From Orenia metallireducens (lineage in GTDB: Bacteria > Bacillota > Halanaerobiia > Halobacteroidales > Halobacteroidaceae): 64,000 bases of DNA. The first letter of the stretch is position 1, and each line of letters starts with the position of its first letter. Below the pieces are notes generated by a model that was not told the origin of the DNA, made no database searches, and saw only the letters and a program-made list of their open reading frames with translations. This document shows positions 1 to 64,000 of the stretch, piece by piece. The DNA lies in contig NZ_PVNB01000002.1 of assembly GCF_003001995.1 (NCBI RefSeq), positions 62,001-126,000 on the forward strand. The letters are read 5' to 3'. The translations under genes and the position numbers were made by a program.

Positions 1-978
1 ATTCCCTATTTTAAAGCAGCTACACCCCAATTAAAATTTTCTGCCAATTTAAATAATGGGATTGATCAATTACCAGTGCTTGCTTGTGGGATAGATAGTA
101 TGACTTACAGTCAGGTATTTACCACTAAAGATTATATAATCGAGGGTTCTATGTTTAATCAAGGGAAGCAAGAAACGATTTTAGGAAAGAAGTTAGCTAA
201 TTTAATGGACCTTAAGGTAGGCGACTATCTAACCTTAATCTTTAAGACCAAGACCAATACCTTTAATACTATTGACCTTAAGATAACAGGATTATTACAG
301 ACCAATAATCCTAAAATCAATGAGAATTTAGTCTATCTACCTTTAAGCCTTGCTCAACAATCCTTAAATTTAGAAGGTAAGATAACTGGAATGACAATTA
401 GATTAAAGGAGGATGGAGTAGCCCAGCAGGTAAGTGAAGATTTGAATCAGAGCTTAGCGTCTCTAGATAATAAGTTAGCTGCTCATTCTTGGCGTGCTTC
501 TGCTGGAGAAGTAATTGCAATGAGCAAAGCAGAAACAGCAGAAAAATTAACTATTATGTCCTTAATCTTATTAATGGCTGCTGTAGGAATTGTGAACACT
601 ATCATTTTATCCTCTTTGGAAAGAACTAAAGAGATAGGAATGATGAAGGCTTTAGGTTTAAAGGAAAACGAGATTATCTTTATCTTTATGGTCGAAGCTA
701 TGGGAATAGGTTTAATTGGTGCAATCCTTGGTTCCTTACTAGGAAGTCTAGTTATTTTATACTTTAATCTTTATGGAATTAATTTGACAGCTTTGCTAGG
801 TGGTGTAGGAGATTGGGGACTACCAGTTATGGGGCGTTTATATGGTTATTGGAATTTAAGTGCCTTTATCTTTGTAATTGCATTTGGGGTAATTATTTCA
901 TTATTATCCAGTATTCTGCCAGCTCGTTGGGTAGCGCGTAAAGACCCAATAGAAGCAATGTATGGTATTCATAATTAA
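1..978 (+). CDS. ABC transporter permease, MacB/LolC (FtsX-like) type, 5' end outside window
   Basis: The reading frame is open from base 1, so the gene starts upstream and only its C-terminal 325 residues are seen. A periplasmic MacB-type core region comes first, followed by three membrane segments in the last ~150 residues. The end of the last segment carries the FtsX-family signature LPARWVARKDPIEAM. Such permeases act with a cytoplasmic ATPase to move lipoproteins, peptides or drugs from the inner membrane toward the envelope. The next gene, 13 bases on, is a homologous permease, so the two probably form a heterodimer like LolC/LolE. The ATPase gene is probably upstream of the window. The substrate cannot be read from the sequence. 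Confidence 0.88.
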   Translation: MPYFKAATPQLKFSANLNNGIDQLPVLACGIDSMTYSQVFTTKDYIIEGSMFNQGKQETILGKKLANLMDLKVGDYLTLIFKTKTNTFNTIDLKITGLLQTNNPKINENLVYLPLSLAQQSLNLEGKITGMTIRLKEDGVAQQVSEDLNQSLASLDNKLAAHSWRASAGEVIAMSKAETAEKLTIMSLILLMAAVGIVNTIILSSLERTKEIGMMKALGLKENEIIFIFMVEAMGIGLIGAILGSLLGSLVILYFNLYGINLTALLGGVGDWGLPVMGRLYGYWNLSAFIFVIAFGVIISLLSSILPARWVARKDPIEAMYGIHN

Positions 979-991
979 GGGGGTGAAATAA

Positions 992-2254
992 ATGAGTTAT
1001 TTGATTGATTTAGCAACTAAAAATTTATTTCGTAATAAATTAAGAAGTTTCATCTCAATTTTGGCAATTGCTCTGTCAGTAGCCTTGGTTGTCTTTGTTA
1101 AGGGGTTGGTAGGGGCTTTTATAGATAATATGTATTCCTTGCATATCCAATATCAAGCAGGAGATATCAAGATTATCGACCAAGAATATCAGAAAAAGGA
1201 ACGCTTACTCTCTTTAAATTATCCAGTGGATGGATTCAATGGTGGTGGAATTAAAGCGATGGAGGGTGAGTTAAAGAGGATTAAGGGAATAAAGAGGGTA
1301 ATCCCTCGTATCAAATTTGGAGCAGCAATCAGTACAGAGGATGAGATGATAAGAATGATGGGCTGGGGTGTTGAAGCAAGTAAGGAGCTAGAATTCACTA
1401 ATATCAAAGATAAATTAGTAGAAGGTAGGATGGTAAGAAGAGGGCAACGCGAAGTTGTTATGGGAGCAGATTTATTAAAGAAAATCGGCTTAAAGGTAGG
1501 AGATAAGACCACTATCTTGTATCAAACCTCCTTTGCTTCTTTTAAAGGGTCAACCTTTAAGATAGTAGGTAAGATAAAAAGTGGGTTAAAATTATTAGAT
1601 GAAGAGTTATTTTATCTTCCTTTAGATCAGGCACAGAAAATATTGGAGATGCCTGATATGGCAACAGATTTATTATTAGAAACAGATAATTATAGAGATT
1701 TGGAAGGTGTTTTAGCAAAGGTAGAGCAACTATTTAAAGATAAATCTGCTGATCAAAGATATTCTATTATACCCTGGGATAAAGGATATAGTATGATTGG
1801 TATGTTAAAGGTTGGAGAAAAAATTTATAATGGAATCTATATTTTTTTAGTTATACTAGGGGCCTTTGTAGTAATTAATACTATGATAATGATTGTTAAG
1901 GAACGTACTAAAGAGGTAGGAATGATGACTGCTTTAGGTGTGAAAAGTAAGGAGATACTTTCTATGTTCATCATAGAAGGGATTATAATGGGTATGGTAG
2001 GTAGCTTTTTAGGAGTAATTGTTGGAGCACTAATTACTAAGCTTACTGCGATTACAGGTATTATAGATTATAGTAAGGCAATGAAAGGGGTCAGTGGGAA
2101 TATATTGATGAATCCAATTATCAGACCTGAAGTTGATCTTAGTAATCTTCTTTATGCTTTTATCCTAGGTGTGGTAGTTACAGCAATAACTGCTATTATC
2201 CCAGCACGTAAAGCAGCTAAGCTAGATCCAACTGAAGCACTAAGAAGTAATTAA
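992..2254 (+). CDS. ABC transporter permease, MacB/LolC (FtsX-like) type
   Basis: A complete 420-residue permease. One N-terminal membrane segment (about residues 15-37) is followed by a MacB-like periplasmic domain and three C-terminal membrane segments (about 278-300, 325-350 and 385-405). It ends with the family signature IPARKAAKLDPTEAL. The start ATG follows the ribosome site GGGGGTGA. It directly follows another FtsX-type permease and precedes a LolA-like gene, so the operon resembles a lipoprotein or outer-membrane export system of a diderm Firmicute. The pairing of two unequal permeases is inferred from order and similarity. The cargo is unknown. Confidence 0.9.
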   Translation: MSYLIDLATKNLFRNKLRSFISILAIALSVALVVFVKGLVGAFIDNMYSLHIQYQAGDIKIIDQEYQKKERLLSLNYPVDGFNGGGIKAMEGELKRIKGIKRVIPRIKFGAAISTEDEMIRMMGWGVEASKELEFTNIKDKLVEGRMVRRGQREVVMGADLLKKIGLKVGDKTTILYQTSFASFKGSTFKIVGKIKSGLKLLDEELFYLPLDQAQKILEMPDMATDLLLETDNYRDLEGVLAKVEQLFKDKSADQRYSIIPWDKGYSMIGMLKVGEKIYNGIYIFLVILGAFVVINTMIMIVKERTKEVGMMTALGVKSKEILSMFIIEGIIMGMVGSFLGVIVGALITKLTAITGIIDYSKAMKGVSGNILMNPIIRPEVDLSNLLYAFILGVVVTAITAIIPARKAAKLDPTEALRSN

Positions 2255-2325
2255 GAATGTAAAGATTACCTAAAGGTTATTCTTCTTTTATCTTTAAACT
2301 TTAATTAAAAAGGAGGCTGTGATAT

Positions 2326-3075
2326 ATGAGTAGATTTAAGATTTTATTAGTAACTCTTTTAACCAGCTTGGTTCTTCTCTCTAATTTAGCTTTTGCCATG
2401 ACAGCAGAAGAAATCATGAATCAGGTAGATGAATATCATCATTTAAAGTCAGCAAAGGTTGAATCTGAGATGATTATTACTAAAGGAAATAGAAAGCTGG
2501 TTAAGAAGATGAGCAGTTTGATTAAAGGTTCTAAACTTGGAATGACGGAATTTACCAATCCCCGAGATAGAGGAAGTAAGTTCTTAAAGCGTGGAGATGA
2601 CCTGTGGATGTTCTTTCCTGATGCAGAGGATATAGTTAAGATTTCTGGACATATGTTAGAGCAAGGGATGATGGGCAGTGACTTCTCTTATAAGGATATG
2701 ATGGAATCCGCTAAATTAACTGATCTATATGATTTTAAAATTTTAGGTGAAAAAGAGTATCAAGGGCGTTCCTGTTATCTAATAGAAGGAATCAAGAAGG
2801 AGGGAAAAGATGCCTCCTATTATCGACGGGTTGATTGGGTTGATAAAGAGCGTTATGTCCCTTTAAAGGAAGAGCTCTATGCCCAAAGTGGGAGATTATT
2901 AAAGATAATGGAGACTAAAAAAGTAGATAAAATTGATGGACGCTGGTTTGCAACTCATCAAGTTATAGATAATAAGCTAAAACGGGGAACTGAGACTGAG
3001 TATAGAGTTAATTCGATTGAATTTGATGCTGATATTCCGGATAATAGCTTTAGTTTACGGAATTTACGAAGATAA
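2326..3075 (+). CDS. Outer membrane lipoprotein-sorting (LolA-like) protein
   Basis: 249 residues with a clear signal peptide (about 1-24, ending in LAFA). The body matches the LolA-like family usually named outer membrane lipoprotein-sorting protein, with the region FLKRGDDLWMFFP, a GEKEYQGRSCYLIEG strand pair and a RVDWVDKERYVPLKEELY stretch. Such proteins are soluble or periplasmic half-barrels that bind acyl chains or lipids. It follows two LolC/MacB-like permeases and precedes a beta-barrel gene, which suggests periplasmic transfer from permease to outer membrane. The start has the ribosome site AAGGAGG. The ligand is inferred only from family and context. Confidence 0.85.
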   Translation: MSRFKILLVTLLTSLVLLSNLAFAMTAEEIMNQVDEYHHLKSAKVESEMIITKGNRKLVKKMSSLIKGSKLGMTEFTNPRDRGSKFLKRGDDLWMFFPDAEDIVKISGHMLEQGMMGSDFSYKDMMESAKLTDLYDFKILGEKEYQGRSCYLIEGIKKEGKDASYYRRVDWVDKERYVPLKEELYAQSGRLLKIMETKKVDKIDGRWFATHQVIDNKLKRGTETEYRVNSIEFDADIPDNSFSLRNLRR

Positions 3076-3445
3076 AGGAATAAGTAATTGTGAGTTTAGG
3101 AGCGAATTATTTTAAAGTTAAACTTAATGGGTATAATGCGATACTTTTTTAATTCAGTTTATAGTTAGTAGAGTATAGATAATAGTCAACTTCAAACCCA
3201 AGAGTACTTCCTCAAGGATTATCATCCCTTCAGGACACTGTGGCGGATTAATCACGAAAAGTCTGTAAGACTTGAAGGAAGAGAATAAATAATTATATTT
3301 CACAAAAGACTTTAACTATACTCTATACTTTATTCTCTATCTCTGACACGAAGTGTCGTATTATCATTATATTGTCCCATTCTAGAGTTACAAAACTGCA
3401 ATTGATAATTTCCAAGATTATTGGTTGAAGCTGGGAGGTGTGATA
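3076..3445. other. Gene-free spacer holding a palindromic repeat element
   Basis: No plausible gene was seen on either strand. Most of the spacer is filled by a nested inverted-repeat element listed separately. No obvious terminator closes the LolA-like gene, so read-through into the barrel gene is possible. Confidence 0.6.
3124..3383. repeat. Palindromic interspersed repeat, long copy
   Basis: The ends are inverted: AATGGGTATAATGCGATACT on the left and AAGTGTCGTATTATC...TTGTCCCATT on the right. Inside lies a second inverted pair, TAGAGTATAG near 3170 and CTATACTCTA near 3319. Inside that is CTTCCTCAAG near 3206 against CTTGAAGGAAG near 3270, and finally the small hairpin AAGTCTgtaAGACTT. 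The left end resembles the GGGGATATTGCGACACTTT end shared with copies at 56.2 and 59.4 kb. No coding content was seen. It looks like a MITE or other structured mobile element, but target-site duplications were not established. Confidence 0.6.
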
Positions 3446-4507
3446 GTGAAATTAAAGTTAAACTTGATGCTATTATCTTTCTTATTAATCTACTCTGTAC
3501 CTGCTCTAGCAGAGGTAAGTGTAGGGGGCAAGGTAGAGGCTAATATCAATACAGTCTTTAGTGATGATGGAGATCTAAAGACTTTTCAGGAGGAAAAGCT
3601 CAATTTAGAATTGTTTTTACCTGTCAAAGGTGATACCGAAGCAAATTTTGAGATTGATCTATCTAATCAAAGTGATGGAGGAGTTAAAACTCGATTAAAA
3701 AAATTATATTTAGAGAATCATTTTAGTAATTTTGATTTATCTCTAGGGCGTCAACCAATTTCTTGGAGCTTTGGTTCCCTATTAAACCCTGTTGACTTTA
3801 GCTTGGGAGCAGAGGCGATGGATGAAGATACAAGTGCTAAGAATGTTGATGCAGCAGAGTTATATTACCCTTTTAATTGGAATACTAGTTTCACAAGTGT
3901 TGTGGGTATCCCTAATACAGGTAAAACTAAAGTTGGAGTTAGAGGAAGAACTTATTATAAGGGATATGATTTGAGTTTAAACTATGTCAATGATGCTACT
4001 GATAAAGATATGAGTAGAGTAGGTATTAGTGCTAAAGGGGATATTGCTTCAGTTGGTGCTTATGGGGCAGTAGGGTATTATTTTGAGCAAAAAGCTCCAA
4101 CTTATTTAATCGGTATCGATTATAGTTTCTTTCTTAATGATGTGAATAAAATTACGGTGCAAGCAGAGTACTTACATGATCAAGCTGATTTTTTGGAATC
4201 GGTATTAGGGGAAATGTTGAGTTTGGATGGAGCAAGTATAGCAAATTTACAAGTACCGAGGGATTTATTAGCTATTATGTCTAAATATGATATTGATGAT
4301 TTTTCTAGTATTAAGGCCTTTGTAGTAACCAGTCCTCTAGATGATGTTAGTACTTTACTAGGTGGAGAGTATCACAGTCAATTAAATAGTAATTTAGACT
4401 TTAAAGTAACTCTGTCTACTTTAACAAGCAAGAATAAAGTATGGAATATAGATAAATCTGATTTATATAAGGGGCAGCTAGGGGTTAGTTTTGAGTATTC
4501 CTTTTAA
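3446..4507 (+). CDS. Predicted outer membrane beta-barrel protein
   Basis: 353 residues from the GTG at 3446, chosen because GGGAGGTG lies five bases upstream; a TTG at 3425 in the same frame has no such site. A signal peptide (about 1-23, ending in ALA) is followed by alternating polar/hydrophobic strands, and the chain ends in VSFEYSF with a terminal phenylalanine, typical of barrels inserted by BamA. A SWSFGSLLNPVDF stretch occurs near residues 110-125. No named family is recognised. It follows the LolA-like gene and may be the outer-membrane end of that export pathway, or a substrate of it. Confidence 0.7.
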   Translation: MKLKLNLMLLSFLLIYSVPALAEVSVGGKVEANINTVFSDDGDLKTFQEEKLNLELFLPVKGDTEANFEIDLSNQSDGGVKTRLKKLYLENHFSNFDLSLGRQPISWSFGSLLNPVDFSLGAEAMDEDTSAKNVDAAELYYPFNWNTSFTSVVGIPNTGKTKVGVRGRTYYKGYDLSLNYVNDATDKDMSRVGISAKGDIASVGAYGAVGYYFEQKAPTYLIGIDYSFFLNDVNKITVQAEYLHDQADFLESVLGEMLSLDGASIANLQVPRDLLAIMSKYDIDDFSSIKAFVVTSPLDDVSTLLGGEYHSQLNSNLDFKVTLSTLTSKNKVWNIDKSDLYKGQLGVSFEYSF

Positions 4508-4512
4508 ATAAA

Positions 4513-4540
4513 ATAGAGAGCAACTGCAGTTGCTCTCTAT
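4513..4540. terminator. Bidirectional hairpin terminator
   Basis: Palindrome ATAGAGAGCAACTG/CAGTTGCTCTCTAT sits between two convergent genes, the barrel gene and the DUF3006 gene. The equivalent hairpin behind the second DUF3006 copy (6611-6642) differs in both arms in a matched way. Confidence 0.75.
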
Positions 4541-4542
4541 CT

Positions 4543-4734
4543 CTATTCAAACAATTCATCTACCAGCTCATCAATCTCCTTCTTTAAATCCTTTTTAGCT
4601 TCTTTATCAATTATAATTTCAAGTACATCGCCCTCTTTAGCAGTTTTGAGTAGAGCTTCTTGTGGTAAGTTAAAAGTTTTAGTTCCCATTTCAATTACAG
4701 CATAATCACCTTCAAAACGGTCAATTATTAGCAT
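4543..4734 (-). CDS. DUF3006 family small protein, copy 1
   Basis: 63 residues starting MLIIDRFEGDYAVIE, the hallmark of DUF3006, a small acidic beta-rich family often encoded next to ComEC-like metallo-hydrolases. The start follows AGGAGG. It is nearly identical to the copy at 6642-6833, with three differences seen (Leu/Pro near residue 29, Leu/Ile near 38, Lys/Glu near 48). The DNA upstream carries only the last part of the partner hydrolase gene, so this copy has lost its intact neighbour. The function of the family is not known. Whether this copy is expressed is uncertain. Confidence 0.8.
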   Translation of the reverse strand: MLIIDRFEGDYAVIEMGTKTFNLPQEALLKTAKEGDVLEIIIDKEAKKDLKKEIDELVDELFE

Positions 4735-4744
4735 TAAGCACCTC

Positions 4745-5034
4745 CTAATAATACTCTGCTATCAAGTTCCCTTTTAAATCATAAAGCTGAGCAGCATCTC
4801 CGTTGTTATTCCAAATATAGCTTTTAGTCCATATAATCTGTCCTTTACCTTTGCTAGCATTTCTTCCACTTACTACTTTTAAAGATTCCCCTGCTTTAAC
4901 AATAGTTCCTTGAGGAAAGATAAATTCCTGCTTTCCCCTTAAACTAAGTAACTTCCATTTGGATATATTGATATCTTTACTTCCACTATTGGTGATAAGT
5001 ACAATTTCATTTTTTAGGTCTAAATTACTTATTC
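4745..5034 (-). pseudogene. 3' fragment of the metallo-hydrolase/lamin-tail gene
   Basis: This segment repeats the end of the gene at 6844-8019, covering the last ~96 residues (the lamin-tail-like domain), with about 90% identity by eye and no indel seen. Similarity stops near 5034. Just beyond it, the frame meets the stops TGA and TAG, so no full protein can be made. It is the remnant of a partial duplication that also copied the downstream DUF3006 gene. It lacks the HxHxDH catalytic domain. Confidence 0.8.
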
Positions 5035-5888
5035 ACTACTTTACAACTTTAATTAAGCAATATTTCTTTTATTAATAAAGTAGTATAAACTACTCTTTAA
5101 AATCGAATATATTTTTGTACTTTCGAGCTTAGATACGAAACTGTCTAAAATTAATTCTTCCCTAATATAAAGGGCTAACCGTGATTTTATTTCTTGTACA
5201 CTTGAAGATTTTAATTCGCTAAATTCTTTTGCCAAAAGGGTAGAATTTTAGTAAAAGTATAGACTAATTCTAAAAGATTAATATAAGTTTCTATACCTTG
5301 GAAGTTGTATAAATTGAAGTAAAGCTTTCTTCAACGATTTGTGTTACTTTTTCATTATATCCTCTTTGTGTTGATGAAAAGATAAAAGTGGATAAAATTA
5401 ATTATTATGTAATTATTTGCGAAATTTTTACTTGTTTATAGTATCTATAATTATATTGGCTTTTTTGTATAAAATAAAGTTATTATAGTATTTGTTTGAA
5501 AATTATCTTTTTTTATATTATAATGGTAAATAAGGAACTTATAACATTTTAATAAGAATTGTAATGAATACCCTAATGTTTTTAGTTATTAGCAGAGCAT
5601 TTAAGTGTTCATTTAATATATTTAGCTAAAATATGATTTATATAGTATTTAAAGTAATATAATTTTTCAGAAAAGAAAAATAGTAAAGAAATTAAATATA
5701 GAAGAAATTGATGTTATTATCGAAAATAAATACATTTAGGGAAAATTGAGGTTTGCATAATTTATAAATAAATTATGCATTAATTTTAAAGCTAGAATAT
5801 TGAAATTATTATTTTAAGAAATCACTACTATATTGAAATAAGATAACAAATTAGTTTTCAAAATAAAATTAACGAAGGAGTGTTTAAA
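5035..5888. other. AT-rich gene-free spacer
   Basis: About 850 bases between the hydrolase fragment and a secreted-protein gene. A 60-codon minus-strand frame (5053-5235) begins with TTG and has no ribosome site, so it is not called. A promoter for the downstream plus-strand gene is likely within the last 200 bases, but no convincing -35/-10 pair was fixed. Confidence 0.4.
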
Positions 5889-6542
5889 GTGAAAAAGCTA
5901 ATTATATTGACTATTGTATTATGTTTTGTTTTTAGTATTTCTATTGATAGTTATGCGATTTTATTTGAAGAACAACTAGAAGAGGTAATTCCAGAAGCAA
6001 TGAATTTAGGCGAAAAATATCAAAATGATAGTTATTGGAACCTAATAGGTAAAACAGGTCATTTTTTTAGTAAGACAATTACAACTAATAATAACTCAAT
6101 CGATGGATATGTAGGTTTTAATACAAATTATTTATATTTGATTCTAGAGTCTCAGCAAGCTAGTAAACAAGGATTCAATTTATCTCAGGCAACAAAAGAA
6201 AAATATATAAATAGTGATGAGTTTTCAATTAGTGTTAATTTACAAACTGAAGATTTTAAAGCAGAAGAACTTAAGCCAGAACTTTTCAATGTAAAGATAG
6301 AAGTGTATGATGGTGATGAGTATGTGAATGCAAAAAGTCCTACTCAAATTTTCCGAAAAGATGTAGGGTCTAATAGTAATCTTGCATGGCTATCAGGACA
6401 ATTTATATTTAAGGACTATCAATTTATGATGTCTTTATCTGATGATAGAAAATATGGAGAGTTAGATAAAAAAATTAAATTAGTAGTAGAGAGTCAATTT
6501 GGAAAACATGTTTTTGATATTAATTTAGGAGATATTAAGTAA
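5889..6542 (+). CDS. Hypothetical secreted protein
   Basis: 217 residues from the GTG at 5889. The ribosome site AAGGAG lies eight bases upstream; a GTG at 5880 overlaps that site and is rejected. A signal peptide covers roughly residues 1-22 (ending DSYA). The mature part is acidic, beta-rich and aromatic, with no recognised motif or cysteine. It lies between the two copies of the DUF3006 duplication, so it may have arrived with the event that separated them. The strongly AT-rich flanks differ from neighbouring operons. Function unknown. Confidence 0.6.
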   Translation: MKKLIILTIVLCFVFSISIDSYAILFEEQLEEVIPEAMNLGEKYQNDSYWNLIGKTGHFFSKTITTNNNSIDGYVGFNTNYLYLILESQQASKQGFNLSQATKEKYINSDEFSISVNLQTEDFKAEELKPELFNVKIEVYDGDEYVNAKSPTQIFRKDVGSNSNLAWLSGQFIFKDYQFMMSLSDDRKYGELDKKIKLVVESQFGKHVFDINLGDIK

Positions 6543-6610
6543 TGATTTAGTATAAGTACAACTTAATATCTGGATTAAATTTTAATTTTTAAATAAAATT
6601 TAGAAATATA

Positions 6611-6642
6611 AAGATAGGGAGCAATTAATTGCTCCCTATCTT
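6611..6642. terminator. Bidirectional perfect-palindrome terminator
   Basis: AAGATAGGGAGCAATT/AATTGCTCCCTATCTT is a perfect 32-base palindrome between the convergent secreted-protein and DUF3006 genes. Confidence 0.75.
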
Positions 6643-6833
6643 TATTCAAACAATTCATCTACCAGCTCATCAATCTCCTTCTTTAAATCCTCTTTAGCTT
6701 CTTTATCAATTATAATTTCAATTACATCGCCCTCTTTAGCAGTTTTGGGTAGAGCTTCTTGTGGTAAGTTAAAAGTTTTAGTTCCCATTTCAATTACAGC
6801 ATAATCACCTTCAAAACGGTCAATTATTAGCAT
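6642..6833 (-). CDS. DUF3006 family small protein, copy 2
   Basis: 63 residues with the same MLIIDRFEGDYAVIE start as the copy at 4543-4734. It lies ten bases downstream of the intact metallo-hydrolase gene on the same strand, which is the usual arrangement for this family, so it is probably the ancestral copy. The start is preceded by AGGAGG, which overlaps the end of the hydrolase gene and implies coupled translation. The chain is acidic at its C-terminus. DUF3006 proteins have no established activity; a role alongside the hydrolase is inferred from repeated gene neighbourhood. Confidence 0.85.
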   Translation of the reverse strand: MLIIDRFEGDYAVIEMGTKTFNLPQEALPKTAKEGDVIEIIIDKEAKEDLKKEIDELVDELFE

Positions 6834-6843
6834 TAAGCACCTC

Positions 6844-8019
6844 CTAATAATACTCTGCTATCAAGTTCCCTTTTAAATCATAAAGCTGAGCAGCATCTCC
6901 GTTGTTATTCCAAATATAGCTTTTAGTCCATATAATCTGTCCTTTACCTTTACTAGCATTTCTACCACTTACTACTTTTAAAGATTCTCCTGCTTTGATA
7001 ATAGTTCCTTGAGGAAAGATAAATTCTTGTTTTCCTCTTAAACTAAGTAACTTCCAGTTGGAGATGTTGATATCTTCACTACCATTATTAGTGATAAGTA
7101 CAATCTCATCCTTTAGGTTTAGGTTACTTATTGTAAGTGGGAGTTTATTATTTGAGATTTTTGTAGTGGATATAAAGGGTGCTTTGTGATTAAAGGTAAT
7201 CTTTTGTCCATCACTAATAGCAATAATTGTTCCTAACTGGTCTGTTCTGTATACCTCTACACCTGTTCTATTTAGCTTTTCTAGAGTAAATTTAGTGGGG
7301 TGACCATATTTATTGTCTTTGCCAACACTTATAACTCCATATTGAGGGTTAACCTTCTCTAAGAAGGCTAAGGTAGTAGAAGAGCTACTTCCATGGTGCC
7401 CTATCTTTAATAGATCAGCAGCTAAATCAATCTTACTTGTTACTAACTCTTCTTCAACTTCGGCTTCAGCATCACCTGTAAAGAGAAAGGAGGTATCATT
7501 AAAATTAATTTTAACTATGGCAGAATAGTTATTTAACTCTTTATAATCCTCTTTGACTGGTCCAATGATTCTTACCTGTACATCTCCTTTATCAATTAAA
7601 GATACTCCTGCTTTAGCAATAGAAATCTTTAGTCCTTTTTCTTTGATAGCAATTAATAAATCTCTAAAGGTCTGAGAAGTATGACTGATTTTAGGCATAT
7701 AAACTTTATTTACTTTAAAATTATTAATTATATTATCTAACCCACCAATATGGTCTTCATGGGGATGGGTGGCTACTAGATAATCTAGTTTATTAATCTT
7801 GAGCTTTGTTAAGTACTTTACTATTAAATCGCCATCTTCATTGTTTCCTCCATCTATAAGCATCTTCTCCTTATTAGGTAGCTGAATCAAGATCGAATCT
7901 GCTTGTCCTACATCGATGAAATCTATCCTTAATGATTCTGCTGCTAGAGCCATTGTATTTAAGCTAAATATAAGAGTGATTAAGATAATTAGAATAATTG
8001 TTAAATACTTGGTTCTCAT
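6844..8019 (-). CDS. Secreted ComEC/Rec2-type metallo-beta-lactamase-fold hydrolase with lamin-tail domain
   Basis: 391 residues: signal peptide (about 1-27), a metallo-beta-lactamase fold (about 29-275) with the metal motif HPHEDH at 85-90, and a C-terminal lamin-tail-like beta domain (about 290-391). The fold matches the extracellular hydrolase part of ComEC, but the competence membrane channel is absent, so it is a free exported enzyme, perhaps a nuclease or phosphodiesterase. Other family motifs seen are FTGDAEAE and GHHGSSSST. The start ATG follows AAGGAGG. It is followed by a DUF3006 gene. A partial copy of its 3' end lies at 4745-5034. The substrate is unknown. Confidence 0.87.
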   Translation of the reverse strand: MRTKYLTIILIILITLIFSLNTMALAAESLRIDFIDVGQADSILIQLPNKEKMLIDGGNNEDGDLIVKYLTKLKINKLDYLVATHPHEDHIGGLDNIINNFKVNKVYMPKISHTSQTFRDLLIAIKEKGLKISIAKAGVSLIDKGDVQVRIIGPVKEDYKELNNYSAIVKINFNDTSFLFTGDAEAEVEEELVTSKIDLAADLLKIGHHGSSSSTTLAFLEKVNPQYGVISVGKDNKYGHPTKFTLEKLNRTGVEVYRTDQLGTIIAISDGQKITFNHKAPFISTTKISNNKLPLTISNLNLKDEIVLITNNGSEDINISNWKLLSLRGKQEFIFPQGTIIKAGESLKVVSGRNASKGKGQIIWTKSYIWNNNGDAAQLYDLKGNLIAEYY

Positions 8020-8869
8020 CTGTATCTGCCTCCTTGTTAAGTTAATTAGTTAATCTATTTTAGTTAGATTTTGATATAGATAGTATCGAATCATGGGATA
8101 TTACGATACTTTATTCTATCAGTTTTTGAAGTTTTAGATAGATTTGTTGAAAAAGGTTAAAAATTTAAATTAAATATTTTTATATAGTAAGAATATTATC
8201 TCATTTTATCACTTATAATAAATAATGTAAATTACAAATAACTAATGATAAAAATGTTATTATACATATTAATAATATTAGTTAATATAAATACCAAAAC
8301 CTTTAACTAATTAAACAAAATATAAGGGGTAAAGAATTAAATTCAGTTGATAAACAAGCTAATTATTGACAAAGTTTAATTTTTTATAGACATCCCCCAA
8401 TCCTAAACTGAAATTTTATTCTAAAAGTTGGATTACTATAGTGAAAGATTGATTAAAATAAGTAGTTCTTTTTAAATATAATTAAATTTATCGCAGGATA
8501 TTTAATATTTTTGTCTAAATATAAATAACGAAGGTAATTATTAGGCGTACTAGAAAGCGTGCAAACGATCCCTTGAAAAAAATGGTGTGATGGTAATTTA
8601 TTAACATAGAGTTGCATAACTTAATTGTAGGTGATTTGAGTACTAATATCTTAAATTAATAGGTAAAATTTATTTGTTTTTAAATAATATCCTTGTTATT
8701 GATTTAAATAACATTTATAATTAATATTGATTCAAGGTCAGTATCTTCCATAAATTTATACAAGATACTAATTTAAACAGAAATTTTAAATTCTTGTTGT
8801 CAAATTTACTAAATATTTTATGAAGTAAATTTTTATATTTATAATTTGAAGAATAGTGGGGGGATTTTA
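8020..8869. other. Long AT-rich spacer between divergent genes
   Basis: About 850 bases between the hydrolase and malQ. It should hold both promoters. At 8091-8122 it contains TCATGGGATATTACGATACT, a solo end of the palindromic repeat family seen elsewhere. At 8558-8573 the sequence CGTGCAAACGATCCCT is a weak half-match to LacI-family/CcpA operators. No gene was found. Confidence 0.4.
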
Positions 8870-10387
8870 ATGAAATTTAAAAGAAGTAGTGGAATACTTT
8901 TGCACCCAACATCTTTGCCAGGAAAATACGGGATAGGTTCTTTAGGAAAAGAGGCCTATGAATTTATCGATTTTCTCAGTAAAACTAAACAGAAATTATG
9001 GCAAATATGTCCTTTAGGGCCAACAGGATATGGAGACTCTCCTTATCAATGTTTCTCAGCTTTTGCTGGTAATCCATTATTGATTGACCTAGATTATCTG
9101 GAAGAAGAAGGATTATTATCAAAGGAAGATTTAATCTTAGAAGAAGAGTTTAGCCAAGATTATGTGGATTATGGTAGAGTGATCAATTTTAAGTTTCCAT
9201 TATATAGAAAGGCTTTTGAGAGATTCAATTCAGCAGCTTCTGATATTGAAAAAGGTAAATTTAAGGCTTTCTGTGTAGAAAATGAAGAATGGCTAGAGGA
9301 TTATACTTTATTTATGGCGTTAAAGGATCATTTTAATTGGAGGTCTTGGACTCAATGGGAAGATCCTATTAAGTTTAGAGAAGAAGCTGCTATTAATAAG
9401 TATAAAGATGATCTAAAAAATGATATAGATTTCCATAAGTTTATGCAATATTTATTCTTTGAACAATGGACTAAGCTAAAAGACTACGCTAATGATAAGG
9501 GGATCAAGGTTATTGGTGATATTCCTATCTTTGTAGCCTTTGATAGTGCTGATGCTTGGTCTAACCCAGAAATATTCTATTTTGATGAAAGAAGAAATCC
9601 CACTAAAATTGCTGGAGTACCTCCTGATTACTTCAGCAAAACTGGTCAATTATGGGGAAATCCTCTTTATGATTGGGATAAGTTAAAAGAAAGAGATTAT
9701 GATTGGTGGATAGATAGATTTAAGGTTATTTTAAAACAAGCTGATATTGTTCGTCTTGATCATTTTAGAGGCTTTGAGGCTTATTGGGCAGTGCCAGCTG
9801 GAGAAGAGACAGCAATTAACGGTAGTTGGGAAAAGGGTCCTGGAGCAGACTTTTTCAATGTTGTCCGTGAAAAGTTAGGTAAGTTACCGATTATTGCTGA
9901 AGATTTAGGTTTGATTACCGATGAAGTAGAAGAGCTAAGGGATGAGTTTGAATTTCCAGGTATGAAGATTTTACAGTTTGCTTTTGATACAGGGGAGAAG
10001 AATAAGTATTTGCCACATAATTATGATGAAAACTGTGTTGTTTATACAGGTACTCATGATAATGATACTACTCTAGGATGGTTTTTAAATATATCTACTG
10101 AAGTTAAGGAGTATGTAGAAGAGTATCTAGAGATAGAAGCAAGTGATATCTGTTGGGGGTTATTAGAAGCAGCCTGGTCTTCAGTAGCTGTAATGGCTAT
10201 TGCACCTTTACAAGATATATTATCTTTAGATAGTGGATCAAGAATGAATACTCCTGGTGCTCCTTCAGGCAATTGGCAGTGGAGATATAAAAAAGAGATG
10301 TTAAATGATGATATAATAAATAAGTTGACAGATTTAACAGAAAAATATCGTATTAATAATCAATTTGCTGATGTTGTAAATAAATAA
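8870..10387 (+). CDS. malQ: 4-alpha-glucanotransferase (amylomaltase)
   Basis: 505 residues from the ATG at 8870, preceded by GGGGGG; an upstream in-frame TTG at 8846 has no ribosome site. It transfers glucan chains between maltodextrins in the cytoplasm (disproportionation), part of maltose/glycogen metabolism. GH77 features seen are the start GILLHPTSLPGKYGIGSLG, the nucleophile region VRLDHFRGFEAYW, the acid/base region IIAEDLG and the GTHDNDTT motif. Length is normal for the family. It stands alone with its own terminator. A glycogen-branching enzyme gene begins at 63.8 kb, consistent with glycogen use in this organism. Confidence 0.96.
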   Translation: MKFKRSSGILLHPTSLPGKYGIGSLGKEAYEFIDFLSKTKQKLWQICPLGPTGYGDSPYQCFSAFAGNPLLIDLDYLEEEGLLSKEDLILEEEFSQDYVDYGRVINFKFPLYRKAFERFNSAASDIEKGKFKAFCVENEEWLEDYTLFMALKDHFNWRSWTQWEDPIKFREEAAINKYKDDLKNDIDFHKFMQYLFFEQWTKLKDYANDKGIKVIGDIPIFVAFDSADAWSNPEIFYFDERRNPTKIAGVPPDYFSKTGQLWGNPLYDWDKLKERDYDWWIDRFKVILKQADIVRLDHFRGFEAYWAVPAGEETAINGSWEKGPGADFFNVVREKLGKLPIIAEDLGLITDEVEELRDEFEFPGMKILQFAFDTGEKNKYLPHNYDENCVVYTGTHDNDTTLGWFLNISTEVKEYVEEYLEIEASDICWGLLEAAWSSVAVMAIAPLQDILSLDSGSRMNTPGAPSGNWQWRYKKEMLNDDIINKLTDLTEKYRINNQFADVVNK

Positions 10388-10395
10388 GTTAGTAT

Positions 10396-10424
10396 AAAAA
10401 GAGGATGGAATCCATCCTCTTTTT
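10396..10424 (+). terminator. Intrinsic terminator of malQ
   Basis: AAAAAGAGGATGGA/TCCATCCTCTTTTT hairpin with a T-run. The A-run on the other side lets it also serve the convergent minus-strand gene at 10442. Confidence 0.85.
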
Positions 10425-10441
10425 ATATGTTAATAAAAGAC

Positions 10442-10636
10442 TTATAAATATTTCTTATGGTGTTTTTGGAAGATATCACAATGGCTATCCTGCCAATTAA
10501 CACAGAGATCGCATTTGGCATCCTCTAAGGCTTCTAGATTATTTAAGATAGAAGCTCCAAAATTTTGAGCAACTGTAATTGCTTCATATTCGGGGCATTT
10601 AGTAGCAACTTCTTTTAATAGTTTATCTTCATACAT
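10442..10636 (-). CDS. Small hypothetical protein with CxxC-type cysteines
   Basis: 64 residues from the ATG at 10636; GGAGGAG lies seven bases upstream, and an adjacent TTG at 10639 is less well placed. Four cysteines are seen: one in KCPEY near residue 13 and three within CDLCVNWQDSHC near 42-53, a pattern compatible with metal binding. No signal peptide or membrane segment. The family is not recognised with certainty. It is monocistronic, convergent with malQ and shares its terminator. Confidence 0.65.
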   Translation of the reverse strand: MYEDKLLKEVATKCPEYEAITVAQNFGASILNNLEALEDAKCDLCVNWQDSHCDIFQKHHKKYL

Positions 10637-10748
10637 CAATAGACTCCTCCTTAATAAGGGAATTGAGTTTTATGCTTTGAAACTAGGGGGGGATTAATCT
10701 GATTATATATTTAATTCTTCTCAATATAATCAATTTTATACAAAAAAG

Positions 10749-10832
10749 TTATCTGCTCTTTTCTACTGGCGGCCAGGGGAAGGGTGGTAAGTCGATTGGG
10801 ATGATTTTTACTAATAGCTTAATCAAAATCAT
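10749..10832 (-). CDS. Candidate Pro/Trp-rich micro-ORF (27 aa)
   Basis: ATG at 10832 to TAA at 10749. A short hydrophobic start (MILIKLLVKII) is followed by PIDLPPFPWPPVEKSR. The dense proline codons explain an isolated GC-rich patch in an AT-rich spacer. It begins two bases after the stop of an upstream 12-codon frame that has a very strong ribosome site, so coupled re-initiation is plausible. The frame is open further upstream without a usual start, so a frameshifted longer peptide is an alternative. A weak hairpin follows near 10701-10731. No family recognised. Confidence 0.35.
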   Translation of the reverse strand: MILIKLLVKIIPIDLPPFPWPPVEKSR

Positions 10833-10834
10833 GA

Positions 10835-10873
10835 CTAATAATTGGGATATGTATTCGTTATTAAATTTATCAT
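10835..10873 (-). CDS. Candidate 12-aa leader micro-ORF
   Basis: ATG at 10873, product MINLITNTYPNY. AAGGAGGT lies about eight bases upstream, much stronger than chance in this AT-rich spacer. It may exist only to deliver ribosomes to the next frame at 10832. Unproven. Confidence 0.3.
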   Translation of the reverse strand: MINLITNTYPNY

Positions 10874-10981
10874 CTCCTTTTACCTCCTTTTATTTATTTT
10901 TATTAGTTTATTGGAGCTTCAAACTTATTGTTATCTTCAATATCAGGAATTTATGTAAGATAGAGGTAAGACCAAATCAAA

Positions 10982-11009
10982 AAAATCATGGAATATATTC
11001 CATGATTTT
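10982..11009. terminator. Terminator of mgsA
   Basis: Perfect palindrome AAAATCATGGAATA/TATTCCATGATTTT just downstream of the minus-strand mgsA stop. Confidence 0.7.
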
Positions 11010-11018
11010 AAGGTGAAA

Positions 11019-11393
11019 CTATTCATTTTTTAGAGATTCTAAGATCATATCTGCAGTTGCTAAATTTGTAGCCAAAGGTACATTATGAACATCACAGACC
11101 CTAAGTAAGGCACTGACATCAGGCTCATGGGGCTGTGCAGTTAATGGATCACGTAAGAATATAACTGCTTTTAATAAATTATCGGTTATTTGTGCTCCAA
11201 TCTGCTGGTCACCACCTAAAGGTCCTGAAGCCATTCTAATTACTTCTAAGTTTGTGTTTTCATTTAGCTTCCTTCCAGTAGTTCCAGTAGCGATTAGCTC
11301 ATATTTTTTCAGTATTGATTCGTGATTTTGAGCAAATTTAATTAAATCATCCTTCTTCTTATCGTGGGCAACTAATGCTATTCTTTCTGCCAA
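11019..11393 (-). CDS. mgsA: Methylglyoxal synthase
   Basis: 124 residues, starting at a TTG chosen because AGGAGGG lies six bases upstream and the start [17 protein letters not shown] fits the family. It converts dihydroxyacetone phosphate to methylglyoxal and phosphate, a glycolytic bypass that relieves phosphate starvation or sugar-phosphate stress. Family motifs seen are the ATGTTG phosphate-binding loop, [11 protein letters not shown] with the catalytic Asp, and [17 protein letters not shown]. Length is normal or slightly short. Monocistronic with its own terminator. Confidence 0.95.
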
Positions 11394-11540
11394 TTAAATC
11401 CCTCCTATGATATTAATGTGATTTAGTGGTTAATCTTGCTTAAGAGATATATTCTAGATTAATATCAGATTACCTTTAATGATTTTAGTTTATTGTTACT
11501 CGTAATTATAATTATTATATTAAAATTAGCAATAAATAAT

Positions 11541-11578
11541 GTAAAACTACCTATCTTATATAAGATAGGTAGTTTTAC
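11541..11578. terminator. Terminator of the barrel-protein gene
   Basis: Near-perfect 38-base palindrome, arms GTAAAACTACCTATCTTAT and its complement, immediately after the stop of the minus-strand gene at 11580. Confidence 0.75.
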
Positions 11579-11579
11579 A

Positions 11580-12230
11580 TTAGAATGTGATTTCAGCACC
11601 AAAGTATAATCCATGTAAGGCTTCATTATAGCCAGCTATCTGTTGACTTTGGTCATCACCATAATAGTATCCTTCTCTTAAGTAACCACCTTTGATACTA
11701 AAAGTATCTGTTAATTGTCCTTTAAGACCTAGGTTAAGCTTATAACCTGAAAATTTTCCTCCAAACTCTATATTTTCAGTGTTAACATCATAATTACCAA
11801 TAGGAAAAATAGAAATATCTCCATTAAAGTCTATCTTATCATGTAATGGTTGTATAGTTTTAAAGGATAGTGGTAGTGCATAACCTTTAGTAGCTGCATT
11901 CTCTTCTTTTTTATTTAAAGCCTTAATTCCAAATCCAATATAATTTTCTCCTCTGCCAATACTCAATTCTTTGAAGAAAGAGAAGTTTATTAGATTATAA
12001 TCTTCTATAGAGCTAGTTTTAGTTGTAGTAGCTGTAGTTAGATTTAATTCAGATGGTAAGAAGATATTGGCACCATCATCCCTATAAGTAAAGATAGAAG
12101 CTCTTAAATTATTTCCATTTAAGGTTTGGAGGGGGCTTCCATAAATTCCAAATTGATTATTATCTTGGGCAAAGGCTGATAATGTGAAAGCTGTAGTTAT
12201 TGTCAAGATTAAGAGTAATATTCTCTTCAT
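11580..12230 (-). CDS. Predicted small outer membrane beta-barrel protein
   Basis: 216 residues with a signal peptide (about 1-21, ending SAFA), many amphipathic beta-strands and a terminal phenylalanine in YFGAEITF, all typical of outer-membrane barrels. Length suggests about 8-10 strands. There are no cysteines. It stands alone with a strong terminator. No named family was recognised, though it resembles porin-like proteins of diderm Firmicutes. The presence of this gene supports an outer membrane in this spore-forming organism. Confidence 0.65.
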   Translation of the reverse strand: MKRILLLILTITTAFTLSAFAQDNNQFGIYGSPLQTLNGNNLRASIFTYRDDGANIFLPSELNLTTATTTKTSSIEDYNLINFSFFKELSIGRGENYIGFGIKALNKKEENAATKGYALPLSFKTIQPLHDKIDFNGDISIFPIGNYDVNTENIEFGGKFSGYKLNLGLKGQLTDTFSIKGGYLREGYYYGDDQSQQIAGYNEALHGLYFGAEITF

Positions 12231-12442
12231 AAACTATTATCCTTTCTATTTTTAGGATTTTTAAATTAATCCTATGTATTTGCAAATTAAAAATTATATA
12301 ACTAGAAGATAGTATTCAAATTATCCATCCTTATCTTTATTATAAGGGAAATTGGCTGTCTTATAAATGTAATATTTATAGAAGGAGTGTGATGATTAGG
12401 TATTGTTGTCAAATTTAATGCTGAGCTTATTCTATTCAATTA

Positions 12443-12503
12443 TTTACCAGTTTATTATATTTTATATCTGCCCATAATATTAGTGGAGGTGGTTTTCCCA
12501 ATG
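12443..12503 (+). repeat. Leader block shared with 12712-12768, copy 1
   Basis: The two blocks share TTACCAGTTTA at one end and AATATTA followed by TGGAGGTGGTT at the other, then the start codon. They give the SASP gene and the 25-codon frame nearly identical upstream regions, implying a duplicated expression unit. Confidence 0.55.
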
Positions 12504-12674
12504 GGACGTAAAACAATTATGTCCGATAAAACTAAATATGAATTGGCTGAGGAGTTAGGTTTCGCTGACAAGGTCAAGGATGGTGATTGGGGTAATATAA
12601 CCACCCGGGAAGCTGGGTCATTAGTTAAAAGAGCAGTAGAGAAGGTAGAAGAAATGATGGCTGGGCAGCAGTAG
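12501..12674 (+). CDS. Small acid-soluble spore protein, alpha/beta type
   Basis: 57 residues from the ATG at 12501, preceded by GGAGGTGG; an upstream in-frame GTG at 12483 is rejected because it overlaps that site. The family pattern is clear: KTKYELAEELGFADKV followed by GDWGNITTREAGSLVKRA. These proteins coat spore DNA in the forespore, protect it from UV and heat, and are cleaved by GPR protease at germination. The chain looks like the short SspF-type subgroup. Forespore-specific control is known for the family. A second, very short frame with the same leader lies 90 bases on. Confidence 0.93.
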   Translation: MGRKTIMSDKTKYELAEELGFADKVKDGDWGNITTREAGSLVKRAVEKVEEMMAGQQ

Positions 12675-12765
12675 ATATAAAAATTATCTACTCAATAATA
12701 TTCTGAATAAATTACCAGTTTAATAACTTTTAATTTGGACAGAATATTAATGGAGGTGGTTATCA

Positions 12766-12843
12766 ATGCTTTCATTATCTCACGTAAAGGAAAAGCAGAG
12801 ATTAGCAGAGAAAAATCCTTTAACAGGTTATGATGAGTTATAG
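12766..12843 (+). CDS. Candidate 25-aa sporulation micro-ORF beside SASP
   Basis: ATG at 12766 to TAG at 12841. It has a strong ribosome site (GGAGGTGG) and a leader nearly identical to that of the SASP gene, so both are likely made in the forespore. The product is short, charged and without cysteine: MLSLSH then KEKQRLAEKNPLTGYDEL. It does not align with SASP beyond the leader. No family is recognised. It could be a real small spore protein, or the remnant of a duplicated SASP that lost its body. Confidence 0.45.
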   Translation: MLSLSHVKEKQRLAEKNPLTGYDEL

Positions 12844-12857
12844 TAACCACCAAATAA

Positions 12858-12951
12858 TTGGGATATTATAAAATCATAGTATCTCAATTAAAAAACACTA
12901 GGATTAAAACCCTAGTGTTAACAAACAACCCCACTAATTTATTAGTGGGGT
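12858..12951. terminator. Three consecutive hairpins between convergent units
   Basis: First: ATTGGGATATTAT paired with ATAGTATCTCAAT (12858-12889). Second: AACACTAGG paired with CCTAGTGTT (12894-12919); on the minus strand it is followed by a T-run, closing the Mrr-type gene. Third: ACCCCACTAAT paired with ATTAGTGGGGT (12928-12951), followed by CTTTAT on the plus strand, closing the SASP unit. Confidence 0.7.
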
Positions 12952-13001
12952 CTTTATAATTACTTATTATTTTTCAAACTCGAACTAGCCTTCCCAGCTT
13001 T

Positions 13002-14231
13002 TCAATGAATGTAATACTTGCAGGGATTCTCTTTTATCTTCAGTTCATCTAAATTAATAGATGTATATTTAAGGGCCTCTGTAAGCTTTTCACGATCCCA
13101 TAACTCTACATTATTAGCTTTAGCTAATTTTTTAGCAGATAGGGTAAAGGTACTATTAGTAATAACCATCATCTTTTGACAACTATAAAATGATTTAGCA
13201 GCGACTACTTCTTGAATAGCTGTATTTCCTATAGTGTTTTTAGATTTTTTTGCTTGTACTACAGTTTTGATGTTGAATCTTTTCAAAATTAGGTCAGCCC
13301 CTTGGTCGTCACTTGCTCCAATATGTTGTACATTATAGTCTCTTTTTTCAAATAGTAGCTTGAGAACTCTCTCAAATTCTTCCCCTGACATCTCATCAAT
13401 ATTATCAATCTTTAGTGGAGCTAAAGATCTTTTTTGTGAAGCCATAGCTTGATAGATATTTTTAGCATTGCCTTCGATTATTCTCTTTTCTATCTCTCCT
13501 TCAATTTGGCTTTCCAATTCCTTTTTTTCTAAATTTATTCCTTTATTAAGTATTAATTTTTCTAGAAAGTGAATATATTTAGTGTTATTTTCGAAAGTGT
13601 CTATATAGGCTCTGCTCCATTGTTTAATTGTAGGTTGATTAGCTAAAGTTGGATTCTGCTCTAAAAAGAACTTATTGAAATCTTCCTCTTTTCTTTTATG
13701 ATAGGCATTCTTAACCTGTTTATATAATTCTTGTCGGCTAGTCTTTATCTTCAATTTATCTAATATATAGTGTAGACTTTTGAGTTTGAATTCAGGAAGT
13801 TCTACTAAGTTAGACTGAAACGAATAATCTAAATTGCTTTCAATAAAGCGTAATAGCAACTTTTCAAAAACTAAAGATAATAATATATCTTCCTTTAATT
13901 TAATCTCTTCTTTTTCTAATAGGTATTGAAGGCTATTTATACTTTTAGGAAAAGGGTGTGTTTCATTAATTTCCATAGAGTTAAGCTTAAAATAACTATC
14001 GATAAAATTATCTATATATGGGTGAGCCCTTTTTATCAGTTCGGCTTTTTGAGATTTATTATATCTTATTGCAATTATAGATAGGATAGGAATTAATAAT
14101 GATAGTGAAGGAAGTGTATAAATAACTAGAGAAAATCCTATTAATATAGCAAGTATAGAAGTTAAGATGAGCAATAGAACTTTAACTAAATTATTAACTT
14201 CTACATTCAAGTTAAAAGGTTTATTTATCAT
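13002..14231 (-). CDS. Membrane-anchored Mrr-type restriction endonuclease-like protein
   Basis: 409 residues. Two hydrophobic segments near residues 17-57 anchor the protein. A long helical region follows, and the C-terminal part (about 281-390) is an Mrr_cat/PD-(D/E)xK domain: MSGEEFERVLKLLF, Asp at about 313 in GADLIL, and the QAK triad at 326-328 in VVQAKK. Mrr enzymes cut methylated or foreign DNA, but membrane-anchored forms in Firmicutes have no fixed role. No methyltransferase or specificity gene is nearby, so a classical restriction system is unlikely. ATG start with AAGGAG eleven bases upstream. Confidence 0.8.
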   Translation of the reverse strand: MINKPFNLNVEVNNLVKVLLLILTSILAILIGFSLVIYTLPSLSLLIPILSIIAIRYNKSQKAELIKRAHPYIDNFIDSYFKLNSMEINETHPFPKSINSLQYLLEKEEIKLKEDILLSLVFEKLLLRFIESNLDYSFQSNLVELPEFKLKSLHYILDKLKIKTSRQELYKQVKNAYHKRKEEDFNKFFLEQNPTLANQPTIKQWSRAYIDTFENNTKYIHFLEKLILNKGINLEKKELESQIEGEIEKRIIEGNAKNIYQAMASQKRSLAPLKIDNIDEMSGEEFERVLKLLFEKRDYNVQHIGASDDQGADLILKRFNIKTVVQAKKSKNTIGNTAIQEVVAAKSFYSCQKMMVITNSTFTLSAKKLAKANNVELWDREKLTEALKYTSINLDELKIKENPCKYYIH

Positions 14232-14851
14232 AGATATGCCAACTCCTTATAATGGATATTTATATAATAATTCTGTACAAAAAGCTATTAATTATACATG
14301 GTCAGCTGAATTTATCTTGTTTTGGAGTTTATAGTAAAAATTATCAATTTTAACTTAACTTTAATCCAAGATTAAAGTTTTATCAATATATAGATGATAA
14401 TATTATTTTAAGTGAAAAAGTTATAAATATAAACAATATACATGATTATGAAAAAAAGAATTATAAGGATTATTCCAAAGGAATTTAACCTTTAGTAGAA
14501 GAAGTAATCTAGCTAATACAAAAAAGATCTATTTGGCACTTTATAGAAATGAATGATTATTTTTTTATATTAATGAAGTGTTAGTATGAATTTGAAATGA
14601 AAATATAGAATAAAAAGAAGGATAAGTAGATGCTTCAAAGAATATATAAAAAGTAGAAATTAATGGAATAAGCTCTATTTAAGTAATAATTTAAAGTTTT
14701 TCTGGAAGATATTAATGAGTAGATAAGGTTTTGTAAAATAATTCCAATAAAGACAGCTAAATTAATTTTGCTATGGAAGTGCTTCAATTAACATATTATC
14801 TTTAGAATTATTCTAAAGATAATATGTTAAAACTATTAGGAGGGAATTTAA
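14232..14851. other. AT-rich spacer between divergent genes
   Basis: About 620 bases with no credible gene. The only strong structure is the 43-base palindrome at 14788-14830. Promoters for both divergent genes should lie here but were not fixed. Confidence 0.4.
14788..14830. promoter_or_regulatory. 43-bp perfect palindrome before the kinase gene
   Basis: Arm TTAACATATTATCTTTAGAAT (14788-14808), one central T, then its exact complement (14810-14830). It ends eight bases before the ribosome site AGGAGGG of the kinase gene at 14852. No T-run follows on either strand and no gene precedes it on this strand, so it is not an ordinary terminator. It may be an operator or a 5'-UTR stem-loop. Confidence 0.55.
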
Positions 14852-16330
14852 ATGGAAGAAATTTTTAATTTTTTAATTAATAATTTCCCAGGATTAGCCG
14901 TCATTCTTGATGATAAATATAGAATTCGAAAGGGAAATAGGCATGCTTACAATCTGTATACCAAGATAAAGGGGGAGGTTGCAGATCCCCACCAATTAAG
15001 GAATCAAAATTTAAGTTATTTTCACCCTCGAGATAAAATGATTGCAGCATTAAAAACTTTAGATAAGGGCGAACCTAACCATGGTTATCTGGAATATAAG
15101 TGGGATGGTGTAAAGAGAAATGTCCTATATTGCCATCTTCCAGCTAAATTAAGTGATGGTTCTCAAGGGGTGGTAATCTTAAACTTAGATTTTTTAAATC
15201 CAATTAGGGAACTAAAGGATTTGCTTGAGGCCTTTCATCAGAACTATGATCTTTATTTCAGTCAGTTAGGGATAGGATTATTTGATACAGAGGGCAAGAT
15301 CTTATATGTCAATAAAACAATTTTAGATATTTCTGGTTTAGAGAGCGATGATTTATTAGGGAAGAATCTTTTTAAAGATTATAAAAGCTATATTTCTAAA
15401 AGGGATGGGAATAGTATCTTGGGTGAATTCATCTTAAAAGGAGAGTTTTTACATACTAAATTATATATAAGTAAGGAGAGTATAATCAGTAATGGTTGCC
15501 AATCTATAGTAATGGAGGTTATATCCTTTCCTATTGAAATAGAGGGTCAATTTTTAGGATCGATCTGTATTGCTATGAATTTAAACCAACTTACTAAATA
15601 TTCAAATCAAGTTAAACAATTTGAGCGTTTAGAGAATATCAGAGAGATGGCTTTTCGAGTTATCCATGAGATTCGAAATCCATTACAGGAGATTATGGCT
15701 GTAGCAGAACTTGGTAAAATCAAGTCAAAGCAGGAGGAAATTGAATCTTATTTTGAGCATATTAAAGCTGGGATAGGTTGGGTTAATGACTTATTAAATG
15801 ACATTATTCAAATATCTGATCCTAGTTCGCTAGATTTAGAAGAGGTCAAGTTAGATCATATCTGCCAAGAAATACTAGCAGATATCTCTAAAGATCATAA
15901 GGATATCTACTGGAAGTCTTCAATTGCAGATATAGAGGTGGTCTTAGATAGAGAGTTGTTTAAAGAGATTATATTTCATTTAGTTGATAATGCTTTAGAT
16001 GCTTTAGCTAATAAAACAGGGGAGAAGAAGATTATAATAAGTACCTCTGTACAAAGAGAAGATATTATATTTAGTATCTATAATTCTGGACATAAAATTC
16101 CAGATAAGATTCGAAATAGTATCTTTGACCCTTTTACTTCAACCAAAGGTCATAATGGGACAGGTTTAGGTTTAACAGTAGTTTATTATATTATCACCAA
16201 AGTATTTCAAGGAGATATCTGGTTTGAGAGTGATAATAATGGTACTACCTTCTTCTTTAAGATAAAAAAGGATATAGAAGAAGTAATAATCTCTGCTATA
16301 AATAATACAGACTATAAGGGGATTAGATAA
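14852..16330 (+). CDS. Orphan PAS-domain sensor histidine kinase
   Basis: 492 residues with no membrane segment, so cytoplasmic. Two PAS-like regions (about 5-115 and 130-245) are followed by a HisKA dimerisation helix with the phospho-acceptor His272 in IHEIRNPLQE. A HATPase domain then shows LVDNALDALANKTG (N box) and GTGLGLTVVYY (G2 box). No response regulator is adjacent. Orphan cytoplasmic PAS kinases of spore formers often feed phosphate into Spo0F/Spo0A, so a KinA-like role is possible but inferred. The ATG follows AGGAGGG and a striking palindrome. A terminator follows directly. Confidence 0.88.
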   Translation: MEEIFNFLINNFPGLAVILDDKYRIRKGNRHAYNLYTKIKGEVADPHQLRNQNLSYFHPRDKMIAALKTLDKGEPNHGYLEYKWDGVKRNVLYCHLPAKLSDGSQGVVILNLDFLNPIRELKDLLEAFHQNYDLYFSQLGIGLFDTEGKILYVNKTILDISGLESDDLLGKNLFKDYKSYISKRDGNSILGEFILKGEFLHTKLYISKESIISNGCQSIVMEVISFPIEIEGQFLGSICIAMNLNQLTKYSNQVKQFERLENIREMAFRVIHEIRNPLQEIMAVAELGKIKSKQEEIESYFEHIKAGIGWVNDLLNDIIQISDPSSLDLEEVKLDHICQEILADISKDHKDIYWKSSIADIEVVLDRELFKEIIFHLVDNALDALANKTGEKKIIISTSVQREDIIFSIYNSGHKIPDKIRNSIFDPFTSTKGHNGTGLGLTVVYYIITKVFQGDIWFESDNNGTTFFFKIKKDIEEVIISAINNTDYKGIR

Positions 16331-16338
16331 ATATTTAA

Positions 16339-16374
16339 AATAACCTACTACTATTTAAATAGTAGTAGGTTATT
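16339..16374 (+). terminator. Terminator of the kinase gene
   Basis: Perfect palindrome AATAACCTACTACTATTT/AAATAGTAGTAGGTTATT eight bases after the stop. Confidence 0.75.
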
Positions 16375-16506
16375 GATTTCTAAGGTTAAGTAGCCCTCAA
16401 TTATAGGAATTAGCTTTTATCAACTCTTATTTTTAGATTTGATATATTTATCACCTTTTAATATAATTAATGTGATATTAAATTTAATTTTAGGAGGAGT
16501 AGAAGA

Positions 16507-17475
16507 ATGGCTTATAAATGTGAAGAGCAGTTGAAGCTTAAAGCCAACGGATTTCTGAAAAAGCTAAAAGAAGAGGGGATAGATGGTGAGATTAAGCAGA
16601 TTGGTGATTATTTGATTAGGTTAGAAATTATAGCTGAAGGGGAAAGCTGTGGTTATGTAAACCTTTATTATAGTCCTAAAAAGGACGAATATACTCTAAA
16701 AACTAATCAGTTAGAGCAAAAATCAATTACAAAGAGGATATTAATAGTATGGGATTGCGCTAATCTCAGTTCTAAACCAACAGGTGAAGAAGAGTATAAA
16801 ATCTATGTTGATGGCTCTTATTTAGATGGGAATATAGGCTATGGCTTGGTAGTCTTAAAGGGTGATAAGGTTGTTGATGAATTATCTGGTTATGTTAGTG
16901 ATCCTGATGCTCAAGATTCCAGACAAGTAGGTGGAGAGTTAGTAGCTACTCAAGAGGCAGTTAGGTGGTGTCAACAGAGAGGGATTAAGAGAGTGGCTAT
17001 CTACTATGATTTAGAGAATATTAAGAAATGGGCTACTGGGGAGTATAAGACCAATAAGCCATTAACTCAAAATTTTAAAGATTTTATGGATAGTGTCAAT
17101 ATAGAAATCAATTGGCATAAGGTTAAAGCTCATACAGGAGTTAAATGGAATGAGCGAGCTGATGAATTGGCTAAAGCAGGGGCAGCTAGTCAGGAAAGTA
17201 CAAATAATAATAGCTTAGTAGATGAGTTGGATAAAAAAGCTAAAGAATTCAGTGATTACTTACAAAGAAGGGGATATTCTGTTGATTATAAAGGTATTTA
17301 TAATTTACAGGCAGCCAAACTTGGTTTAGATGATGGCTTTCAGAATATAGGACATTTGAATATTTATAATACTAAAAAACTCCATTTGGTACCGAAATAC
17401 CATGAGCTAAGGGATAAATTTAGACAAGATGAGTTAGAAAAGTTGTGGCAGGAATTCTTAACTATAAAGAGCTAG
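16507..17475 (+). CDS. Ribonuclease HI with flanking N- and C-terminal modules
   Basis: 322 residues. The central RNase HI fold (about 97-228) keeps all catalytic acids: Asp102 (YVDGSY), Glu144 (GGELVA), Asp168 (YYDLEN) and Asp219 (NERADELAK), with His209 in the KAHTGVKWNERAD segment. It degrades the RNA of RNA-DNA hybrids. About 75 residues before and 90 after the fold look alike: each starts with a charged helix (LKANGFLKKLKEEG; AKEFSDYLQRRG) and ends in an aromatic strand (GYVNLYY; GHLNIYN). They may be duplicated nucleic-acid-binding modules, comparable in position to caulimovirus-type RNase H N-domains. ATG with AGGAGG. Monocistronic. Confidence 0.88.
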   Translation: MAYKCEEQLKLKANGFLKKLKEEGIDGEIKQIGDYLIRLEIIAEGESCGYVNLYYSPKKDEYTLKTNQLEQKSITKRILIVWDCANLSSKPTGEEEYKIYVDGSYLDGNIGYGLVVLKGDKVVDELSGYVSDPDAQDSRQVGGELVATQEAVRWCQQRGIKRVAIYYDLENIKKWATGEYKTNKPLTQNFKDFMDSVNIEINWHKVKAHTGVKWNERADELAKAGAASQESTNNNSLVDELDKKAKEFSDYLQRRGYSVDYKGIYNLQAAKLGLDDGFQNIGHLNIYNTKKLHLVPKYHELRDKFRQDELEKLWQEFLTIKS

Positions 17476-17531
17476 TTCTAAGATTTTATAGGTCTTTGAA
17501 TATACAATTTAAATATAAATTTATATTTATA

Positions 17532-17610
17532 TGGGGAGATTGTGAAACTTTAGTAATCAGTGATAAGTGAGGGGTAACGAGTAAAAATTTCTTCTCGTTA
17601 CTGTCTTAAT
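17532..17610 (+). repeat. Palindromic interspersed repeat copy
   Basis: Contains ATGGGGAGATTGTGAAACTT, then AGTAATCAGTGATAAGTGA, then GGTAACGAG...CTCGTTACT as an inverted pair and CTTAATAT at the end. It matches the copies at 42.4 kb (opposite orientation) and 59.4 kb in the same order of blocks. Confidence 0.65.
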
Positions 17611-17689
17611 ATTTATATAAAGTCTAACTTTAAGTGCAGACATCGATAGAGCTTGAATATTCATAGCTTTTATTTATAGTAAAAACCTA

Positions 17690-17717
17690 TTGATGATTAT
17701 TTTATTTATGATAAAAT
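17690..17717 (+). promoter_or_regulatory. Candidate promoter for the FliM-like micro-ORF
   Basis: TTGATG and TAAAAT separated by 16 bases, about 70 bases before the start codon at 17788. A reasonable but unproven housekeeping match in AT-rich DNA. Confidence 0.3.
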
Positions 17718-17787
17718 AAGAATAAATTAGATAATAATAGATTTTATGGTGATGCTTTAGGCTAAATGCTAATAAGGAGGTATAGCT

Positions 17788-17856
17788 ATGGGAGATGAGG
17801 TAATGTCTCAAGAAGAGATCGATGCTTTAATTGAGCAGATGAAGAATCAAAGTTAA
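17788..17856 (+). CDS. Micro-ORF resembling the FliM N-terminal CheY-binding peptide (22 aa)
   Basis: ATG at 17788, TAA at 17854, with AAGGAGG seven bases upstream and its own hairpin terminator after it. The product contains MSQEEIDALIEQM, very close to the conserved start of flagellar switch protein FliM (pattern LSQxEIDxLL), which is the docking peptide for phosphorylated CheY. No other FliM part is present, no frame continues beyond the stop, and the next gene is larA. The ribosome site and terminator argue for a real mini-gene rather than a broken fliM. It could titrate CheY or act on the flagellar switch; this is inference. Confidence 0.6.
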   Translation: MGDEVMSQEEIDALIEQMKNQS

Positions 17857-17875
17857 GTCCTATTTAAAAGCTAGC

Positions 17876-17912
17876 TAAACTGTACCTTGGAACGGGTATA
17901 GTTTATTTCTAA
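17876..17912 (+). terminator. Terminator of the FliM-like micro-ORF
   Basis: AAACTGTACC paired with GGTATAGTTT around a TTGGAACG loop, then TATTTCT. It lies about 20 bases after the stop codon. Confidence 0.6.
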
Positions 17913-18041
17913 ATTTATAGTCAATTCTTAAATAGTCACTTATGACCCTTTGTTAAGAAGGGAAATGATGATTTTTATCTAAATATAATATAAAATAGAT
18001 GATTAAGTAAAGAATAAAAACAGAAGATGGAGGAGTAGAGT

Positions 18042-19298
18042 ATGAAATTAAAGTATGGAGAAGAAAAATTAGCATTAAGTCTAGATAAGTTAGGAGAAGA
18101 AGTAGAGACATTATTACCCAATGAAAAAGAGGGGGTAGCAGATCCTTTAAAAGCTGTTAAAGCTAGCTTAGCTAACCCTATTAAATCTTTATCCTTAGAT
18201 AAATTAGTAGAGCAGAGGAATCCTAAAAAGGTAGTAATAGTAGTCAATGATGTCAGCAGATTGACACCTTATGATTATATGTTGCCACCATTATTGGAGC
18301 AGCTAGAGCAGGGTGGGGTTAAGAAAGAAGCAATTACCTTTATTATCGCTACAGGTATTCATGAGCCCAATACTGAAGAGCAGAATAGGAGAATCTTTGG
18401 TGATGAGATAGTTGATAATTATTGTTTAATATCTCATGACCCTGATAATAATTTAGTTGATTTGGGAGAGTTGAGCTCTGGAAATACTTTATTGTTAAAT
18501 AAAGAGGTTGTAGAGGCAGATTTTTTGATTACTACTGGAGTGATAACTGCTCACTATTTTGCAGGATTTTCAGGAGGGCGTAAATCTATTTTACCAGGAG
18601 TAGCAGGTAGGGAGAGCATTCAAAGAAACCATGCCCATATGGTCAATTTACTTGGTAATCTGCCTAAGATAGAGGATAATCCTGTCAGTTTAGAGATGAT
18701 TGAAGCAGCTAATAAGGTGGGAGTAGACTTTATTTTAAATGTAGTTACAAATAGTAAGAAAGAGATAGTAGAGGTAGTAGCAGGTGATTTAGAAGCAGCT
18801 TGGTATCAGGGTGTTAAGACCTCTAGTCAGATGTATCATGTTCCAATTAAGAAGAAGGTAGATGTGGCAATAGTCAGTGCAGGAGGCTATCCAAAGGATA
18901 TTAATATTTATCAGGCCCAAAAGGCTTTAGACAATGCTGATTATGCTGTTAAGGATGGAGGAACAATCGTGCTTTTGGCAGAATGTCGAGCAGGTTTGGG
19001 AGAGGATGTCTTTGAAGAGTGGCTAAATACTGCCACAAGACCTGAAGATAATATAGAAAGAATTAAAGAACGCTTTGTAATTGGTGGCCATAAAGCTTTT
19101 GCCATTAGTAAGGTGGTTTTAAACAAGGAGTTTATCTTAATTTCTGAGTTTAATCAAGAGATTACAGAGCTAATGTTTGCTAAGAAGATGAATAATCTAG
19201 ATGAAGTGTTATCTTATCTAGCTGATAAATATAATAAGAAGTATAGTTCTATTATTATGCCTCAGGGAGGTTTAACAGTACCAGTTATGGAAAAGTAA
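18042..19298 (+). CDS. larA: Nickel-dependent lactate racemase family protein
   Basis: 418 residues. LarA interconverts D- and L-lactate (some homologues act on other 2-hydroxyacids) using a nickel-pincer cofactor attached to a lysine. Expected residues are present: His107 in ATGIHEP, His171 in TAHYFAGFSGGRK, Lys181 in that same motif as cofactor attachment site, and histidines 197/199 in RNHAHM. ATG start, preceded by GGAGGAG. The cofactor-making genes larB, larC and larE are not in the window, so they must be elsewhere or the substrate and cofactor route differ. Length is normal. Confidence 0.88.
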   Translation: MKLKYGEEKLALSLDKLGEEVETLLPNEKEGVADPLKAVKASLANPIKSLSLDKLVEQRNPKKVVIVVNDVSRLTPYDYMLPPLLEQLEQGGVKKEAITFIIATGIHEPNTEEQNRRIFGDEIVDNYCLISHDPDNNLVDLGELSSGNTLLLNKEVVEADFLITTGVITAHYFAGFSGGRKSILPGVAGRESIQRNHAHMVNLLGNLPKIEDNPVSLEMIEAANKVGVDFILNVVTNSKKEIVEVVAGDLEAAWYQGVKTSSQMYHVPIKKKVDVAIVSAGGYPKDINIYQAQKALDNADYAVKDGGTIVLLAECRAGLGEDVFEEWLNTATRPEDNIERIKERFVIGGHKAFAISKVVLNKEFILISEFNQEITELMFAKKMNNLDEVLSYLADKYNKKYSSIIMPQGGLTVPVMEK

Positions 19299-19359
19299 TT
19301 TTTCAATTTTTCTAAAATTGCTTACCTAGATCTTAGTTAATTTTGAAAGGAGGAATAAG

Positions 19360-19920
19360 ATGGTTGAACTAAAGAAAGTAGATGCTTTATCAGCAGCAAA
19401 AGTATATGTATTAACAATAATGCCTTTTTTATTACTTGGCTTTTTATTGAATTTAACTGTAGTGTTGGCTGGAGGAGATGTAACAGAATTGTTCTTGGGC
19501 CTAGTACAAATTGTTTTTGCTTTCATAGGTACCTTTATTGGTGCTAAAATTTATAATTTTCTTGCAGCTAGAGTCGGTGGTTTAAAGGCTGAAGTAGTAA
19601 GTTTAGAGTCCAAACTATCTGAAGGGAGGAAGGAAAGGATGATAGAGGTTAAGAGCTTTGACATTAAGTCAATTGTCAAGATTTATGGAGCCATAGCAGC
19701 AGCTATCTCCTTAATCTTTGCTATATTTGCCTTGATTTTTGGAATTTTAGCGGGTGAGATGTCTTTAGTAAGTTTAGCTATAGTCTCTCCAATCATTTAT
19801 ATTGTTTTAGGAATAATATTTAGTGCTTTAATGGGATGGATTTATAATTTTGTTGCTGCTAAGCTTGGAGGAGTTAAAGTAGAATTAGAAGGAAAGATTG
19901 AGGAGGATAGCATTGTTTAG
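19360..19920 (+). CDS. Membrane protein with internal duplication (DUF3566-like)
   Basis: 186 residues made of two similar ~85-residue halves. Each half has two membrane segments and ends in a matching motif: IYNFLAARVGGLKAE near residue 67 and IYNFVAAKLGGVKVE near 158. Such motifs resemble small membrane proteins of the DUF3566 type, but this assignment is tentative. ATG with AAAGGAGGA upstream. Its stop overlaps the start of the next gene, so the two products are probably made together. Function unknown. Confidence 0.65.
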   Translation: MVELKKVDALSAAKVYVLTIMPFLLLGFLLNLTVVLAGGDVTELFLGLVQIVFAFIGTFIGAKIYNFLAARVGGLKAEVVSLESKLSEGRKERMIEVKSFDIKSIVKIYGAIAAAISLIFAIFALIFGILAGEMSLVSLAIVSPIIYIVLGIIFSALMGWIYNFVAAKLGGVKVELEGKIEEDSIV

Positions 19921-20317
19921 ATTGATTAAAAGAGTAATTGGGCTATCAATTATGATAATATTTATTGCAATAGCTATATTTGCTTATAACCTCTATCAAA
20001 GTGAAGACTTTAATGATTTAAATATCTCTAAATTAGTTGAATATCCTCTCGAAAAATTTCAAGAGCTACTAGGTGAGAATAAAGAGATAATTAAGGTCTT
20101 AAATGATTTGCAGGATGATGGAATTAAGCTTAATCAACAGCTAGTAGCTAAGATTAGTGAAGAGGTTGAAGGTAATGGTGATAAGATTGAGGTTATAAAG
20201 GTGGTGGGAGAGGAGTTGCTAAAGGATAATCCTGATTATGATAGGGTTCTTGAAGAGTTGAATAAGTTAGGTATTGATATCTCTAAAGAAGAATTAATGA
20301 AGTTAAAGAAGGAGTAA
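19913..20317 (+). CDS. Small membrane-anchored hypothetical protein
   Basis: 134 residues from the TTG at 19913, chosen because AGGAGG lies six bases upstream; it overlaps the previous gene by eight bases, implying translational coupling. One membrane segment (about 8-26) is followed by a charged helical, probably extracytoplasmic, region rich in Glu and Lys, with two similar C-terminal helices. No family is recognised. Coupling suggests it works with the duplicated membrane protein before it. Confidence 0.6.
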   Translation: MFRLIKRVIGLSIMIIFIAIAIFAYNLYQSEDFNDLNISKLVEYPLEKFQELLGENKEIIKVLNDLQDDGIKLNQQLVAKISEEVEGNGDKIEVIKVVGEELLKDNPDYDRVLEELNKLGIDISKEELMKLKKE

Positions 20318-20658
20318 AATAGAAAAAAATAAGATTACTTTGTTAGAAGATTGAATAACTAAAAATAAATTGACCATAACAGCAGGATTTTAGTGATGTT
20401 ATGGTCAATTTTATTTATGTCAAAAGTAATATTAGAGATTAAAGAAGTTTTCTATTTATTTATCAATTGTTATAGATGTCAAATTAAAATGCTGAAATAA
20501 AATCTTTAATATTTTAATCTCTTTGCCTTTGATTTATCAGATGTTATTCTTTATTAATGGATTGAGTATAGAAATCTTGTATAAAGATCCTTTGAGATAA
20601 GTATATTATTTTTGGAAGGTTTAATTATCAAAACTACCACCAAAAGGGGAGTAGACAA
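20318..20658. other. Spacer with terminator, otherwise empty
   Basis: About 340 bases. Apart from the terminator at 20367-20411 and the ribosome site just before the next gene, no feature was recognised. Confidence 0.5.
20367..20411 (+). terminator. Terminator of the membrane-protein pair
   Basis: AAATTGACCATAACA paired with TGTTATGGTCAATTT around a 15-base loop, followed by TTATTTAT. Confidence 0.75.
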
Positions 20659-21102
20659 ATGGAAGAGATGATAGGCTGCTGTGGTCACAAGTGTAATCTT
20701 TGCTTAGCTTATAGAGAGAATATCACTAGTAAAAGTGATCAAAGAAGGCTAAGTGAAGGATGGTCAAAGTACTTTGGTCTAGATATTTCTGCTGATGAGG
20801 TCTATTGTTATGGTTGTTCTATCCAGATTGAGGGGGTAAAGAGAATCAACAAAGTTTGTGAGGTTCGTAGTTGTGTATTAGATAAGAAGTTAGAGAATTG
20901 TGCTAGTTGCAATCAATATCCTTGTACTCAAATATCAATCAAGATCTTAGAATATAAAGTTCTAGATGAGTTCAGTGAGCAGATCCCCTTAGAGGATTAT
21001 CAAGATTTTATCAAACCTTATCAGAGTAAGAAGGTTTTAGAGGATTTAATGAATAATTCATCATGTAAAGCAGAGAAGAGGATGGTCAGTGGAATCAGAT
21101 AA
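20659..21102 (+). CDS. DUF3795 cysteine-rich protein
   Basis: 147 residues with at least twelve cysteines, beginning GCCGHKCNLCLAY, the signature of DUF3795, with further clusters in YCYGCS, KVCEVRSC, NCASCNQYPCTQ. It is probably a small cytoplasmic zinc-binding protein; its biological role is not known. ATG start with AAAGGGGAG upstream. Monocistronic, just before the pilus operon but about 190 bases away. Confidence 0.8.
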   Translation: MEEMIGCCGHKCNLCLAYRENITSKSDQRRLSEGWSKYFGLDISADEVYCYGCSIQIEGVKRINKVCEVRSCVLDKKLENCASCNQYPCTQISIKILEYKVLDEFSEQIPLEDYQDFIKPYQSKKVLEDLMNNSSCKAEKRMVSGIR

Positions 21103-21289
21103 TACCAGCTATTAAAATAATATAAATAATAAATTATCCTTAAGATCATAAAAAATTAATCAAATTAGCCCTTTTATTAATCATTACTCAATAATTAGAG
21201 GTAATTTAAAAGAGGAATTTATCTTGGAATGTAGTATTGATATGGTAGATGAACTAATGAATTTTAGACATTGATTGATTTAGCAAGGG

Positions 21290-22519
21290 GTGAGACTGAT
21301 AGATAAAGTATTTAATTATAGAGTTAGAGATGCTAGTAGCAAGGTGTTATCAGGCCATCTTAATGCCCAAAGTAGAAAGATAGCTATTCGACGTTTGAGA
21401 AATCAAGGCTATTATGTGGTTGAGATAGAAGAGCAAGGCAAGAGCTTTTTTACTCTTAGTTGGGATTATCCCTTTAATAGGTTTAAAAGAGTAGATTTAA
21501 GGGAGCTAGCAGTCTTTTCACGCCAGTTGTCTACTCTAATAGAGTCAGGAATACCCTTAGTTGCTGCATTAAAGTTATTAACAGAAGAGACAGATCATCC
21601 TAAAATGAAATCAGCTTTATCTGATATTAGAAAGAATGTAGAGCAAGGGATGTATTTGGCTGATGCTTTAGAGCAAGAGAAGGATATTTTTCCTGAAATA
21701 TTGATAAAGATGGTAGCAACAGGTGAACAGGTCGGAGCTTTAGCCTATGTCTTAAATGAGATGAGTGAATATTTTATCAGGGAGAGAAAATTTAAAAGGG
21801 AGCTGCTTTCTATTATCTCTTATCCTACTATTATCTTGGTAATGACAATAGTGGTAGGTCTATTTATTGTGACTAATATCTTACCTAAGTTTGTTAATCT
21901 CTTTGTTAAGATGAGATTAGAGCCACCTTTACTTACCAAAATATTATTGGCAGGTGGTACTTTTATAGCAGAGCACTGGTATTTGCTGATACTCTTCTTT
22001 AATCTCATAATATTGGCTTTAAATTATTATTATCGGCAGGATGAAGGTAGGTATAAAGTAGATAGTTTACTGTTGAAGTTACCTATTGTTGGAACTCTGA
22101 TTATCAAGATGGAGATTGCTCGTTTTACTAAAAGTCTAAGTCTATTATCTAGAAGTGGTCTTCCTATTCTGCAATCTTTAGATACTTTAAGTGGGAGTAT
22201 CTACAATTCGGTTCTTGCCAAGACGATTAGCGAAGCCAAGAAGGAGATTCAAGGTGGAAAGAGTTTGACAGCTACATTAAAGGACAACCCCTTTTTTTCT
22301 AAAATGGTACTTAAGATGCTAAAAACAGGGGAAGAGACTGGGAAGCTAGAGGAGATGTTGCTCAGTATATCTGAACTTTATGAGCAAGATTTTAAAGAGG
22401 GCTTAGACGGAGTTATGTCTATGCTAGAGCCTGCTCTAATCCTCTTATTAGGGCTTGTTATTATATTTATTATCTTCTCTACGATGATGCCGATGTACCA
22501 AATGATCAATCAGGTTTAA
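21290..22519 (+). CDS. pilC: Type IV pilus / type II secretion inner membrane platform protein
   Basis: About 409 residues with the GspF/PilC layout: a short N-domain (VFNYRVRDASSKVLSGHL), then two homologous T2SSF domains (about 68-190 and 270-395), each followed by membrane segments, three in all. The repeated GVPLxxAL/GExxG-type signatures are ESGIPLVAALKLL with GEQVGAL and RSGLPILQSLDTL with GEETGKL. It anchors the pilus assembly machine in the inner membrane. The GTG at 21290 overlaps AAGGGG, so the true start might be a few codons later. First gene of the pilus operon; no pilB or pilT precedes it. Confidence 0.9.
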   Translation: MRLIDKVFNYRVRDASSKVLSGHLNAQSRKIAIRRLRNQGYYVVEIEEQGKSFFTLSWDYPFNRFKRVDLRELAVFSRQLSTLIESGIPLVAALKLLTEETDHPKMKSALSDIRKNVEQGMYLADALEQEKDIFPEILIKMVATGEQVGALAYVLNEMSEYFIRERKFKRELLSIISYPTIILVMTIVVGLFIVTNILPKFVNLFVKMRLEPPLLTKILLAGGTFIAEHWYLLILFFNLIILALNYYYRQDEGRYKVDSLLLKLPIVGTLIIKMEIARFTKSLSLLSRSGLPILQSLDTLSGSIYNSVLAKTISEAKKEIQGGKSLTATLKDNPFFSKMVLKMLKTGEETGKLEEMLLSISELYEQDFKEGLDGVMSMLEPALILLLGLVIIFIIFSTMMPMYQMINQV

Positions 22520-22590
22520 GTGATAGTGATTAGTAAATTAATTTAATTGATATAGAAATAAAGATAATTATTTAATCAAGGAGGAATCAG

Positions 22591-23031
22591 ATGTTTAAAA
22601 GAGAAGATGCCTTTACTTTAATAGAATTGATGATAGTAATCTCAGTTATAGGTATTTTAATTGGAATGATAATACCTAATGGAGCTAAAGTCCAAGAGAA
22701 GGCTGATGAGACTGTGGTTAAGTATCACTTGAATCTCTTAGATAACTTTAATCAAGCTTTAAAGGGGGAATATGGTAGGTATCCCAATTCAGTAACGGGC
22801 AAGGATATTCCCGATGTCCTTAAAGATTATGCTTCAGTAGATGATAATTATAAATATATTTCCAATAATTTAGATGATAAGAACTTCAATAATGACCCTA
22901 CTGATGATTCTTTCAACTCTAGTACTTATATAATCTATTACGATTTCAAGATTGGTGGTCAGTATTATTATGTAGATAGTCTAGATAAGAGGATTAAAAG
23001 GAGCAAGGAGATACCAACCTTAGCTTATTAA
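22591..23031 (+). CDS. Type IV prepilin-like protein, major-type, copy 1
   Basis: 146 residues with a short leader, then the pilin signature AFTLIELMIVISVIGILIG. The residue before the cleavage site is Ala rather than the usual Gly; Glu is at +5. The body is aromatic and ends in a YYYVDS stretch. It is clearly homologous to the next gene, especially in the first 35 residues and the GGxYYYVDS region. After cleavage by a prepilin peptidase it would form pilus or pseudopilus subunits. ATG with AAGGAGGA. Which of the two tandem pilins is the major subunit cannot be told. Confidence 0.88.
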   Translation: MFKREDAFTLIELMIVISVIGILIGMIIPNGAKVQEKADETVVKYHLNLLDNFNQALKGEYGRYPNSVTGKDIPDVLKDYASVDDNYKYISNNLDDKNFNNDPTDDSFNSSTYIIYYDFKIGGQYYYVDSLDKRIKRSKEIPTLAY

Positions 23032-23072
23032 GATAATCAATTTGTTAATTACCATATATAAAGGAGCTTAGT

Positions 23073-23543
23073 ATGTTCAAGCAATTTCAAGGTGAAGCAG
23101 GATTTACATTAATAGAACTTATGATAGTAATTTCGGTTATTGCCATCTTATTGGCAATGATTATCCCCAATGGGGCAAAGGTTCAAGAGAAGTCAGAGCT
23201 GACAGTGGTTAAGAAGCAATTGAAGAACTTAAGGAGCTTTAATGAAGTGTTAAAGATAGAGTATAAAAATTATCCTAGTTATGGAGGTAGTAGCTATTTA
23301 CTGCCAGATGCTTTACAAGAGTATCTATCTTTAGAGGATAATAACTATAAATATCTATCTGATGGTAGGTGGGATACTAATAATTTTGATGGAGAATTCA
23401 AGGAATTTGGAGAGAAGGCCGATGTCTTTGGAGCTACTAAATATATTATCTGGTATGACAATAAGCTTGGGGGAAGATATTATTATGTAGATAGTTCTAA
23501 CTACGAAATTCAAAGCAGTGCAGAGAAGCCAAGCTTACCTTAA
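23073..23543 (+). CDS. Type IV prepilin-like protein, major-type, copy 2
   Basis: 156 residues, with the normal cleavage site GFTLIELMIVISVIAILLA after a nine-residue leader (MFKQFQGEA). It shares IPNGAKVQEK and GGRYYYVDS with the preceding pilin, so the pair is a tandem duplication that has diverged. The C-terminal half is rich in Tyr and Asp/Asn, as expected for surface-exposed pilins in salty habitats. A hairpin follows within the operon and may set higher levels of these pilins than of the downstream minor ones. ATG with AAGGAG. Confidence 0.9.
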   Translation: MFKQFQGEAGFTLIELMIVISVIAILLAMIIPNGAKVQEKSELTVVKKQLKNLRSFNEVLKIEYKNYPSYGGSSYLLPDALQEYLSLEDNNYKYLSDGRWDTNNFDGEFKEFGEKADVFGATKYIIWYDNKLGGRYYYVDSSNYEIQSSAEKPSLP

Positions 23544-23563
23544 TTGGATAGCTAAATTAAATC

Positions 23564-23588
23564 TTTACCCAGCATAATGCTGGGTAAA
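23564..23588 (+). terminator. Intra-operon hairpin after the major-type pilins
   Basis: TTTACCCAGCATAATGCTGGGTAAA followed by TTACTTTATT. It sits between the second pilin and the minor-pilin genes and probably acts as a partial terminator or an mRNA-stabilising stem. Confidence 0.55.
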
Positions 23589-23612
23589 TTACTTTATTAT
23601 TAGAGGTGGATT

Positions 23613-24020
23613 ATGTTTAAATCTCAAGGTGGATTTAGCCTAATAGAGGTTTTAATTGCTCTAGTAGTGCTAGGGATAATTGTTAGTGGTCTCTTAGATT
23701 TTTGGGCAATCAATGATAGGTTAGTTGAGAGGACTGGGGCTAGACTACAGGCACTAAGTTTAGCTAAGATGAGTATTGAGAGTTTTAAAGCTGAATTGAT
23801 AGAGTCTGATAGGAGCAAGCCCTTTGTTAAAAGGCTTCAGCAGATAAAGCTTAAAGAAGTAGAGGAAGAAGAAAGAAATTTTAAAAAGTGGTATCCACAG
23901 CTGACTTTTAAACGGGAGATAACTTTTGAGGAGAATGATGCTAGTAGTTACTGGGTGATAGTTAAAGTGGCTTGGGATAATAGAAATTTAGAGCTTAGGC
24001 GACTATTTGCTGAGCGTTGA
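23613..24020 (+). CDS. Minor pilin-like protein, PilV/GspI type
   Basis: 135 residues; leader MFKSQGG then FSLIEVLIALVVLGIIVSG, the prepilin motif with Glu5. The body is short and mostly helical at first (AKMSIESFKAEL), then beta-rich, in the PilV/GspI position of the operon. Minor pilins of this type prime assembly at the pilus tip. ATG with AGAGGTGG upstream. Assignment to PilV versus GspI is not decisive from sequence alone. Confidence 0.8.
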   Translation: MFKSQGGFSLIEVLIALVVLGIIVSGLLDFWAINDRLVERTGARLQALSLAKMSIESFKAELIESDRSKPFVKRLQQIKLKEVEEEERNFKKWYPQLTFKREITFEENDASSYWVIVKVAWDNRNLELRRLFAER

Positions 24021-24051
24021 TTTTGCTTATTAAGGAGGCAGTTAAAGCAGG

Positions 24052-24489
24052 ATGTCTGGTAAAGAAGAGGGCTTTAGTTTAGTAGAGATACTGATTGTAA
24101 TTACAGTAATGGCAGTAATTTTGTCGCTGTTGTATAATCTACAGCTAGTAGGCAGTAATCTGTGGAGAAGGGATACGGATAGACTAGAGTTACAGTTAGA
24201 TTCGCTACTTTTTTTAAAGCAGATTAATCAAGACTTAAGAGCGACTGGAGAGTTGAGCTTAGTTGCTGATAATTCAACTTTGACATTGCAGCTAGATAAT
24301 GAAGAGTTGATCTACTACTTCTTTGATAAGTCTGCTATCTATCGCAATGGGGAGAAGGTAATTGGTTTTGTGGAGTCGTCTCCTTTTCAACTAGAGAATA
24401 GTGGGCTATTGACTATAGATTTGATGTTAAAGAAGAATACAGAGACTTATCGAGTAGTAGATAAAATTTCTACAAAAGATAATTTTTAA
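24052..24489 (+). CDS. Minor pilin-like protein, PilW/GspJ type
   Basis: 145 residues; leader MSGKEEG then FSLVEILIVITVMAVILSL. The pattern RRDTDRLELQLDSLLFLKQINQDLRATG, a helix followed by beta-strands, fits PilW/GspJ-like minor pilins that form the tip complex. It follows the PilV/GspI-like gene and precedes a PilX-like gene, matching the usual order. The ATG is preceded by GGAGGC at a long spacing of about 13 bases, so expression may be modest. Function inferred from motif and operon. Confidence 0.78.
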   Translation: MSGKEEGFSLVEILIVITVMAVILSLLYNLQLVGSNLWRRDTDRLELQLDSLLFLKQINQDLRATGELSLVADNSTLTLQLDNEELIYYFFDKSAIYRNGEKVIGFVESSPFQLENSGLLTIDLMLKKNTETYRVVDKISTKDNF

Positions 24490-24501
24490 GAGGGGATTAA
24501 G

Positions 24502-24852
24502 ATGCTAAAACAGCAGGAAGGTGCTATTACTATCTTTGTGCTATCTATATTTTTAGCCTTGATGGTTTTAATAGGTGGGGTTATTGAAGTGCTTAATAGT
24601 CAATTTGCTCTGTTAGAGAAGAAGGAAGATAGCTTGCAGGCTCTATATCTGGCTGAATCTGGGATAGAGCAAGCAAGAGTAAAGATTAAAGCAGGAGAGA
24701 TTGATAGCTTTAGGCAAGAGGTTATAGTTAATGGGCGATATAATGGTAGCTATGAGGTTACAATTACTATTGAAGGTGATAAAAATCAAGTGATTTCTAC
24801 TGGTAACTTTCAAGGCAGAAAGAAGGTCTTAAAGAGAATAATAAGCAATTAA
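24502..24852 (+). CDS. PilX-like minor pilin assembly protein
   Basis: 116 residues; N-terminal segment GAITIFVLSIFLALMVLIGG (about 7-26), then LYLAESGIEQARVKIKAGE, a hallmark of PilX/GspK-type N-terminal regions. The FTLIE motif is replaced by AITIFV, so it may not be cleaved as a standard prepilin. It is much shorter than GspK. It sits 12 bases after the PilW-like gene with AGAGGGG upstream. Probably part of the tip-initiation complex. Confidence 0.72.
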   Translation: MLKQQEGAITIFVLSIFLALMVLIGGVIEVLNSQFALLEKKEDSLQALYLAESGIEQARVKIKAGEIDSFRQEVIVNGRYNGSYEVTITIEGDKNQVISTGNFQGRKKVLKRIISN

Positions 24853-24893
24853 ATTAATTAAACTTGAGGTGATTGAAGAAGGGGGTTGGTAGA

Positions 24894-25859
24894 TTGCTTA
24901 GTAGGATAAAGAGTTTATTTGACCCCAAGGTGCTGGGGATAGATTTTGGAGATAAGCTGATTAAAGTAGTTGAAATAGAGCGAGGTACTAAAGCTATCAA
25001 GTTAAAGAGATTAGCACTTATCGAGAATGATAGGATGGTCGTTAATGGAGAGATTAAGGACTTTGCTAGATTAAAGAAAGAGTTAGAGGCTGTACTTGCT
25101 AAGAAGGAGATTAGAGCAAAAAAGGTGATAACTGCAATCAGTAGTGAGAGAATAACCAAGACAATTATTGAGGTGCCAGTTATGCCCCAAGGTGATTTAG
25201 CGAAGGTACTTCCTGTAGAGTTTGAGTATTATGCTACCTTGCCTTTAAAGCAGATCTCATTTCAATATGAAATCTTATCCGAAGATAATGGTAGATATAA
25301 GGTCTTAGTCATGGGGGTAAAGAAGAGTATAATCTATGATTATTTAGATTTATTTGAAAAACTGCAATTACATCCCTTGGCTATAGAGGCAGAGTTTATG
25401 GCATTGGCTCGTTTTATTAAGACTTTATCTGATAGGGAGCAGCAAAACTGCTGTATTATCGATTTAGGAAGTAATACTACTGATGTCTCTATTATTCATC
25501 AAGGTGAAATTATCTTCAATCGTACTGTAGAATCTGGTGAAGATGATTTTAATTCTAGTAATGAGCAATTAGCAACCTTTAAGGCCTTAGCTACTAAGGT
25601 CTATCGTTGTTTAGATTACTTTGAGATTAAGTATAGGGATTATCAGGTTAATAAGGTGTTATTAGCTGGTGCTAAGAATAGATGTAGAGGTTTTGTTCAA
25701 CAGCTAGCTAATATCATAGGTGTTGAGATAGGTAAAATCTCTTGGGGGAGTAGATTGGAGATAGACTTAAATCAAGAGGATATGAGCCTTTACAATGATA
25801 ATAGGGATATCTTTACAGTCGCTATTGGCTTAGCCTTAAGGGGAGATGGAGATGATTGA
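24894..25859 (+). CDS. pilM: Type IV pilus assembly ATPase-like protein PilM
   Basis: 321 residues from TTG 24894, preferred because AAGGGGG lies nine bases upstream and the start MLSRIKSLFDPKVLGIDFG fits PilM; a TTG at 24873 in the same frame is possible. Actin-like fold motifs are present: VLGIDFGDKLIKVVE (phosphate 1), IIDLGSNTTDVSII (phosphate 2) and VLLAGAKNRCRG (adenosine). PilM sits on the cytoplasmic face and binds PilN. The gene overlaps pilN by eight bases. The order pilM-pilN-pilO is canonical. Confidence 0.92.
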   Translation: MLSRIKSLFDPKVLGIDFGDKLIKVVEIERGTKAIKLKRLALIENDRMVVNGEIKDFARLKKELEAVLAKKEIRAKKVITAISSERITKTIIEVPVMPQGDLAKVLPVEFEYYATLPLKQISFQYEILSEDNGRYKVLVMGVKKSIIYDYLDLFEKLQLHPLAIEAEFMALARFIKTLSDREQQNCCIIDLGSNTTDVSIIHQGEIIFNRTVESGEDDFNSSNEQLATFKALATKVYRCLDYFEIKYRDYQVNKVLLAGAKNRCRGFVQQLANIIGVEIGKISWGSRLEIDLNQEDMSLYNDNRDIFTVAIGLALRGDGDD

Positions 25860-26358
25860 TTTTATACCAGCAGACTATAAGAGCAGGGGATTAAGAGGAA
25901 ACTTTAGAGTTTTTGAATTTTCTATCTTGCTTTTAATTATATTGATATTATTTTTGAATATCTTCTTATACTTCAAGCTAGCTAGTAAGAAGAAGACAGT
26001 AGCCGATGAATTAGAGGTAGCCAGTGCCAGATTAGAGATAGTGGATAGGCGATTAGAGAATTTTCATTCTCAGGATAGTTTTAAAACTCAGTTTAATTTA
26101 ACTCCACTGATGGAAAAGTTAAAAGAGCTATTACCTCAGGGGCTTATAATAGATAGTTTTATTATTAATGAGGATAAGAGTTTTGAATTTAGAGGTCAGC
26201 TAAGTGAAAGTGATAAGTTTTTTCAATTAATGGACAAGATAAGTAACTCTGCTTATTTCCAAAAAGTGATGATTGAACATAGCTTAGAAGATAGAGAGGA
26301 TAAGCTGAAGCTGATTAAGTTTAAGATTAGAGGTGAAATAACCCAAGTAGGAAGGTGA
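25852..26358 (+). CDS. pilN: Type IV pilus inner-membrane alignment protein PilN
   Basis: 168 residues from ATG 25852 (GGGGAG six bases upstream; an ATG at 25846 touches that site). It opens with MIDFIPADYKSRGLR, equivalent to the INLLP-type motif by which PilN docks on PilM. One membrane segment follows (about 22-44), then a coiled coil and a periplasmic domain. With PilM and PilO it links the cytoplasmic motor to the outer parts of the machine. Overlaps pilM and is followed at once by pilO. Confidence 0.88.
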   Translation: MIDFIPADYKSRGLRGNFRVFEFSILLLIILILFLNIFLYFKLASKKKTVADELEVASARLEIVDRRLENFHSQDSFKTQFNLTPLMEKLKELLPQGLIIDSFIINEDKSFEFRGQLSESDKFFQLMDKISNSAYFQKVMIEHSLEDREDKLKLIKFKIRGEITQVGR

Positions 26359-26360
26359 GT

Positions 26361-26873
26361 ATGATGGAGGTTAAACTAAGTAAGGCAGTAGAGAAGCAAG
26401 GAAGAGCTAAGGTAATTATCATGGTTATTATCTTTATCTTATTCAATTATCTTTGTTATATTAGATTTTATCAGCCTTCTAGAAATACTTTATTAGACAG
26501 TAGAGAAAGGCTAGTAGATCTTCAAGAAAGGATTGCCGCTAATGATTTAAAACTTGCTAAAGCGAGTAAGCATAAGGGGAATCAGATAATATCCTTGAAA
26601 AAAGATAAGTTAACTGAGTTTGTAGTTAAGTTAAATAAATTAAGCTTTAATTTTGAAAAGGAGTTCTTTAATCTAGAGATAGGGGCTCTTAAAGAGGATA
26701 GTCTGCCAATTAATCTCCACCTACAGAGTGATTATACTAACTTTTTAAGCTATTTAGCTGCTTTAGAAGAGTTTGAATACTTACAGTTAAGAGCAGTTGA
26801 GATCAAAGGTGATGAAAATTACCAAGATAGATTAGATATAAGAATGAAGCTTGTAATTAATATAGCCAATTAG
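26361..26873 (+). CDS. pilO: Type IV pilus inner-membrane alignment protein PilO
   Basis: 170 residues, start taken at ATG 26361 (GGAAGG upstream; GTG at 26355 and ATG at 26364 are alternatives). One membrane segment (about 18-36), a coiled-coil stretch rich in Leu/Arg/Asp, then a ferredoxin-like periplasmic domain with the PilO-type run LPINLHLQSDYTNFLSYLAA. It would pair with PilN. No PilP or secretin PilQ gene follows, so the outer-membrane parts are elsewhere or absent. Confidence 0.87.
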   Translation: MMEVKLSKAVEKQGRAKVIIMVIIFILFNYLCYIRFYQPSRNTLLDSRERLVDLQERIAANDLKLAKASKHKGNQIISLKKDKLTEFVVKLNKLSFNFEKEFFNLEIGALKEDSLPINLHLQSDYTNFLSYLAALEEFEYLQLRAVEIKGDENYQDRLDIRMKLVINIAN

Positions 26874-26906
26874 GTAATAGTAATTAAAGAATAGAGGTGC
26901 AATTAG

Positions 26907-27428
26907 ATGAAGAGTAAGAGGTTGATAAAAGGTGGATTATTGTTAGGGTTAGGGTTGGTAGTGGCTTATCTCTTGAAGCTAGGTGGATTGGCTATTGATA
27001 TATTTTTCCCAATTGAGATAACAGTCTTGTTAGCAGGATTTCTCTTAGGTCCAAGCTATGGGGGCTTTTTAGGTGTACTAGCTCCATTAGTGAGTTTATT
27101 AATCTTTAAGGATCTTACAGTGCCACTGTTATTATTGTTGATCTGTAAATTAGGGGTTTATGGATTATTAAGTGGAATGATCTATCGAGAGTTTAATCTA
27201 TTAAGCAGTTTAATCAGTGCAATTACTGGAGGAAGGATTGTTTTTCTGTCAGGGTTGTGGATAGCTACTAATCTCTTTAAGATAGAGGAGTTGATGAATT
27301 TAATTAGCAAAAAAACCCTCTTAACTGGATTTTATTCTGCCCTTATACAAATTGTCTTAATACCAGTTATTGTAGGAGTAATTAATAAGAAGTCTAGCCC
27401 TAAGGTAGATTATAAATTAAGAGTTTAG
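26907..27428 (+). CDS. Membrane protein, ECF transporter S-component-like
   Basis: 173 residues with about five to six hydrophobic segments. The stretch LLAGFLLGPSYGGFLGVLAP resembles the substrate-specific S components of energy-coupling factor vitamin transporters. It lies 33 bases after pilO, with AGAGGTG upstream, so it may be co-transcribed, though the functional link is not clear. The ECF energising module (EcfA/EcfT) is not in the window. An unrelated small membrane-protein family remains possible. Confidence 0.6.
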   Translation: MKSKRLIKGGLLLGLGLVVAYLLKLGGLAIDIFFPIEITVLLAGFLLGPSYGGFLGVLAPLVSLLIFKDLTVPLLLLLICKLGVYGLLSGMIYREFNLLSSLISAITGGRIVFLSGLWIATNLFKIEELMNLISKKTLLTGFYSALIQIVLIPVIVGVINKKSSPKVDYKLRV

Positions 27429-27500
27429 TAGGTGATGAATCTTTAGTAGGGATGACTACCATTAATTTAAATCATAAGAGGTATTAAATGAGGAGAAGAG

Positions 27501-28166
27501 ATGAATTTATTTAAAATTGAGAGCAAGGTTCAAATATTTATGCTGATAGTTCTGTTTTTGGTAATTTTTCTAGCTGGGAATCAAAAGCTAAGTGCTAAAG
27601 AAGATTATGATTGGAATCGGTTAAATCAGAGATATAAGTATTATCTAAGTCATAAGTCTGATATTAGTCAAAAAAGTTTATTAGAGATACTTCCTAAAGA
27701 AGAGGTAACTAATTTAAAAGATGCTGAGGATACCATAGATTATATTTTTAATAATTTTGCTATTCTTGAAGAAGGGGCTAAGGCTGGAGATTTAGATACT
27801 ATTAATATTCTAGTTAGATTAAGAAGAATAACTGATGGTGCTAACAGTGAATATATCTCTATACTGCTAGGCAAGATCATTGCTGTTCACCCTGAAGTTT
27901 TTCTTATGAGTTTAAAAGAGAATTTAGATAATATCACTAGATTGGATTCCTTATTGTGCAATTTAGGACCAAAATATGTTGATAAGATATATAAACAGAC
28001 TGAAGAGTTAGAGCGAAGATATTTAGCCCTGAGAGAGGTTGATAATAAATCTCTAGCTAAAGTTAAAGAGTTAGCTTTATATGTCTTAAGCAAGGAGATT
28101 TCAAGAAATAGAATTAATATTATTTATATTAATTATGACCAAGAGTTGTTGGACAAGGTTAATTAA
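27501..28166 (+). CDS. Hypothetical exported protein
   Basis: 221 residues. The N-terminal hydrophobic segment (about 12-31) acts as a signal or anchor; the rest is helical and charged, with HEAT-like character (repeated short helices, e.g. KAGDLDTINILVRLRR) but no clear repeat signature. ATG with GAGGAG upstream. It ends the pilus operon, as a strong terminator follows. Its location suggests a pilus-related or envelope function. Family not recognised. Confidence 0.55.
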   Translation: MNLFKIESKVQIFMLIVLFLVIFLAGNQKLSAKEDYDWNRLNQRYKYYLSHKSDISQKSLLEILPKEEVTNLKDAEDTIDYIFNNFAILEEGAKAGDLDTINILVRLRRITDGANSEYISILLGKIIAVHPEVFLMSLKENLDNITRLDSLLCNLGPKYVDKIYKQTEELERRYLALREVDNKSLAKVKELALYVLSKEISRNRINIIYINYDQELLDKVN

Positions 28167-28179
28167 TAATATTTATCTA

Positions 28180-28206
28180 AACCACTTCCATTTGAAGTGG
28201 TTTTTA
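28180..28206 (+). terminator. Terminator closing the pilus operon
   Basis: AACCACTTC paired with GAAGTGGTT around CATTT, followed by TTTATTTA. Confidence 0.85.
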
Positions 28207-28325
28207 TTTAAGGGCTAACAAAAATTTCTTTTATCTGCTAATGGTTAAAAATCATCTAAATACAGATAATAAATAACAATTGAAATAATATCTGTATTTG
28301 GAGGTGCAGTAACATCTTATCAAAA

Positions 28326-29120
28326 TTGGATAATCAGAACTATATCTTAGGGATATTAGTTGTACTGCTTATTATCTTAGTAGTATTAGTTGTAGTGCTA
28401 ATTGATAGCTATAGGCCTGTAATAAAAGATGAGCCAAGCTTTAGCAGTAATTCTTTAAGGGCTGATTATAATTATCAACAGATACAAAGCTATCTTGAAG
28501 ATAACTCTTGGAAAAAAAAGGGGATAGAAGATGAGGATGTTGCCGAGCAGGATGAAGTGAACAAGGTGGGGACAGCACTCTTATTATATTTAGAAGATAA
28601 CCAGCAACTGCCGGAGAGTCTTAGTGATCTGCTAGGAAAATATCTTGTTAAACTTCCCTCTAAGGTTAATAGCCTAAATTACATTAATAATGAGCTCAAT
28701 TTAATAGAGACTATTAATACTATTCTAAGAAAAAGCAAATTTGTTCAGGATAAAACTTTAGCCTTTAGACCTTACAGTCTATTAGTAGATAGTTTAGATA
28801 AAAGAATTTATCTGTTGCAGGGAAAAAAGCAGGTTAAAGCTTATCCAATTGGAGTAGGTGGAAGAGAAAATCCAACCCCAAAGGGAGAGTTTAGAATTAA
28901 GAATAAATTAAAATTATCTGGTAAAGATCAGAAAATTTATGGTGATTATTGGCTAGGAATTGATCTTTGGACCAAGGGTGGCGGCTATGGAATTCACGGT
29001 AGCACCAATCAACTTCCAGTCAGTGAACAGAAATCTAAAGGATGTATTAGAATGAGAGCAGAGGATTTAGAGCAGCTGTACCGATTGATTCCTCTTAGAA
29101 CGAAGATAGTTATTAGATAG
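28326..29120 (+). CDS. L,D-transpeptidase (YkuD family), membrane-anchored
   Basis: 264 residues: one N-terminal membrane anchor (about 6-27), an acidic helical spacer, then a YkuD catalytic domain (about 145-264). The catalytic region reads GIHGSTN...SKGCIRM, with His in the HG motif and Cys in GCIR. It cross-links peptidoglycan stems (3-3 links) or attaches proteins outside the membrane. The TTG start at 28326 is 19 bases from the nearest ribosome site (GGAGGTG), so an unusual upstream start such as ATC at 28314 cannot be excluded. Separate from the pilus operon by a terminator. Confidence 0.87.
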   Translation: MDNQNYILGILVVLLIILVVLVVVLIDSYRPVIKDEPSFSSNSLRADYNYQQIQSYLEDNSWKKKGIEDEDVAEQDEVNKVGTALLLYLEDNQQLPESLSDLLGKYLVKLPSKVNSLNYINNELNLIETINTILRKSKFVQDKTLAFRPYSLLVDSLDKRIYLLQGKKQVKAYPIGVGGRENPTPKGEFRIKNKLKLSGKDQKIYGDYWLGIDLWTKGGGYGIHGSTNQLPVSEQKSKGCIRMRAEDLEQLYRLIPLRTKIVIR

Positions 29121-29299
29121 TGAGAGATTAAGAAGGATTAAGTTAGAGTATTTAAGTCTTATTGTAGACTGACTAAGGTATTTTGAACTATTCTTTCCCC
29201 TCTAACATATAATTGAGTAATGCAATAAAAGAGGATTTAAGTCTGGTCTGGGACTTGAATCTTTTTTTATAAAAGTTATATGTTGGAGGTGAACTAAAA

Positions 29300-30040
29300 T
29301 TGGATTTAATTATATCTGCTGCTACCCATCGTACTGGCTCGACACTTTTACAGAGAATCTTTAATGCCAGAGCAAAGACTTTGATTTGGGGGGAGCAGGA
29401 TGGAGCTTTAACCCATTTTTTCAAGATATACAAAAAAGCAGAGCATTATTCTGTAGATTTAAGTGATCAGCGAAGGAAGTATTTTGAGAACAATGAAGAT
29501 CCCAATCGTTGGATTGCTTGTATGATGCCAGAGTTAGAGTATGTTGAAGAGGCTATTATAAATAGTATCAAGGTCTTTTGTGAAACTCTTTATACTAAAT
29601 ATCCTGGTAACCATGACATAATTGGCTTTAAGGAAGTAAGGTATGGAGAGGATGAGCTGACCTTATTTAGAAAGTGCTATCCTAAGGCTGAAATTATTCT
29701 GCTAGTCAGAAATCCAGTAGATGTCTGGAAGAGTATGATTGGAGTGGGTTTAGGTAATAATGTCAATCGCATGGTTCAAAAATGGAATAGAAATACAGAA
29801 TATTATTTGAAATTGGCTCAAAATGATCCTAAGGCTCATCTTATCTTATATGAGGATATGATCAATAGAGATAAAGGTACCTTGGATTTAATTAGTGATT
29901 TAGGTCAGCTTACTAAGCAAGAGATTGATCATGTTCTAAATAAGAAGATATTATCTACTTCTAAAGAGATAGCAGCTAAGCAGAGAGAGTTTATTGTGAA
30001 TAAATGTGAAAAAATTATGAAAGAGTGTAATTATATTTGA
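29300..30040 (+). CDS. Sulfotransferase family protein
   Basis: 246 residues from a TTG with GGAGGTG eight bases upstream. It carries the two PAPS-binding elements of sulfotransferases: the phosphosulfate loop THRTGSTLLQRIF near residues 9-21, and LLVRNPVDVWKSM near 134-146 for the 3'-phosphate. Such enzymes move sulfate from PAPS to a hydroxyl or amine on a sugar or small molecule. The acceptor is unknown and no PAPS-synthesis or glycan cluster is nearby. Own terminator; isolated gene, perhaps horizontally acquired. Confidence 0.82.
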   Translation: MDLIISAATHRTGSTLLQRIFNARAKTLIWGEQDGALTHFFKIYKKAEHYSVDLSDQRRKYFENNEDPNRWIACMMPELEYVEEAIINSIKVFCETLYTKYPGNHDIIGFKEVRYGEDELTLFRKCYPKAEIILLVRNPVDVWKSMIGVGLGNNVNRMVQKWNRNTEYYLKLAQNDPKAHLILYEDMINRDKGTLDLISDLGQLTKQEIDHVLNKKILSTSKEIAAKQREFIVNKCEKIMKECNYI

Positions 30041-30044
30041 TTTT

Positions 30045-30077
30045 AAAGTCTACTTTGTCTTGACAAAGTAGACTTTT
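30045..30077 (+). terminator. Terminator of the sulfotransferase gene
   Basis: AAAGTCTACTTTGTC/GACAAAGTAGACTTTTT hairpin with T-run. Confidence 0.85.
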
Positions 30078-30246
30078 TCTTGAATAAAAAACCATAAATA
30101 GTCTAAAATAACAGAAAACTGATCTGATTTTAAAAAAGGTTATTCCCAATCTTTTTAGAAGTTATAAGATAGGATCTGCAATTTGGAATTGTTTCAAAGA
30201 AAAAGGTTAACACTAGATTATTCAATAAATGTAAGGAGTTGTTTTT

Positions 30247-32364
30247 ATGTTTGAACAGGCTCAACAGGCTTTACAAGAATATTATGGTTATCAATCCTTT
30301 AGAGTGGGGCAGGAGAAGATAATCAAGAATATATTATCAGGCTATAATACCTTAGGGATAATGCCAACTGGTGGAGGAAAATCGATCTGTTTTCAGATAC
30401 CAGCCCTCTGTTTTCCAGGGGTAACATTGGTGATTTCTCCACTGATCTCTCTAATGAAAGACCAGATAGACTCTTTAAATACTATCGGAATTCCAGCTAC
30501 CTTTATTAATAGTTCTTTGGAATGGATTGAGATAGAGGAGCGGATTGAGATGGCTCGTCGAGGTGATTATAAGCTTCTCTATATTGCACCAGAAAGACTA
30601 GAGAGTGAAGACTTCTTATCGAGGCTAAATGCTATAGATATTTCAATGTTGGCTGTAGATGAAGCCCATTGTATCTCTAGCTGGGGACATGATTTCCGCC
30701 CTAGCTATCGTTTAATTCCTAAACTGATTAATAACCTTGCATCAAGACCATTGGTAACGGCATTTACTGCTACAGCTACTCAAGAGGTTAGAGATGATAT
30801 CAATGAGTTGTTGGGAATTAGTACAGAGAATACTTTTGTCACAGGTTTTGATCGACCAAATTTGACCTTTAAGGTGATTAAAGGTGAGAATAAGCGAGAC
30901 TTTATTGAAGAGTATTTGAGTGTCAATCAGGATGATGCAGGGATTATCTATGCTGCTACTAGAAAGGAAGTTGAGGCATTATATAACTTCTTAAATAATA
31001 GAGGATATTCTGTAGGAAAGTATCATGCAGGTTTAGACCATGAAGAGAGAAAGAAGACCCAAGAGAGCTTTATTTATGATGATTTAAAGGTAATTGTAGC
31101 TACCAATGCCTTTGGGATGGGGATTGATAAGAGTAATGTTAGGTATGTAATTCATCACAATATGCCTAAGAATATAGAGGCTTATTACCAAGAGGCAGGA
31201 AGGGCAGGCAGGGATGGGGAGGACAGTGAGTGTATTTTATTATTCAGCCCTGCTGATATTAGACTACCCAAATACTTTATAGATCAGTCTAAGCTCTCAG
31301 AAGAGCGTAAAGAGTATGAATATGATAAGCTCCAGAAGATGATTGACTACTCTTATACAGGTAAATGTTTAAGGCACTTTATTTTAGATTACTTTGGTGA
31401 AGAGAACCCTAAAGAGAGTTGTGATAATTGTACTAATTGTAATGGTGAGGGGGATTTAGAGGATATAACTGTGGAGGCTCAAAAGATTTTATCTTGTATC
31501 TATAGAACTGAGCAGCGATTTGGGATAGGGCTTGTAGCAGCTGTTTTGAAGGGGTCTAAAAGGCAGAAGGTCTTAGAGAATGGATTTGATGAATTATCGA
31601 CTTATGGTATTATGAGTCACTATAAGATCAAAGAGATTAAAAATTTGATTAACTTCTTAATTGCCGAAGGATATGTACTCTTAAGTAATAGTAAATATTC
31701 TGTGACCCAATTGAGCCCAAAAGCTATGCCTGTCTTAAAGGGTGAAGAGAAGGTATATCACAAGATTAGAAAGAGAATCGAGAAGGTCTTTGTTAAGAAT
31801 GAACTTTTTGATATCTTAAGGGATTTACGAGCAGAGTTGGCAAAAGCAGAGGATTTACCTCCTTATGTTATCTTTCAGGATAGTAGCTTAAAGGAGTTTG
31901 CCAGTAAGTTACCCCAAAATAAGGATGATATGCTTAAAGTTAAGGGGGTAGGCTTTATTAAGTATCAGAAGTATGGTAAACAGTTCTTGGAGAAGATTAG
32001 AGAGTATCAAATTCAGAATCGAAGTGAGGAAAGTAAGGTAAACCAGTCCAATCAAGAGAAGGTCCCAAGCCATCTAATCAGTTATAATCTATATCAAGAG
32101 GGTAAATCCTTAGAAGAGATAGCTGAAATAAGGGGATTGGTCATTTCTACTATAGAAAGTCATATGATTAAGGTCTCAACAGAAGGTTATGAGATAGATT
32201 TAGAGTCCTTTGTACCCGATGAATACAAAGAAATGATTGTGGAGAAGATCAAAGAGGTTGGTGATGAGAAGTTAACCCCTATTAAACAGGAGTTGCCAAC
32301 AGAGGTGAGCTATTTCCATATTAAGATTATGCTCATGCAGGATAGATTAAAGGATGCTATTTAA
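30247..32364 (+). CDS. recQ: ATP-dependent DNA helicase RecQ
   Basis: 705 residues with full RecQ layout. Helicase core: Walker A PTGGGKS at 40-46, DEAH box at 138-141 (VDEAHCISSWGHDFR), and motif VI YYQEAGRAGRDG. A RecQ zinc-binding region with cysteines in SCDNCTNC, a winged-helix RQC domain, an HRDC domain (RDLRAELAKAEDLPPYVIF) and a further C-terminal helical tail with HTH character (EGKSLEEIAEIRG) follow. It unwinds DNA 3'-5' in recombination and fork repair. ATG with AAGGAG. Monocistronic with its own terminator. Confidence 0.96.
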   Translation: MFEQAQQALQEYYGYQSFRVGQEKIIKNILSGYNTLGIMPTGGGKSICFQIPALCFPGVTLVISPLISLMKDQIDSLNTIGIPATFINSSLEWIEIEERIEMARRGDYKLLYIAPERLESEDFLSRLNAIDISMLAVDEAHCISSWGHDFRPSYRLIPKLINNLASRPLVTAFTATATQEVRDDINELLGISTENTFVTGFDRPNLTFKVIKGENKRDFIEEYLSVNQDDAGIIYAATRKEVEALYNFLNNRGYSVGKYHAGLDHEERKKTQESFIYDDLKVIVATNAFGMGIDKSNVRYVIHHNMPKNIEAYYQEAGRAGRDGEDSECILLFSPADIRLPKYFIDQSKLSEERKEYEYDKLQKMIDYSYTGKCLRHFILDYFGEENPKESCDNCTNCNGEGDLEDITVEAQKILSCIYRTEQRFGIGLVAAVLKGSKRQKVLENGFDELSTYGIMSHYKIKEIKNLINFLIAEGYVLLSNSKYSVTQLSPKAMPVLKGEEKVYHKIRKRIEKVFVKNELFDILRDLRAELAKAEDLPPYVIFQDSSLKEFASKLPQNKDDMLKVKGVGFIKYQKYGKQFLEKIREYQIQNRSEESKVNQSNQEKVPSHLISYNLYQEGKSLEEIAEIRGLVISTIESHMIKVSTEGYEIDLESFVPDEYKEMIVEKIKEVGDEKLTPIKQELPTEVSYFHIKIMLMQDRLKDAI

Positions 32365-32367
32365 CTT

Positions 32368-32410
32368 AAAAAGAGAGGATTCTAATTTAATTAGAATCCT
32401 CTCTTTTTTT
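32368..32410. terminator. Bidirectional terminator between recQ and plsC-like gene
   Basis: AAAAAGAGAGGATTCTAAT paired with ATTAGAATCCTCTCTTTTT, with A-run and T-run on either side. Confidence 0.88.
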
Positions 32411-32993
32411 AAAGTAACTCTTTAATCTTAGTCATAATTAGAGAACCAGCTTCTTTCATCTCCTCTTTAGAAAGCTTCTTATCATAGAACTCATCTAATG
32501 TGAACATCTCTCCGATATTAGCAATAATATTTTCTTTAAAAGGGGAGTTGGTTCCCTTAATACCAATAGGAATAATAGGGCTTTTAGACTTTAAAGCAAG
32601 CAGGGTTGCCCCTAATTGTGGTTCTTGTAGCTGACCATCTGTACTTCTAGTCCCTTCAGGGAAGATCCCCAAAATCTGATTATTCTTTAATAGCTCTAAA
32701 GCATATTTAATAGCACCTCTATCAAAGCATCCTCTTTTAATTGGAAAAGCTCCTAATTTCTTTAGTATAAAGCTACCAAATTTATTCTTAAACAGATTAT
32801 CTTTTGCCATAAAGTTGATCTTTCTATTCAATAAAGTGGTTAAAAATGGTGGATCATAGTTACTGATATGATTAGATACAACAATAAAGCTCTGATCTTT
32901 AGGAAGCTTTCTTGTTCCAATTATCTGTGGTTTAGAACCAATACCGTAAAACATCTTAAATAGCTTGATTGCAATTCTATAAGTTAAGTTCAT
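32409..32993 (-). CDS. plsC: 1-acyl-sn-glycerol-3-phosphate acyltransferase
   Basis: 194 residues with the acyltransferase motifs NHISNYDPP (HxxxxD-type, about residues 41-49) and FPEGTRS (about 118-124). It adds the second acyl chain to lysophosphatidate in phospholipid synthesis at the inner membrane. The N-terminus has a weakly hydrophobic stretch for membrane association. Start ATG with AAGGAGG upstream. Monocistronic. Short but normal for the bacterial PlsC group; some relatives act in other acyl-transfer pathways. Confidence 0.9.
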   Translation of the reverse strand: MNLTYRIAIKLFKMFYGIGSKPQIIGTRKLPKDQSFIVVSNHISNYDPPFLTTLLNRKINFMAKDNLFKNKFGSFILKKLGAFPIKRGCFDRGAIKYALELLKNNQILGIFPEGTRSTDGQLQEPQLGATLLALKSKSPIIPIGIKGTNSPFKENIIANIGEMFTLDEFYDKKLSKEEMKEAGSLIMTKIKELL

Positions 32994-33200
32994 AGTATTT
33001 CCTCCTTAAATTTCTTCTTTGGAGTACAGTATATCATATTAGCGGTCTAATTGACAAGCGTTATCATTTAAATCAAGAGAAAAGTGTCGTAATATCTATG
33101 TATTGTATCAGTTTTGCTATTAGCTAAAGTTTTGACAACCCTTCTCTTTTATGCTATTATTGAGAAAAAACACAGTTAGTATCAAAGGAGGATATCTAGT

Positions 33201-33719
33201 ATGAATAATACTAAGCATTTAGCTTTAGGGGGATTATTAATCGCACTAGTAGCTGTAGCAACAATGTCAATTAAGATACCTATGCCAGCCACAGGTGGAT
33301 ATATTCATCCAGGTGATAGTATAATTTATTTAGTGGCTATTTTATTTGGTGGCAAGTATGCTTTATTAGCAGGGGGGATTGGTTCAGCCTTAGCAGATGT
33401 GTTATCAGGTTATGGTCAATGGGCTTTACCTACTTTAATTATTAAAGGTATTGAGGGGTATATTATTGCTAAGATAGCTAGTCGTAAATTGACCCATACT
33501 AAATTGAGAGCAAAAGATATTATGGCAATACTTATCGGTGCATTATGGATGGTAGGAGGTTATTACATAGCAGAGGGGATTATGGTTAAAAGCTTTGTAG
33601 TACCAGTGGCTAATATCTCTTGGAATTTAACTCAGGCATTGGGAGGGGCAGTGATTGCAGTTCCCCTTATATTTGGGCTTTTAAAGACGAATATAGTAGA
33701 GCTTAGTAAGGATAAATAG
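33201..33719 (+). CDS. ECF transporter S component
   Basis: 172 residues with about five to six membrane segments. The pattern IKIPMPATGGYIHPGDSIIY, then LFGGKYALLAGGIGSALADVLSG, is typical of ECF S components that bind vitamins or related compounds (DUF1393-like group). It needs the shared EcfA/A'/T module, not present here. Start ATG with AAAGGAGGA. It is followed 26 bases later by an AIR-synthase-like gene, and this pairing may hint at the substrate; it cannot be named from sequence alone. Confidence 0.82.
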   Translation: MNNTKHLALGGLLIALVAVATMSIKIPMPATGGYIHPGDSIIYLVAILFGGKYALLAGGIGSALADVLSGYGQWALPTLIIKGIEGYIIAKIASRKLTHTKLRAKDIMAILIGALWMVGGYYIAEGIMVKSFVVPVANISWNLTQALGGAVIAVPLIFGLLKTNIVELSKDK

Positions 33720-33745
33720 ATATTAATTAGTGAAAGGTGAGGTTA

Positions 33746-34735
33746 ATGAAAGCAGGCAAGATTGATATTGGAAACTTAAAAGAACTGATTTTAGATAAAA
33801 TTTCAGCAAGTCATCAAGATGTACTGGTTAGACCAAAGATTGGAGAAGATTCAGCAGTTATCGATTTTGGAGAGTTTGTAGCTGTAATGTCTACTGATCC
33901 TATTACTGGAGTAAAAGAGGGGATGGGGAGCTTGGCTGTCAATGTAGCTTGTAATGATATTGCTGCTAATGGTGCTAAAGCTATTGGGATTCAACAAGCC
34001 TTATTGATTCCTCCTACTACCAGTAAAGAGGAGATTGTAGCTATTATTCAAGATATCAATCAGGCTGCTCAAGACTTAGGAATAGATATCTTGGGAGGGC
34101 ATACTGAGATTACCGATATAGTTACTCAGCCTCTAGTTGTCTGTACTGCTATTGGTAAGACGACCAAAGATAAGTATGTAACCTCTTCTGGTGCTAAGGT
34201 TGGTGATGATATCGTAGTAACTAAGTGGTCAGGGCTTGAAGGAACTGCTATTTTAGCTAATGATTATTATCAAAAACTAGTAGAGTTAGGAATAGATGAA
34301 GGCTTATTAAAAGAAGGACAAGGTTTAATTAAGGATTTAAGTGTAATCTCTGAAGGATTGATTGGAGCAGAGTTTGGAGTTAATGCGATGCATGATGTAA
34401 CAGAAGGGGGCTTATATGGATCGGTCTTTGAACTTTCTATTGCTGCAGAGGTTGGCTTTGAGCTAGAGGAGAACTTAGTACCTCTCCATCCTGCTACTAA
34501 GGCTATTTCTGATAAGTTAAAGATTAACCCTTATCAGCTAATTGGTTCAGGGATGATGATTTTAACTAGTGAACGTGGAGAAGAGCTGGTTAAAGAACTT
34601 GAATTGGCAGGAATTAAGGCTACTATTATTGGTAAAATTGTCGAAAAGAAAAGAGTAGTCAATACTAAAGAGGGGCAGGTTACATTTACCAATGCTCCCC
34701 AAGATGAACTGTGGAGATTTCTAGCGGAAAATTAA
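33746..34735 (+). CDS. AIR synthase-related (HypE/ThiL-like) protein
   Basis: 329 residues from ATG 33746, with AAAGGTGA upstream; a GTG at 33737 overlaps the site. The fold of PurM/HypE/ThiL/SelD proteins is clear: IGEDSAVIDFGE near 30, STDPITG, VNVACNDIAANGAKA, LGGHTEITD, and MHDVTEGGLYGSVFEL. These enzymes bind ATP between two domains and make carbamoyl-, phospho- or cyclised products. Hydrogenase-maturation neighbours are absent, so HypE itself is not assured. The adjacent ECF S component suggests a vitamin-related role (for example thiamine), an inference. Confidence 0.78.
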   Translation: MKAGKIDIGNLKELILDKISASHQDVLVRPKIGEDSAVIDFGEFVAVMSTDPITGVKEGMGSLAVNVACNDIAANGAKAIGIQQALLIPPTTSKEEIVAIIQDINQAAQDLGIDILGGHTEITDIVTQPLVVCTAIGKTTKDKYVTSSGAKVGDDIVVTKWSGLEGTAILANDYYQKLVELGIDEGLLKEGQGLIKDLSVISEGLIGAEFGVNAMHDVTEGGLYGSVFELSIAAEVGFELEENLVPLHPATKAISDKLKINPYQLIGSGMMILTSERGEELVKELELAGIKATIIGKIVEKKRVVNTKEGQVTFTNAPQDELWRFLAEN

Positions 34736-35075
34736 ATTTAAATGAGATTAGGCAACTTCTTAAAGAGGTTGCTTTTTATTATCCCTTCTATCTTAAAGGC
34801 CTATTGGGGATGATAAAGATAGAAGGGAGAGTAGTTATCTACTATACTTGGAGCTATATATTTATATAGCTTCAATCCCAATCAAAGCTAATTTGAAGTT
34901 TTTAAGAAAGATCTTAGTTTAACTTCTATATTTTTCAATAATGAGTTATAATATTCTTGAGCTTATGATTATAATTAAAAGATCTTGAAGTTCTATGCTT
35001 AGCTTAAATTAACGAAAGTTAAGAATCAATTATTAATATATGGAAGTTAAATAATAATTTTAAGGGATGATTAAG
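34736..35075. other. Spacer with three hairpins
   Basis: After the terminator at 34751 come a second stem, TCCCTTCTATCTT near 34783 with AAGATAGAAGGGA near 34817, and a third small palindrome GAGCTATATATTTATATAGCTTC near 34850. The rest is plain AT-rich DNA containing the cardiolipin synthase promoter region. Confidence 0.5.
34751..34779 (+). terminator. Terminator after the AIR-synthase-like gene
   Basis: GGCAACTTCTT paired with AAGAGGTTGCT, then TTTTATT. Confidence 0.8.
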
Positions 35076-36617
35076 ATGAAATTTGTCAGAAAAATTTTGT
35101 TTCACAGAATTATTTTCTTATTTGTATCTATACTAGTACAGTTACTAGTTTTGATAGCAATAATCTTAAAGTTTAATGAGTACTTTGTCTTTTTCTATGG
35201 AGCAAGTATACTTATCAGCATGGTTGCAGTATTAGGGATTATAAATAATCATATTAATCCTGCATATAAGATTGCGTGGATTATACCTATATTATTATTT
35301 CCAATCCTTGGAGGAACATTTTATATCTTCTTTGGTGGAAAGAAGTTGGGTAAAGGTGCAAGAGATAAAATGATATCAATCGAGAATAAAACAAGGAAGG
35401 TATTAGTATCCCAAGAGTCTGTTTTAGAAGAGATAGAATCCCAAAATAAAGTTGCTGCTAACCAGTCAAGATATCTTCAAGATTATGGCCATTTTCCACC
35501 TTATCGCAAGACAATAAGTAAGTACTTTCCAAGTGGTGAGCTGAAGTTTGAAAAGTTAAAGGAAGAATTAAGAAGGGCAGAGCATTATATCTTTTTAGAG
35601 TACTTTATTATTGAAGAAGGTGAGATGTGGAACAGTATACTTGATATATTAATAGAAAAAGCATCAGAGGGTGTAGATGTTCGAGTTATATATGATGATG
35701 TAGGTTGTTTATTTACTCTACCCTATGGATATGATGCAAAGCTTGAAGAGCTGGGAATTAAGTGCTGTGTTTTTAACCCCCTAATTCCTATATTGTCTCC
35801 GATGATCAACAATCGCGATCACCGCAAAATTACAATCATTGATGGTCATACTGGCTTTACAGGAGGGGCTAATTTGGCTGATGAATATATAAATAAGGTC
35901 GAAAAACATGGTCATTGGAAGGATTCGGCTATTATGATTAAGGGAGAAGCTGTCTGGAGTATGACTGTGATGTTTTTATCTATGTGGGATTATCTTAGAG
36001 AAATTGAAGAAAACTTAGAAGAATTTAAGTATGATAATAATTTATTAGAGTATAATTCAAAGAATACAGATGGATATATTCAGCCCTTTGCAGATAGTCC
36101 CTTAGATGATGAAACGGTTGGGGAGATAGTCTATCTTAATCTAATTAACAAGGCCAGAAAATATGTCTATATTACAACACCCTATTTAATTATCAATAAT
36201 GAGATGGTAACAGCACTATCATCAGCGGCTAAGGGGGGAGTTGATATTCGTATAATTACTCCCCATTGTGCAGATAAATGGTATGTTCATGCAGTTACCA
36301 GATCCTATTATAGGATTCTTATTAAAAGTGGAGTTAAAATCTATGAGTATCTTCCAGGCTTTATACATTCAAAAAACTACATATCAGATGATGATTATGG
36401 AGTTGTTGGTACGATAAATATGGATTATAGGAGCTTATACTTACACTTTGAATGTGGAGTTTGGATGCATAATTGTAGTACTATTATGGAAGTGAAAGAA
36501 GATTTTCTTAATACCTTAAAGGTCTGTAAGGAGATTACTATGGAAGATTTTGAGGATATTAAGTGGTATAGGTCCTTAGGGAGTTCAGTATTACGCCTCT
36601 TCTCTCCATTAATGTAA
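35076..36617 (+). CDS. cls: Cardiolipin synthase
   Basis: 513 residues from ATG 35076 (AAGGGA eight bases upstream; the ATG at 35067 sits on that site). Two N-terminal membrane segments (about 8-32 and 40-60) plus a third hydrophobic stretch (about 66-86), then two phospholipase D motifs: HRKITIIDG at about 249-257, and IHSKNYISDDD around residue 430. It joins two phosphatidylglycerols into cardiolipin at the membrane, often important for osmotic and salt tolerance. Monocistronic. Family length normal. Confidence 0.94.
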   Translation: MKFVRKILFHRIIFLFVSILVQLLVLIAIILKFNEYFVFFYGASILISMVAVLGIINNHINPAYKIAWIIPILLFPILGGTFYIFFGGKKLGKGARDKMISIENKTRKVLVSQESVLEEIESQNKVAANQSRYLQDYGHFPPYRKTISKYFPSGELKFEKLKEELRRAEHYIFLEYFIIEEGEMWNSILDILIEKASEGVDVRVIYDDVGCLFTLPYGYDAKLEELGIKCCVFNPLIPILSPMINNRDHRKITIIDGHTGFTGGANLADEYINKVEKHGHWKDSAIMIKGEAVWSMTVMFLSMWDYLREIEENLEEFKYDNNLLEYNSKNTDGYIQPFADSPLDDETVGEIVYLNLINKARKYVYITTPYLIINNEMVTALSSAAKGGVDIRIITPHCADKWYVHAVTRSYYRILIKSGVKIYEYLPGFIHSKNYISDDDYGVVGTINMDYRSLYLHFECGVWMHNCSTIMEVKEDFLNTLKVCKEITMEDFEDIKWYRSLGSSVLRLFSPLM

Positions 36618-36795
36618 TGATATTAGTAATTTTATTTCCAATATGATTTGTAATAGAGTATTTTAGTTGAAAAATAAATTGATTTTTATTATATTTGCCC
36701 TGATTATATTTTTCTTAAACTCCTGATTATAATCTGTTATAATATTATATTGATGGAATTTAGCAATATTTTTATAGCTAGGGGAGGATTGAATT

Positions 36796-37572
36796 ATGAA
36801 ATTATCATTACCAAAAAGTTATACTAGAAAGATTGCCAGAGCGATAGCTGAGTTTGAGCTAATAGAAGAGGGGGATAATATTCTAGTTGGATTTTCAGGA
36901 GGGAAGGATAGCTCTTTATTATTATATGCTCTAGCAACCTTGCAAAAGAGTATGGGCATTAATTTTAAGGTAAGTGCTTTAACTATCGATTTGGGCTTTG
37001 AAGAGGATGCAGAGTTTAAGGAGATGAAGGATTACTGTAAAAAGCTAGAGATACCCTATTATATTGAAAGGACTAAGATCTCTGAGATTATTACCGATGA
37101 GGCTACGAAAAATCCTTGTGCAAAGTGTGCTTATTTTAGAAAAGGAGCAATCTCTAAATTTATGAAAGAAGGTGGCTTTAATAAGATTGCTTATGGTCAT
37201 CATTATGATGATGCAGTGGAGACCTTCTTGATGAGTATTCTCTACTCTGGACAGGTCAAGACCTTTGAGCCAAAGAGTTATTTAGATAATAGTGATATCT
37301 ATGTAATCAGACCTCTGCTTTACTTAAGAGAGCAGGAGACCCGTGAGGCGAAAAAGATCACTGAATTTGAGCCAATTCCAAGCCCTTGTCCCCATGATGG
37401 TGAGACCAAAAGAGAAGAGATAAAGCAGTTGCTTAGAAGTTTTGATGATAGTAAACAGATATTTTATAATGTAGCAGCAGCTATGAGAGAAGGGGCTCCT
37501 TTACAGCTATGGCCTCAGGAGTTAGCTGATAAAGAGGTGCTCGAAAAAACCAATAAGTTATGGAAGGGCTAA
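36796..37572 (+). CDS. TtcA-like tRNA 2-thiocytidine biosynthesis PP-loop ATPase
   Basis: 258 residues. PP-loop SGGKDS at 34-39 activates the target by adenylation; the CAKCAYFRKG motif (about 112-121) supplies the CxxC pair that binds an iron-sulfur cluster in TtcA, and SPCPHDG (about 196-202) adds a further cysteine. TtcA thiolates cytidine 32 of tRNA. Several Firmicutes paralogues of this PP-loop group exist, so the exact nucleotide is not certain. ATG with GGGGAGG upstream. Monocistronic. Confidence 0.85.
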   Translation: MKLSLPKSYTRKIARAIAEFELIEEGDNILVGFSGGKDSSLLLYALATLQKSMGINFKVSALTIDLGFEEDAEFKEMKDYCKKLEIPYYIERTKISEIITDEATKNPCAKCAYFRKGAISKFMKEGGFNKIAYGHHYDDAVETFLMSILYSGQVKTFEPKSYLDNSDIYVIRPLLYLREQETREAKKITEFEPIPSPCPHDGETKREEIKQLLRSFDDSKQIFYNVAAAMREGAPLQLWPQELADKEVLEKTNKLWKG

Positions 37573-37880
37573 GTAGAAATTTATTCAGTGCAGGACTGTC
37601 TAAAATTAATTGATCATTGATAGTAGGAGAGAATTAGGGATAAATTTTACAATTAAAAAAGGAAATTTATCTTTTTAGGATAAAGTATATAGTATAGTCT
37701 AGTATGCTTATGTTTTTGTTCAAAATCGAAGACTGAAGATGAATTGATAAATTCATATAAATTATCTGATATATGAGATGTGAATATAGATAAGGCTGGA
37801 GATATTATCTCTAGTCTTTTTATTTTATATTTATTATTAAGAACCTTAGATATAATCAACTTAAAAAAGGAGAGAAGATA
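37573..37880. other. Spacer with a terminator-like hairpin
   Basis: About 300 bases. The hairpin GCTGGAGAT/ATCTCTAGTC followed by TTTTTATTTT at 37795-37827 looks like a terminator, oddly 220 bases after the TtcA-like stop. No gene seen between. Confidence 0.45.
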
Positions 37881-38378
37881 ATGGTCCATATTTTTAATGA
37901 AGAGAAGATTAGCTATAAGTTCAAAGAAGCAAAGGTCACTGAATTTGCTTGGCATAGCAGCCAAGAACTATCAAAAATAGTCGACTCCCAAAACTTAAAA
38001 TTTGACCTAAGGCTGCTTGATTCAGGTAAATACTCTTATCCATATCATTTTCACAGAAATGCCGAAGAGATATTTATTATATTAAGTGGCAAAGCAATGC
38101 TTAGAACACCAAAAGAATTTGTAGAGTTAAATGAAGGTGATATTGTATTTTTTGAGATAGGACCTGAAGGTGCTCACCAATTATATAATCATACCCAAAA
38201 GCCCTGTAAATACCTTGATATCAGAACCGACATTGGGATAGATGTATGTGAATATCCTGATTCAAATAAGATAAATATACTACCTTATCAAGAGGTATAT
38301 CAAAAAAATAGTACTGTTGATTACTTTAAAGGTGAAGATAAAGTTAAGGAAAAGTGGGGAGAAGAATTTTCTAGATGA
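37881..38378 (+). CDS. Cupin-domain protein
   Basis: 165 residues. Cupin motif 1 is YHFHRNAEEIFIILSGKA with two histidines and a glutamate for metal; motif 2 is EGDIVFFEIGPEGAHQLYN with the third histidine. These small beta-barrel proteins bind metals and may isomerise, oxidise or just sense sugars. Start ATG with AAAGGAGAG upstream. Monocistronic. No substrate can be told. Confidence 0.82.
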   Translation: MVHIFNEEKISYKFKEAKVTEFAWHSSQELSKIVDSQNLKFDLRLLDSGKYSYPYHFHRNAEEIFIILSGKAMLRTPKEFVELNEGDIVFFEIGPEGAHQLYNHTQKPCKYLDIRTDIGIDVCEYPDSNKINILPYQEVYQKNSTVDYFKGEDKVKEKWGEEFSR

Positions 38379-38572
38379 ATCATAAATCCTAATCTTCGAA
38401 AGAAGGAAATTTTTTATAAATATAGAAATACTAATGTAAGTAAGATTTTTTAAGAGGGAATTGCTATTTGCTTAAAACAGGAGATAAGAACTGTGATATC
38501 ATGGATAAGGCTTTAATAATACTCCTCATGAAGTTCAACTGTAAATTTTGTTTTATGGGAGGAGGAGGTATC

Positions 38573-39534
38573 ATGATGTATCTAGCTAGCATAGGTGATT
38601 TAAAGGAAGGGGACATATTAGCTAAGAAGATATATACTGCAGATGGTAAATTACTATTAGGTGCAGGAAGAAGATTGAACAAGAAATACATCAATAAATT
38701 AGAGAAAATTGGTATTAACCATATCTATCTTAAGGATGATAGATTAAAAGAGTTAAAGAAAGAAGATATTGAGATAATACCAGAGGAGATTAGAAAAGAA
38801 GCAATAATTATAGCTAGAGATTGTATTAAAAAGATAAGTGATGCTGATATTGGACTAAAAGGTGGAGAACAGCATCAACTATATAAAGTAATTGCAGATA
38901 TTATTGATAATATAACCATCAATCGGAAGCTGCTTAATTGTATTAAAGACATTAGATTATTACAAGATGAACTCTTCTTTCATCTAACCAATGTCACTGT
39001 ACTCTCTTTAGTAGTAGCTAAGCAGCTAGGTTATGAGAGGGAACGATTAATGGAGTTAGGGATAGGTGCCTTCTTACACGATGTAGGTAAGATAAAAGTT
39101 CCTCCAGAAATTTTAAATAAGCCCGGCAGACTTACTGATATGGTTCTGGTTATCCAAAAGGAATAAGTAGAAGATATATCGATGAATATGCCAGAATTGT
39201 GGCGATTGCTGATGTCTTTGACTCTATGATTAATGATAGAGTTTATCGTAGCTCAATTAAAGTTAAAGAGGTAATAGAGTACTTATATACTACCTTTACA
39301 GAAAATAAGATGGATAGACAATTACTAGATAAATTTTTAAGAATGGTAGTTCCCTACCCTATTGGAACTAAGGTTAAATTAAATATTGGTTGTGAAGCAG
39401 TAGTTACCCAAGTAAATGAGACTATGAAGTTAAGGCCGGTAGTTAAGGTCTTAAATTTTATTGGTCTAGATAGGGACTTTGTAATTGATTTATCGAAGGA
39501 TTTGCATATTGATATTGTAGATGAAATAGTTTAG
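38573..39534 (+). pseudogene. HD-GYP cyclic-di-GMP phosphodiesterase gene with internal deletion and frameshift
   Basis: ATG at 38573 with GGAGGAGG starts a normal HD-GYP protein (N-domain MMYLASIGDLKEGDILAKK, then FLHDVGKIKVPPEIL with the HD metal pair). After NKPGRLTD the frame is lost near 39140, and the text resumes in the next frame with GSGYPKGISRRYIDEYARIV and the remaining C-terminal part. About 40 residues of the HD-GYP core, including the HHE segment, are missing, so the fusion point is a deletion plus frameshift. The enzyme cannot be functional. Terminator follows. Confidence 0.85.
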
Positions 39535-39545
39535 AATTTTTAATT

Positions 39546-39570
39546 AAGCCAGAATATTCTGGCTTTTTTT
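39546..39570 (+). terminator. Terminator after the broken HD-GYP gene
   Basis: AAGCCAGAATATTCTGGCTT followed by a T-run. Confidence 0.85.
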
Positions 39571-39873
39571 AGGTTTTAGTGGTCAATTTTATATTGGTCA
39601 TTTATGACTATCTTTAACTAAAAAATAATAAACATTTATAACAACATTATCATAAAATATAATCTATAACTAATTGATTTTAACTTTGAAATAGCTAGTA
39701 TTTTCTAATATAAATGATTATTTTATATCATAAAATGTTAAATAAAGGAATAGTCTATAATTTTATGATTCTATAATCAAATTTTATTATAGGGACAATA
39801 TTGTTTCAACTTTAGAATCAAATCTATAGAAGTAAGAAGAGTAGAAGGATATTAAAAGAAAGGAGGTCTAAAG
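39571..39873. other. AT-rich spacer
   Basis: About 300 bases with no gene or strong structure; it should carry the promoter of the diguanylate cyclase gene, whose ribosome site AAAGGAGG is at its end. Confidence 0.4.
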
Positions 39874-40914
39874 ATGGAAAGAATCAACAGGTCAATTAGA
39901 CTTACCACTATTATTTCGGTAATTATTTTTGTAATAGCTAGTGCTGCAATAACAGCGACCTTGATTATGGAATATTATAATCAGCTACTACCTCTTAGCC
40001 TGTCAATGGCTGCAATAATTTTGATAATAATAGTTAGAGTTAAAAGAAAGAATAATTATTATGGGTTAAGGATGATGAGTGATTTTAATAAGTATATTCT
40101 GCTAACAATATCAGTTATATTCTTATATTTAACTTTTAAGTTCTTTAAATTTGATTTTAATTTCTTTAGTATCATTGTCTTTTATATCCCCTTACTTTAC
40201 TCTCTAGTTTTTCCTAATCCATTCTTTACAGTAGTAATTGCGATTTTAATTATAGATTTATTTTCAGGTTATTATCCAGAGGTTGGAAGGTATCAACTAC
40301 ATGGATATTCTGTAGGAGTCTTTACAGCTTCTTTATTATATGCTTGCTTGGCTTATCTAATTGATTATTTATTTAAAGAGAAGGAGAGGTTTAGGAATTT
40401 AAGTATTAAAGATAGTCTGACCGATGCTTATAATTTAGATTATATACTAAAGGCTGGAGAAGAGATTTTAGCTGATAAGAAGAAGCTTGGAATCTATCTT
40501 TTAGATATCAACCACTTTAAGCAGTTTAATGATACTTATGGACATTTAGTTGGTAATCAAATTTTAATACAACTGGCTAATTTTTTAAAGAAGGAGTTAG
40601 TGGACTATACTAGTTTAGTAGGCAGATTGGGAGGAGATGAATTTGTCATCTTAATTGAAGATATATCTTTAAAAGAATCTAAGCACATTCTTAATAGATT
40701 GATATCAGATTTGGAAAATAAGTCTTTTGAAGGGGATAAGGATCTAAGCCAGTTTAATATCTCTGTTTCAGTCGGCTTGGCTCATTGTAAAGAAGGAAAT
40801 ACTTATAATATTCAGGAATTATTAAATCATGCCGATGAGAGGATGTATTTTCATAAGCACCATAATTTCTCCTTGGGAACAAAAATCTCTTCTAAAGACT
40901 ATTTGAGTAAATAG
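39874..40914 (+). CDS. Membrane-bound diguanylate cyclase (GGDEF)
   Basis: 346 residues. Five to six membrane segments in the first 165 residues form the sensor part. The GGDEF domain (about 178-340) has the intact catalytic motif GRLGGDEF (GGDEF at 253-257) and the metal Asp in LLDINHFKQFND. It makes cyclic di-GMP from two GTP. The inhibitory RxxD site just before the motif is missing (VDYT is found in its place), so feedback inhibition at the I-site is not expected. It lies next to a decayed HD-GYP gene, possibly a lost partner. Confidence 0.92.
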   Translation: MERINRSIRLTTIISVIIFVIASAAITATLIMEYYNQLLPLSLSMAAIILIIIVRVKRKNNYYGLRMMSDFNKYILLTISVIFLYLTFKFFKFDFNFFSIIVFYIPLLYSLVFPNPFFTVVIAILIIDLFSGYYPEVGRYQLHGYSVGVFTASLLYACLAYLIDYLFKEKERFRNLSIKDSLTDAYNLDYILKAGEEILADKKKLGIYLLDINHFKQFNDTYGHLVGNQILIQLANFLKKELVDYTSLVGRLGGDEFVILIEDISLKESKHILNRLISDLENKSFEGDKDLSQFNISVSVGLAHCKEGNTYNIQELLNHADERMYFHKHHNFSLGTKISSKDYLSK

Positions 40915-41004
40915 ATTGAATCTTTTTAATGGGCTTGGCAATAATAGCTAGCTTGGAGTTGTTAAATTACACAAGCTTGTTGATTAGAGAGATGATTTTT
41001 TAGT

Positions 41005-41211
41005 TTAGAGATTTATACTTAGATACTGTGCTTGGCTAAGGCTATTTAATTTATATAGATAATGGGGATTGAAGATTGTTCTTACTGAACCCTTTGATGT
41101 AGTTAACAGATGGTAAATAGAATAAATAGAAGTTAATAAGAAGAGAATAATCAATAGATAGAGTAGTCCTTTAATTGTTGAGGAAATCAATTTATCCAAT
41201 AACTCGACCAT
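41005..41211 (-). CDS. Small single-pass membrane protein
   Basis: 68 residues; one strong membrane segment (about 14-34), then a polar tail. ATG start with AAGGAG seven bases upstream, which supports reality. No family recognised. It is monocistronic, located between the cyclase and the DUF1657 gene. Confidence 0.45.
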   Translation of the reverse strand: MVELLDKLISSTIKGLLYLLIILFLLTSIYSIYHLLTTSKGSVRTIFNPHYLYKLNSLSQAQYLSINL

Positions 41212-41317
41212 ATAGATTCTCCTTTTTCTTATACAGAGCTTTTTAAGATAGTTTTTGTTAAATGACTAGATTCTATTCTGTTAACTTTTTCCATCTGTTT
41301 TATTTAGTTATTAATTA

Positions 41318-41349
41318 AAAAGGAGAGAGGGGGGTTCCCGCTCTCCTTT
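41318..41349. terminator. Terminator of the DUF1657 gene
   Basis: AAAAGGAGAG paired with CTCTCCTTT around a GC-rich loop, just downstream of the minus-strand stop. Confidence 0.7.
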
Positions 41350-41369
41350 ATCACTAGAAATTTATATGA

Positions 41370-41600
41370 TTATTGCTGTGGATTCTGTTCATTTTGTCCC
41401 ACTTTAAATTGTGGTTCTTGACTCTCTACATAGTTAACTCTGTTGCGTAATTCATTTACTACATTGGCAACCTGTTGAGCATGTTTATTATACATATCTT
41501 GTGCCATCTTATCTTGAGTATCTTGAGCAAATCCTTCTAAGGTAACTCTAGCAGTTTCTAAACCATTAAGAGCTTTGTGTAAATCTTGTCCAACTGTCAT
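41370..41600 (-). CDS. DUF1657 family protein
   Basis: 76 residues, MTVGQDLHKALNGLETARVTLEGFA start, which is the DUF1657 signature; a helical two-helix fold is expected, with a disordered Gln/Asn/Pro-rich tail. The family is widespread in spore formers, often near spoVA-type genes, but its role is not established. ATG with AAGGAGGTGA upstream, a strong ribosome site. Monocistronic. It supports the sporulation capacity of the organism. Confidence 0.85.
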   Translation of the reverse strand: MTVGQDLHKALNGLETARVTLEGFAQDTQDKMAQDMYNKHAQQVANVVNELRNRVNYVESQEPQFKVGQNEQNPQQ

Positions 41601-41809
41601 TTATTTTTTCACCTCCTTATCTCCACTAATTATAATAACCCTTTAATTAGAAAGTATAAGATGTAGATTAAGTGAAAGAAGAGAAGATATACCATCAATT
41701 TTAGGATGGGATTAACTGGAGTAAATAAAGGTATTCTAGTAATAATAAAGAAGAACATTAAAGGAGAAGATAAATAAAAATTAATATAATGGAAGGGAGA
41801 GAAAATTTG

Positions 41810-42358
41810 ATGAACAAAATTTTAATTCCTTTAGCTGAAGGTTTTGAAGAGATTGAAGCTATTACTAATATTGATATTTTACGGAGGGCAGGATTGGAGG
41901 TTGAGACTGCTTCTTTAGGAGATTTGGCTGTAACTGGTGGTCATAATATTATAATTAATGCTGACAAACTGATAGATGAGGTCAAAGCTCAAGAGTTAGC
42001 GGGGATTGTCCTACCAGGAGGAATGCCTGGAGCAGCACATCTAAGGGATGATGAGAGAATTGTTAGCTTAATTCAAGAGCTAGCTAAAAGAGAAGCTTTA
42101 ATTGCTGCTATCTGTGCGGCTCCTATTGTTTTAGAAGAAGCAGGGCTGTTAAGTGATAGGGTGGTAACCAGTTATCCAGGATTTGAAGAAGAACTGGAAT
42201 CTTGCAATTATTTGCAGGATAGAGTAGTAGTTGATGGGAATATCATTACAGGGCGTGGTCCTGGGGTAGCTGTAGAATTTGCCTTAAAGCTAGTAGAGTA
42301 CTTAGTAGATAATAAAAAAGTAGAAGAGCTCAAGGCTACAATGCTGACAAATTTTTAA
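41810..42358 (+). CDS. DJ-1/PfpI (YajL/ThiJ-type) family protein
   Basis: 182 residues from ATG 41810 (GAAGGGAGAG upstream; ATG 41789 rejected because it precedes that site). Family features are the start KILIPLAEGFEEIEAIT, the nucleophile elbow AAICAAP with reactive Cys, and the acidic residue in EGFEE that tunes it. DJ-1 relatives act as glyoxalase/deglycase-like enzymes or chaperones against aldehyde stress. The presence of mgsA in the window makes a methylglyoxal-related role attractive but unproven. Monocistronic. Confidence 0.9.
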   Translation: MNKILIPLAEGFEEIEAITNIDILRRAGLEVETASLGDLAVTGGHNIIINADKLIDEVKAQELAGIVLPGGMPGAAHLRDDERIVSLIQELAKREALIAAICAAPIVLEEAGLLSDRVVTSYPGFEEELESCNYLQDRVVVDGNIITGRGPGVAVEFALKLVEYLVDNKKVEELKATMLTNF

Positions 42359-42427
42359 TTAATAATCTCCCAATAGTTCTTTAGCATACTCTTCTTATAT
42401 AGTTATCCAAATTTAGAGATATTAAGA

Positions 42428-42512
42428 GAGTCACGAGTGATGTCAAGAGGTTTTTACTTGTTACCTGTCACTTGTCACTGATTACTAAGCTGTCGCAATA
42501 TTCCATTTTAGC
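42428..42512 (-). repeat. Palindromic interspersed repeat copy, inverted orientation
   Basis: On the minus strand it reads AATGGAATATTGCGACAGCTT, AGTAATCAGTGACAAGTGAC, GGTAACAAGTAAAAACCTC, then a CTCTTAATATCT end. The same blocks in the same order occur at 17.5 and 59.4 kb. It fills most of the gap before the SPOCS gene. Confidence 0.65.
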
Positions 42513-42604
42513 TTAAATAAATTTAAACATTCTTTTAATAATTATCTTTCTTCTTATTACATATATTTATAATATATCTTTAGTTTCTAGAAAGGAGAGG
42601 GAAG

Positions 42605-44185
42605 ATGATTGACTTTAAAGAAGAGCAGGTTAGAGTAGAATATCTAATTGGAGAAGATACAGTTACTGAATCTATTACTAAAAATGTTCCTATCCCAGTT
42701 GAAGCCAAACCTGATATCGAGGAGATTTTAGAGGTAAAGGCTGATTTGATGGGGGTTATGGGTACTGTAGAAGATGGTGGAGTAACAATTAATGGTCTAA
42801 TTGAGTTAGGTGTGATGTATGTGGCCGATACTCCCGAGGGTGACCAGCCAGTTCACTTTTTTGAAGGAGAGTTTACATTCACTAACTTTGTAGATATCCC
42901 TGAAGCTGAGGAGTATATGGATACCTATGTCAATGTTGATATCTTAAAGGTTAATTATAATTTTGTTGATGATAGAACTGTAGAAGTTACTGTTGTAATT
43001 AGAAAGTTTGCTAAGGTCTTTGATTATCGCCAGATTAATATTATTACTGAAGTAGAAGGTATTAGAGAATCATTGGTGGAGAAGGAATTACTTAGAATAG
43101 AGCATGTCATTGGAGAGAATACCTATCAAACGGTTGTAGAGGGAATAATTGAAGTTCCAACCCAAAAACCAGATATTGAAAGAATTTTAAAGATCAATGG
43201 TGCGCTGATTGAGGATGAGATAGCAGGGGTTATCGATGATGCTATCATTGTAGGCGGTGTCTTTAGAGCTGATGTTACCTATGTAGCTGATACTCCAGAA
43301 GGTGATCAGCCTGTTCATGCCTTTGAAGGTGAGGTTGGACTTACTGAAGTTATTGAAGTTGCAGGGGCTAAAGAAGGGTTGAATGCCTATGCTGATATAA
43401 CTATTAAGCGTTGGGATTATAATGTTGTTAATGGAAATCAGCTTGAGATAAGGGCTTTAGTAGATATCTTTGTTAAGGTAACTGAGACTAAGCAGATAGA
43501 GGTTGTAACAGCTATTAACAGTGATCAAGTAGAGGTTGAGGAAGAGTTATTGAGAGTAGAAGAGGTAATTGGTGAAGATACAGTAACTGAAACTATCATT
43601 CAAGAGTTTAGTCCACCTCCTGTCAAGCCTAATATTGAACAGGTATTACAGGCAGATGTCCAATTATTCTTGCCAGTCTGTACAGTAGAAGAAGGTGGGG
43701 TCTTGGTTGAAGGGCTGCTTGTAGCAGGAGTACTTTATGTAGCAGCTACCCCAGAAGGGGATCAGCCAGTTCATTTCTTTGATGATGTAGAGGAATTTGA
43801 GAACTTTGTGAATATTCCTGGAGCAGAGGCAGGGATGTTCTGCTATGGTAATATAGATATTAAAAAGGTCAAAGCTAGACTGATAGATGACCGAACTGTA
43901 GAGCTATCTATTATCTTAAATGAGTTTATCAAGGTAATAAACTTTAGACAGCTGACTATAGTAACCGATATAATTGGAGTTACTCCTGGAGATGATCAGC
44001 CTAGTGATTGTCCTAAGAAAGAGTATACTGTGCAAGCAGGAGATACCTTATATAAGATAGCTAAAAGGTATGGAACTACTGTGGATGCAATTTTAGCGGA
44101 GAATGAGATAGAAGATCCTGACTATCTCGAGGTTGGTCAGAGATTGATAATCCCAAATTGTATGGTTGATAATCCTAGAGGATAA
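42605..44185 (+). CDS. SPOCS (DUF3794) triple-repeat LysM protein, spore envelope type
   Basis: 526 residues: three SPOCS/DUF3794 repeats (about 5-155, 160-310, 315-460), each with a VADTPEGDQPVHFF-like strand and a closing strand (KVFDYRQINIITEVEGI type), followed by a short linker and a C-terminal LysM domain (YTVQAGDTLYKIAKRYGTT, about 478-522). SPOCS proteins build layers of the spore coat or exosporium, and LysM binds peptidoglycan. No signal peptide, as usual for coat proteins made in the mother cell. ATG with AAAGGAGAGGG. Terminator follows. Confidence 0.92.
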   Translation: MIDFKEEQVRVEYLIGEDTVTESITKNVPIPVEAKPDIEEILEVKADLMGVMGTVEDGGVTINGLIELGVMYVADTPEGDQPVHFFEGEFTFTNFVDIPEAEEYMDTYVNVDILKVNYNFVDDRTVEVTVVIRKFAKVFDYRQINIITEVEGIRESLVEKELLRIEHVIGENTYQTVVEGIIEVPTQKPDIERILKINGALIEDEIAGVIDDAIIVGGVFRADVTYVADTPEGDQPVHAFEGEVGLTEVIEVAGAKEGLNAYADITIKRWDYNVVNGNQLEIRALVDIFVKVTETKQIEVVTAINSDQVEVEEELLRVEEVIGEDTVTETIIQEFSPPPVKPNIEQVLQADVQLFLPVCTVEEGGVLVEGLLVAGVLYVAATPEGDQPVHFFDDVEEFENFVNIPGAEAGMFCYGNIDIKKVKARLIDDRTVELSIILNEFIKVINFRQLTIVTDIIGVTPGDDQPSDCPKKEYTVQAGDTLYKIAKRYGTTVDAILAENEIEDPDYLEVGQRLIIPNCMVDNPRG

Positions 44186-44209
44186 TAAAAACGATATTAT
44201 TTATTTATG

Positions 44210-44236
44210 CCCCTTTTAATTTAAGGGGTTTTTTGT
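44210..44236 (+). terminator. Terminator of the SPOCS/LysM gene
   Basis: CCCCTTTTAATTTAAGGGG followed by TTTTTTGTTTTT. Confidence 0.88.
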
Positions 44237-44409
44237 TTTTAGTTATCTAAAAAGGTGTTAGCAGACAGAATATAGAAGAATAGCTTAGATAATATTAAAT
44301 CAATATACTGCCTGTTTTTATGTTAAGTATCGATGAAATATAGGTTGAGATAGTAACTAAACAGATTAGTAATTTACTTATTTAGTAGTGATAAAAAAGA
44401 GTCGATCAA

Positions 44410-44921
44410 ATGATAAAGGTAGCTCATCGAGGGTATATAAATGGGAATCATCCTGATAATTCTCGGTCTGCTTTACTAAAAGCGATTGAATTGGATTATG
44501 ATATGATAGAGATTGATCTTAGGGAGACTAAGGATAAACAGATAATCTTACACCATGATGAAGATTTGATGAGATTATTTAAAGTTGATATAAAGGTTAA
44601 AAATTTAACTCTAAATCAATTAAAAGAGCTTAAATTTAGCAATTATGTAGATTTGATGTTGAGTTTTGAAGATGCTTTGTGGCACTTCTTGTTTAACCAT
44701 TAAAATTAGCTCGATTATTGAATTGGTTAAAGAAGAGATATAATTTTATATTGGAGGGGATTTTAGATAAATAGTTCGGTAATTGTTGTATCTATGGGCA
44801 AAGTGATTTTCAAACTTTTAACTCTATCAAGAGAATATTTGCTGAATTACGGTATAATAAAAAAGGTTATGAGAGTAGAAACCCAGAATGTATAAGAGAA
44901 GAGCTGGGGCAATTTTTATAA
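44410..44921 (+). pseudogene. Decayed glycerophosphodiester phosphodiesterase gene
   Basis: The first 97 codons encode the N-terminal third of a GDPD enzyme: AHRGYINGNHPDNS with the catalytic HRG, then MIEIDLRETKD and HHDEDLMR. The normal protein has about 240 residues. The frame then ends at TAA near 44701 (LWHFLFNH). Further frames downstream carry short stretches that look like decayed coding text (for example SDFQTFNSIKRIFAELRY before a stop near 44921). There is no ribosome site at the ATG. The catalytic barrel is incomplete, so no activity is expected. Confidence 0.7.
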
Positions 44922-44949
44922 TATATTATTTTAATAAAGGAGTATAGTT

Positions 44950-45579
44950 ATGAGCAAATATATAGCTTTTGATTTTGATGGAACTCTAGTTGATTCACAG
45001 GATATTGCTATATCAGTGGTTAATCAACTTGCTAATAAGCATGATTTCAAACCTATAGAGAGGGAGGATATTGAGCATTTAAAGGGTTTATCGGTTTTTG
45101 ATAGGTGTAAATTTTTGAATGTTCCTGTATATAAGTTGCCCTTTTGGGCACCAGAATTTTATAGAATCTATAAGAAATCTATAAAAAATCTCCTCTTCTT
45201 TGATGGGATTAGTAATTTATTAAAAGAGCTAGGAGCGATGGATTATAATTTGGCTATTATATCATCCAATTCAGAAACCATTATCCGAGACTTTTTAAAG
45301 AATAATCAGATAGATAATATTGACCAAATCTTCTGTTCTAGTAATCTCTTTGGGAAGGATAAGGTTATTAAGAAATTCTTAAAAAGAAATAAACTCAAAA
45401 GTTCCGAGCTAATCTATGTTGGTGATGAATCAAGGGATGTGATTGCTTGTAAGAAGGTTGGGGTAGAGGTAATATGGGTTAGCTGGGGTTATGATTCAAT
45501 GGATACTATACAAGAAGAATCCCCAGATTATATCGCTAAAGAGCCTAAGGAGATTTTAGAGATAGTGAAGTCCCTATAA
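44950..45579 (+). CDS. HAD-superfamily hydrolase, phosphoglycolate phosphatase-like
   Basis: 209 residues with the three HAD motifs: FDFDGTLVDS (nucleophile Asp in motif I), LAIISSNSE (motif II Ser), and a Lys at GKDKVI with VGDESRDVIACKKVGV (motifs III/IV). The helical cap is typical of the Gph/PGMB group. It removes phosphate from a small metabolite; the substrate cannot be inferred. ATG with AAAGGAG upstream. Monocistronic. Confidence 0.87.
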   Translation: MSKYIAFDFDGTLVDSQDIAISVVNQLANKHDFKPIEREDIEHLKGLSVFDRCKFLNVPVYKLPFWAPEFYRIYKKSIKNLLFFDGISNLLKELGAMDYNLAIISSNSETIIRDFLKNNQIDNIDQIFCSSNLFGKDKVIKKFLKRNKLKSSELIYVGDESRDVIACKKVGVEVIWVSWGYDSMDTIQEESPDYIAKEPKEILEIVKSL

Positions 45580-45664
45580 TTTTAAATTTTTAGGGTTAGC
45601 GGTTTATCCTATTTAATATTGAGAGTACATAAAGCAATAAATAAAGTATAAGGAGGAGTTGATG

Positions 45665-46564
45665 ATGGAATTAAAGCAGTTGACAGAGCAGGTATATTAT
45701 TTAGATGGACCTACCAATATTGGGGTGATTAAGGATAGAGAGAGTGCAATCTTAATTGATAGTGGTTTAGATGATAGTGTGGCTAAGAAGATATTAAGAA
45801 TCTTAGAAGATAATAACTTAACTCTAAAAACAATTATCAATACTCATTTCCATGCAGACCACTGTGGTGCCAATAATTATTTACAGCAAGCGACTGAAGC
45901 AGAGATTTATGCTTATGGGATCGAAGCTGCTATTATCAATTATCCTTATCTTGAGCCACTATCCTTCTTCTCAGGAGCCAATCCAATTAAGGATTTAAAG
46001 AATAAATTCTTAATGGCCAAGGAATCTAAGGTAGATCATCTATTAAAGGAGACCAATATAAAGTTAAATTTCGATAGCATTGAAGTGGAGATAATTCCTT
46101 TACAAGGCCATTCAGTAAATCAGATTGGAGTTGTAGTAGATGGGGTCTTATTCTGTGGAGATTCAATCTTCTCTAAGAAGGTAATTGATAAACATAAGCT
46201 ACTCTTTTATACAGATATTGAAAAACAGAAAGCTACTCTAGAGTTTCTAGCTGAGACTAACTATGATTGCTATCTACCTTCACATGCTAAAGCTACTACT
46301 GATATTAGAGAGCTAGCTAAGGTGAACTTAGACTGTATCAATGAGATAGAAGGTATAATCTTTAAGCTATTAGAATCTGCTAAAAGTACTGAACAACTAT
46401 TACAAGAGACCTTAGCTTACTACCAAGTTAAGCTTAAGAGTCTGCAACAGTATCACCTGATGAAGACCTTGATTATGGCTTATCTCTCCTCACTCTATAA
46501 TAATGATAGAATAGAATTAGAGCTGAGGGATAATTGCTTATACTGGAAGAGCATAAAAGGTTAA
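45665..46564 (+). CDS. Metallo-beta-lactamase fold hydrolase
   Basis: 299 residues from ATG 45665 (AGGAGGAG six bases upstream; ATG 45662 is close behind). Metal motif THFHADHCGANNY, then GHSVNQIGVV, FCGDSIFS and PSHAK supply the usual His/Asp ligands. The C-terminal ~80 residues form a helical winged-helix-like extension (LLQETLAYYQVK). Similar proteins are glyoxalase II-like or generic hydrolases; the substrate is unknown. Terminator follows; the hemerythrin gene is convergent. Confidence 0.87.
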   Translation: MELKQLTEQVYYLDGPTNIGVIKDRESAILIDSGLDDSVAKKILRILEDNNLTLKTIINTHFHADHCGANNYLQQATEAEIYAYGIEAAIINYPYLEPLSFFSGANPIKDLKNKFLMAKESKVDHLLKETNIKLNFDSIEVEIIPLQGHSVNQIGVVVDGVLFCGDSIFSKKVIDKHKLLFYTDIEKQKATLEFLAETNYDCYLPSHAKATTDIRELAKVNLDCINEIEGIIFKLLESAKSTEQLLQETLAYYQVKLKSLQQYHLMKTLIMAYLSSLYNNDRIELELRDNCLYWKSIKG

Positions 46565-46612
46565 AGAGAGGTGAGTGATAGGTGGTCAATTACAAGTGAT
46601 TTGATATAAAAT

Positions 46613-46644
46613 AAAAACTAGAGCTATTAATAGCTCTAGTTTTT
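46613..46644. terminator. Bidirectional terminator
   Basis: AAAAACTAGAGCTATT/AATAGCTCTAGTTTTT between convergent genes. Confidence 0.85.
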
Positions 46645-47071
46645 ATTTTATATCATGGGTCTTTATGTATTCACTAATTTTAGTATCTTCTTCAGCAATA
46701 TGATTTATTAACCATTCCATTATCTTATCTGTAATTATTTCAACTAACTCATCTATACTCTCTTCTTCATCAAAAAACTCATACTTGATTTTATTGATCT
46801 TTCTGATAAAGTTTTGGTGAATCTCTTTATGGCGTTCATATTTAGGGTACTTATATTTTAGTTGTAACTCTTCTTCATCATTAAAATGAGTTACAAAATA
46901 ATCACTTAAGAAGTAGAAGAGATGTTCTACAGTCTCTGTTGATTTTTCTCGATTATCTTTATTTTTTTCTAATTTTTTTAGAAAATTGTTTGTTTGTCTA
47001 AAGATTTCCTGATGTTGTCTATCAATCAGTTCAATCCCAATATTGAAATCATCTGCCCATTTGATGAACAT
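46643..47071 (-). CDS. Bacteriohemerythrin
   Basis: 142 residues from the ATG at 47071; a TTG at 47077 in the same frame lies too close to AAGGAGG. Di-iron ligands of the four-helix bundle are present: IDRQHQEIF, HFNDEEEL, RHKEIHQNF and NHIAEED, i.e. the H...HxxxE...HxxxH...HxxxxD pattern. It binds oxygen for storage or sensing in anaerobes and microaerophiles. Start motif FIKWADDFNIGIELIDRQHQ is typical. Monocistronic. Confidence 0.92.
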   Translation of the reverse strand: MFIKWADDFNIGIELIDRQHQEIFRQTNNFLKKLEKNKDNREKSTETVEHLFYFLSDYFVTHFNDEEELQLKYKYPKYERHKEIHQNFIRKINKIKYEFFDEEESIDELVEIITDKIMEWLINHIAEEDTKISEYIKTHDIK

Positions 47072-47620
47072 ATACAATCACCCTCCTTTTAGATTGAGCT
47101 TATAATACTTCTTCTATGCCTAAAATTTATTTCCTGCAATATTATATCATTTATAATTAAAAGTCAAATAAATCATTGTGTGATTAATTTGTAACTGATA
47201 TGTTAATCTTTAGAGAGTATCTAGTGTTATTATATAAGTGAGTAAAGCAAAGGATGGAGTAAGGTAGGAATTAAGATTGAGAATGCTAATATGTGGTATA
47301 GCTAAGGAGGTGTTTGAAGAGGAGTAGTAATTAGTTTAACTTATAATTAGTAAGGACTAGAGATTGAAAACTTGATGGTTTTATAGTGCTAATAAGAATT
47401 ATAATACTAAGAAAGGCTTAACAAGGACAAGTTTCTAAATTATAATGGCTAGGTGATAACTTAAAAGAAACTTTGTAGATATTATTGGGGATCCTATCAT
47501 AGGAGGGAGTGGGATCCCCTATAGTATTTATAAGGATAGTTTTGGATAATAGAGGTTAGGGAGTGAAGGAGGTTAACAAAATAGAAAGAGAGATGGCTTA
47601 AGCCATCTCTCTTTCTATTT
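47072..47620. other. Spacer with an unusual GC-rich hairpin
   Basis: About 550 bases. At 47487-47519 the stem GGGGATCC...GGATCCCC encloses CCTATCATAGG and the purine run AGGAGGGAGT, which allows alternative pairing. It is not followed by a T-run. A structured small RNA or leader is possible, but no gene is assigned. A terminator palindrome for the next gene occupies 47580-47619. Confidence 0.4.
47580..47619. terminator. Terminator of the AbrB-like gene
   Basis: AATAGAAAGAGAGATGGC and its complement around TTAA, at the end of the minus-strand gene. Confidence 0.85.
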
Positions 47621-47869
47621 TTAACCAATCTTATCTGCTATCTTATCTAAGCATTCTTGGCAAACAATCTTATTTTTGAAGTTGATAGTTGAATCAGCAT
47701 TACCACAGAAGGTACAAGCAGGTTCATATTTTTGAAAGATTACCTTATCACTATCTACATAAATCTCTAAAGGATCCTTTAGATCGATTCCTAAAGTTCT
47801 TCTTAATTCAATTGGAATAACTATTCTGCCCAATTCATCTATTTTACGTACAATTCCAGTTGCTTTCAT
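47621..47869 (-). CDS. AbrB/SpoVT-family transition-state regulator
   Basis: 82 residues. The N-terminal half is the swapped-hairpin DNA-binding domain: GIVRKIDELGRIVIPIELRR then LEIYVDSDKVIFQKY. The C-terminal half holds cysteines CTFCGNAD and CQECLDK, a zinc-ribbon-like pair known in AbrB proteins of clostridia and halanaerobes. Such regulators repress stationary-phase and sporulation genes during growth. ATG start; the sequence AAGGGGGC lies upstream. Own terminator. Confidence 0.92.
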   Translation of the reverse strand: MKATGIVRKIDELGRIVIPIELRRTLGIDLKDPLEIYVDSDKVIFQKYEPACTFCGNADSTINFKNKIVCQECLDKIADKIG

Positions 47870-48187
47870 TCTTTTAGCCCCCTTTTTAATTTATTTTAGT
47901 TGGAGGGATAATAAAAAGTAAATCATTTAAATCTAATACATTTATTATCTTTGTTAACCTAATTATAACACAAGCAGTAATAATTATCAATATCAAAAAT
48001 GAAAAAATAATGAATATTTTGGAATGTAGTTTATTTTTAATGATAGCTAAGAATAGAAGAGAAGCAGCTATACCACAATAGTAATATCAGAAGGAAAATA
48101 TAAAAATAATTCAGAATAAAGAATAAGAATAATACTAATTAATACAGGAAAATTTCATAACAATGCTGAAAGAGTTGAATTACTGAT
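47870..48187. other. AT-rich spacer
   Basis: About 320 bases between the divergent AbrB-like and PAS-remnant/regulator units. No gene or strong structure was seen; promoters are expected. Confidence 0.4.
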
Positions 48188-48424
48188 ATGTATTACCAAG
48201 AAATCTTAGAGGACAAAGCAATAATTTTGTCTAAAATAGATAAAGAGCTTAGATATACGTGGGTTTTCAATTCACATCTTGATTTTTCGGTAAAGAGTGT
48301 GATAGGAAAGACCAATTCTGAAATCGATCCCAACCCAGGGACATTTCAATTAGAAGAACTAAAGATAGTTTTGCTCAAGATCAGATTATATATAAGGAAG
48401 GTTTATTATTGGGAGGGACTTAGA
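48188..48424 (+). pseudogene. PAS-domain sensor kinase remnant in frame with the next gene
   Basis: The open frame 48188-48424 reads IDKELRYTWVFNSHLDFSV then VIGKTNSEI, a characteristic start of PAS domains from sensor kinases (pattern DxxLRYTWIxNPHPxF...VIGKTDxE). It then degenerates and has no ribosome site at its ATG. The next gene's own ATG, with GGGAGG in front, follows in the same frame. The tandem paralogue has no such extension. It therefore looks like the stump of a lost kinase gene rather than a real domain of the regulator. Confidence 0.65.
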
Positions 48425-51400
48425 ATGAATATTAAAAAGAGAAATTGTTTTATTAAGCCCAAATATCACTTTGATAATTGGCGTAGTCAGGAGTTAGTAT
48501 CGAAATACAATAAAATAATACATTATCCTTTGACAGTAATTGAAGGTGGTATTGGCACTGGAAAATCAAGTAGTTTATCCAATTTTTTAGATAGTAATTT
48601 TCAGGGAGAATCTATCTGGTTTACTTTAAGTGAACAGATTGATTGGGAGGTTAACCTTTTTTGGAGATTGTTTCTTAAAGCTATTATCTTCTATAATAAT
48701 AGTCTAGAAGAGGATATACAGGAAATTATTATAAAAATCGAGAAAAGAGATTCAAATATAAGAAGTATTATCAATGATTTAGCGGAAGTAGTTTTTGATG
48801 AATTTAATGATGATAGTTTATTGATAATTGATAATTTTGAATTGATTATTAAAAATCAAAAGGTAGTTGATAGTTTAAGTTACTTTGTAAACTTAATCCC
48901 AAACTACTTTCATTTAGTGTTGATAACAAAAGAGAAGATAGTTTTTCCACATTTAGACAGATGGCAAGCTCAGAGCTTAGTCCAGTTTATTAAAGAGAAG
49001 CAACTTATTTTAGAGAAGGAAGATATAAAAGAACTATTATCCTTAGAGTATAATCTAAAGCTATCAAATAGTGAGTTAGATAAAGTATATCATTTAACCG
49101 AAGGCTGGATTTTAGCTGTTGATTTGTTTGCTAAAGAGTATAATGGTCAAGCGCTAGATGATTTTTTAAATGATGATAGCAACTTTACAATGATAGATGA
49201 TTACTTTAGTTATTATGTTTTAGCTAAATTGGAGGATAAAGAGCTAATAGAGTTCTTATTAAAGACTTCTTTGTTAGAAGAGTTGGACATTAGGGTTTCT
49301 AATCTAGTTTTGAAGATAGATAATAGTCAAGAGATTATTAATTTAATAAAAGATAAGTTTGGACTAATAAAGAAGGTGGAAGAAGGAAAATATCGCTATC
49401 ATAATCTATTTAGAGAATTTTTAAAGAGAAGATTTGATCAGATCTATGTTGAGTTTAATCATCGTGAACTGATAGATATATATTTAGAATTAGGTATGCT
49501 TAAAGAGGCACTTTGTTATAGTTATAAGATTGATGACAAAGATAAATTGATAGCTATAATTTTGGGGAAGGAAGAAAGGGTGATTGCTAAAGTAGAATCA
49601 AAACTGTTAGAAACTATTTTTTCTTATTTAACAGAAGAGGACTTTATCAATAATCCTTTATTATATCTTTATCACGGGGATTATTATCTTTATAAGCAGG
49701 ATCCCTATAAATCCTTAGCCAATTATCAGCAAGGGGAGAAGTTGTTTAGAAGTAGAGGTGATAGAGTAAGTTTAAGGAGAGCACTCTTTAAAACGGCCAA
49801 GGTATATGCCTTTTTTAATTCTAATCACCTCTTAAATTATTTAGAAGAGTTACTTACTTTTCAAGACCAATTATCAATAGTTAAAGAGGAGGAACTAACT
49901 TATCTAAGATATATATCTACTCTAATCAGAGGGGATATGAAAGAAGGAAGGAAGTTGTTAGCTAAACTTGAAGGTAGTAATTATTATGAGGAGCTATTGA
50001 CCAATCATTTATTCATGAAGGGGGATTTTAATCAGGCAATAAAGTTAATTAAGCAGATCGATAAGCCTAGAGAAGAGTACTTTTTTTACAATACCTTTAT
50101 AGCACCGATACTTATACATCTGCTTTTAGGTAATTTCTACCAAGCTCAAGAGTATATCTTAATTGAATTAGAACAAGATAACTTTGTAATTAAATTATTT
50201 GCTCAGTATTATCTAGCCCAGATCGCTGAGTTCTTTTATATAAAGCCTAGAGTGGAATTAAAAGAGCTATACTTAGAGAAGCTGGAGATGATAGATGGCT
50301 GCCCTTATGATTCATCTTGGTATAGGTTGGAGCTGTTATTAACTATAGTATTTTGGGAGGTCTTTTATGGTGATTTAGAGCAGGTACTTGCTTATGGAGA
50401 ACTAGGTTTAGACCATGCTCTAAGTAGGGAGGACAAGCTCTTTAGCGGATTTTTTAATAAAGCGATAGGAGTAAAATACTATTTTGAAGAAGATTTGACT
50501 AAAGCAGTTCAGCTATTAAAGAAGTCTATAGATTCTTTTCTGAGTATCGAAAATAAATTATTATTGGCTTCATCCTACTTGTGGATAGCTTTAGTTATTT
50601 ACAAGAGTAAAAAAAGTGACAGCCTTAGATACTATGCTACTAAGTTCTTAAAATTGAGTAGGGAGCATAACTATGATTTTCTATTGACCACTCCAAATTT
50701 ATTGGGTTCAAGAGACCCAAATCATTTTATTCCACTATTGCTTGAAGTAAAGAGCCTAGGAGTAGAAGTAGCTTATATAGACCAAATCTTAAACCAGCTA
50801 CATTTAGAGCGACTAGATAATGCCCCAGGATATTCACTAAGGATTAAAAGCCTAGGGAGGTTGCAAGTCTATCGAGGTACTGAGCTAATTACTGAAGATG
50901 ATTGGGGACGTAAGAAAGCTAAAGAATTGTTTAAATTATTACTAATCAATTATGGGCAGTTAATTAATAAAGACCAGATCTGCCAGCTATTATATCCTGA
51001 TTATAATCAAACAGATGCCTATCGCAACTTCTCAGTTAATTTGACATATTTAAATAATCTTTTGGAGCCTAGTAGAGAGGTTGGTGAGAAAACCTATTTT
51101 ATAGTTAGAGAGGGAGACTATTATGGACTGACTAATAAGTTTGCTTATTTTTATGATGTTGATATGTTTCAAAGCTTGATTAATAGAGGAAGACAGGCTG
51201 ATAATAAACTGATAAGAATAAAGTATTATCAACAAGCTCTAGAACTTTATGAGGATGATTTCATTGCTGATGATCTGTATAATGAAGAAATAAGTAAAGA
51301 AAGAAAGAGAATACAACATCTATATTTAAAGCTAGCAGATGATTTAATGGAATATTATTATGATAATCAAGATTATCATAAATGTATAAAGCTAGCCAAT

Positions 51401-51586
51401 AAGTCTTTAGAGATTGATAAATACTTTGAATCGGCTTATCTCTACCAGCTGAAAGCCTATAAGGAGCTTAATTTACGTAGTTATGCAATTAAGGCTTATA
51501 AGAGATGTAAAGATATTTTAGAAGAGGAATTAAATATCTCTCCTAATCAAGAGATAGAAGAATATTATAAATCAATTACAAAATAA
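48425..51586 (+). CDS. Large MalT-like NTPase/TPR regulator with C-terminal winged helix and BTAD
   Basis: 1053 residues from ATG 48425 (GGGAGG seven bases upstream); the 48188 start would add a PAS remnant. Residues 1-300: P-loop ATPase of the MalT/STAND type, Walker A GGIGTGKSS near 41-49, Walker B SLLIIDNFELI. Middle: helical TPR-like repeats. C-terminus (about 800-1053): a winged-helix effector domain (SLRIKSLGRLQVYRG, then KKAKELFKLLLINYGQLINKDQ) and a bacterial transcriptional activator domain. It probably senses a small molecule and activates transcription. The 51949 gene is a tandem paralogue. Confidence 0.85.
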   Translation: MNIKKRNCFIKPKYHFDNWRSQELVSKYNKIIHYPLTVIEGGIGTGKSSSLSNFLDSNFQGESIWFTLSEQIDWEVNLFWRLFLKAIIFYNNSLEEDIQEIIIKIEKRDSNIRSIINDLAEVVFDEFNDDSLLIIDNFELIIKNQKVVDSLSYFVNLIPNYFHLVLITKEKIVFPHLDRWQAQSLVQFIKEKQLILEKEDIKELLSLEYNLKLSNSELDKVYHLTEGWILAVDLFAKEYNGQALDDFLNDDSNFTMIDDYFSYYVLAKLEDKELIEFLLKTSLLEELDIRVSNLVLKIDNSQEIINLIKDKFGLIKKVEEGKYRYHNLFREFLKRRFDQIYVEFNHRELIDIYLELGMLKEALCYSYKIDDKDKLIAIILGKEERVIAKVESKLLETIFSYLTEEDFINNPLLYLYHGDYYLYKQDPYKSLANYQQGEKLFRSRGDRVSLRRALFKTAKVYAFFNSNHLLNYLEELLTFQDQLSIVKEEELTYLRYISTLIRGDMKEGRKLLAKLEGSNYYEELLTNHLFMKGDFNQAIKLIKQIDKPREEYFFYNTFIAPILIHLLLGNFYQAQEYILIELEQDNFVIKLFAQYYLAQIAEFFYIKPRVELKELYLEKLEMIDGCPYDSSWYRLELLLTIVFWEVFYGDLEQVLAYGELGLDHALSREDKLFSGFFNKAIGVKYYFEEDLTKAVQLLKKSIDSFLSIENKLLLASSYLWIALVIYKSKKSDSLRYYATKFLKLSREHNYDFLLTTPNLLGSRDPNHFIPLLLEVKSLGVEVAYIDQILNQLHLERLDNAPGYSLRIKSLGRLQVYRGTELITEDDWGRKKAKELFKLLLINYGQLINKDQICQLLYPDYNQTDAYRNFSVNLTYLNNLLEPSREVGEKTYFIVREGDYYGLTNKFAYFYDVDMFQSLINRGRQADNKLIRIKYYQQALELYEDDFIADDLYNEEISKERKRIQHLYLKLADDLMEYYYDNQDYHKCIKLANKSLEIDKYFESAYLYQLKAYKELNLRSYAIKAYKRCKDILEEELNISPNQEIEEYYKSITK

Positions 51587-51948
51587 AGTCTTCATTGAAG
51601 AGATTGGAGATTGTCTTGAAATATGATACAATAATGGTATATATTAATTAAAATTCATGTTTAAGCCACTTTGATAGGTGGCTCTTCTAATTTTTAGACA
51701 AATTTTATCATTGTATTTTGAGGTGGATTTTTATTTCTATTTCACTACTAGTTAGATGTTGAAAAACGTCGAAATATACAATTATTTGAATTTTATAAAA
51801 TAATTTGGTTTTGTAATGGTTTTGTAAGTAATATGTAATCGATTTGAAGTAGTAAGTTGTTATAATTGAAACATCAGTTAGTAGTAACAGTTATTAATAG
51901 CAATATTTTACAGCAGTTTTAAATAATAGTTTTTAGGGAGGGGACTAA
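51587..51948. other. Spacer between tandem regulators
   Basis: About 360 bases: a terminator-like hairpin near 51663, then an AT-rich promoter region. TATAAT occurs near 51860, with only a weak -35. No gene. Confidence 0.45.
51663..51695 (+). terminator. Terminator-like hairpin after the first regulator
   Basis: AAGCCAC paired with GTGGCT around TTTGATAG, then CTTCTAATTTTT. Confidence 0.5.
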
Positions 51949-54900
51949 ATGATTTTAAGAACTGAGTCTGTTATATCTAAAGTTAAGGCTAGTTGGAAGA
52001 ATCAGAAGTTAATAGAGAAGTTCTCATGGCTAGATAAGAATACATTAACTGTAATCGAAGCTAAGATGGGGTATGGTAAGACTATCAATTTGGCAAATTT
52101 TCTAGAAGATGAATATTATGATAGAGTTTATTGGTATAAACTCAAAAAGAGTAATATTACAGAACTTGATTTTTGGAATAAGTTAACAAAGATTCTAACT
52201 TTAGAAGATAAGAGTATCAAAGAAGAGATGGATCAGATAGTTAGTAAATTAGGGCAAGAAGAGATTGAGATAGAGGATTTTTTGGAAGAATTTTGCCAAA
52301 AAATCTATGATATTCTAGTAGAAGATACTTTCTGGATAATAGATAATTTTGATAAGTTTAGTCTAAATGTAGATTTTTTAAATTCTTTTCAATTTTTTAT
52401 TGATTTAATACCCTCTCAGCTACATATAGTGATTATTAGCAGAGGGTCAATTAATATCCATAAGTTTGCCTATTGGCAGATAACTGGGATGGCAATGAAG
52501 ATAGAGCAGGATTTATTTACCTTAGATATTAATCAGGTTGAAGATTTTTTAATCAACTATTATCAATTGACTCTAACTTATGAAGATCTTGAGAGGATAT
52601 ATAATTTGACAGAGGGTTGGATTATTCTCCTTGATTTAATTGCTAATAGATTAACAAAAGGATTTAAGTTAGACAGGCTATTAAACGATGGAAATTCCTT
52701 TGGGTTGATCTTTGATTATTTTAACTATGAAATTTTGAACAATTTAACTAATCAAGAGATGATATTAAAAGAATTTTTATTTAAAACTTCAGTACTAGGT
52801 GATTTTAGTATAGAGTTCTGTAATGACTTTTTAAATATTAACAATAGTAGGGCGTTAATAGATAAATTGATAAAACAAGGAGTATTTATCTTCAAAATTG
52901 ATGATGACGTATATAAGTATCACAATCTTTTTAAGAGTTTTTTAATTAGCAAAGCCAAGCTGATCTATGATTTGAAGTTATTAAAACAGAGGGCTAAGAA
53001 GATATACTTACAGAAAGGTAATGATATTGATTTAGTAGATTATATCTTAGAGAATGGTTCTAAAGAAGAGATAGTAGATATGGTACTTAATCAAGGGCAA
53101 GGGTGGCTACAAAGAGGAGATCTATCATTATTAGAGAGAGTTCTATCCAACTTATCGGCTGCTACTATAGCTTCAAATGCAGAGTTATTGACTTATCACG
53201 GTGATGTATATCAGCAGAAAGAGCATTTTGATAGAGCAATAGAGAATTATCTGCAAGCAGAAGAGATTCTTAGTGGTACCAAAAATAAATATTTAATTAA
53301 GATACTATTTAAAATTGCCAAGCTCTATGCTTTCTTTACTTCAAATAAATTACCGGTTTATCTTGATAAGTTAAGAAATTTCAAAGAAGAATTCTCTAAA
53401 TTAGAAGTTAGAGAATTTTTAGAGCTAGAGTTGGTCAATAAGCTGCTTAGTGGGGATATACATGGGCTAAATTATATTATAGAGGAAGCTGAGATAGATG
53501 AGAGTGTATATAAAGAGTTAAAGGCATATATCTACTTATTTGAAGCTAAAGCTGATAAAGCAGAAGAGTTATTTAAAGAGCTAGAAAGTCAAGATAAAAG
53601 CTTGAGTGACTATCTATTATTTTATAGTATTACCTTACCTATTACTTATAACTTACTTGAGGGTAACCTCTGTACTGCTTTAGAGTATATTTGGAGCCAT
53701 TTAAAGACAGATTGCAAGATAGTTAAAGAGTTTTTAAATTATTATTTGACCAATACTTTGGAACTCTTTGGGGTCTATGATGATAAGAGTTTAAAGGCTG
53801 AATATGATAATTTTATAGAGAGTTTATCTGCAAGAAAGATTGATTTTTCTTGGTATAAAGCAGAAGCTATAATTAAGTTGATGGTTTGGGAGGCATTTTA
53901 TGGAGATTGTGATAAAGGGATTGACTATTGCTCAAAGGCTTTAAATGATTTAAATTATAATAAATATAGTATTTTAAAGGGGATACTCTTTAGAGTGTTA
54001 GGAATAAATTGTTATTTTGCTAATAAATTGGAAGCTGCTGATAAATATTTGGGTATAGCTAGAAAGGAATTGATGGGGCTAGACAATAAGATGTACCTTT
54101 CTTCTACAGCTTTGATTTTGGCAAAGGTCAATCGTGAGTTGGGTAATGATAAAAAATTCTATCGATACTTAGAAGAGGGGATTAAGCTATCTAAAGAGAA
54201 TGGCTTTGATAATATCTTTATTAAATCATCTCTAGGAGGCTTTAGGGATCCAAATCGTTTAATTCCAATTCTGCTTGAAGCCAAGAAAGCTAAGGTTGAA
54301 GAGGATTATGTAGATGGCTTACTTAGCAAGATTAAACTATCAGAATATACTAGAGCACCAGGATATTCTTTAAGAATTAAGACCCTAGGAGGGTTAGAAA
54401 TCTATCGAGGAAAGACCAAAATCGAAGATTCTTACTGGAAACGGAAGAAGTCTAAGGAGATACTGAAGCTATTTTTAATCAATTATGGTAGCTTGTTGCC
54501 AAGAGAGAAGGTCTGTAATATCTTATGGCCTAATAAGGATAAAGAATCGGCTATTCATAGCTTTAATGTTGCTTTAAATAGTTTAAATAAGATATTGGAA
54601 CCAAATAGAGGCTCTAGAGAGGATAGCTACTTTATTATAAAGAAAGGTCATTCTTATGGTTTGGCAAATACCTTTGCTTATTATTATGATATTGAAGTAT
54701 TTGAGAGATTTATTGAAAGAGGTAAGAATTCTGATGATGAATTAATAAGTATGAACTATTTTAAAGAAGCGATAAGGCTTTATAAAGATGATTTTTTGAT
54801 AGAAGATTTATATAATGAATTTATTATCAGAGAACGGGAGAGGTTACAGCAGCTGTTTTTAGAAGCTGCTAATCAGTTAATGAAATATTATTATCGCCAA

Positions 54901-55119
54901 GGAGATTATAAGAGTACTATCAGCTTAGCCAATAAGATGCTCTCTATAGACCCTTATTTTGAAAGTGCTTATTTATATAAGATGAAAGGTTATCATCAGA
55001 TTGGTAGACGGGAGTTTTCAATCAAGACCTATCGTAAATGTAAGGAGATTTTAAATGAAGAGTTGAACATTGACCCAAATGAGAAGATAAAGAATTATTA
55101 TAAACATTTGTTAATATAA
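51949..55119 (+). CDS. Large MalT-like NTPase/TPR regulator with C-terminal winged helix and BTAD, second copy
   Basis: 1056 residues, homologous to the preceding gene over its whole length and nearly equal in size. Walker A is AKMGYGKTI near 38-46, Walker B FWIIDNFDKF. TPR-like centre, then a winged helix (SLRIKTLGGLEIYRG, KKSKEILKLFLINYGSLLPRE) and a BTAD domain. ATG with AGGGAGGGG. The C-terminal effector parts are the best conserved between the two copies, so they may bind similar sites while sensing different ligands. Target genes are unknown. Confidence 0.86.
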   Translation: MILRTESVISKVKASWKNQKLIEKFSWLDKNTLTVIEAKMGYGKTINLANFLEDEYYDRVYWYKLKKSNITELDFWNKLTKILTLEDKSIKEEMDQIVSKLGQEEIEIEDFLEEFCQKIYDILVEDTFWIIDNFDKFSLNVDFLNSFQFFIDLIPSQLHIVIISRGSINIHKFAYWQITGMAMKIEQDLFTLDINQVEDFLINYYQLTLTYEDLERIYNLTEGWIILLDLIANRLTKGFKLDRLLNDGNSFGLIFDYFNYEILNNLTNQEMILKEFLFKTSVLGDFSIEFCNDFLNINNSRALIDKLIKQGVFIFKIDDDVYKYHNLFKSFLISKAKLIYDLKLLKQRAKKIYLQKGNDIDLVDYILENGSKEEIVDMVLNQGQGWLQRGDLSLLERVLSNLSAATIASNAELLTYHGDVYQQKEHFDRAIENYLQAEEILSGTKNKYLIKILFKIAKLYAFFTSNKLPVYLDKLRNFKEEFSKLEVREFLELELVNKLLSGDIHGLNYIIEEAEIDESVYKELKAYIYLFEAKADKAEELFKELESQDKSLSDYLLFYSITLPITYNLLEGNLCTALEYIWSHLKTDCKIVKEFLNYYLTNTLELFGVYDDKSLKAEYDNFIESLSARKIDFSWYKAEAIIKLMVWEAFYGDCDKGIDYCSKALNDLNYNKYSILKGILFRVLGINCYFANKLEAADKYLGIARKELMGLDNKMYLSSTALILAKVNRELGNDKKFYRYLEEGIKLSKENGFDNIFIKSSLGGFRDPNRLIPILLEAKKAKVEEDYVDGLLSKIKLSEYTRAPGYSLRIKTLGGLEIYRGKTKIEDSYWKRKKSKEILKLFLINYGSLLPREKVCNILWPNKDKESAIHSFNVALNSLNKILEPNRGSREDSYFIIKKGHSYGLANTFAYYYDIEVFERFIERGKNSDDELISMNYFKEAIRLYKDDFLIEDLYNEFIIRERERLQQLFLEAANQLMKYYYRQGDYKSTISLANKMLSIDPYFESAYLYKMKGYHQIGRREFSIKTYRKCKEILNEELNIDPNEKIKNYYKHLLI

Positions 55120-55150
55120 GGAGTAACCTTGAGGTTGCTCCTTATATTTT
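55118..55150 (+). terminator. Terminator of the second regulator
   Basis: AAGGAGTAACCT paired with AGGTTGCTCCTT (one G-U), then TATATTTTAT. Confidence 0.8.
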
Positions 55151-55216
55151 ATAAAATGGTATATTTCTTATCTGTGACTTGATTGTAAGTCAATTGTGAT
55201 TAACTAGATAGAGAGA

Positions 55217-55269
55217 GGTGCTACAATTAGATAGAAGATAAGTTAGTTGTATTTATAATTTGTAGCACC
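55217..55269 (+). promoter_or_regulatory. Inverted repeat upstream of the Spo0E-like gene
   Basis: GGTGCTACAA (55217-55226) and TTGTAGCACC (55260-55269), ten-base perfect arms 33 bases apart. It ends about 50 bases before the start codon and could be a regulator site or a leader stem. Confidence 0.45.
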
Positions 55270-55319
55270 CTCCTATAAGACTTTAAATTTAGAATCTGAT
55301 GAAAGGGGTGTTGATAATT

Positions 55320-55496
55320 ATGACCAAAAAGGAGCGTTTAAGAAGAGAATTAGATGCTTTAAGGGTCAAGATGATTACACTAGCTGTAGATAAAGAGGAT
55401 TTGTTGGATGAAGAGGTACAAAAATTAAGTAGAGAAATTGACCAGCAGATACTTACTTATATGAAGTCCTGTGACCTTGTAAGTAAGCAGGGATAA
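55320..55496 (+). CDS. Spo0E-like aspartyl-phosphate phosphatase
   Basis: 58 residues from ATG 55320 (AAAGGGGTG upstream; an ATG at 55299 precedes that site). Two helices with the Spo0E pattern: VQKLSREIDQQILTYM, i.e. the LSxxLD-like motif. Family members dephosphorylate Spo0A~P and so delay sporulation. The key Ser is present and the usual Leu-Asp is Ile-Asp. Lies just after the big regulators and before chemotaxis genes. Confidence is limited by shortness. Confidence 0.72.
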   Translation: MTKKERLRRELDALRVKMITLAVDKEDLLDEEVQKLSREIDQQILTYMKSCDLVSKQG

Positions 55497-55541
55497 TAAT
55501 ATATAATAGGATCAATATTTGATAATCGAGGAGGTTAAGAG

Positions 55542-56189
55542 ATGACTATAGTCAATGTATTAATTAGTAGCTTAGAAGAGTGGGACAAGCTTACTGGCAA
55601 AGAGCAGATTAATGATTTTAAGGGTTTAATAGACTCTATACTACTCCATTTAGGGGTTATCAGTGAAACTAGTATTAAATCGAAAATAGAATTGTTAGTA
55701 GACTTACAAGAAAGAATTAGATATTTAGTAGAAGAAGAGGGGATAGATCAAGACTTATTGGTGATGGGGTTAGTTAATTTTATTTCAGAGAAGTTAGAAA
55801 GGACTTTAATGAGACAAGGGCAGACTATTGTCTTAGATGAGAAGCTAATTTCTTCTGACAAGGTCGATTTAGATATGAAGAATAGACTTTCTTATAGTTT
55901 GAAAGAGTTAAAAAGGGATAACTTTTATGAGAAAGCCACTAAAGAGTTGGATCACTGGAGATTTATTGTAGCCAGTAACTTTACTAAGGGAAATAGAGCA
56001 AGGTGGAGGAAAGAGGGGTTTGAAGTGGTGGCAGAGGATTTAGAAGAAGAGCTTTCCCAGATTCCCAAAAAAATTTTAGATATTTTATTTGATATTCCTA
56101 TTGTTAAGCTGATAGCCAAGATTGAGTTAGAAGATATCAAAAATTTAAGCTGTAGTGAAGCGATGGATTTAAGGGAAGTATTGATATAG
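55542..56189 (+). CDS. Hypothetical protein, mostly helical
   Basis: 215 residues, no membrane segment or signal. Mostly charged helix. ATG with GAGGAGG seven bases upstream; it follows the Spo0E-like gene by 45 bases, so the two may be one operon. No family recognised. A run near the middle, HWRFIVASNFTKGNRARWRKEG, is basic and aromatic and might bind nucleic acid or another protein; this is speculation. Confidence 0.6.
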   Translation: MTIVNVLISSLEEWDKLTGKEQINDFKGLIDSILLHLGVISETSIKSKIELLVDLQERIRYLVEEEGIDQDLLVMGLVNFISEKLERTLMRQGQTIVLDEKLISSDKVDLDMKNRLSYSLKELKRDNFYEKATKELDHWRFIVASNFTKGNRARWRKEGFEVVAEDLEEELSQIPKKILDILFDIPIVKLIAKIELEDIKNLSCSEAMDLREVLI

Positions 56190-56212
56190 CTAGCTAAGTT
56201 TAGAGTGAAGTT

Positions 56213-56321
56213 TAATGGGGATATTGCGACACTTTTTACTTTGGTGGTTAGGAGTTAGAGGGTTAGGTAGTTAGGCAGTTCCTAACTCTCTACTCACCTA
56301 CCTCCGAAATGTCGCTTTTTC
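56213..56321 (+). repeat. Palindromic interspersed repeat copy
   Basis: Starts TTTAATGGGGATATTGCGAC then ACTTTTTACT and ends AAATGTCGCTTTTTC, giving an outer GCGACA/TGTCGC pair. Its centre is a different, internally repeated GTTAGG/CCTAAC run that can fold. The left end matches the copy at 59.4 kb. It is a family member with an unrelated body, which suggests modular elements. Confidence 0.6.
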
Positions 56322-56389
56322 TATTTATTATTTGATTTTAAAGTTAGATGATGGATAATAAGTGGATCTTTATAAAAGTAGGTGAGAAA

Positions 56390-57217
56390 ATGGAGCCATA
56401 TCAGATGAGTAATCAGATATTTAAAGATATCAGTCAATGGATTTATAAAGAGATAGGGCTAAAGTTGACTGAGAAGAAGAAGGCGATGGTAAAGGCTAGA
56501 TTGACTAAAAGATTAATAGAATTAAAGATAAATAGCTTTGAAGAATACTATCAACTAGCAATCTGTTGTGAAAATGAGAAGTGTGAATTAATCAATTTAT
56601 TAACGACCAATGTGACTAAATTTTTTAGAGAGAACTACCATTTCCGATTTCTAGAAGAAAGAATACTCCCCAAACTTAAATCAAATTCTAAGCAAAATAA
56701 AATAAGAATCTGGAGTGCAGGATGCTCTACCGGAGAAGAGGCCTATAGTCTAGCAATAGTATTGAATGAATTTTTCACAAAAGGGTGGGATATAAAAATA
56801 TTGGCTACAGATATCAACACAGATGTTCTAAAGAAAGGGGCTAGAGGAATCTATTCTTGCTGTGAGTTGGACAAGCTTTCACCAGTATTAGTTGACAAGT
56901 ACTTTAAAAGACTTAATTCATCTGGCAAGAGTTACTATCAAGTAAGAGAGGGGTTAAGAAAGCAAGTAATCTTTAAGAAATTGAATTTAAAACAGGCTAA
57001 ATTATATCAGATTAACTCTAGCTTAGACCTTATTTTTTGCCGTAATGTCTTTATTTACTTTGATGATAATGTCAAGCAGGAGATTCTTAACTTCTTTTAT
57101 AATAATTTAAAAGAGAGGCAGTATTTATTTCTAGGAAATTCAGATTCCATTGATCATATTGTACATAGTGATAAAAAATGGAATTTGGTTTATCCTACTA
57201 CTTACCAGAAGTTATGA
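56390..57217 (+). CDS. cheR: Chemotaxis protein methyltransferase CheR
   Basis: 275 residues from ATG 56390 (AGGTGA four bases upstream; ATG 56348 precedes it). N-terminal CheR helical domain then a SAM-binding domain with IWSAGCSTGEEAYSLA and the DLIFCRNVFIYFD signature. It methylates glutamates of chemoreceptors to adapt the signal. The following gene is a chemoreceptor, probably one of its substrates. cheA, cheW, cheY and cheB are not in the window. Confidence 0.94.
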   Translation: MEPYQMSNQIFKDISQWIYKEIGLKLTEKKKAMVKARLTKRLIELKINSFEEYYQLAICCENEKCELINLLTTNVTKFFRENYHFRFLEERILPKLKSNSKQNKIRIWSAGCSTGEEAYSLAIVLNEFFTKGWDIKILATDINTDVLKKGARGIYSCCELDKLSPVLVDKYFKRLNSSGKSYYQVREGLRKQVIFKKLNLKQAKLYQINSSLDLIFCRNVFIYFDDNVKQEILNFFYNNLKERQYLFLGNSDSIDHIVHSDKKWNLVYPTTYQKL

Positions 57218-57276
57218 TCTTTTAAGATTAGCTAATTAGAGTTTAACAAATAATCTTAATTAAGAGGTGATACTTT

Positions 57277-59316
57277 ATGTTAGAGTTTTTAAAGAGGCTG
57301 ATTACACTTAGAAATAAACTATTATTATTTATTCTAGTACCTATTATCTTGGTAGGAGTTTGGAATGTTCAAAGTATCAATAAACTGATAGTTAACAATG
57401 TTACTAAGATGGTAGAGAGTAATGGCTCTGAGAATGTCAAAAATGGTGCTGATGTAATTGCTAATTGGTTAAGATCTAAAGAGAATGAGTTGCTTGTGAT
57501 GTCCAAAATGGTCGATTTAGAAGAGGGCTGGAGTGTAGATGAGAAGAGAGGTTGGAGAGTAATTAAGCAGCTGCTCAAAGTTGATGATTCTAAGAAGACA
57601 GATCAATTTATGCTAATGGACTTAGCTGGTAAGGGGTGGACTAGCTATGCTGAGAAGGTAGTAAATTTAGCAGATAGAGATTATTTTCAAAGGGCTAAAG
57701 CTAGTAAAGGCTTAGTAGTTAGTGACCCGAGAAAATCTGAGTTAATGGATAAGGATGTTGTTGTAATTACTATACCAGTTAAGAATGCTAATGGAAAGAT
57801 TATAGCATATTTAGGTCAAAGTATTCCTTTGGTAAATTTAGAGGAGATAGTAAATGGTTTTAAATTAGGGGATGTGGGATATGCATATCTAGTCCAGCAG
57901 GATGGTGAGATATTTGCCCATCCTAGTGAAAAAAGAGAGCTTAGTCTACTAGAGAGAGGTAAGGAAGAAGGTGGAGTTACTAAAAAGATTATTGCTGGTG
58001 AAGAAGGCTTTGGGTTATATAACTTGGCTGGTGATAAAATGTATGCTTTTTATCATCCGATTGAAGGTGTAAACTGGTCACTGGTCTTAACAGCTCCTAA
58101 AGCTAAATTAACTTCGATAGTAGATATGTTGATTGGAGAGGTTAGCCAAGGCTATTTACTTTTGTTGATTATTATCTTTATAATCATCTTCTTAGTAACT
58201 ACCAATGTCTCTAAAAATGTCAAGAGAATCGATCAAGTATTAGATAAGATGGCCAAAGGGGACTTTAGCCATAAGATAAAAGTTAAAGGTTCTAGTGAGT
58301 TAAGTAGAATGGCCCATAATATCAATAAAGTAATTGATGCTTTAGGCAATACTATCAGTAGTATAAAAGATTTCTCTTTAAATATAGCTAACTCTTCTGA
58401 TGAGATAGCAGAAGGAAATAATGAGCTTTCTGACAGAACTCAAAATAATGCCTCAGCCTTAGAAGAGGTATCGGCAACGATAGAGGAGATCAATTCTTCG
58501 ATGCAAGAGGTCTCATCTAATTCAGAAGATGCTAATAGATTATCACAAAATACGATGAAATCATTAAAGACTGGTAGTGATGTTGTCAGTGATACTATAG
58601 AAGCTATAGGGGAGATAAGTGATCATAGTGAGAGGATATCAGAGATTATAGTAACGGTTAATGAGATTGCTTCTCAGACAAATCTATTGGCTTTAAATGC
58701 TGCAGTAGAAGCAGCTAGAGCAAATGAGAATGGTAAAGGCTTTGCTGTAGTAGCAGATGAGGTCAGAAGTTTGGCTGAAAGGACTGCTGAGTCTGCTAAT
58801 GAGATAGAGAAGTTGATTAAAAGTATTATCAAAAAAATACTACATGGAAATAACCTGGTCAACGAAACCGGTTCTACTTTAAAAGATATTGTAGAGAATA
58901 GTAAAGAGGTTCATAAAGCCATTAGAAATATCTCCATCTCTACTGGAGAGCAGGCTTCTGCTATTGAACAGACTCAGCAGGCCTTAGAAGAGATTAATCA
59001 AGGTACTCAAGATAATGCAGCTATGGTAGAGGAGATAGCAAGCTCAAGTGAAGAGCTCAATAGAGAGTCTGTAGAGATGGCCAAATTGGTCGAGAAATTT
59101 AAGGTTAGAAAGATCAAACAAGAGAAGATAGAGTTATTGAATTTGATTAAAGAGCAATTAGAGAAGCAAGGAAGTATTAAGAAGAAAAGAGGTAATAAAC
59201 AGGCTAATCAAGAGATAAAAGAGCTTGAAGAGATTGACCTATCAGAATTAGATTTATCTAAGTTAGATCTAGATAGAGAAGATCTAGATAGAGAAGATCT
59301 AGAGATAGACTTTTAG
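57277..59316 (+). CDS. Methyl-accepting chemotaxis protein
   Basis: 679 residues: membrane segment 1 (about 13-33), an extracytoplasmic Cache-type sensor (about 40-285, with DLAGKGWTSYAEKVVNLADR and GQSIPLVNLEEIV), membrane segment 2 (about 290-310), HAMP, then a long signalling coiled coil with the conserved tip EIASQTNLLALNAAVEAARA. Unusual tail: after the coiled coil the chain ends in repeated acidic pentapeptides (DLSKLDLDRED type). No CheR-docking NWETF motif. ATG with AAGAGGTGA. Ligand unknown. Confidence 0.95.
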   Translation: MLEFLKRLITLRNKLLLFILVPIILVGVWNVQSINKLIVNNVTKMVESNGSENVKNGADVIANWLRSKENELLVMSKMVDLEEGWSVDEKRGWRVIKQLLKVDDSKKTDQFMLMDLAGKGWTSYAEKVVNLADRDYFQRAKASKGLVVSDPRKSELMDKDVVVITIPVKNANGKIIAYLGQSIPLVNLEEIVNGFKLGDVGYAYLVQQDGEIFAHPSEKRELSLLERGKEEGGVTKKIIAGEEGFGLYNLAGDKMYAFYHPIEGVNWSLVLTAPKAKLTSIVDMLIGEVSQGYLLLLIIIFIIIFLVTTNVSKNVKRIDQVLDKMAKGDFSHKIKVKGSSELSRMAHNINKVIDALGNTISSIKDFSLNIANSSDEIAEGNNELSDRTQNNASALEEVSATIEEINSSMQEVSSNSEDANRLSQNTMKSLKTGSDVVSDTIEAIGEISDHSERISEIIVTVNEIASQTNLLALNAAVEAARANENGKGFAVVADEVRSLAERTAESANEIEKLIKSIIKKILHGNNLVNETGSTLKDIVENSKEVHKAIRNISISTGEQASAIEQTQQALEEINQGTQDNAAMVEEIASSSEELNRESVEMAKLVEKFKVRKIKQEKIELLNLIKEQLEKQGSIKKKRGNKQANQEIKELEEIDLSELDLSKLDLDREDLDREDLEIDF

Positions 59317-59368
59317 TCCTTAAGTTATAGTGATTTTTAGTGATGAAGCGTAAGTGAAATAAGGTTTT

Positions 59369-59455
59369 GTGGGGATATTGGGACACTTTAGTAATCAGTG
59401 ACAAGTGACAGATAACGAGTAAAAATCTCCTCTCGTTACTTGTTACTATCTTAAT
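59369..59455 (+). repeat. Palindromic interspersed repeat copy, best preserved
   Basis: Contains TGGGGATATTGGGACACTT, then AGTAATCAGTGACAAGTGAC, then GATAACGAG and CTCGTTACT as an inverted pair, ending TCTTAATATC. It shares these blocks with copies at 17.5 and 42.4 kb, and its left end also matches 56.2 kb. Confidence 0.7.
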
Positions 59456-59571
59456 ATCAGTTTATAACATTATCTTTAAATTTCATTATAAAAATGTTAA
59501 TTTGTGATGACCGTTTTTACAAAGAAAATAGAATATTTACTAGGCTAATCTTTTAGAAGGGGGATGAATAT

Positions 59572-59928
59572 ATGGAGAGTATTGATAAGCAGACTAAATT
59601 TAAGAGGATAAAGTTGGAGATGGTTGAATCTGAAGAGGTAGATTATCCAGGCTATCTAGCTATTCGCGTTTATAATTGTGTAATAGATGTAGAGGATAGT
59701 GAGTTTTTAGGTGTAGATAGTGGAGGTAATCAGCTAAGAGCAGATGGTGTAAAAGGAATCTGTGTAGAAGAGAGTTGTGATGAAGGGACTCTGTTCTTAT
59801 TTGATATCGAGAATTTGGTGGACAGTGGAAATTTTAATTATAATACTGCTGAAGCTGTGATAAGGGTTGCTGGCTTTACAATAGGTAAGGTTTCTATTGA
59901 TTTGCCACCTTGTATTTATTTACCTTAA
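59572..59928 (+). CDS. Unknown small protein, paired with the 62753 gene (copy A)
   Basis: 118 residues, acidic, beta-rich, no signal or membrane segment. It is homologous to the protein at 62753-63097: both share KxIKLE, GYLAIxVYNC, FLGVDS, a CDxGT segment, an LF-I--L--SG stretch and a closing hydrophobic strand. Cysteines are conserved (YNC and CDxGT). ATG with GGGGGATG upstream. It lies between the chemoreceptor gene and HD-GYP genes. The family is not recognised; it looks like a new two-member family. Confidence 0.6.
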   Translation: MESIDKQTKFKRIKLEMVESEEVDYPGYLAIRVYNCVIDVEDSEFLGVDSGGNQLRADGVKGICVEESCDEGTLFLFDIENLVDSGNFNYNTAEAVIRVAGFTIGKVSIDLPPCIYLP

Positions 59929-59972
59929 AATTAATTGAAGATGAAGCTTTAAACTAAGAGGAAGGAGAGAGG

Positions 59973-60356
59973 ATGGATAAGAGATATGATATTCCATTTT
60001 ATACATATCAGATCTTAGACCCAATTAAAGCATTACAGGAAATAAAAGAATGGGCTGCTTTCCATCATGAACGAGTAGATGGAAGTGGATATCCTTTTCA
60101 TTATGAAGGTAAAGAGCTTTCTATTGGGAGCAGAATTATGGGGGTTGCTGATGTATTTGCAGCCATTACCGAAAATAGACCTTATCGTGATGCTATGAGT
60201 AAGAAAGAAGCCTTAAATGTCTTAAATTCTATGGTTGAAGATGGGGCATTAGATAAGGAGATTGTGGGGCTGGTCACTGATAATTATGAGAAGTTAAGCT
60301 TTATAAGAAGTAAAAAGCAACAGGAAGTAATAAGAGAGTATTCTTTAAGTTTTTAA
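59973..60356 (+). pseudogene. Truncated HD-GYP fragment
   Basis: 127 residues that match only the second half of the next gene's HD-GYP domain: HHERVDGSGYPFH, then IMGVADVFAAITENRPYRD. The HD metal pair and all earlier parts are missing, so it cannot hydrolyse cyclic di-GMP alone. It has its own start (ATG with AAGGAGAG), so a small regulatory product is possible, but a decayed partial duplicate is more likely. Nucleotide similarity to the next gene starts near TTTTATAC. Confidence 0.7.
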
Positions 60357-60449
60357 GTTAAGAGTCATCTTCCTTTACTAAGGCAAATATCCACACGTCT
60401 CTCTATGAAAAGAAATTTAAATCATATTATAAAAAAAGGGGGCTAAAAG

Positions 60450-61703
60450 GTGGATGAAGTTAATATTAGTCTATTTAGTATGTTGAGTTCTATATCGAAT
60501 TTAATAAATATTTTAGATGATAAGGCAACTATGCATCAAGAACAGGTAGCGTATATTTCACTTAGGATTGCCAAAGAGTTTGGAATGAAGCAAAATGAGA
60601 TAAATGAGTTGATTATTGCTACATCCCTTCATGATATAGGGGCATTTTCTTTAGATGAGAGGTTAGAATTATTAGATTTTGAAGTCAATGGGAGGTTAAA
60701 TCATTCAGAGATTGGGGCGGCTTTATTGGGACAATTTCAGTACTTTGAGCAAATATCTAAAATAATTAAATATCACCACCTTGATTGGAATTATGGAAAG
60801 GCTAACTTAACAGAGGATGATCAGGTTCCTATAAGTAGCCACTTACTTCATTTAGCTGATAGGATAGCAGTATTAATAGACCCTTCTAAGAATATTTTAG
60901 GTCAAAAAGGGAGAATTATAGAGAAGATAAGAGCAAATTCAAAGGCTAGATTCAATCCTGAATTGGTCGATCAATTTTTGAGCTTAGCCGATAAAGAGGA
61001 ATTTTGGCTAAGTACTGTCACTCCAGACTTAATCAAGAGAAATCTAATAAGAGAGATGGGGACTGAAGATCTTAGGCTGAATATAGATCAGCTGCTGGAT
61101 TTAAGTAAAATATTCAGTAAAATTATAGATTATAGGAGTAAGTTTACTCTAAATCACTCTTATGGGGTAGCAGTTACGGCAGAGGAGGTAGCAAAACTGA
61201 TGGGCTGGTCTAATTACCAAGGCAAAAAAATCAGAATAGCAGGTTATTTACATGATTTAGGAAAGTTAGCTGTAGCAACTGAAATTTTAGAAAAACCAGG
61301 AAGATTATCAGAAGCAGAGGTTAATATTATTAAGGTTCATACCTTTTATACCTACTATATCTTAGATCCAATTGACCAATTAAGTGATATTAAAGAGTGG
61401 GCAGCCTTTCATCATGAACGTTTAGATGGAAAGGGGTATCCTTTTCATCATACAGGCAAGAGGTTATCAGAGGGGAGTAGAATTATGGCAGTTGTTGATG
61501 TATTTACTGCTGTGACTGAAGATAGACCTTATCGGGAAGGAATGAAGAAGGGTGAAGTAATAGCTATATTAAGCTCTATGGCAGAGAATAATGCTTTAGA
61601 TCAGAATATAGTCGATATAGTAGTAGATAATTATGAGCAGATAAATTCCCTTAGAATAGAGGCTCAACAGAGGTCTTTAAGGGAATATAGTAATCTATTA
61701 TAG
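60450..61703 (+). CDS. Tandem HD-domain / HD-GYP phosphodiesterase
   Basis: 417 residues from GTG 60450 (AAAGGGGG eight bases upstream). The first HD domain (about 15-180, with SLHDIGAFS) is followed by an HD-GYP domain (about 215-410, with GYLHDLGKL, FHHERLDGKGYPFH and ADV-type VVDVFTAVTEDRPYRE). HD-GYP enzymes break down cyclic di-GMP. The first domain lacks a GYP loop and may be regulatory. The diguanylate cyclase at 39.9 kb could supply the substrate. Soluble, with no sensor domain. Confidence 0.92.
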   Translation: MDEVNISLFSMLSSISNLINILDDKATMHQEQVAYISLRIAKEFGMKQNEINELIIATSLHDIGAFSLDERLELLDFEVNGRLNHSEIGAALLGQFQYFEQISKIIKYHHLDWNYGKANLTEDDQVPISSHLLHLADRIAVLIDPSKNILGQKGRIIEKIRANSKARFNPELVDQFLSLADKEEFWLSTVTPDLIKRNLIREMGTEDLRLNIDQLLDLSKIFSKIIDYRSKFTLNHSYGVAVTAEEVAKLMGWSNYQGKKIRIAGYLHDLGKLAVATEILEKPGRLSEAEVNIIKVHTFYTYYILDPIDQLSDIKEWAAFHHERLDGKGYPFHHTGKRLSEGSRIMAVVDVFTAVTEDRPYREGMKKGEVIAILSSMAENNALDQNIVDIVVDNYEQINSLRIEAQQRSLREYSNLL

Positions 61704-61799
61704 TTTTTTAAGTAGCTAAATTCTATCAAATGGAGGTGAAGAATTATTCATTCTTATGAGTTAGTTAATTAGTATCGATAGGGGGGAGGAGTATGGCTA

Positions 61800-62000
61800 T
61801 TGAAATCCTGCTATAATAATCAAGATAAAGAAGAATTAAATCAGATGGTTGAAGAGGCATTGGCTAAAATTGAAGCTATAGATTGTACTAAAACGGATTC
61901 TTCTTTGTTTACTTTTTGTTATTTGAATAAGATTGTAGAAGATGCTACTAGTTATTTAGAAAAGTTAAAGCAGAGGAATGGCAGATATGAAGGTAACTAA
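61800..62000 (+). CDS. Small hypothetical protein
   Basis: 66 residues from TTG 61800, with GGGAGGAG eight bases upstream. Helical, acidic, two short coiled-coil-like segments (QMVEEALAKIEAID; VEDATSYLEKLKQR). Three cysteines. No family recognised. It follows the HD-GYP gene by about 100 bases and may be co-transcribed with it. Confidence 0.5.
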   Translation: MKSCYNNQDKEELNQMVEEALAKIEAIDCTKTDSSLFTFCYLNKIVEDATSYLEKLKQRNGRYEGN

Positions 62001-62083
62001 GATTAGTCTGCGTAAGAAGAGAGGTAAAGTTAGGTTGGTGATTATTGGCTGATTGTAATGTTAAAAATAAGGAGGTGATACTT

Positions 62084-62227
62084 ATGGAAGAGAAAAGAGT
62101 CTATCGTTGTAAAGAGTGTGGAAATAAAAAGATGATTGTCAGTCCAAGTAATAAGGGAATTATCTGCTGTGGAGGGATAATGAATAAGGTTAACTTTGCC
62201 AAAAAAGAGAAAGTTCTTAGTAAGTAA
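62084..62227 (+). CDS. Desulforedoxin-like small iron/zinc protein
   Basis: 47 residues from ATG 62084; AAGGAGGTGA lies five bases upstream, very strong, whereas the frame's upstream ATG lacks one. The pattern VYRCKECGNKK...IICCGGIM is that of desulforedoxin or the N-domain of desulfoferrodoxin (CxxC then CC). It probably binds one iron or zinc with four cysteines. The following region is decayed, so whether it once formed a longer desulfoferrodoxin cannot be told. Confidence 0.65.
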   Translation: MEEKRVYRCKECGNKKMIVSPSNKGIICCGGIMNKVNFAKKEKVLSK

Positions 62228-62247
62228 TAAGTTATTAGCTATCAGAT

Positions 62248-62494
62248 TAAGCTGGATTAGAAGAGTTATTTACAGAAGTAGATTTAGAGTCAATATTAGA
62301 TTACTTTGGCTAATCGGAGTTCTTCTTTAAGCTATTTTATGTGCTAGAAGGTAGGATAAAGGGTATATGTTCTAGCACATAAAATCTGGTCTTAATAGAA
62401 TTTAAAGGTAAAGAGGTCTGTAGAAGCTGTATAGCAGAGATGGAAGATAAAACTGAGAGTAATATTGCTAGGCTAAATATCAATTGATACAATT
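62248..62494 (+). pseudogene. Possible remnant of a small CxxC protein gene
   Basis: Same-frame stretches AGLEELFTEVDLESILDYFG and LIEFKGKEVCRSCIAEMEDK lie on either side of a 52-base hairpin, with stops between. The second has a CxxC. Likely a degenerated gene with an inserted hairpin; no family recognised. Weak evidence. Confidence 0.3.
62334..62385. repeat. 52-bp hairpin with 16-base perfect arms
   Basis: ATTTTATGTGCTAGAA at 62334-62349 and its exact complement at 62370-62385, loop of 20 bases. It lies inside a decayed coding frame and resembles a miniature inverted-repeat insertion; no T-run follows. Confidence 0.55.
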
Positions 62495-62548
62495 GTTAGT
62501 GCTTACATTCTGAGGTCAAGCTCATCAGTTTTTATGCACTAAATTCTA

Positions 62549-62651
62549 TAACATAGAGTCTGTATCTATTCATACCCCAATAAATTTTAAATCTCTATAC
62601 CTCCCTTATATGAGAGATAAATTTAATATAATAGATACGGGCTCTATGCTA
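62549..62651 (+). ncRNA. Candidate structured RNA: long nested hairpin
   Basis: Outer arms: ACATAGAGTCTGTATCTATT near 62551 and AATAGATACGGGCTCTATGC near 62630, with two G-U pairs as + strand RNA and one mismatch. Inner arms: TAAATTT...ATCTCT near 62581 and AGAGATAAATTTA near 62613. About 100 bases fold into one rod. The G-U pairs suit the plus strand. A mobile palindrome is the alternative. Confidence 0.4.
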
Positions 62652-62752
62652 TGGTATTTAACAGATAGAAGGTGCAGTTTAATTGAGATAATAGATAAAT
62701 TTAAGAAAAGCTTGATTTTTCGATATTTGCTATCAAGTGAGGAGGGACTAGG

Positions 62753-63097
62753 ATGAGAGGACTTAATAAAGTTAGAGAATATAAGAAGATTAAATTAGAA
62801 TTGATGGATTCAACCAATAAGGAAGGTTATTTAGCCATAAAGGTTTATAACTGTCTATTGAGAGCAGATGATGTTCAATTTTTAGGAGTGGATAGTGATG
62901 GGAAGATTGTCGGTGATACTCCAGTTACTGCTACTCATTTAAATGAAAGGTGTGATCAAGGAACAGAGGTTTTATTTAATATCCAAGGGTTAATTGAGAG
63001 TGGACAGTTAGATGCTAAAGTTGTTAAGGCGATTATTAAAGTTGGAGATATTGAATTAGGACAAATTAATATAGGGTTGTTAGAAGCAGATTATTAA
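62753..63097 (+). CDS. Unknown small protein, paired with the 59572 gene (copy B)
   Basis: 114 residues, no signal or membrane segment. Homologous to the protein at 59572-59928 (shared IKLE, GYLAIKVYNC, FLGVDSDG, ERCDQGTEVLF and IGLL-type end). Start ATG with GAGGAGGG upstream. It is the last gene of the signalling stretch and has a strong terminator. The two copies flank the HD-GYP genes like bookends. Function unknown; roughly 30-35% identity by eye. Confidence 0.6.
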   Translation: MRGLNKVREYKKIKLELMDSTNKEGYLAIKVYNCLLRADDVQFLGVDSDGKIVGDTPVTATHLNERCDQGTEVLFNIQGLIESGQLDAKVVKAIIKVGDIELGQINIGLLEADY

Positions 63098-63127
63098 TTT
63101 TTATAAGGTCTATAAAAGATTGCTCTT

Positions 63128-63168
63128 AAAAGTCCTACAAGAAATATTTCTTGTAGGACTTTTATTTT
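63128..63168 (+). terminator. Terminator of the 62753 gene
   Basis: AAAAGTCCTACAAGAAA paired with TTTCTTGTAGGACTTTT, then ATTTTT. Confidence 0.88.
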
Positions 63169-63771
63169 TGCAGGAGATTATCAGTTATAGAAAGAAATTT
63201 AAATAAAGGAGAGGAGGTTAATAATAAATATTAGATTATATAAATAATAAAGGTAAAATTTATAAAAAATAATTATTAGATTCATACAATTCTAGGGTCA
63301 GCTTTGAAACTGATAGATAGCTTAAATTATCAGTTGTCTAAAGGGGTCTGTTAAGAGATTTAGAGCTAGCGGTAATTAACTAAGGTCAATTTTAAAGTAT
63401 GATACTTAACCTTTTTAAGCAAAATAAAAGAAAAATATCTTTTCTGTGTAATAATTAGTAATATATGTTATGGTAACTGAATAAAAGATATAGTAGTTAG
63501 AGGTTATTTAATTTAAATATAACCTCACATAATTATATTTTTTGAATTTTTATTGTTTTATGAAGGAACTAAATGTAAAAAAGTAGAATTAACTTTAACA
63601 AAGTACTTCTTATTAAAAAATCAGCAGGTTTATAAATCTAAACCTGATTTTTACATTTAAACTTTTAGTTTAAAGAAGATGATAAAATTGGTTAATGATA
63701 GAAGCTGCTGATTAAAGATTAATTATTAACTCAATAAAAAAAGAAATTATTAGAGATATGGAGGTTTAGTT
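63169..63771. other. Spacer upstream of glgB with two hairpins
   Basis: About 600 bases without a gene. GAGGTTAT/ATAACCTC near 63498-63526 is a small stem. AAAAATCAG...CTGATTTTT at 63615-63653 resembles a terminator although no gene precedes it on this strand, so an untranslated transcript may end here. Confidence 0.45.
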
Positions 63772-64000
63772 ATGGCAACTTTAAATGAATATGAGATGAA
63801 CCTAGTATTAAATGCTCAAACAAAAGACCCTGCTTATTTATTAGGGATGCATCAATTAGCTCAAGATAAGGTAGTAGTAAGAGCTTTTGAACCACATGCT
63901 GAGAAAATCTTTCTAAAATCAGACCAGTTTGAAGAGGAAATTGAGTTGGAATTAGTCCATGGAGATGGTTTATTTGAGAAAGTATTTCAAACTAAAGAAT
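63772..64000 (+). CDS. glgB: 1,4-alpha-glucan branching enzyme, 3' end outside window
   Basis: 76 codons seen from the ATG at 63772, preceded by GGAGG. The visible part is the N1 domain of GlgB: AYLLGMHQLAQDKVVVRAFE then EKIFLKSDQFEEEIEL, matching the DPxxxLGMH...VRAFxP opening. GlgB makes alpha-1,6 branches in glycogen. The catalytic domain is beyond the window, so catalytic residues cannot be checked. Together with malQ it indicates glycogen metabolism. It may begin a glg operon continuing to the right. Confidence 0.85.
   Translation, partial: MATLNEYEMNLVLNAQTKDPAYLLGMHQLAQDKVVVRAFEPHAEKIFLKSDQFEEEIELELVHGDGLFEKVFQTKE

What the first reader, a model, noticed from the sequence alone, without database searches (positions are those of the whole stretch)
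17788..17856. A free-standing FliM N-terminal peptide encoded as a micro-gene
The 22-codon frame encodes MSQEEIDALIEQM, which is very close to the conserved CheY-docking tip of FliM. It has its own strong ribosome site, a possible promoter and its own terminator, and no other fliM sequence follows. A free docking peptide could compete for CheY~P or affect switch assembly, a kind of chemotaxis control not described as far as I know. The match to FliM is seen; the function is inference.
Basis: partly seen in the sequence, partly recalled or inferred. Interest (0 to 1): 0.7.

Follow-up and report, generated by a model that had tools for sequence, protein, structure and literature searches.

The report
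Free-standing CheY-docking micropeptide gene
A 22-amino-acid gene in salt-loving Halobacteroidaceae bacteria encodes, on its own, the short tip by which flagellar motor proteins grab the chemotaxis messenger CheY; evolution has kept it as a protein in related genera, so it probably tunes swimming by binding CheY, although nobody has yet shown that it is made or binds.

Summary
Window 17788-17856 (+) encodes MGDEVMSQEEIDALIEQMKNQS, with AAGGAGG 7 nt upstream, a conserved extended -10 promoter-like site and a 12-bp hairpin after the stop. It is not a decayed fliM: intact fliM and fliY lie on another contig. The same micro-ORF occurs in 6 of 8 genomes of its family, and both start and stop are conserved. 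It sits between an RNase H gene and larA in the window's genus and in Halonatronum. In Natroniella it lies between fliL and fliM, and in a fourth genus behind gal genes. Codon changes show purifying selection (dN 0.06-0.08, dS above 1 or saturated; no second-position changes). A single further case, probably independent, turned up among about 85,000 species: fliL-[MSETLSQDEIDSLLDSLKKN]-fliM in a Peptostreptococcaceae MAG. The only PDB match to the peptide is 4IGA chain B, the Thermotoga FliM peptide bound to CheY, and both main CheYs of this genome are closest to Thermotoga CheY. Best reading: a translated, soluble CheY-docking micropeptide that competes with FliM/FliY for CheY~P or stabilises it. 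Translation by selection is well supported, docking is likely, and the effect on swimming is inference. No description of such a gene was found in the papers held.

The parts
17690..17717 (+). promoter-like site: TTGATG, 16 nt, TAAAAT with TGA just before (extended -10)
   Evidence: scan; number of sites not above shuffles; the stretch TATTTATGATAAAATA is invariant in three species where flanks differ; function inferred
17718..17773 (+). probable 5' untranslated leader
   Evidence: 100 nt upstream of the ORF are 93% identical to the sister species but only 52% to Halonatronum
17774..17780 (+). ribosome-binding site AAGGAGG, 7 nt before ATG
   Evidence: purine-rich ribosome sites also precede every relative's ATG
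17788..17856 (+). micro-gene, 22 aa MGDEVMSQEEIDALIEQMKNQS; docking core SQEEIDALI
   Evidence: conserved in relatives; purifying selection; PDB match 4IGA_B
17876..17905 (+). 12-bp hairpin followed by UUUCU, terminator-like
   Evidence: hairpins at the same place in two relatives despite 31-39% downstream identity of the window's genus to Halonatronum

Best explanation
The feature is a genuine protein-coding micro-gene of the Halobacteroidaceae. It makes a 21-23 residue peptide consisting only of the CheY-docking motif found at the N-termini of FliM and FliY (LSQxEIDALL), plus a short polar tail. As a free peptide it most likely binds the alpha4-beta5-alpha5 face of CheY, preferably CheY~P. 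By doing so it competes with the tethered tips of FliM and FliY in the motor and lowers or buffers the CheY~P available to the switch; binding may also hold CheY in its active form or shield it from the CheC/CheX/FliY phosphatases. Shown by sequence: the gene, its conservation, selection on the amino-acid sequence, and motif identity. Inferred: translation in the cell, CheY binding, and the direction of the effect.
For: ORF and signals. Same micro-ORF in 6 of 8 family genomes with short open frames of 22-43 codons, E 1e-13 to 4e-9, at three unrelated loci, one inside the flagellar operon between fliL and fliM. Selection: 6, 8 and 6 synonymous against 3, 4 and 3 nonsynonymous changes on about 10 against 56 sites; no changes at second codon positions in the first 21 codons; Natroniella pair 5 synonymous, 0 nonsynonymous; randomisation p 0.006 to 5e-5. 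ORF 81-87% identical where flanks fall to 31-56% against Halonatronum. Intact fliM, fliY, CheC/CheX-type proteins and at least two close CheYs in each family genome. Only PDB match to the peptide is 4IGA_B, the FliM peptide co-crystallised with Thermotoga CheY; both main CheYs of this genome match 1TMY/4IGA_A best. LSQXEIDALL is the known CheY~P-binding sequence (PMC6700473; PMC9126983), and mutating ID in that motif abolishes binding of the CheY-like CleA to FliM (PMC5677366). A probably independent fliL-micro-fliM case exists in a Peptostreptococcaceae MAG.
Against: No expression, proteomic or binding data. The gene is absent from one congener (G002, empty syntenic gap) and from G003, so it is dispensable for motility in the family. 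Outside Natroniella it is not next to motility genes. A free peptide must be abundant to compete with tethered tips. The genus-level selection test rests on few substitutions.
Confidence: 0.6

Rival explanations
1. The peptide acts on the switch complex (C ring) or its assembly rather than as a soluble CheY sink, for example by occupying a site on FliM, FliN or FliY normally used by the FliM N-terminal segment, or as a trans-acting extra docking tip.
For: In Natroniella and the Peptostreptococcaceae MAG the ORF lies between fliL and fliM, so it would be made together with the C-ring proteins. The FliM N-terminal region also contacts the FliN dimer (residues 34-45) in the Salmonella C ring (PMC11528121).
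Against: The C-ring contact involves residues 34-45, outside the docking motif that is conserved here. The peptide has no second domain with which to bind the ring. Elsewhere the gene is unlinked to flagellar genes.
Confidence: 0.12
2. Leader peptide or attenuator: the short ORF plus hairpin controls transcription into larA downstream.
For: A 22-codon ORF followed by a terminator-like hairpin, then larA 185 nt after the stop codon, is the general layout of an attenuator.
Against: The same amino-acid sequence is conserved at three unrelated loci, one (G005) without a significant hairpin (z -0.1) and followed by a gene on the other strand, and one in the flagellar operon. Synonymous codons drift freely, whereas attenuators conserve control codons. 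No Rfam family matched. The peptide is a known docking motif.
Confidence: 0.04
3. Decayed stump or accidental partial copy of fliM or fliY with no function.
For: The sequence clearly descends from, or mimics, a fliM/fliY 5' end, and partial duplications do arise: the Peptostreptococcaceae copy resembles its own fliM.
Against: Intact fliM and fliY elsewhere. Start, stop and length are conserved between genera, with almost only synonymous change in the motif, its own promoter-like site and ribosome site, and no trace of the remaining fliM sequence.
Confidence: 0.06
4. Chance short ORF, or a small RNA whose reading frame is incidental.
For: Promoter-ORF-hairpin gives a transcript of roughly 190 nt, and the 5' leader is 93% conserved between sister species.
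Against: Expected motif count by chance is 4e-4 per 64 kb. The substitution pattern is codon-structured, leader and hairpin sequence are not shared with Halonatronum whereas the peptide is, and no Rfam match was found.
Confidence: 0.02

Closest known systems
FliM N-terminal CheY-docking segment (FliM-N, LSQXEIDALL; PDB 1F4V and 4IGA with CheY)
   Same: Same 14-18 residue motif at the start of the protein; aligned with the Thermotoga FliM peptide of 4IGA over 15 residues.
   Different: Here it is a complete gene product of 21-23 residues with no linker, FliM middle domain or FliN-like domain; in FliM it is a tether on the motor.
FliY N-terminal docking segment
   Same: Natroniella micropeptide MSDEVLSQEEIDELI matches its own FliY start MSDEVLSQDEISALL better than its FliM.
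   Different: No CheC-like phosphatase or FliN domains; keeps EID where the FliYs found in the family have EIN or EIS.
CheZ C-terminal CheY-binding peptide
   Same: A portable CheY-binding peptide that uses the same CheY face as FliM (PMC3774744).
   Different: It is a tail of a phosphatase; no CheZ-type protein was associated with the micro-gene here.

Membership tests
FliM/FliY-type CheY-docking motif (works like) | LSQxEIDxLL-type sequence near an N-terminus | tested here: met
   VMSQEEIDALI (window), VLSQEEIDELI (Natroniella); S, Q, E, I, D and L invariant in all six copies; NCBIfam TIGR01397 positions 1-17 E 0.06, far below that model's cut-off
FliM/FliY-type CheY-docking motif (works like) | binds CheY or CheY~P on alpha4-beta5-alpha5 | not testable with these tools
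   Only the match to 4IGA_B and CheYs close to 4IGA_A
FliM protein (PF02154) | FliM middle domain and C-terminal FliN-like domain | tested here: not met
   22-aa ORF; no Pfam FliM hit; in the genome FliM matches only contig C3
FliY | CheC-type phosphatase motifs and FliN domain | tested here: not met
   peptide too short; CheC-domain matches lie in other, larger frames
Translated bacterial microprotein | conserved start, stop and frame with purifying selection | tested here: met
Translated bacterial microprotein | ribosome occupancy or mass-spectrometric detection | not testable with these tools
   no such data held
Transcription-attenuation leader peptide | conserved link to one downstream gene and conserved control codons | tested here: not met
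   three different genomic contexts and free synonymous drift

The most novel reading that the evidence does not exclude
A dedicated, self-standing CheY-docking microprotein is a layer of chemotaxis control not described before: a motor-tip mimic that titrates or stabilises CheY~P, kept in one family of halophilic anaerobes and apparently arisen again by short duplication next to fliM in a distant Clostridia lineage.
Probability: 0.55. Interest if true: 0.75.

Novelty: new variant of a known kind. Interest (0 to 1): 0.64.

Why it matters
FliM-tip peptides have been used in vitro for decades as the minimal CheY ligand. Here is a natural gene that makes just that ligand. If it is expressed and binds, chemotaxis has a genetically encoded competitor for the motor at the CheY~P step, easy to delete, overexpress or transplant, which allows a direct test of how motor bias depends on free CheY~P. 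It also shows a functional gene class below the usual gene-calling length limit.

Tried and rejected
Pfam gave no FliM hit for the peptide (too short). The collection scan for motif + 8 codons + in-frame stop gave 116 stretches. Nearly all were tails of longer proteins (Ignavibacteria and Bacteroidota CheZ-like proteins, alphaproteobacterial receiver proteins, streptomycete proteins) or Trp codons matching TRR. Halomonas olivaria (L158) was rejected as a micro-gene because the rest of FliM follows in another frame. G513 (open frame 55) is a contig end. Tandem-motif pattern in 398 genomes of the phylum: no match; the gap used (85-115 nt) fits the MAG, not Natroniella. Viral contigs: 20 pattern matches, none a start-to-stop micro-gene with a docking peptide. 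The 115-122 nt fliL-fliM gaps of G000-G002 hold no remnant frame. Literature searches for a free-standing FliM peptide found nothing. A CheY-peptide complex model was not attempted because the structure tool folds single unchanged chains only.

Full report
The feature. Window 17788-17856 on the + strand is a 22-codon ORF, MGDEVMSQEEIDALIEQMKNQS, flanked by a gene with an RNase H domain (16507-17475) and larA, lactate racemase (18042-19298). AAGGAGG lies 7 nt before the ATG. A TTGATG-N16-TGATAAAAT site lies about 70 nt upstream, and a 12-bp hairpin lies at 17876-17905. Promoter-site counts in the region do not exceed shuffles, so the promoter claim rests on conservation: TATTTATGATAAAATA is invariant in three species although the 100 nt upstream are only 52-56% identical to Halonatronum. 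The terminator is a real hairpin with a weak U-tract in the window and a good one in the sister species.

Not a fliM stump. The genome holds one FliM over the Pfam cut-off (336 aa) followed by fliY (401 aa, starting ...MNDALSQEEINALL) on another contig. The micro-ORF shares only the N-terminal motif with them.

Conservation. Profile searches of the family (8 genomes), class (59) and phylum (398 drawn evenly) show short open frames with this motif only in the family. They are absent from the congener G002, whose RNase H-larA gap is empty, and from G003. Contexts are RNase H-larA in G000, G001 and G004; between fliL and fliM in Natroniella; and after galactose-metabolism-like genes in G005 (gene names there from sequence by eye). 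The reading frame, ATG and stop position are kept: EID is followed by 10 codons in five copies and 9 in the sixth.

Selection. Nei-Gojobori counts give dN 0.056-0.075, with dS 1.2 or saturated, among G000, G001 and G004; the Natroniella pair has 5 synonymous and 0 nonsynonymous differences. None of the changes counted in the first 21 codons falls on a second codon position, and randomised placement of the same changes gives at least as few amino-acid changes with p 0.006 to 5e-5. This is a translated-protein signature, although from a small number of sites.

A separate appearance. A scan of 85,000 species for SQ[DE]EIDxL + 8 codons + in-frame stop found, besides the three named family members, one true micro-gene: MSETLSQDEIDSLLDSLKKN (TTG start) between fliL and fliM in Peptostreptococcaceae MAG McD6.36. 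247 genomes of its order hold no other. It resembles its own FliM start best, so a recent local duplication is likely. That this arose in a distant lineage in the same operon position as Natroniella suggests how the family's gene may have begun (inference). The scan fixes tail length and serine codon, so others could be missed.

What it binds. The only PDB sequence matching the peptide at E up to 10 is chain B of 4IGA, the Thermotoga FliM N-peptide crystallised with CheY. Every family genome has at least two CheYs of this type, one of them beside cheA in several genomes. The two main CheYs of the window genome have 1TMY/4IGA_A as best structures. The literature names LSQXEIDALL in FliM/FliY as the CheY~P-binding segment and shows that changing the ID pair in Caulobacter FliM abolishes binding of the CheY-like protein CleA. 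CheZ and FliM share one CheY face. CheY binding by the micropeptide is therefore the strongest functional inference; whether it is a sink, a stabiliser or a C-ring ligand is open. From general knowledge, not tested here: FliM peptides bind CheY~P in the micromolar range and favour its active form, so a well-translated free peptide could compete.

Rivals. The attenuator reading fails because the peptide, not a link to larA, is conserved across three contexts. The RNA-only and chance readings fail on codon-structured change. The decayed-copy reading fails on conservation between genera.

Verdict. A real, conserved, presumably unannotated micro-gene whose product is a bare CheY-docking tip. Known motif, new form. 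Function is likely CheY-directed; direction and size of the effect are unknown.

Noticed in passing
window 17688-17787: The 100 nt upstream of the ORF are 93% identical between G000 and its sister species, more than the ORF itself (87%) and far more than the downstream side (68%); the leader may carry regulation.
   Followed up: partly
L229, L224, L226 (fliL-fliM gap): The fliL-fliM gap is 115-122 nt in the window's genus against 11-16 nt in the neighbouring family, without any remnant micro-ORF; it could be the site of a lost copy.
   Followed up: partly
L038, L039, L229, L224-L228 (fliY starts): FliY of this family carries EIN or EIS instead of EID in the docking motif, while FliM and the micropeptide keep EID.
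   Followed up: no
L141 (around 4400), L172 (around 6975): CheZ-like proteins of Ignavibacteriales and Salinibacteraceae end in two tandem CheY-docking motifs (SQDEIDIMIKSTTSQDEIDKLFG).
   Followed up: no
L087, L100, L123: Alphaproteobacterial proteins carry a C-terminal NMSQDEIDSLLKP-type docking motif; the one read in full (L087) is receiver-like. Possibly another CheY-docking partner.
   Followed up: no
L158 (Halomonas olivaria TYRC17): fliM is broken by a frameshift just after the docking motif; either a sequencing error or a pseudogene.
   Followed up: partly
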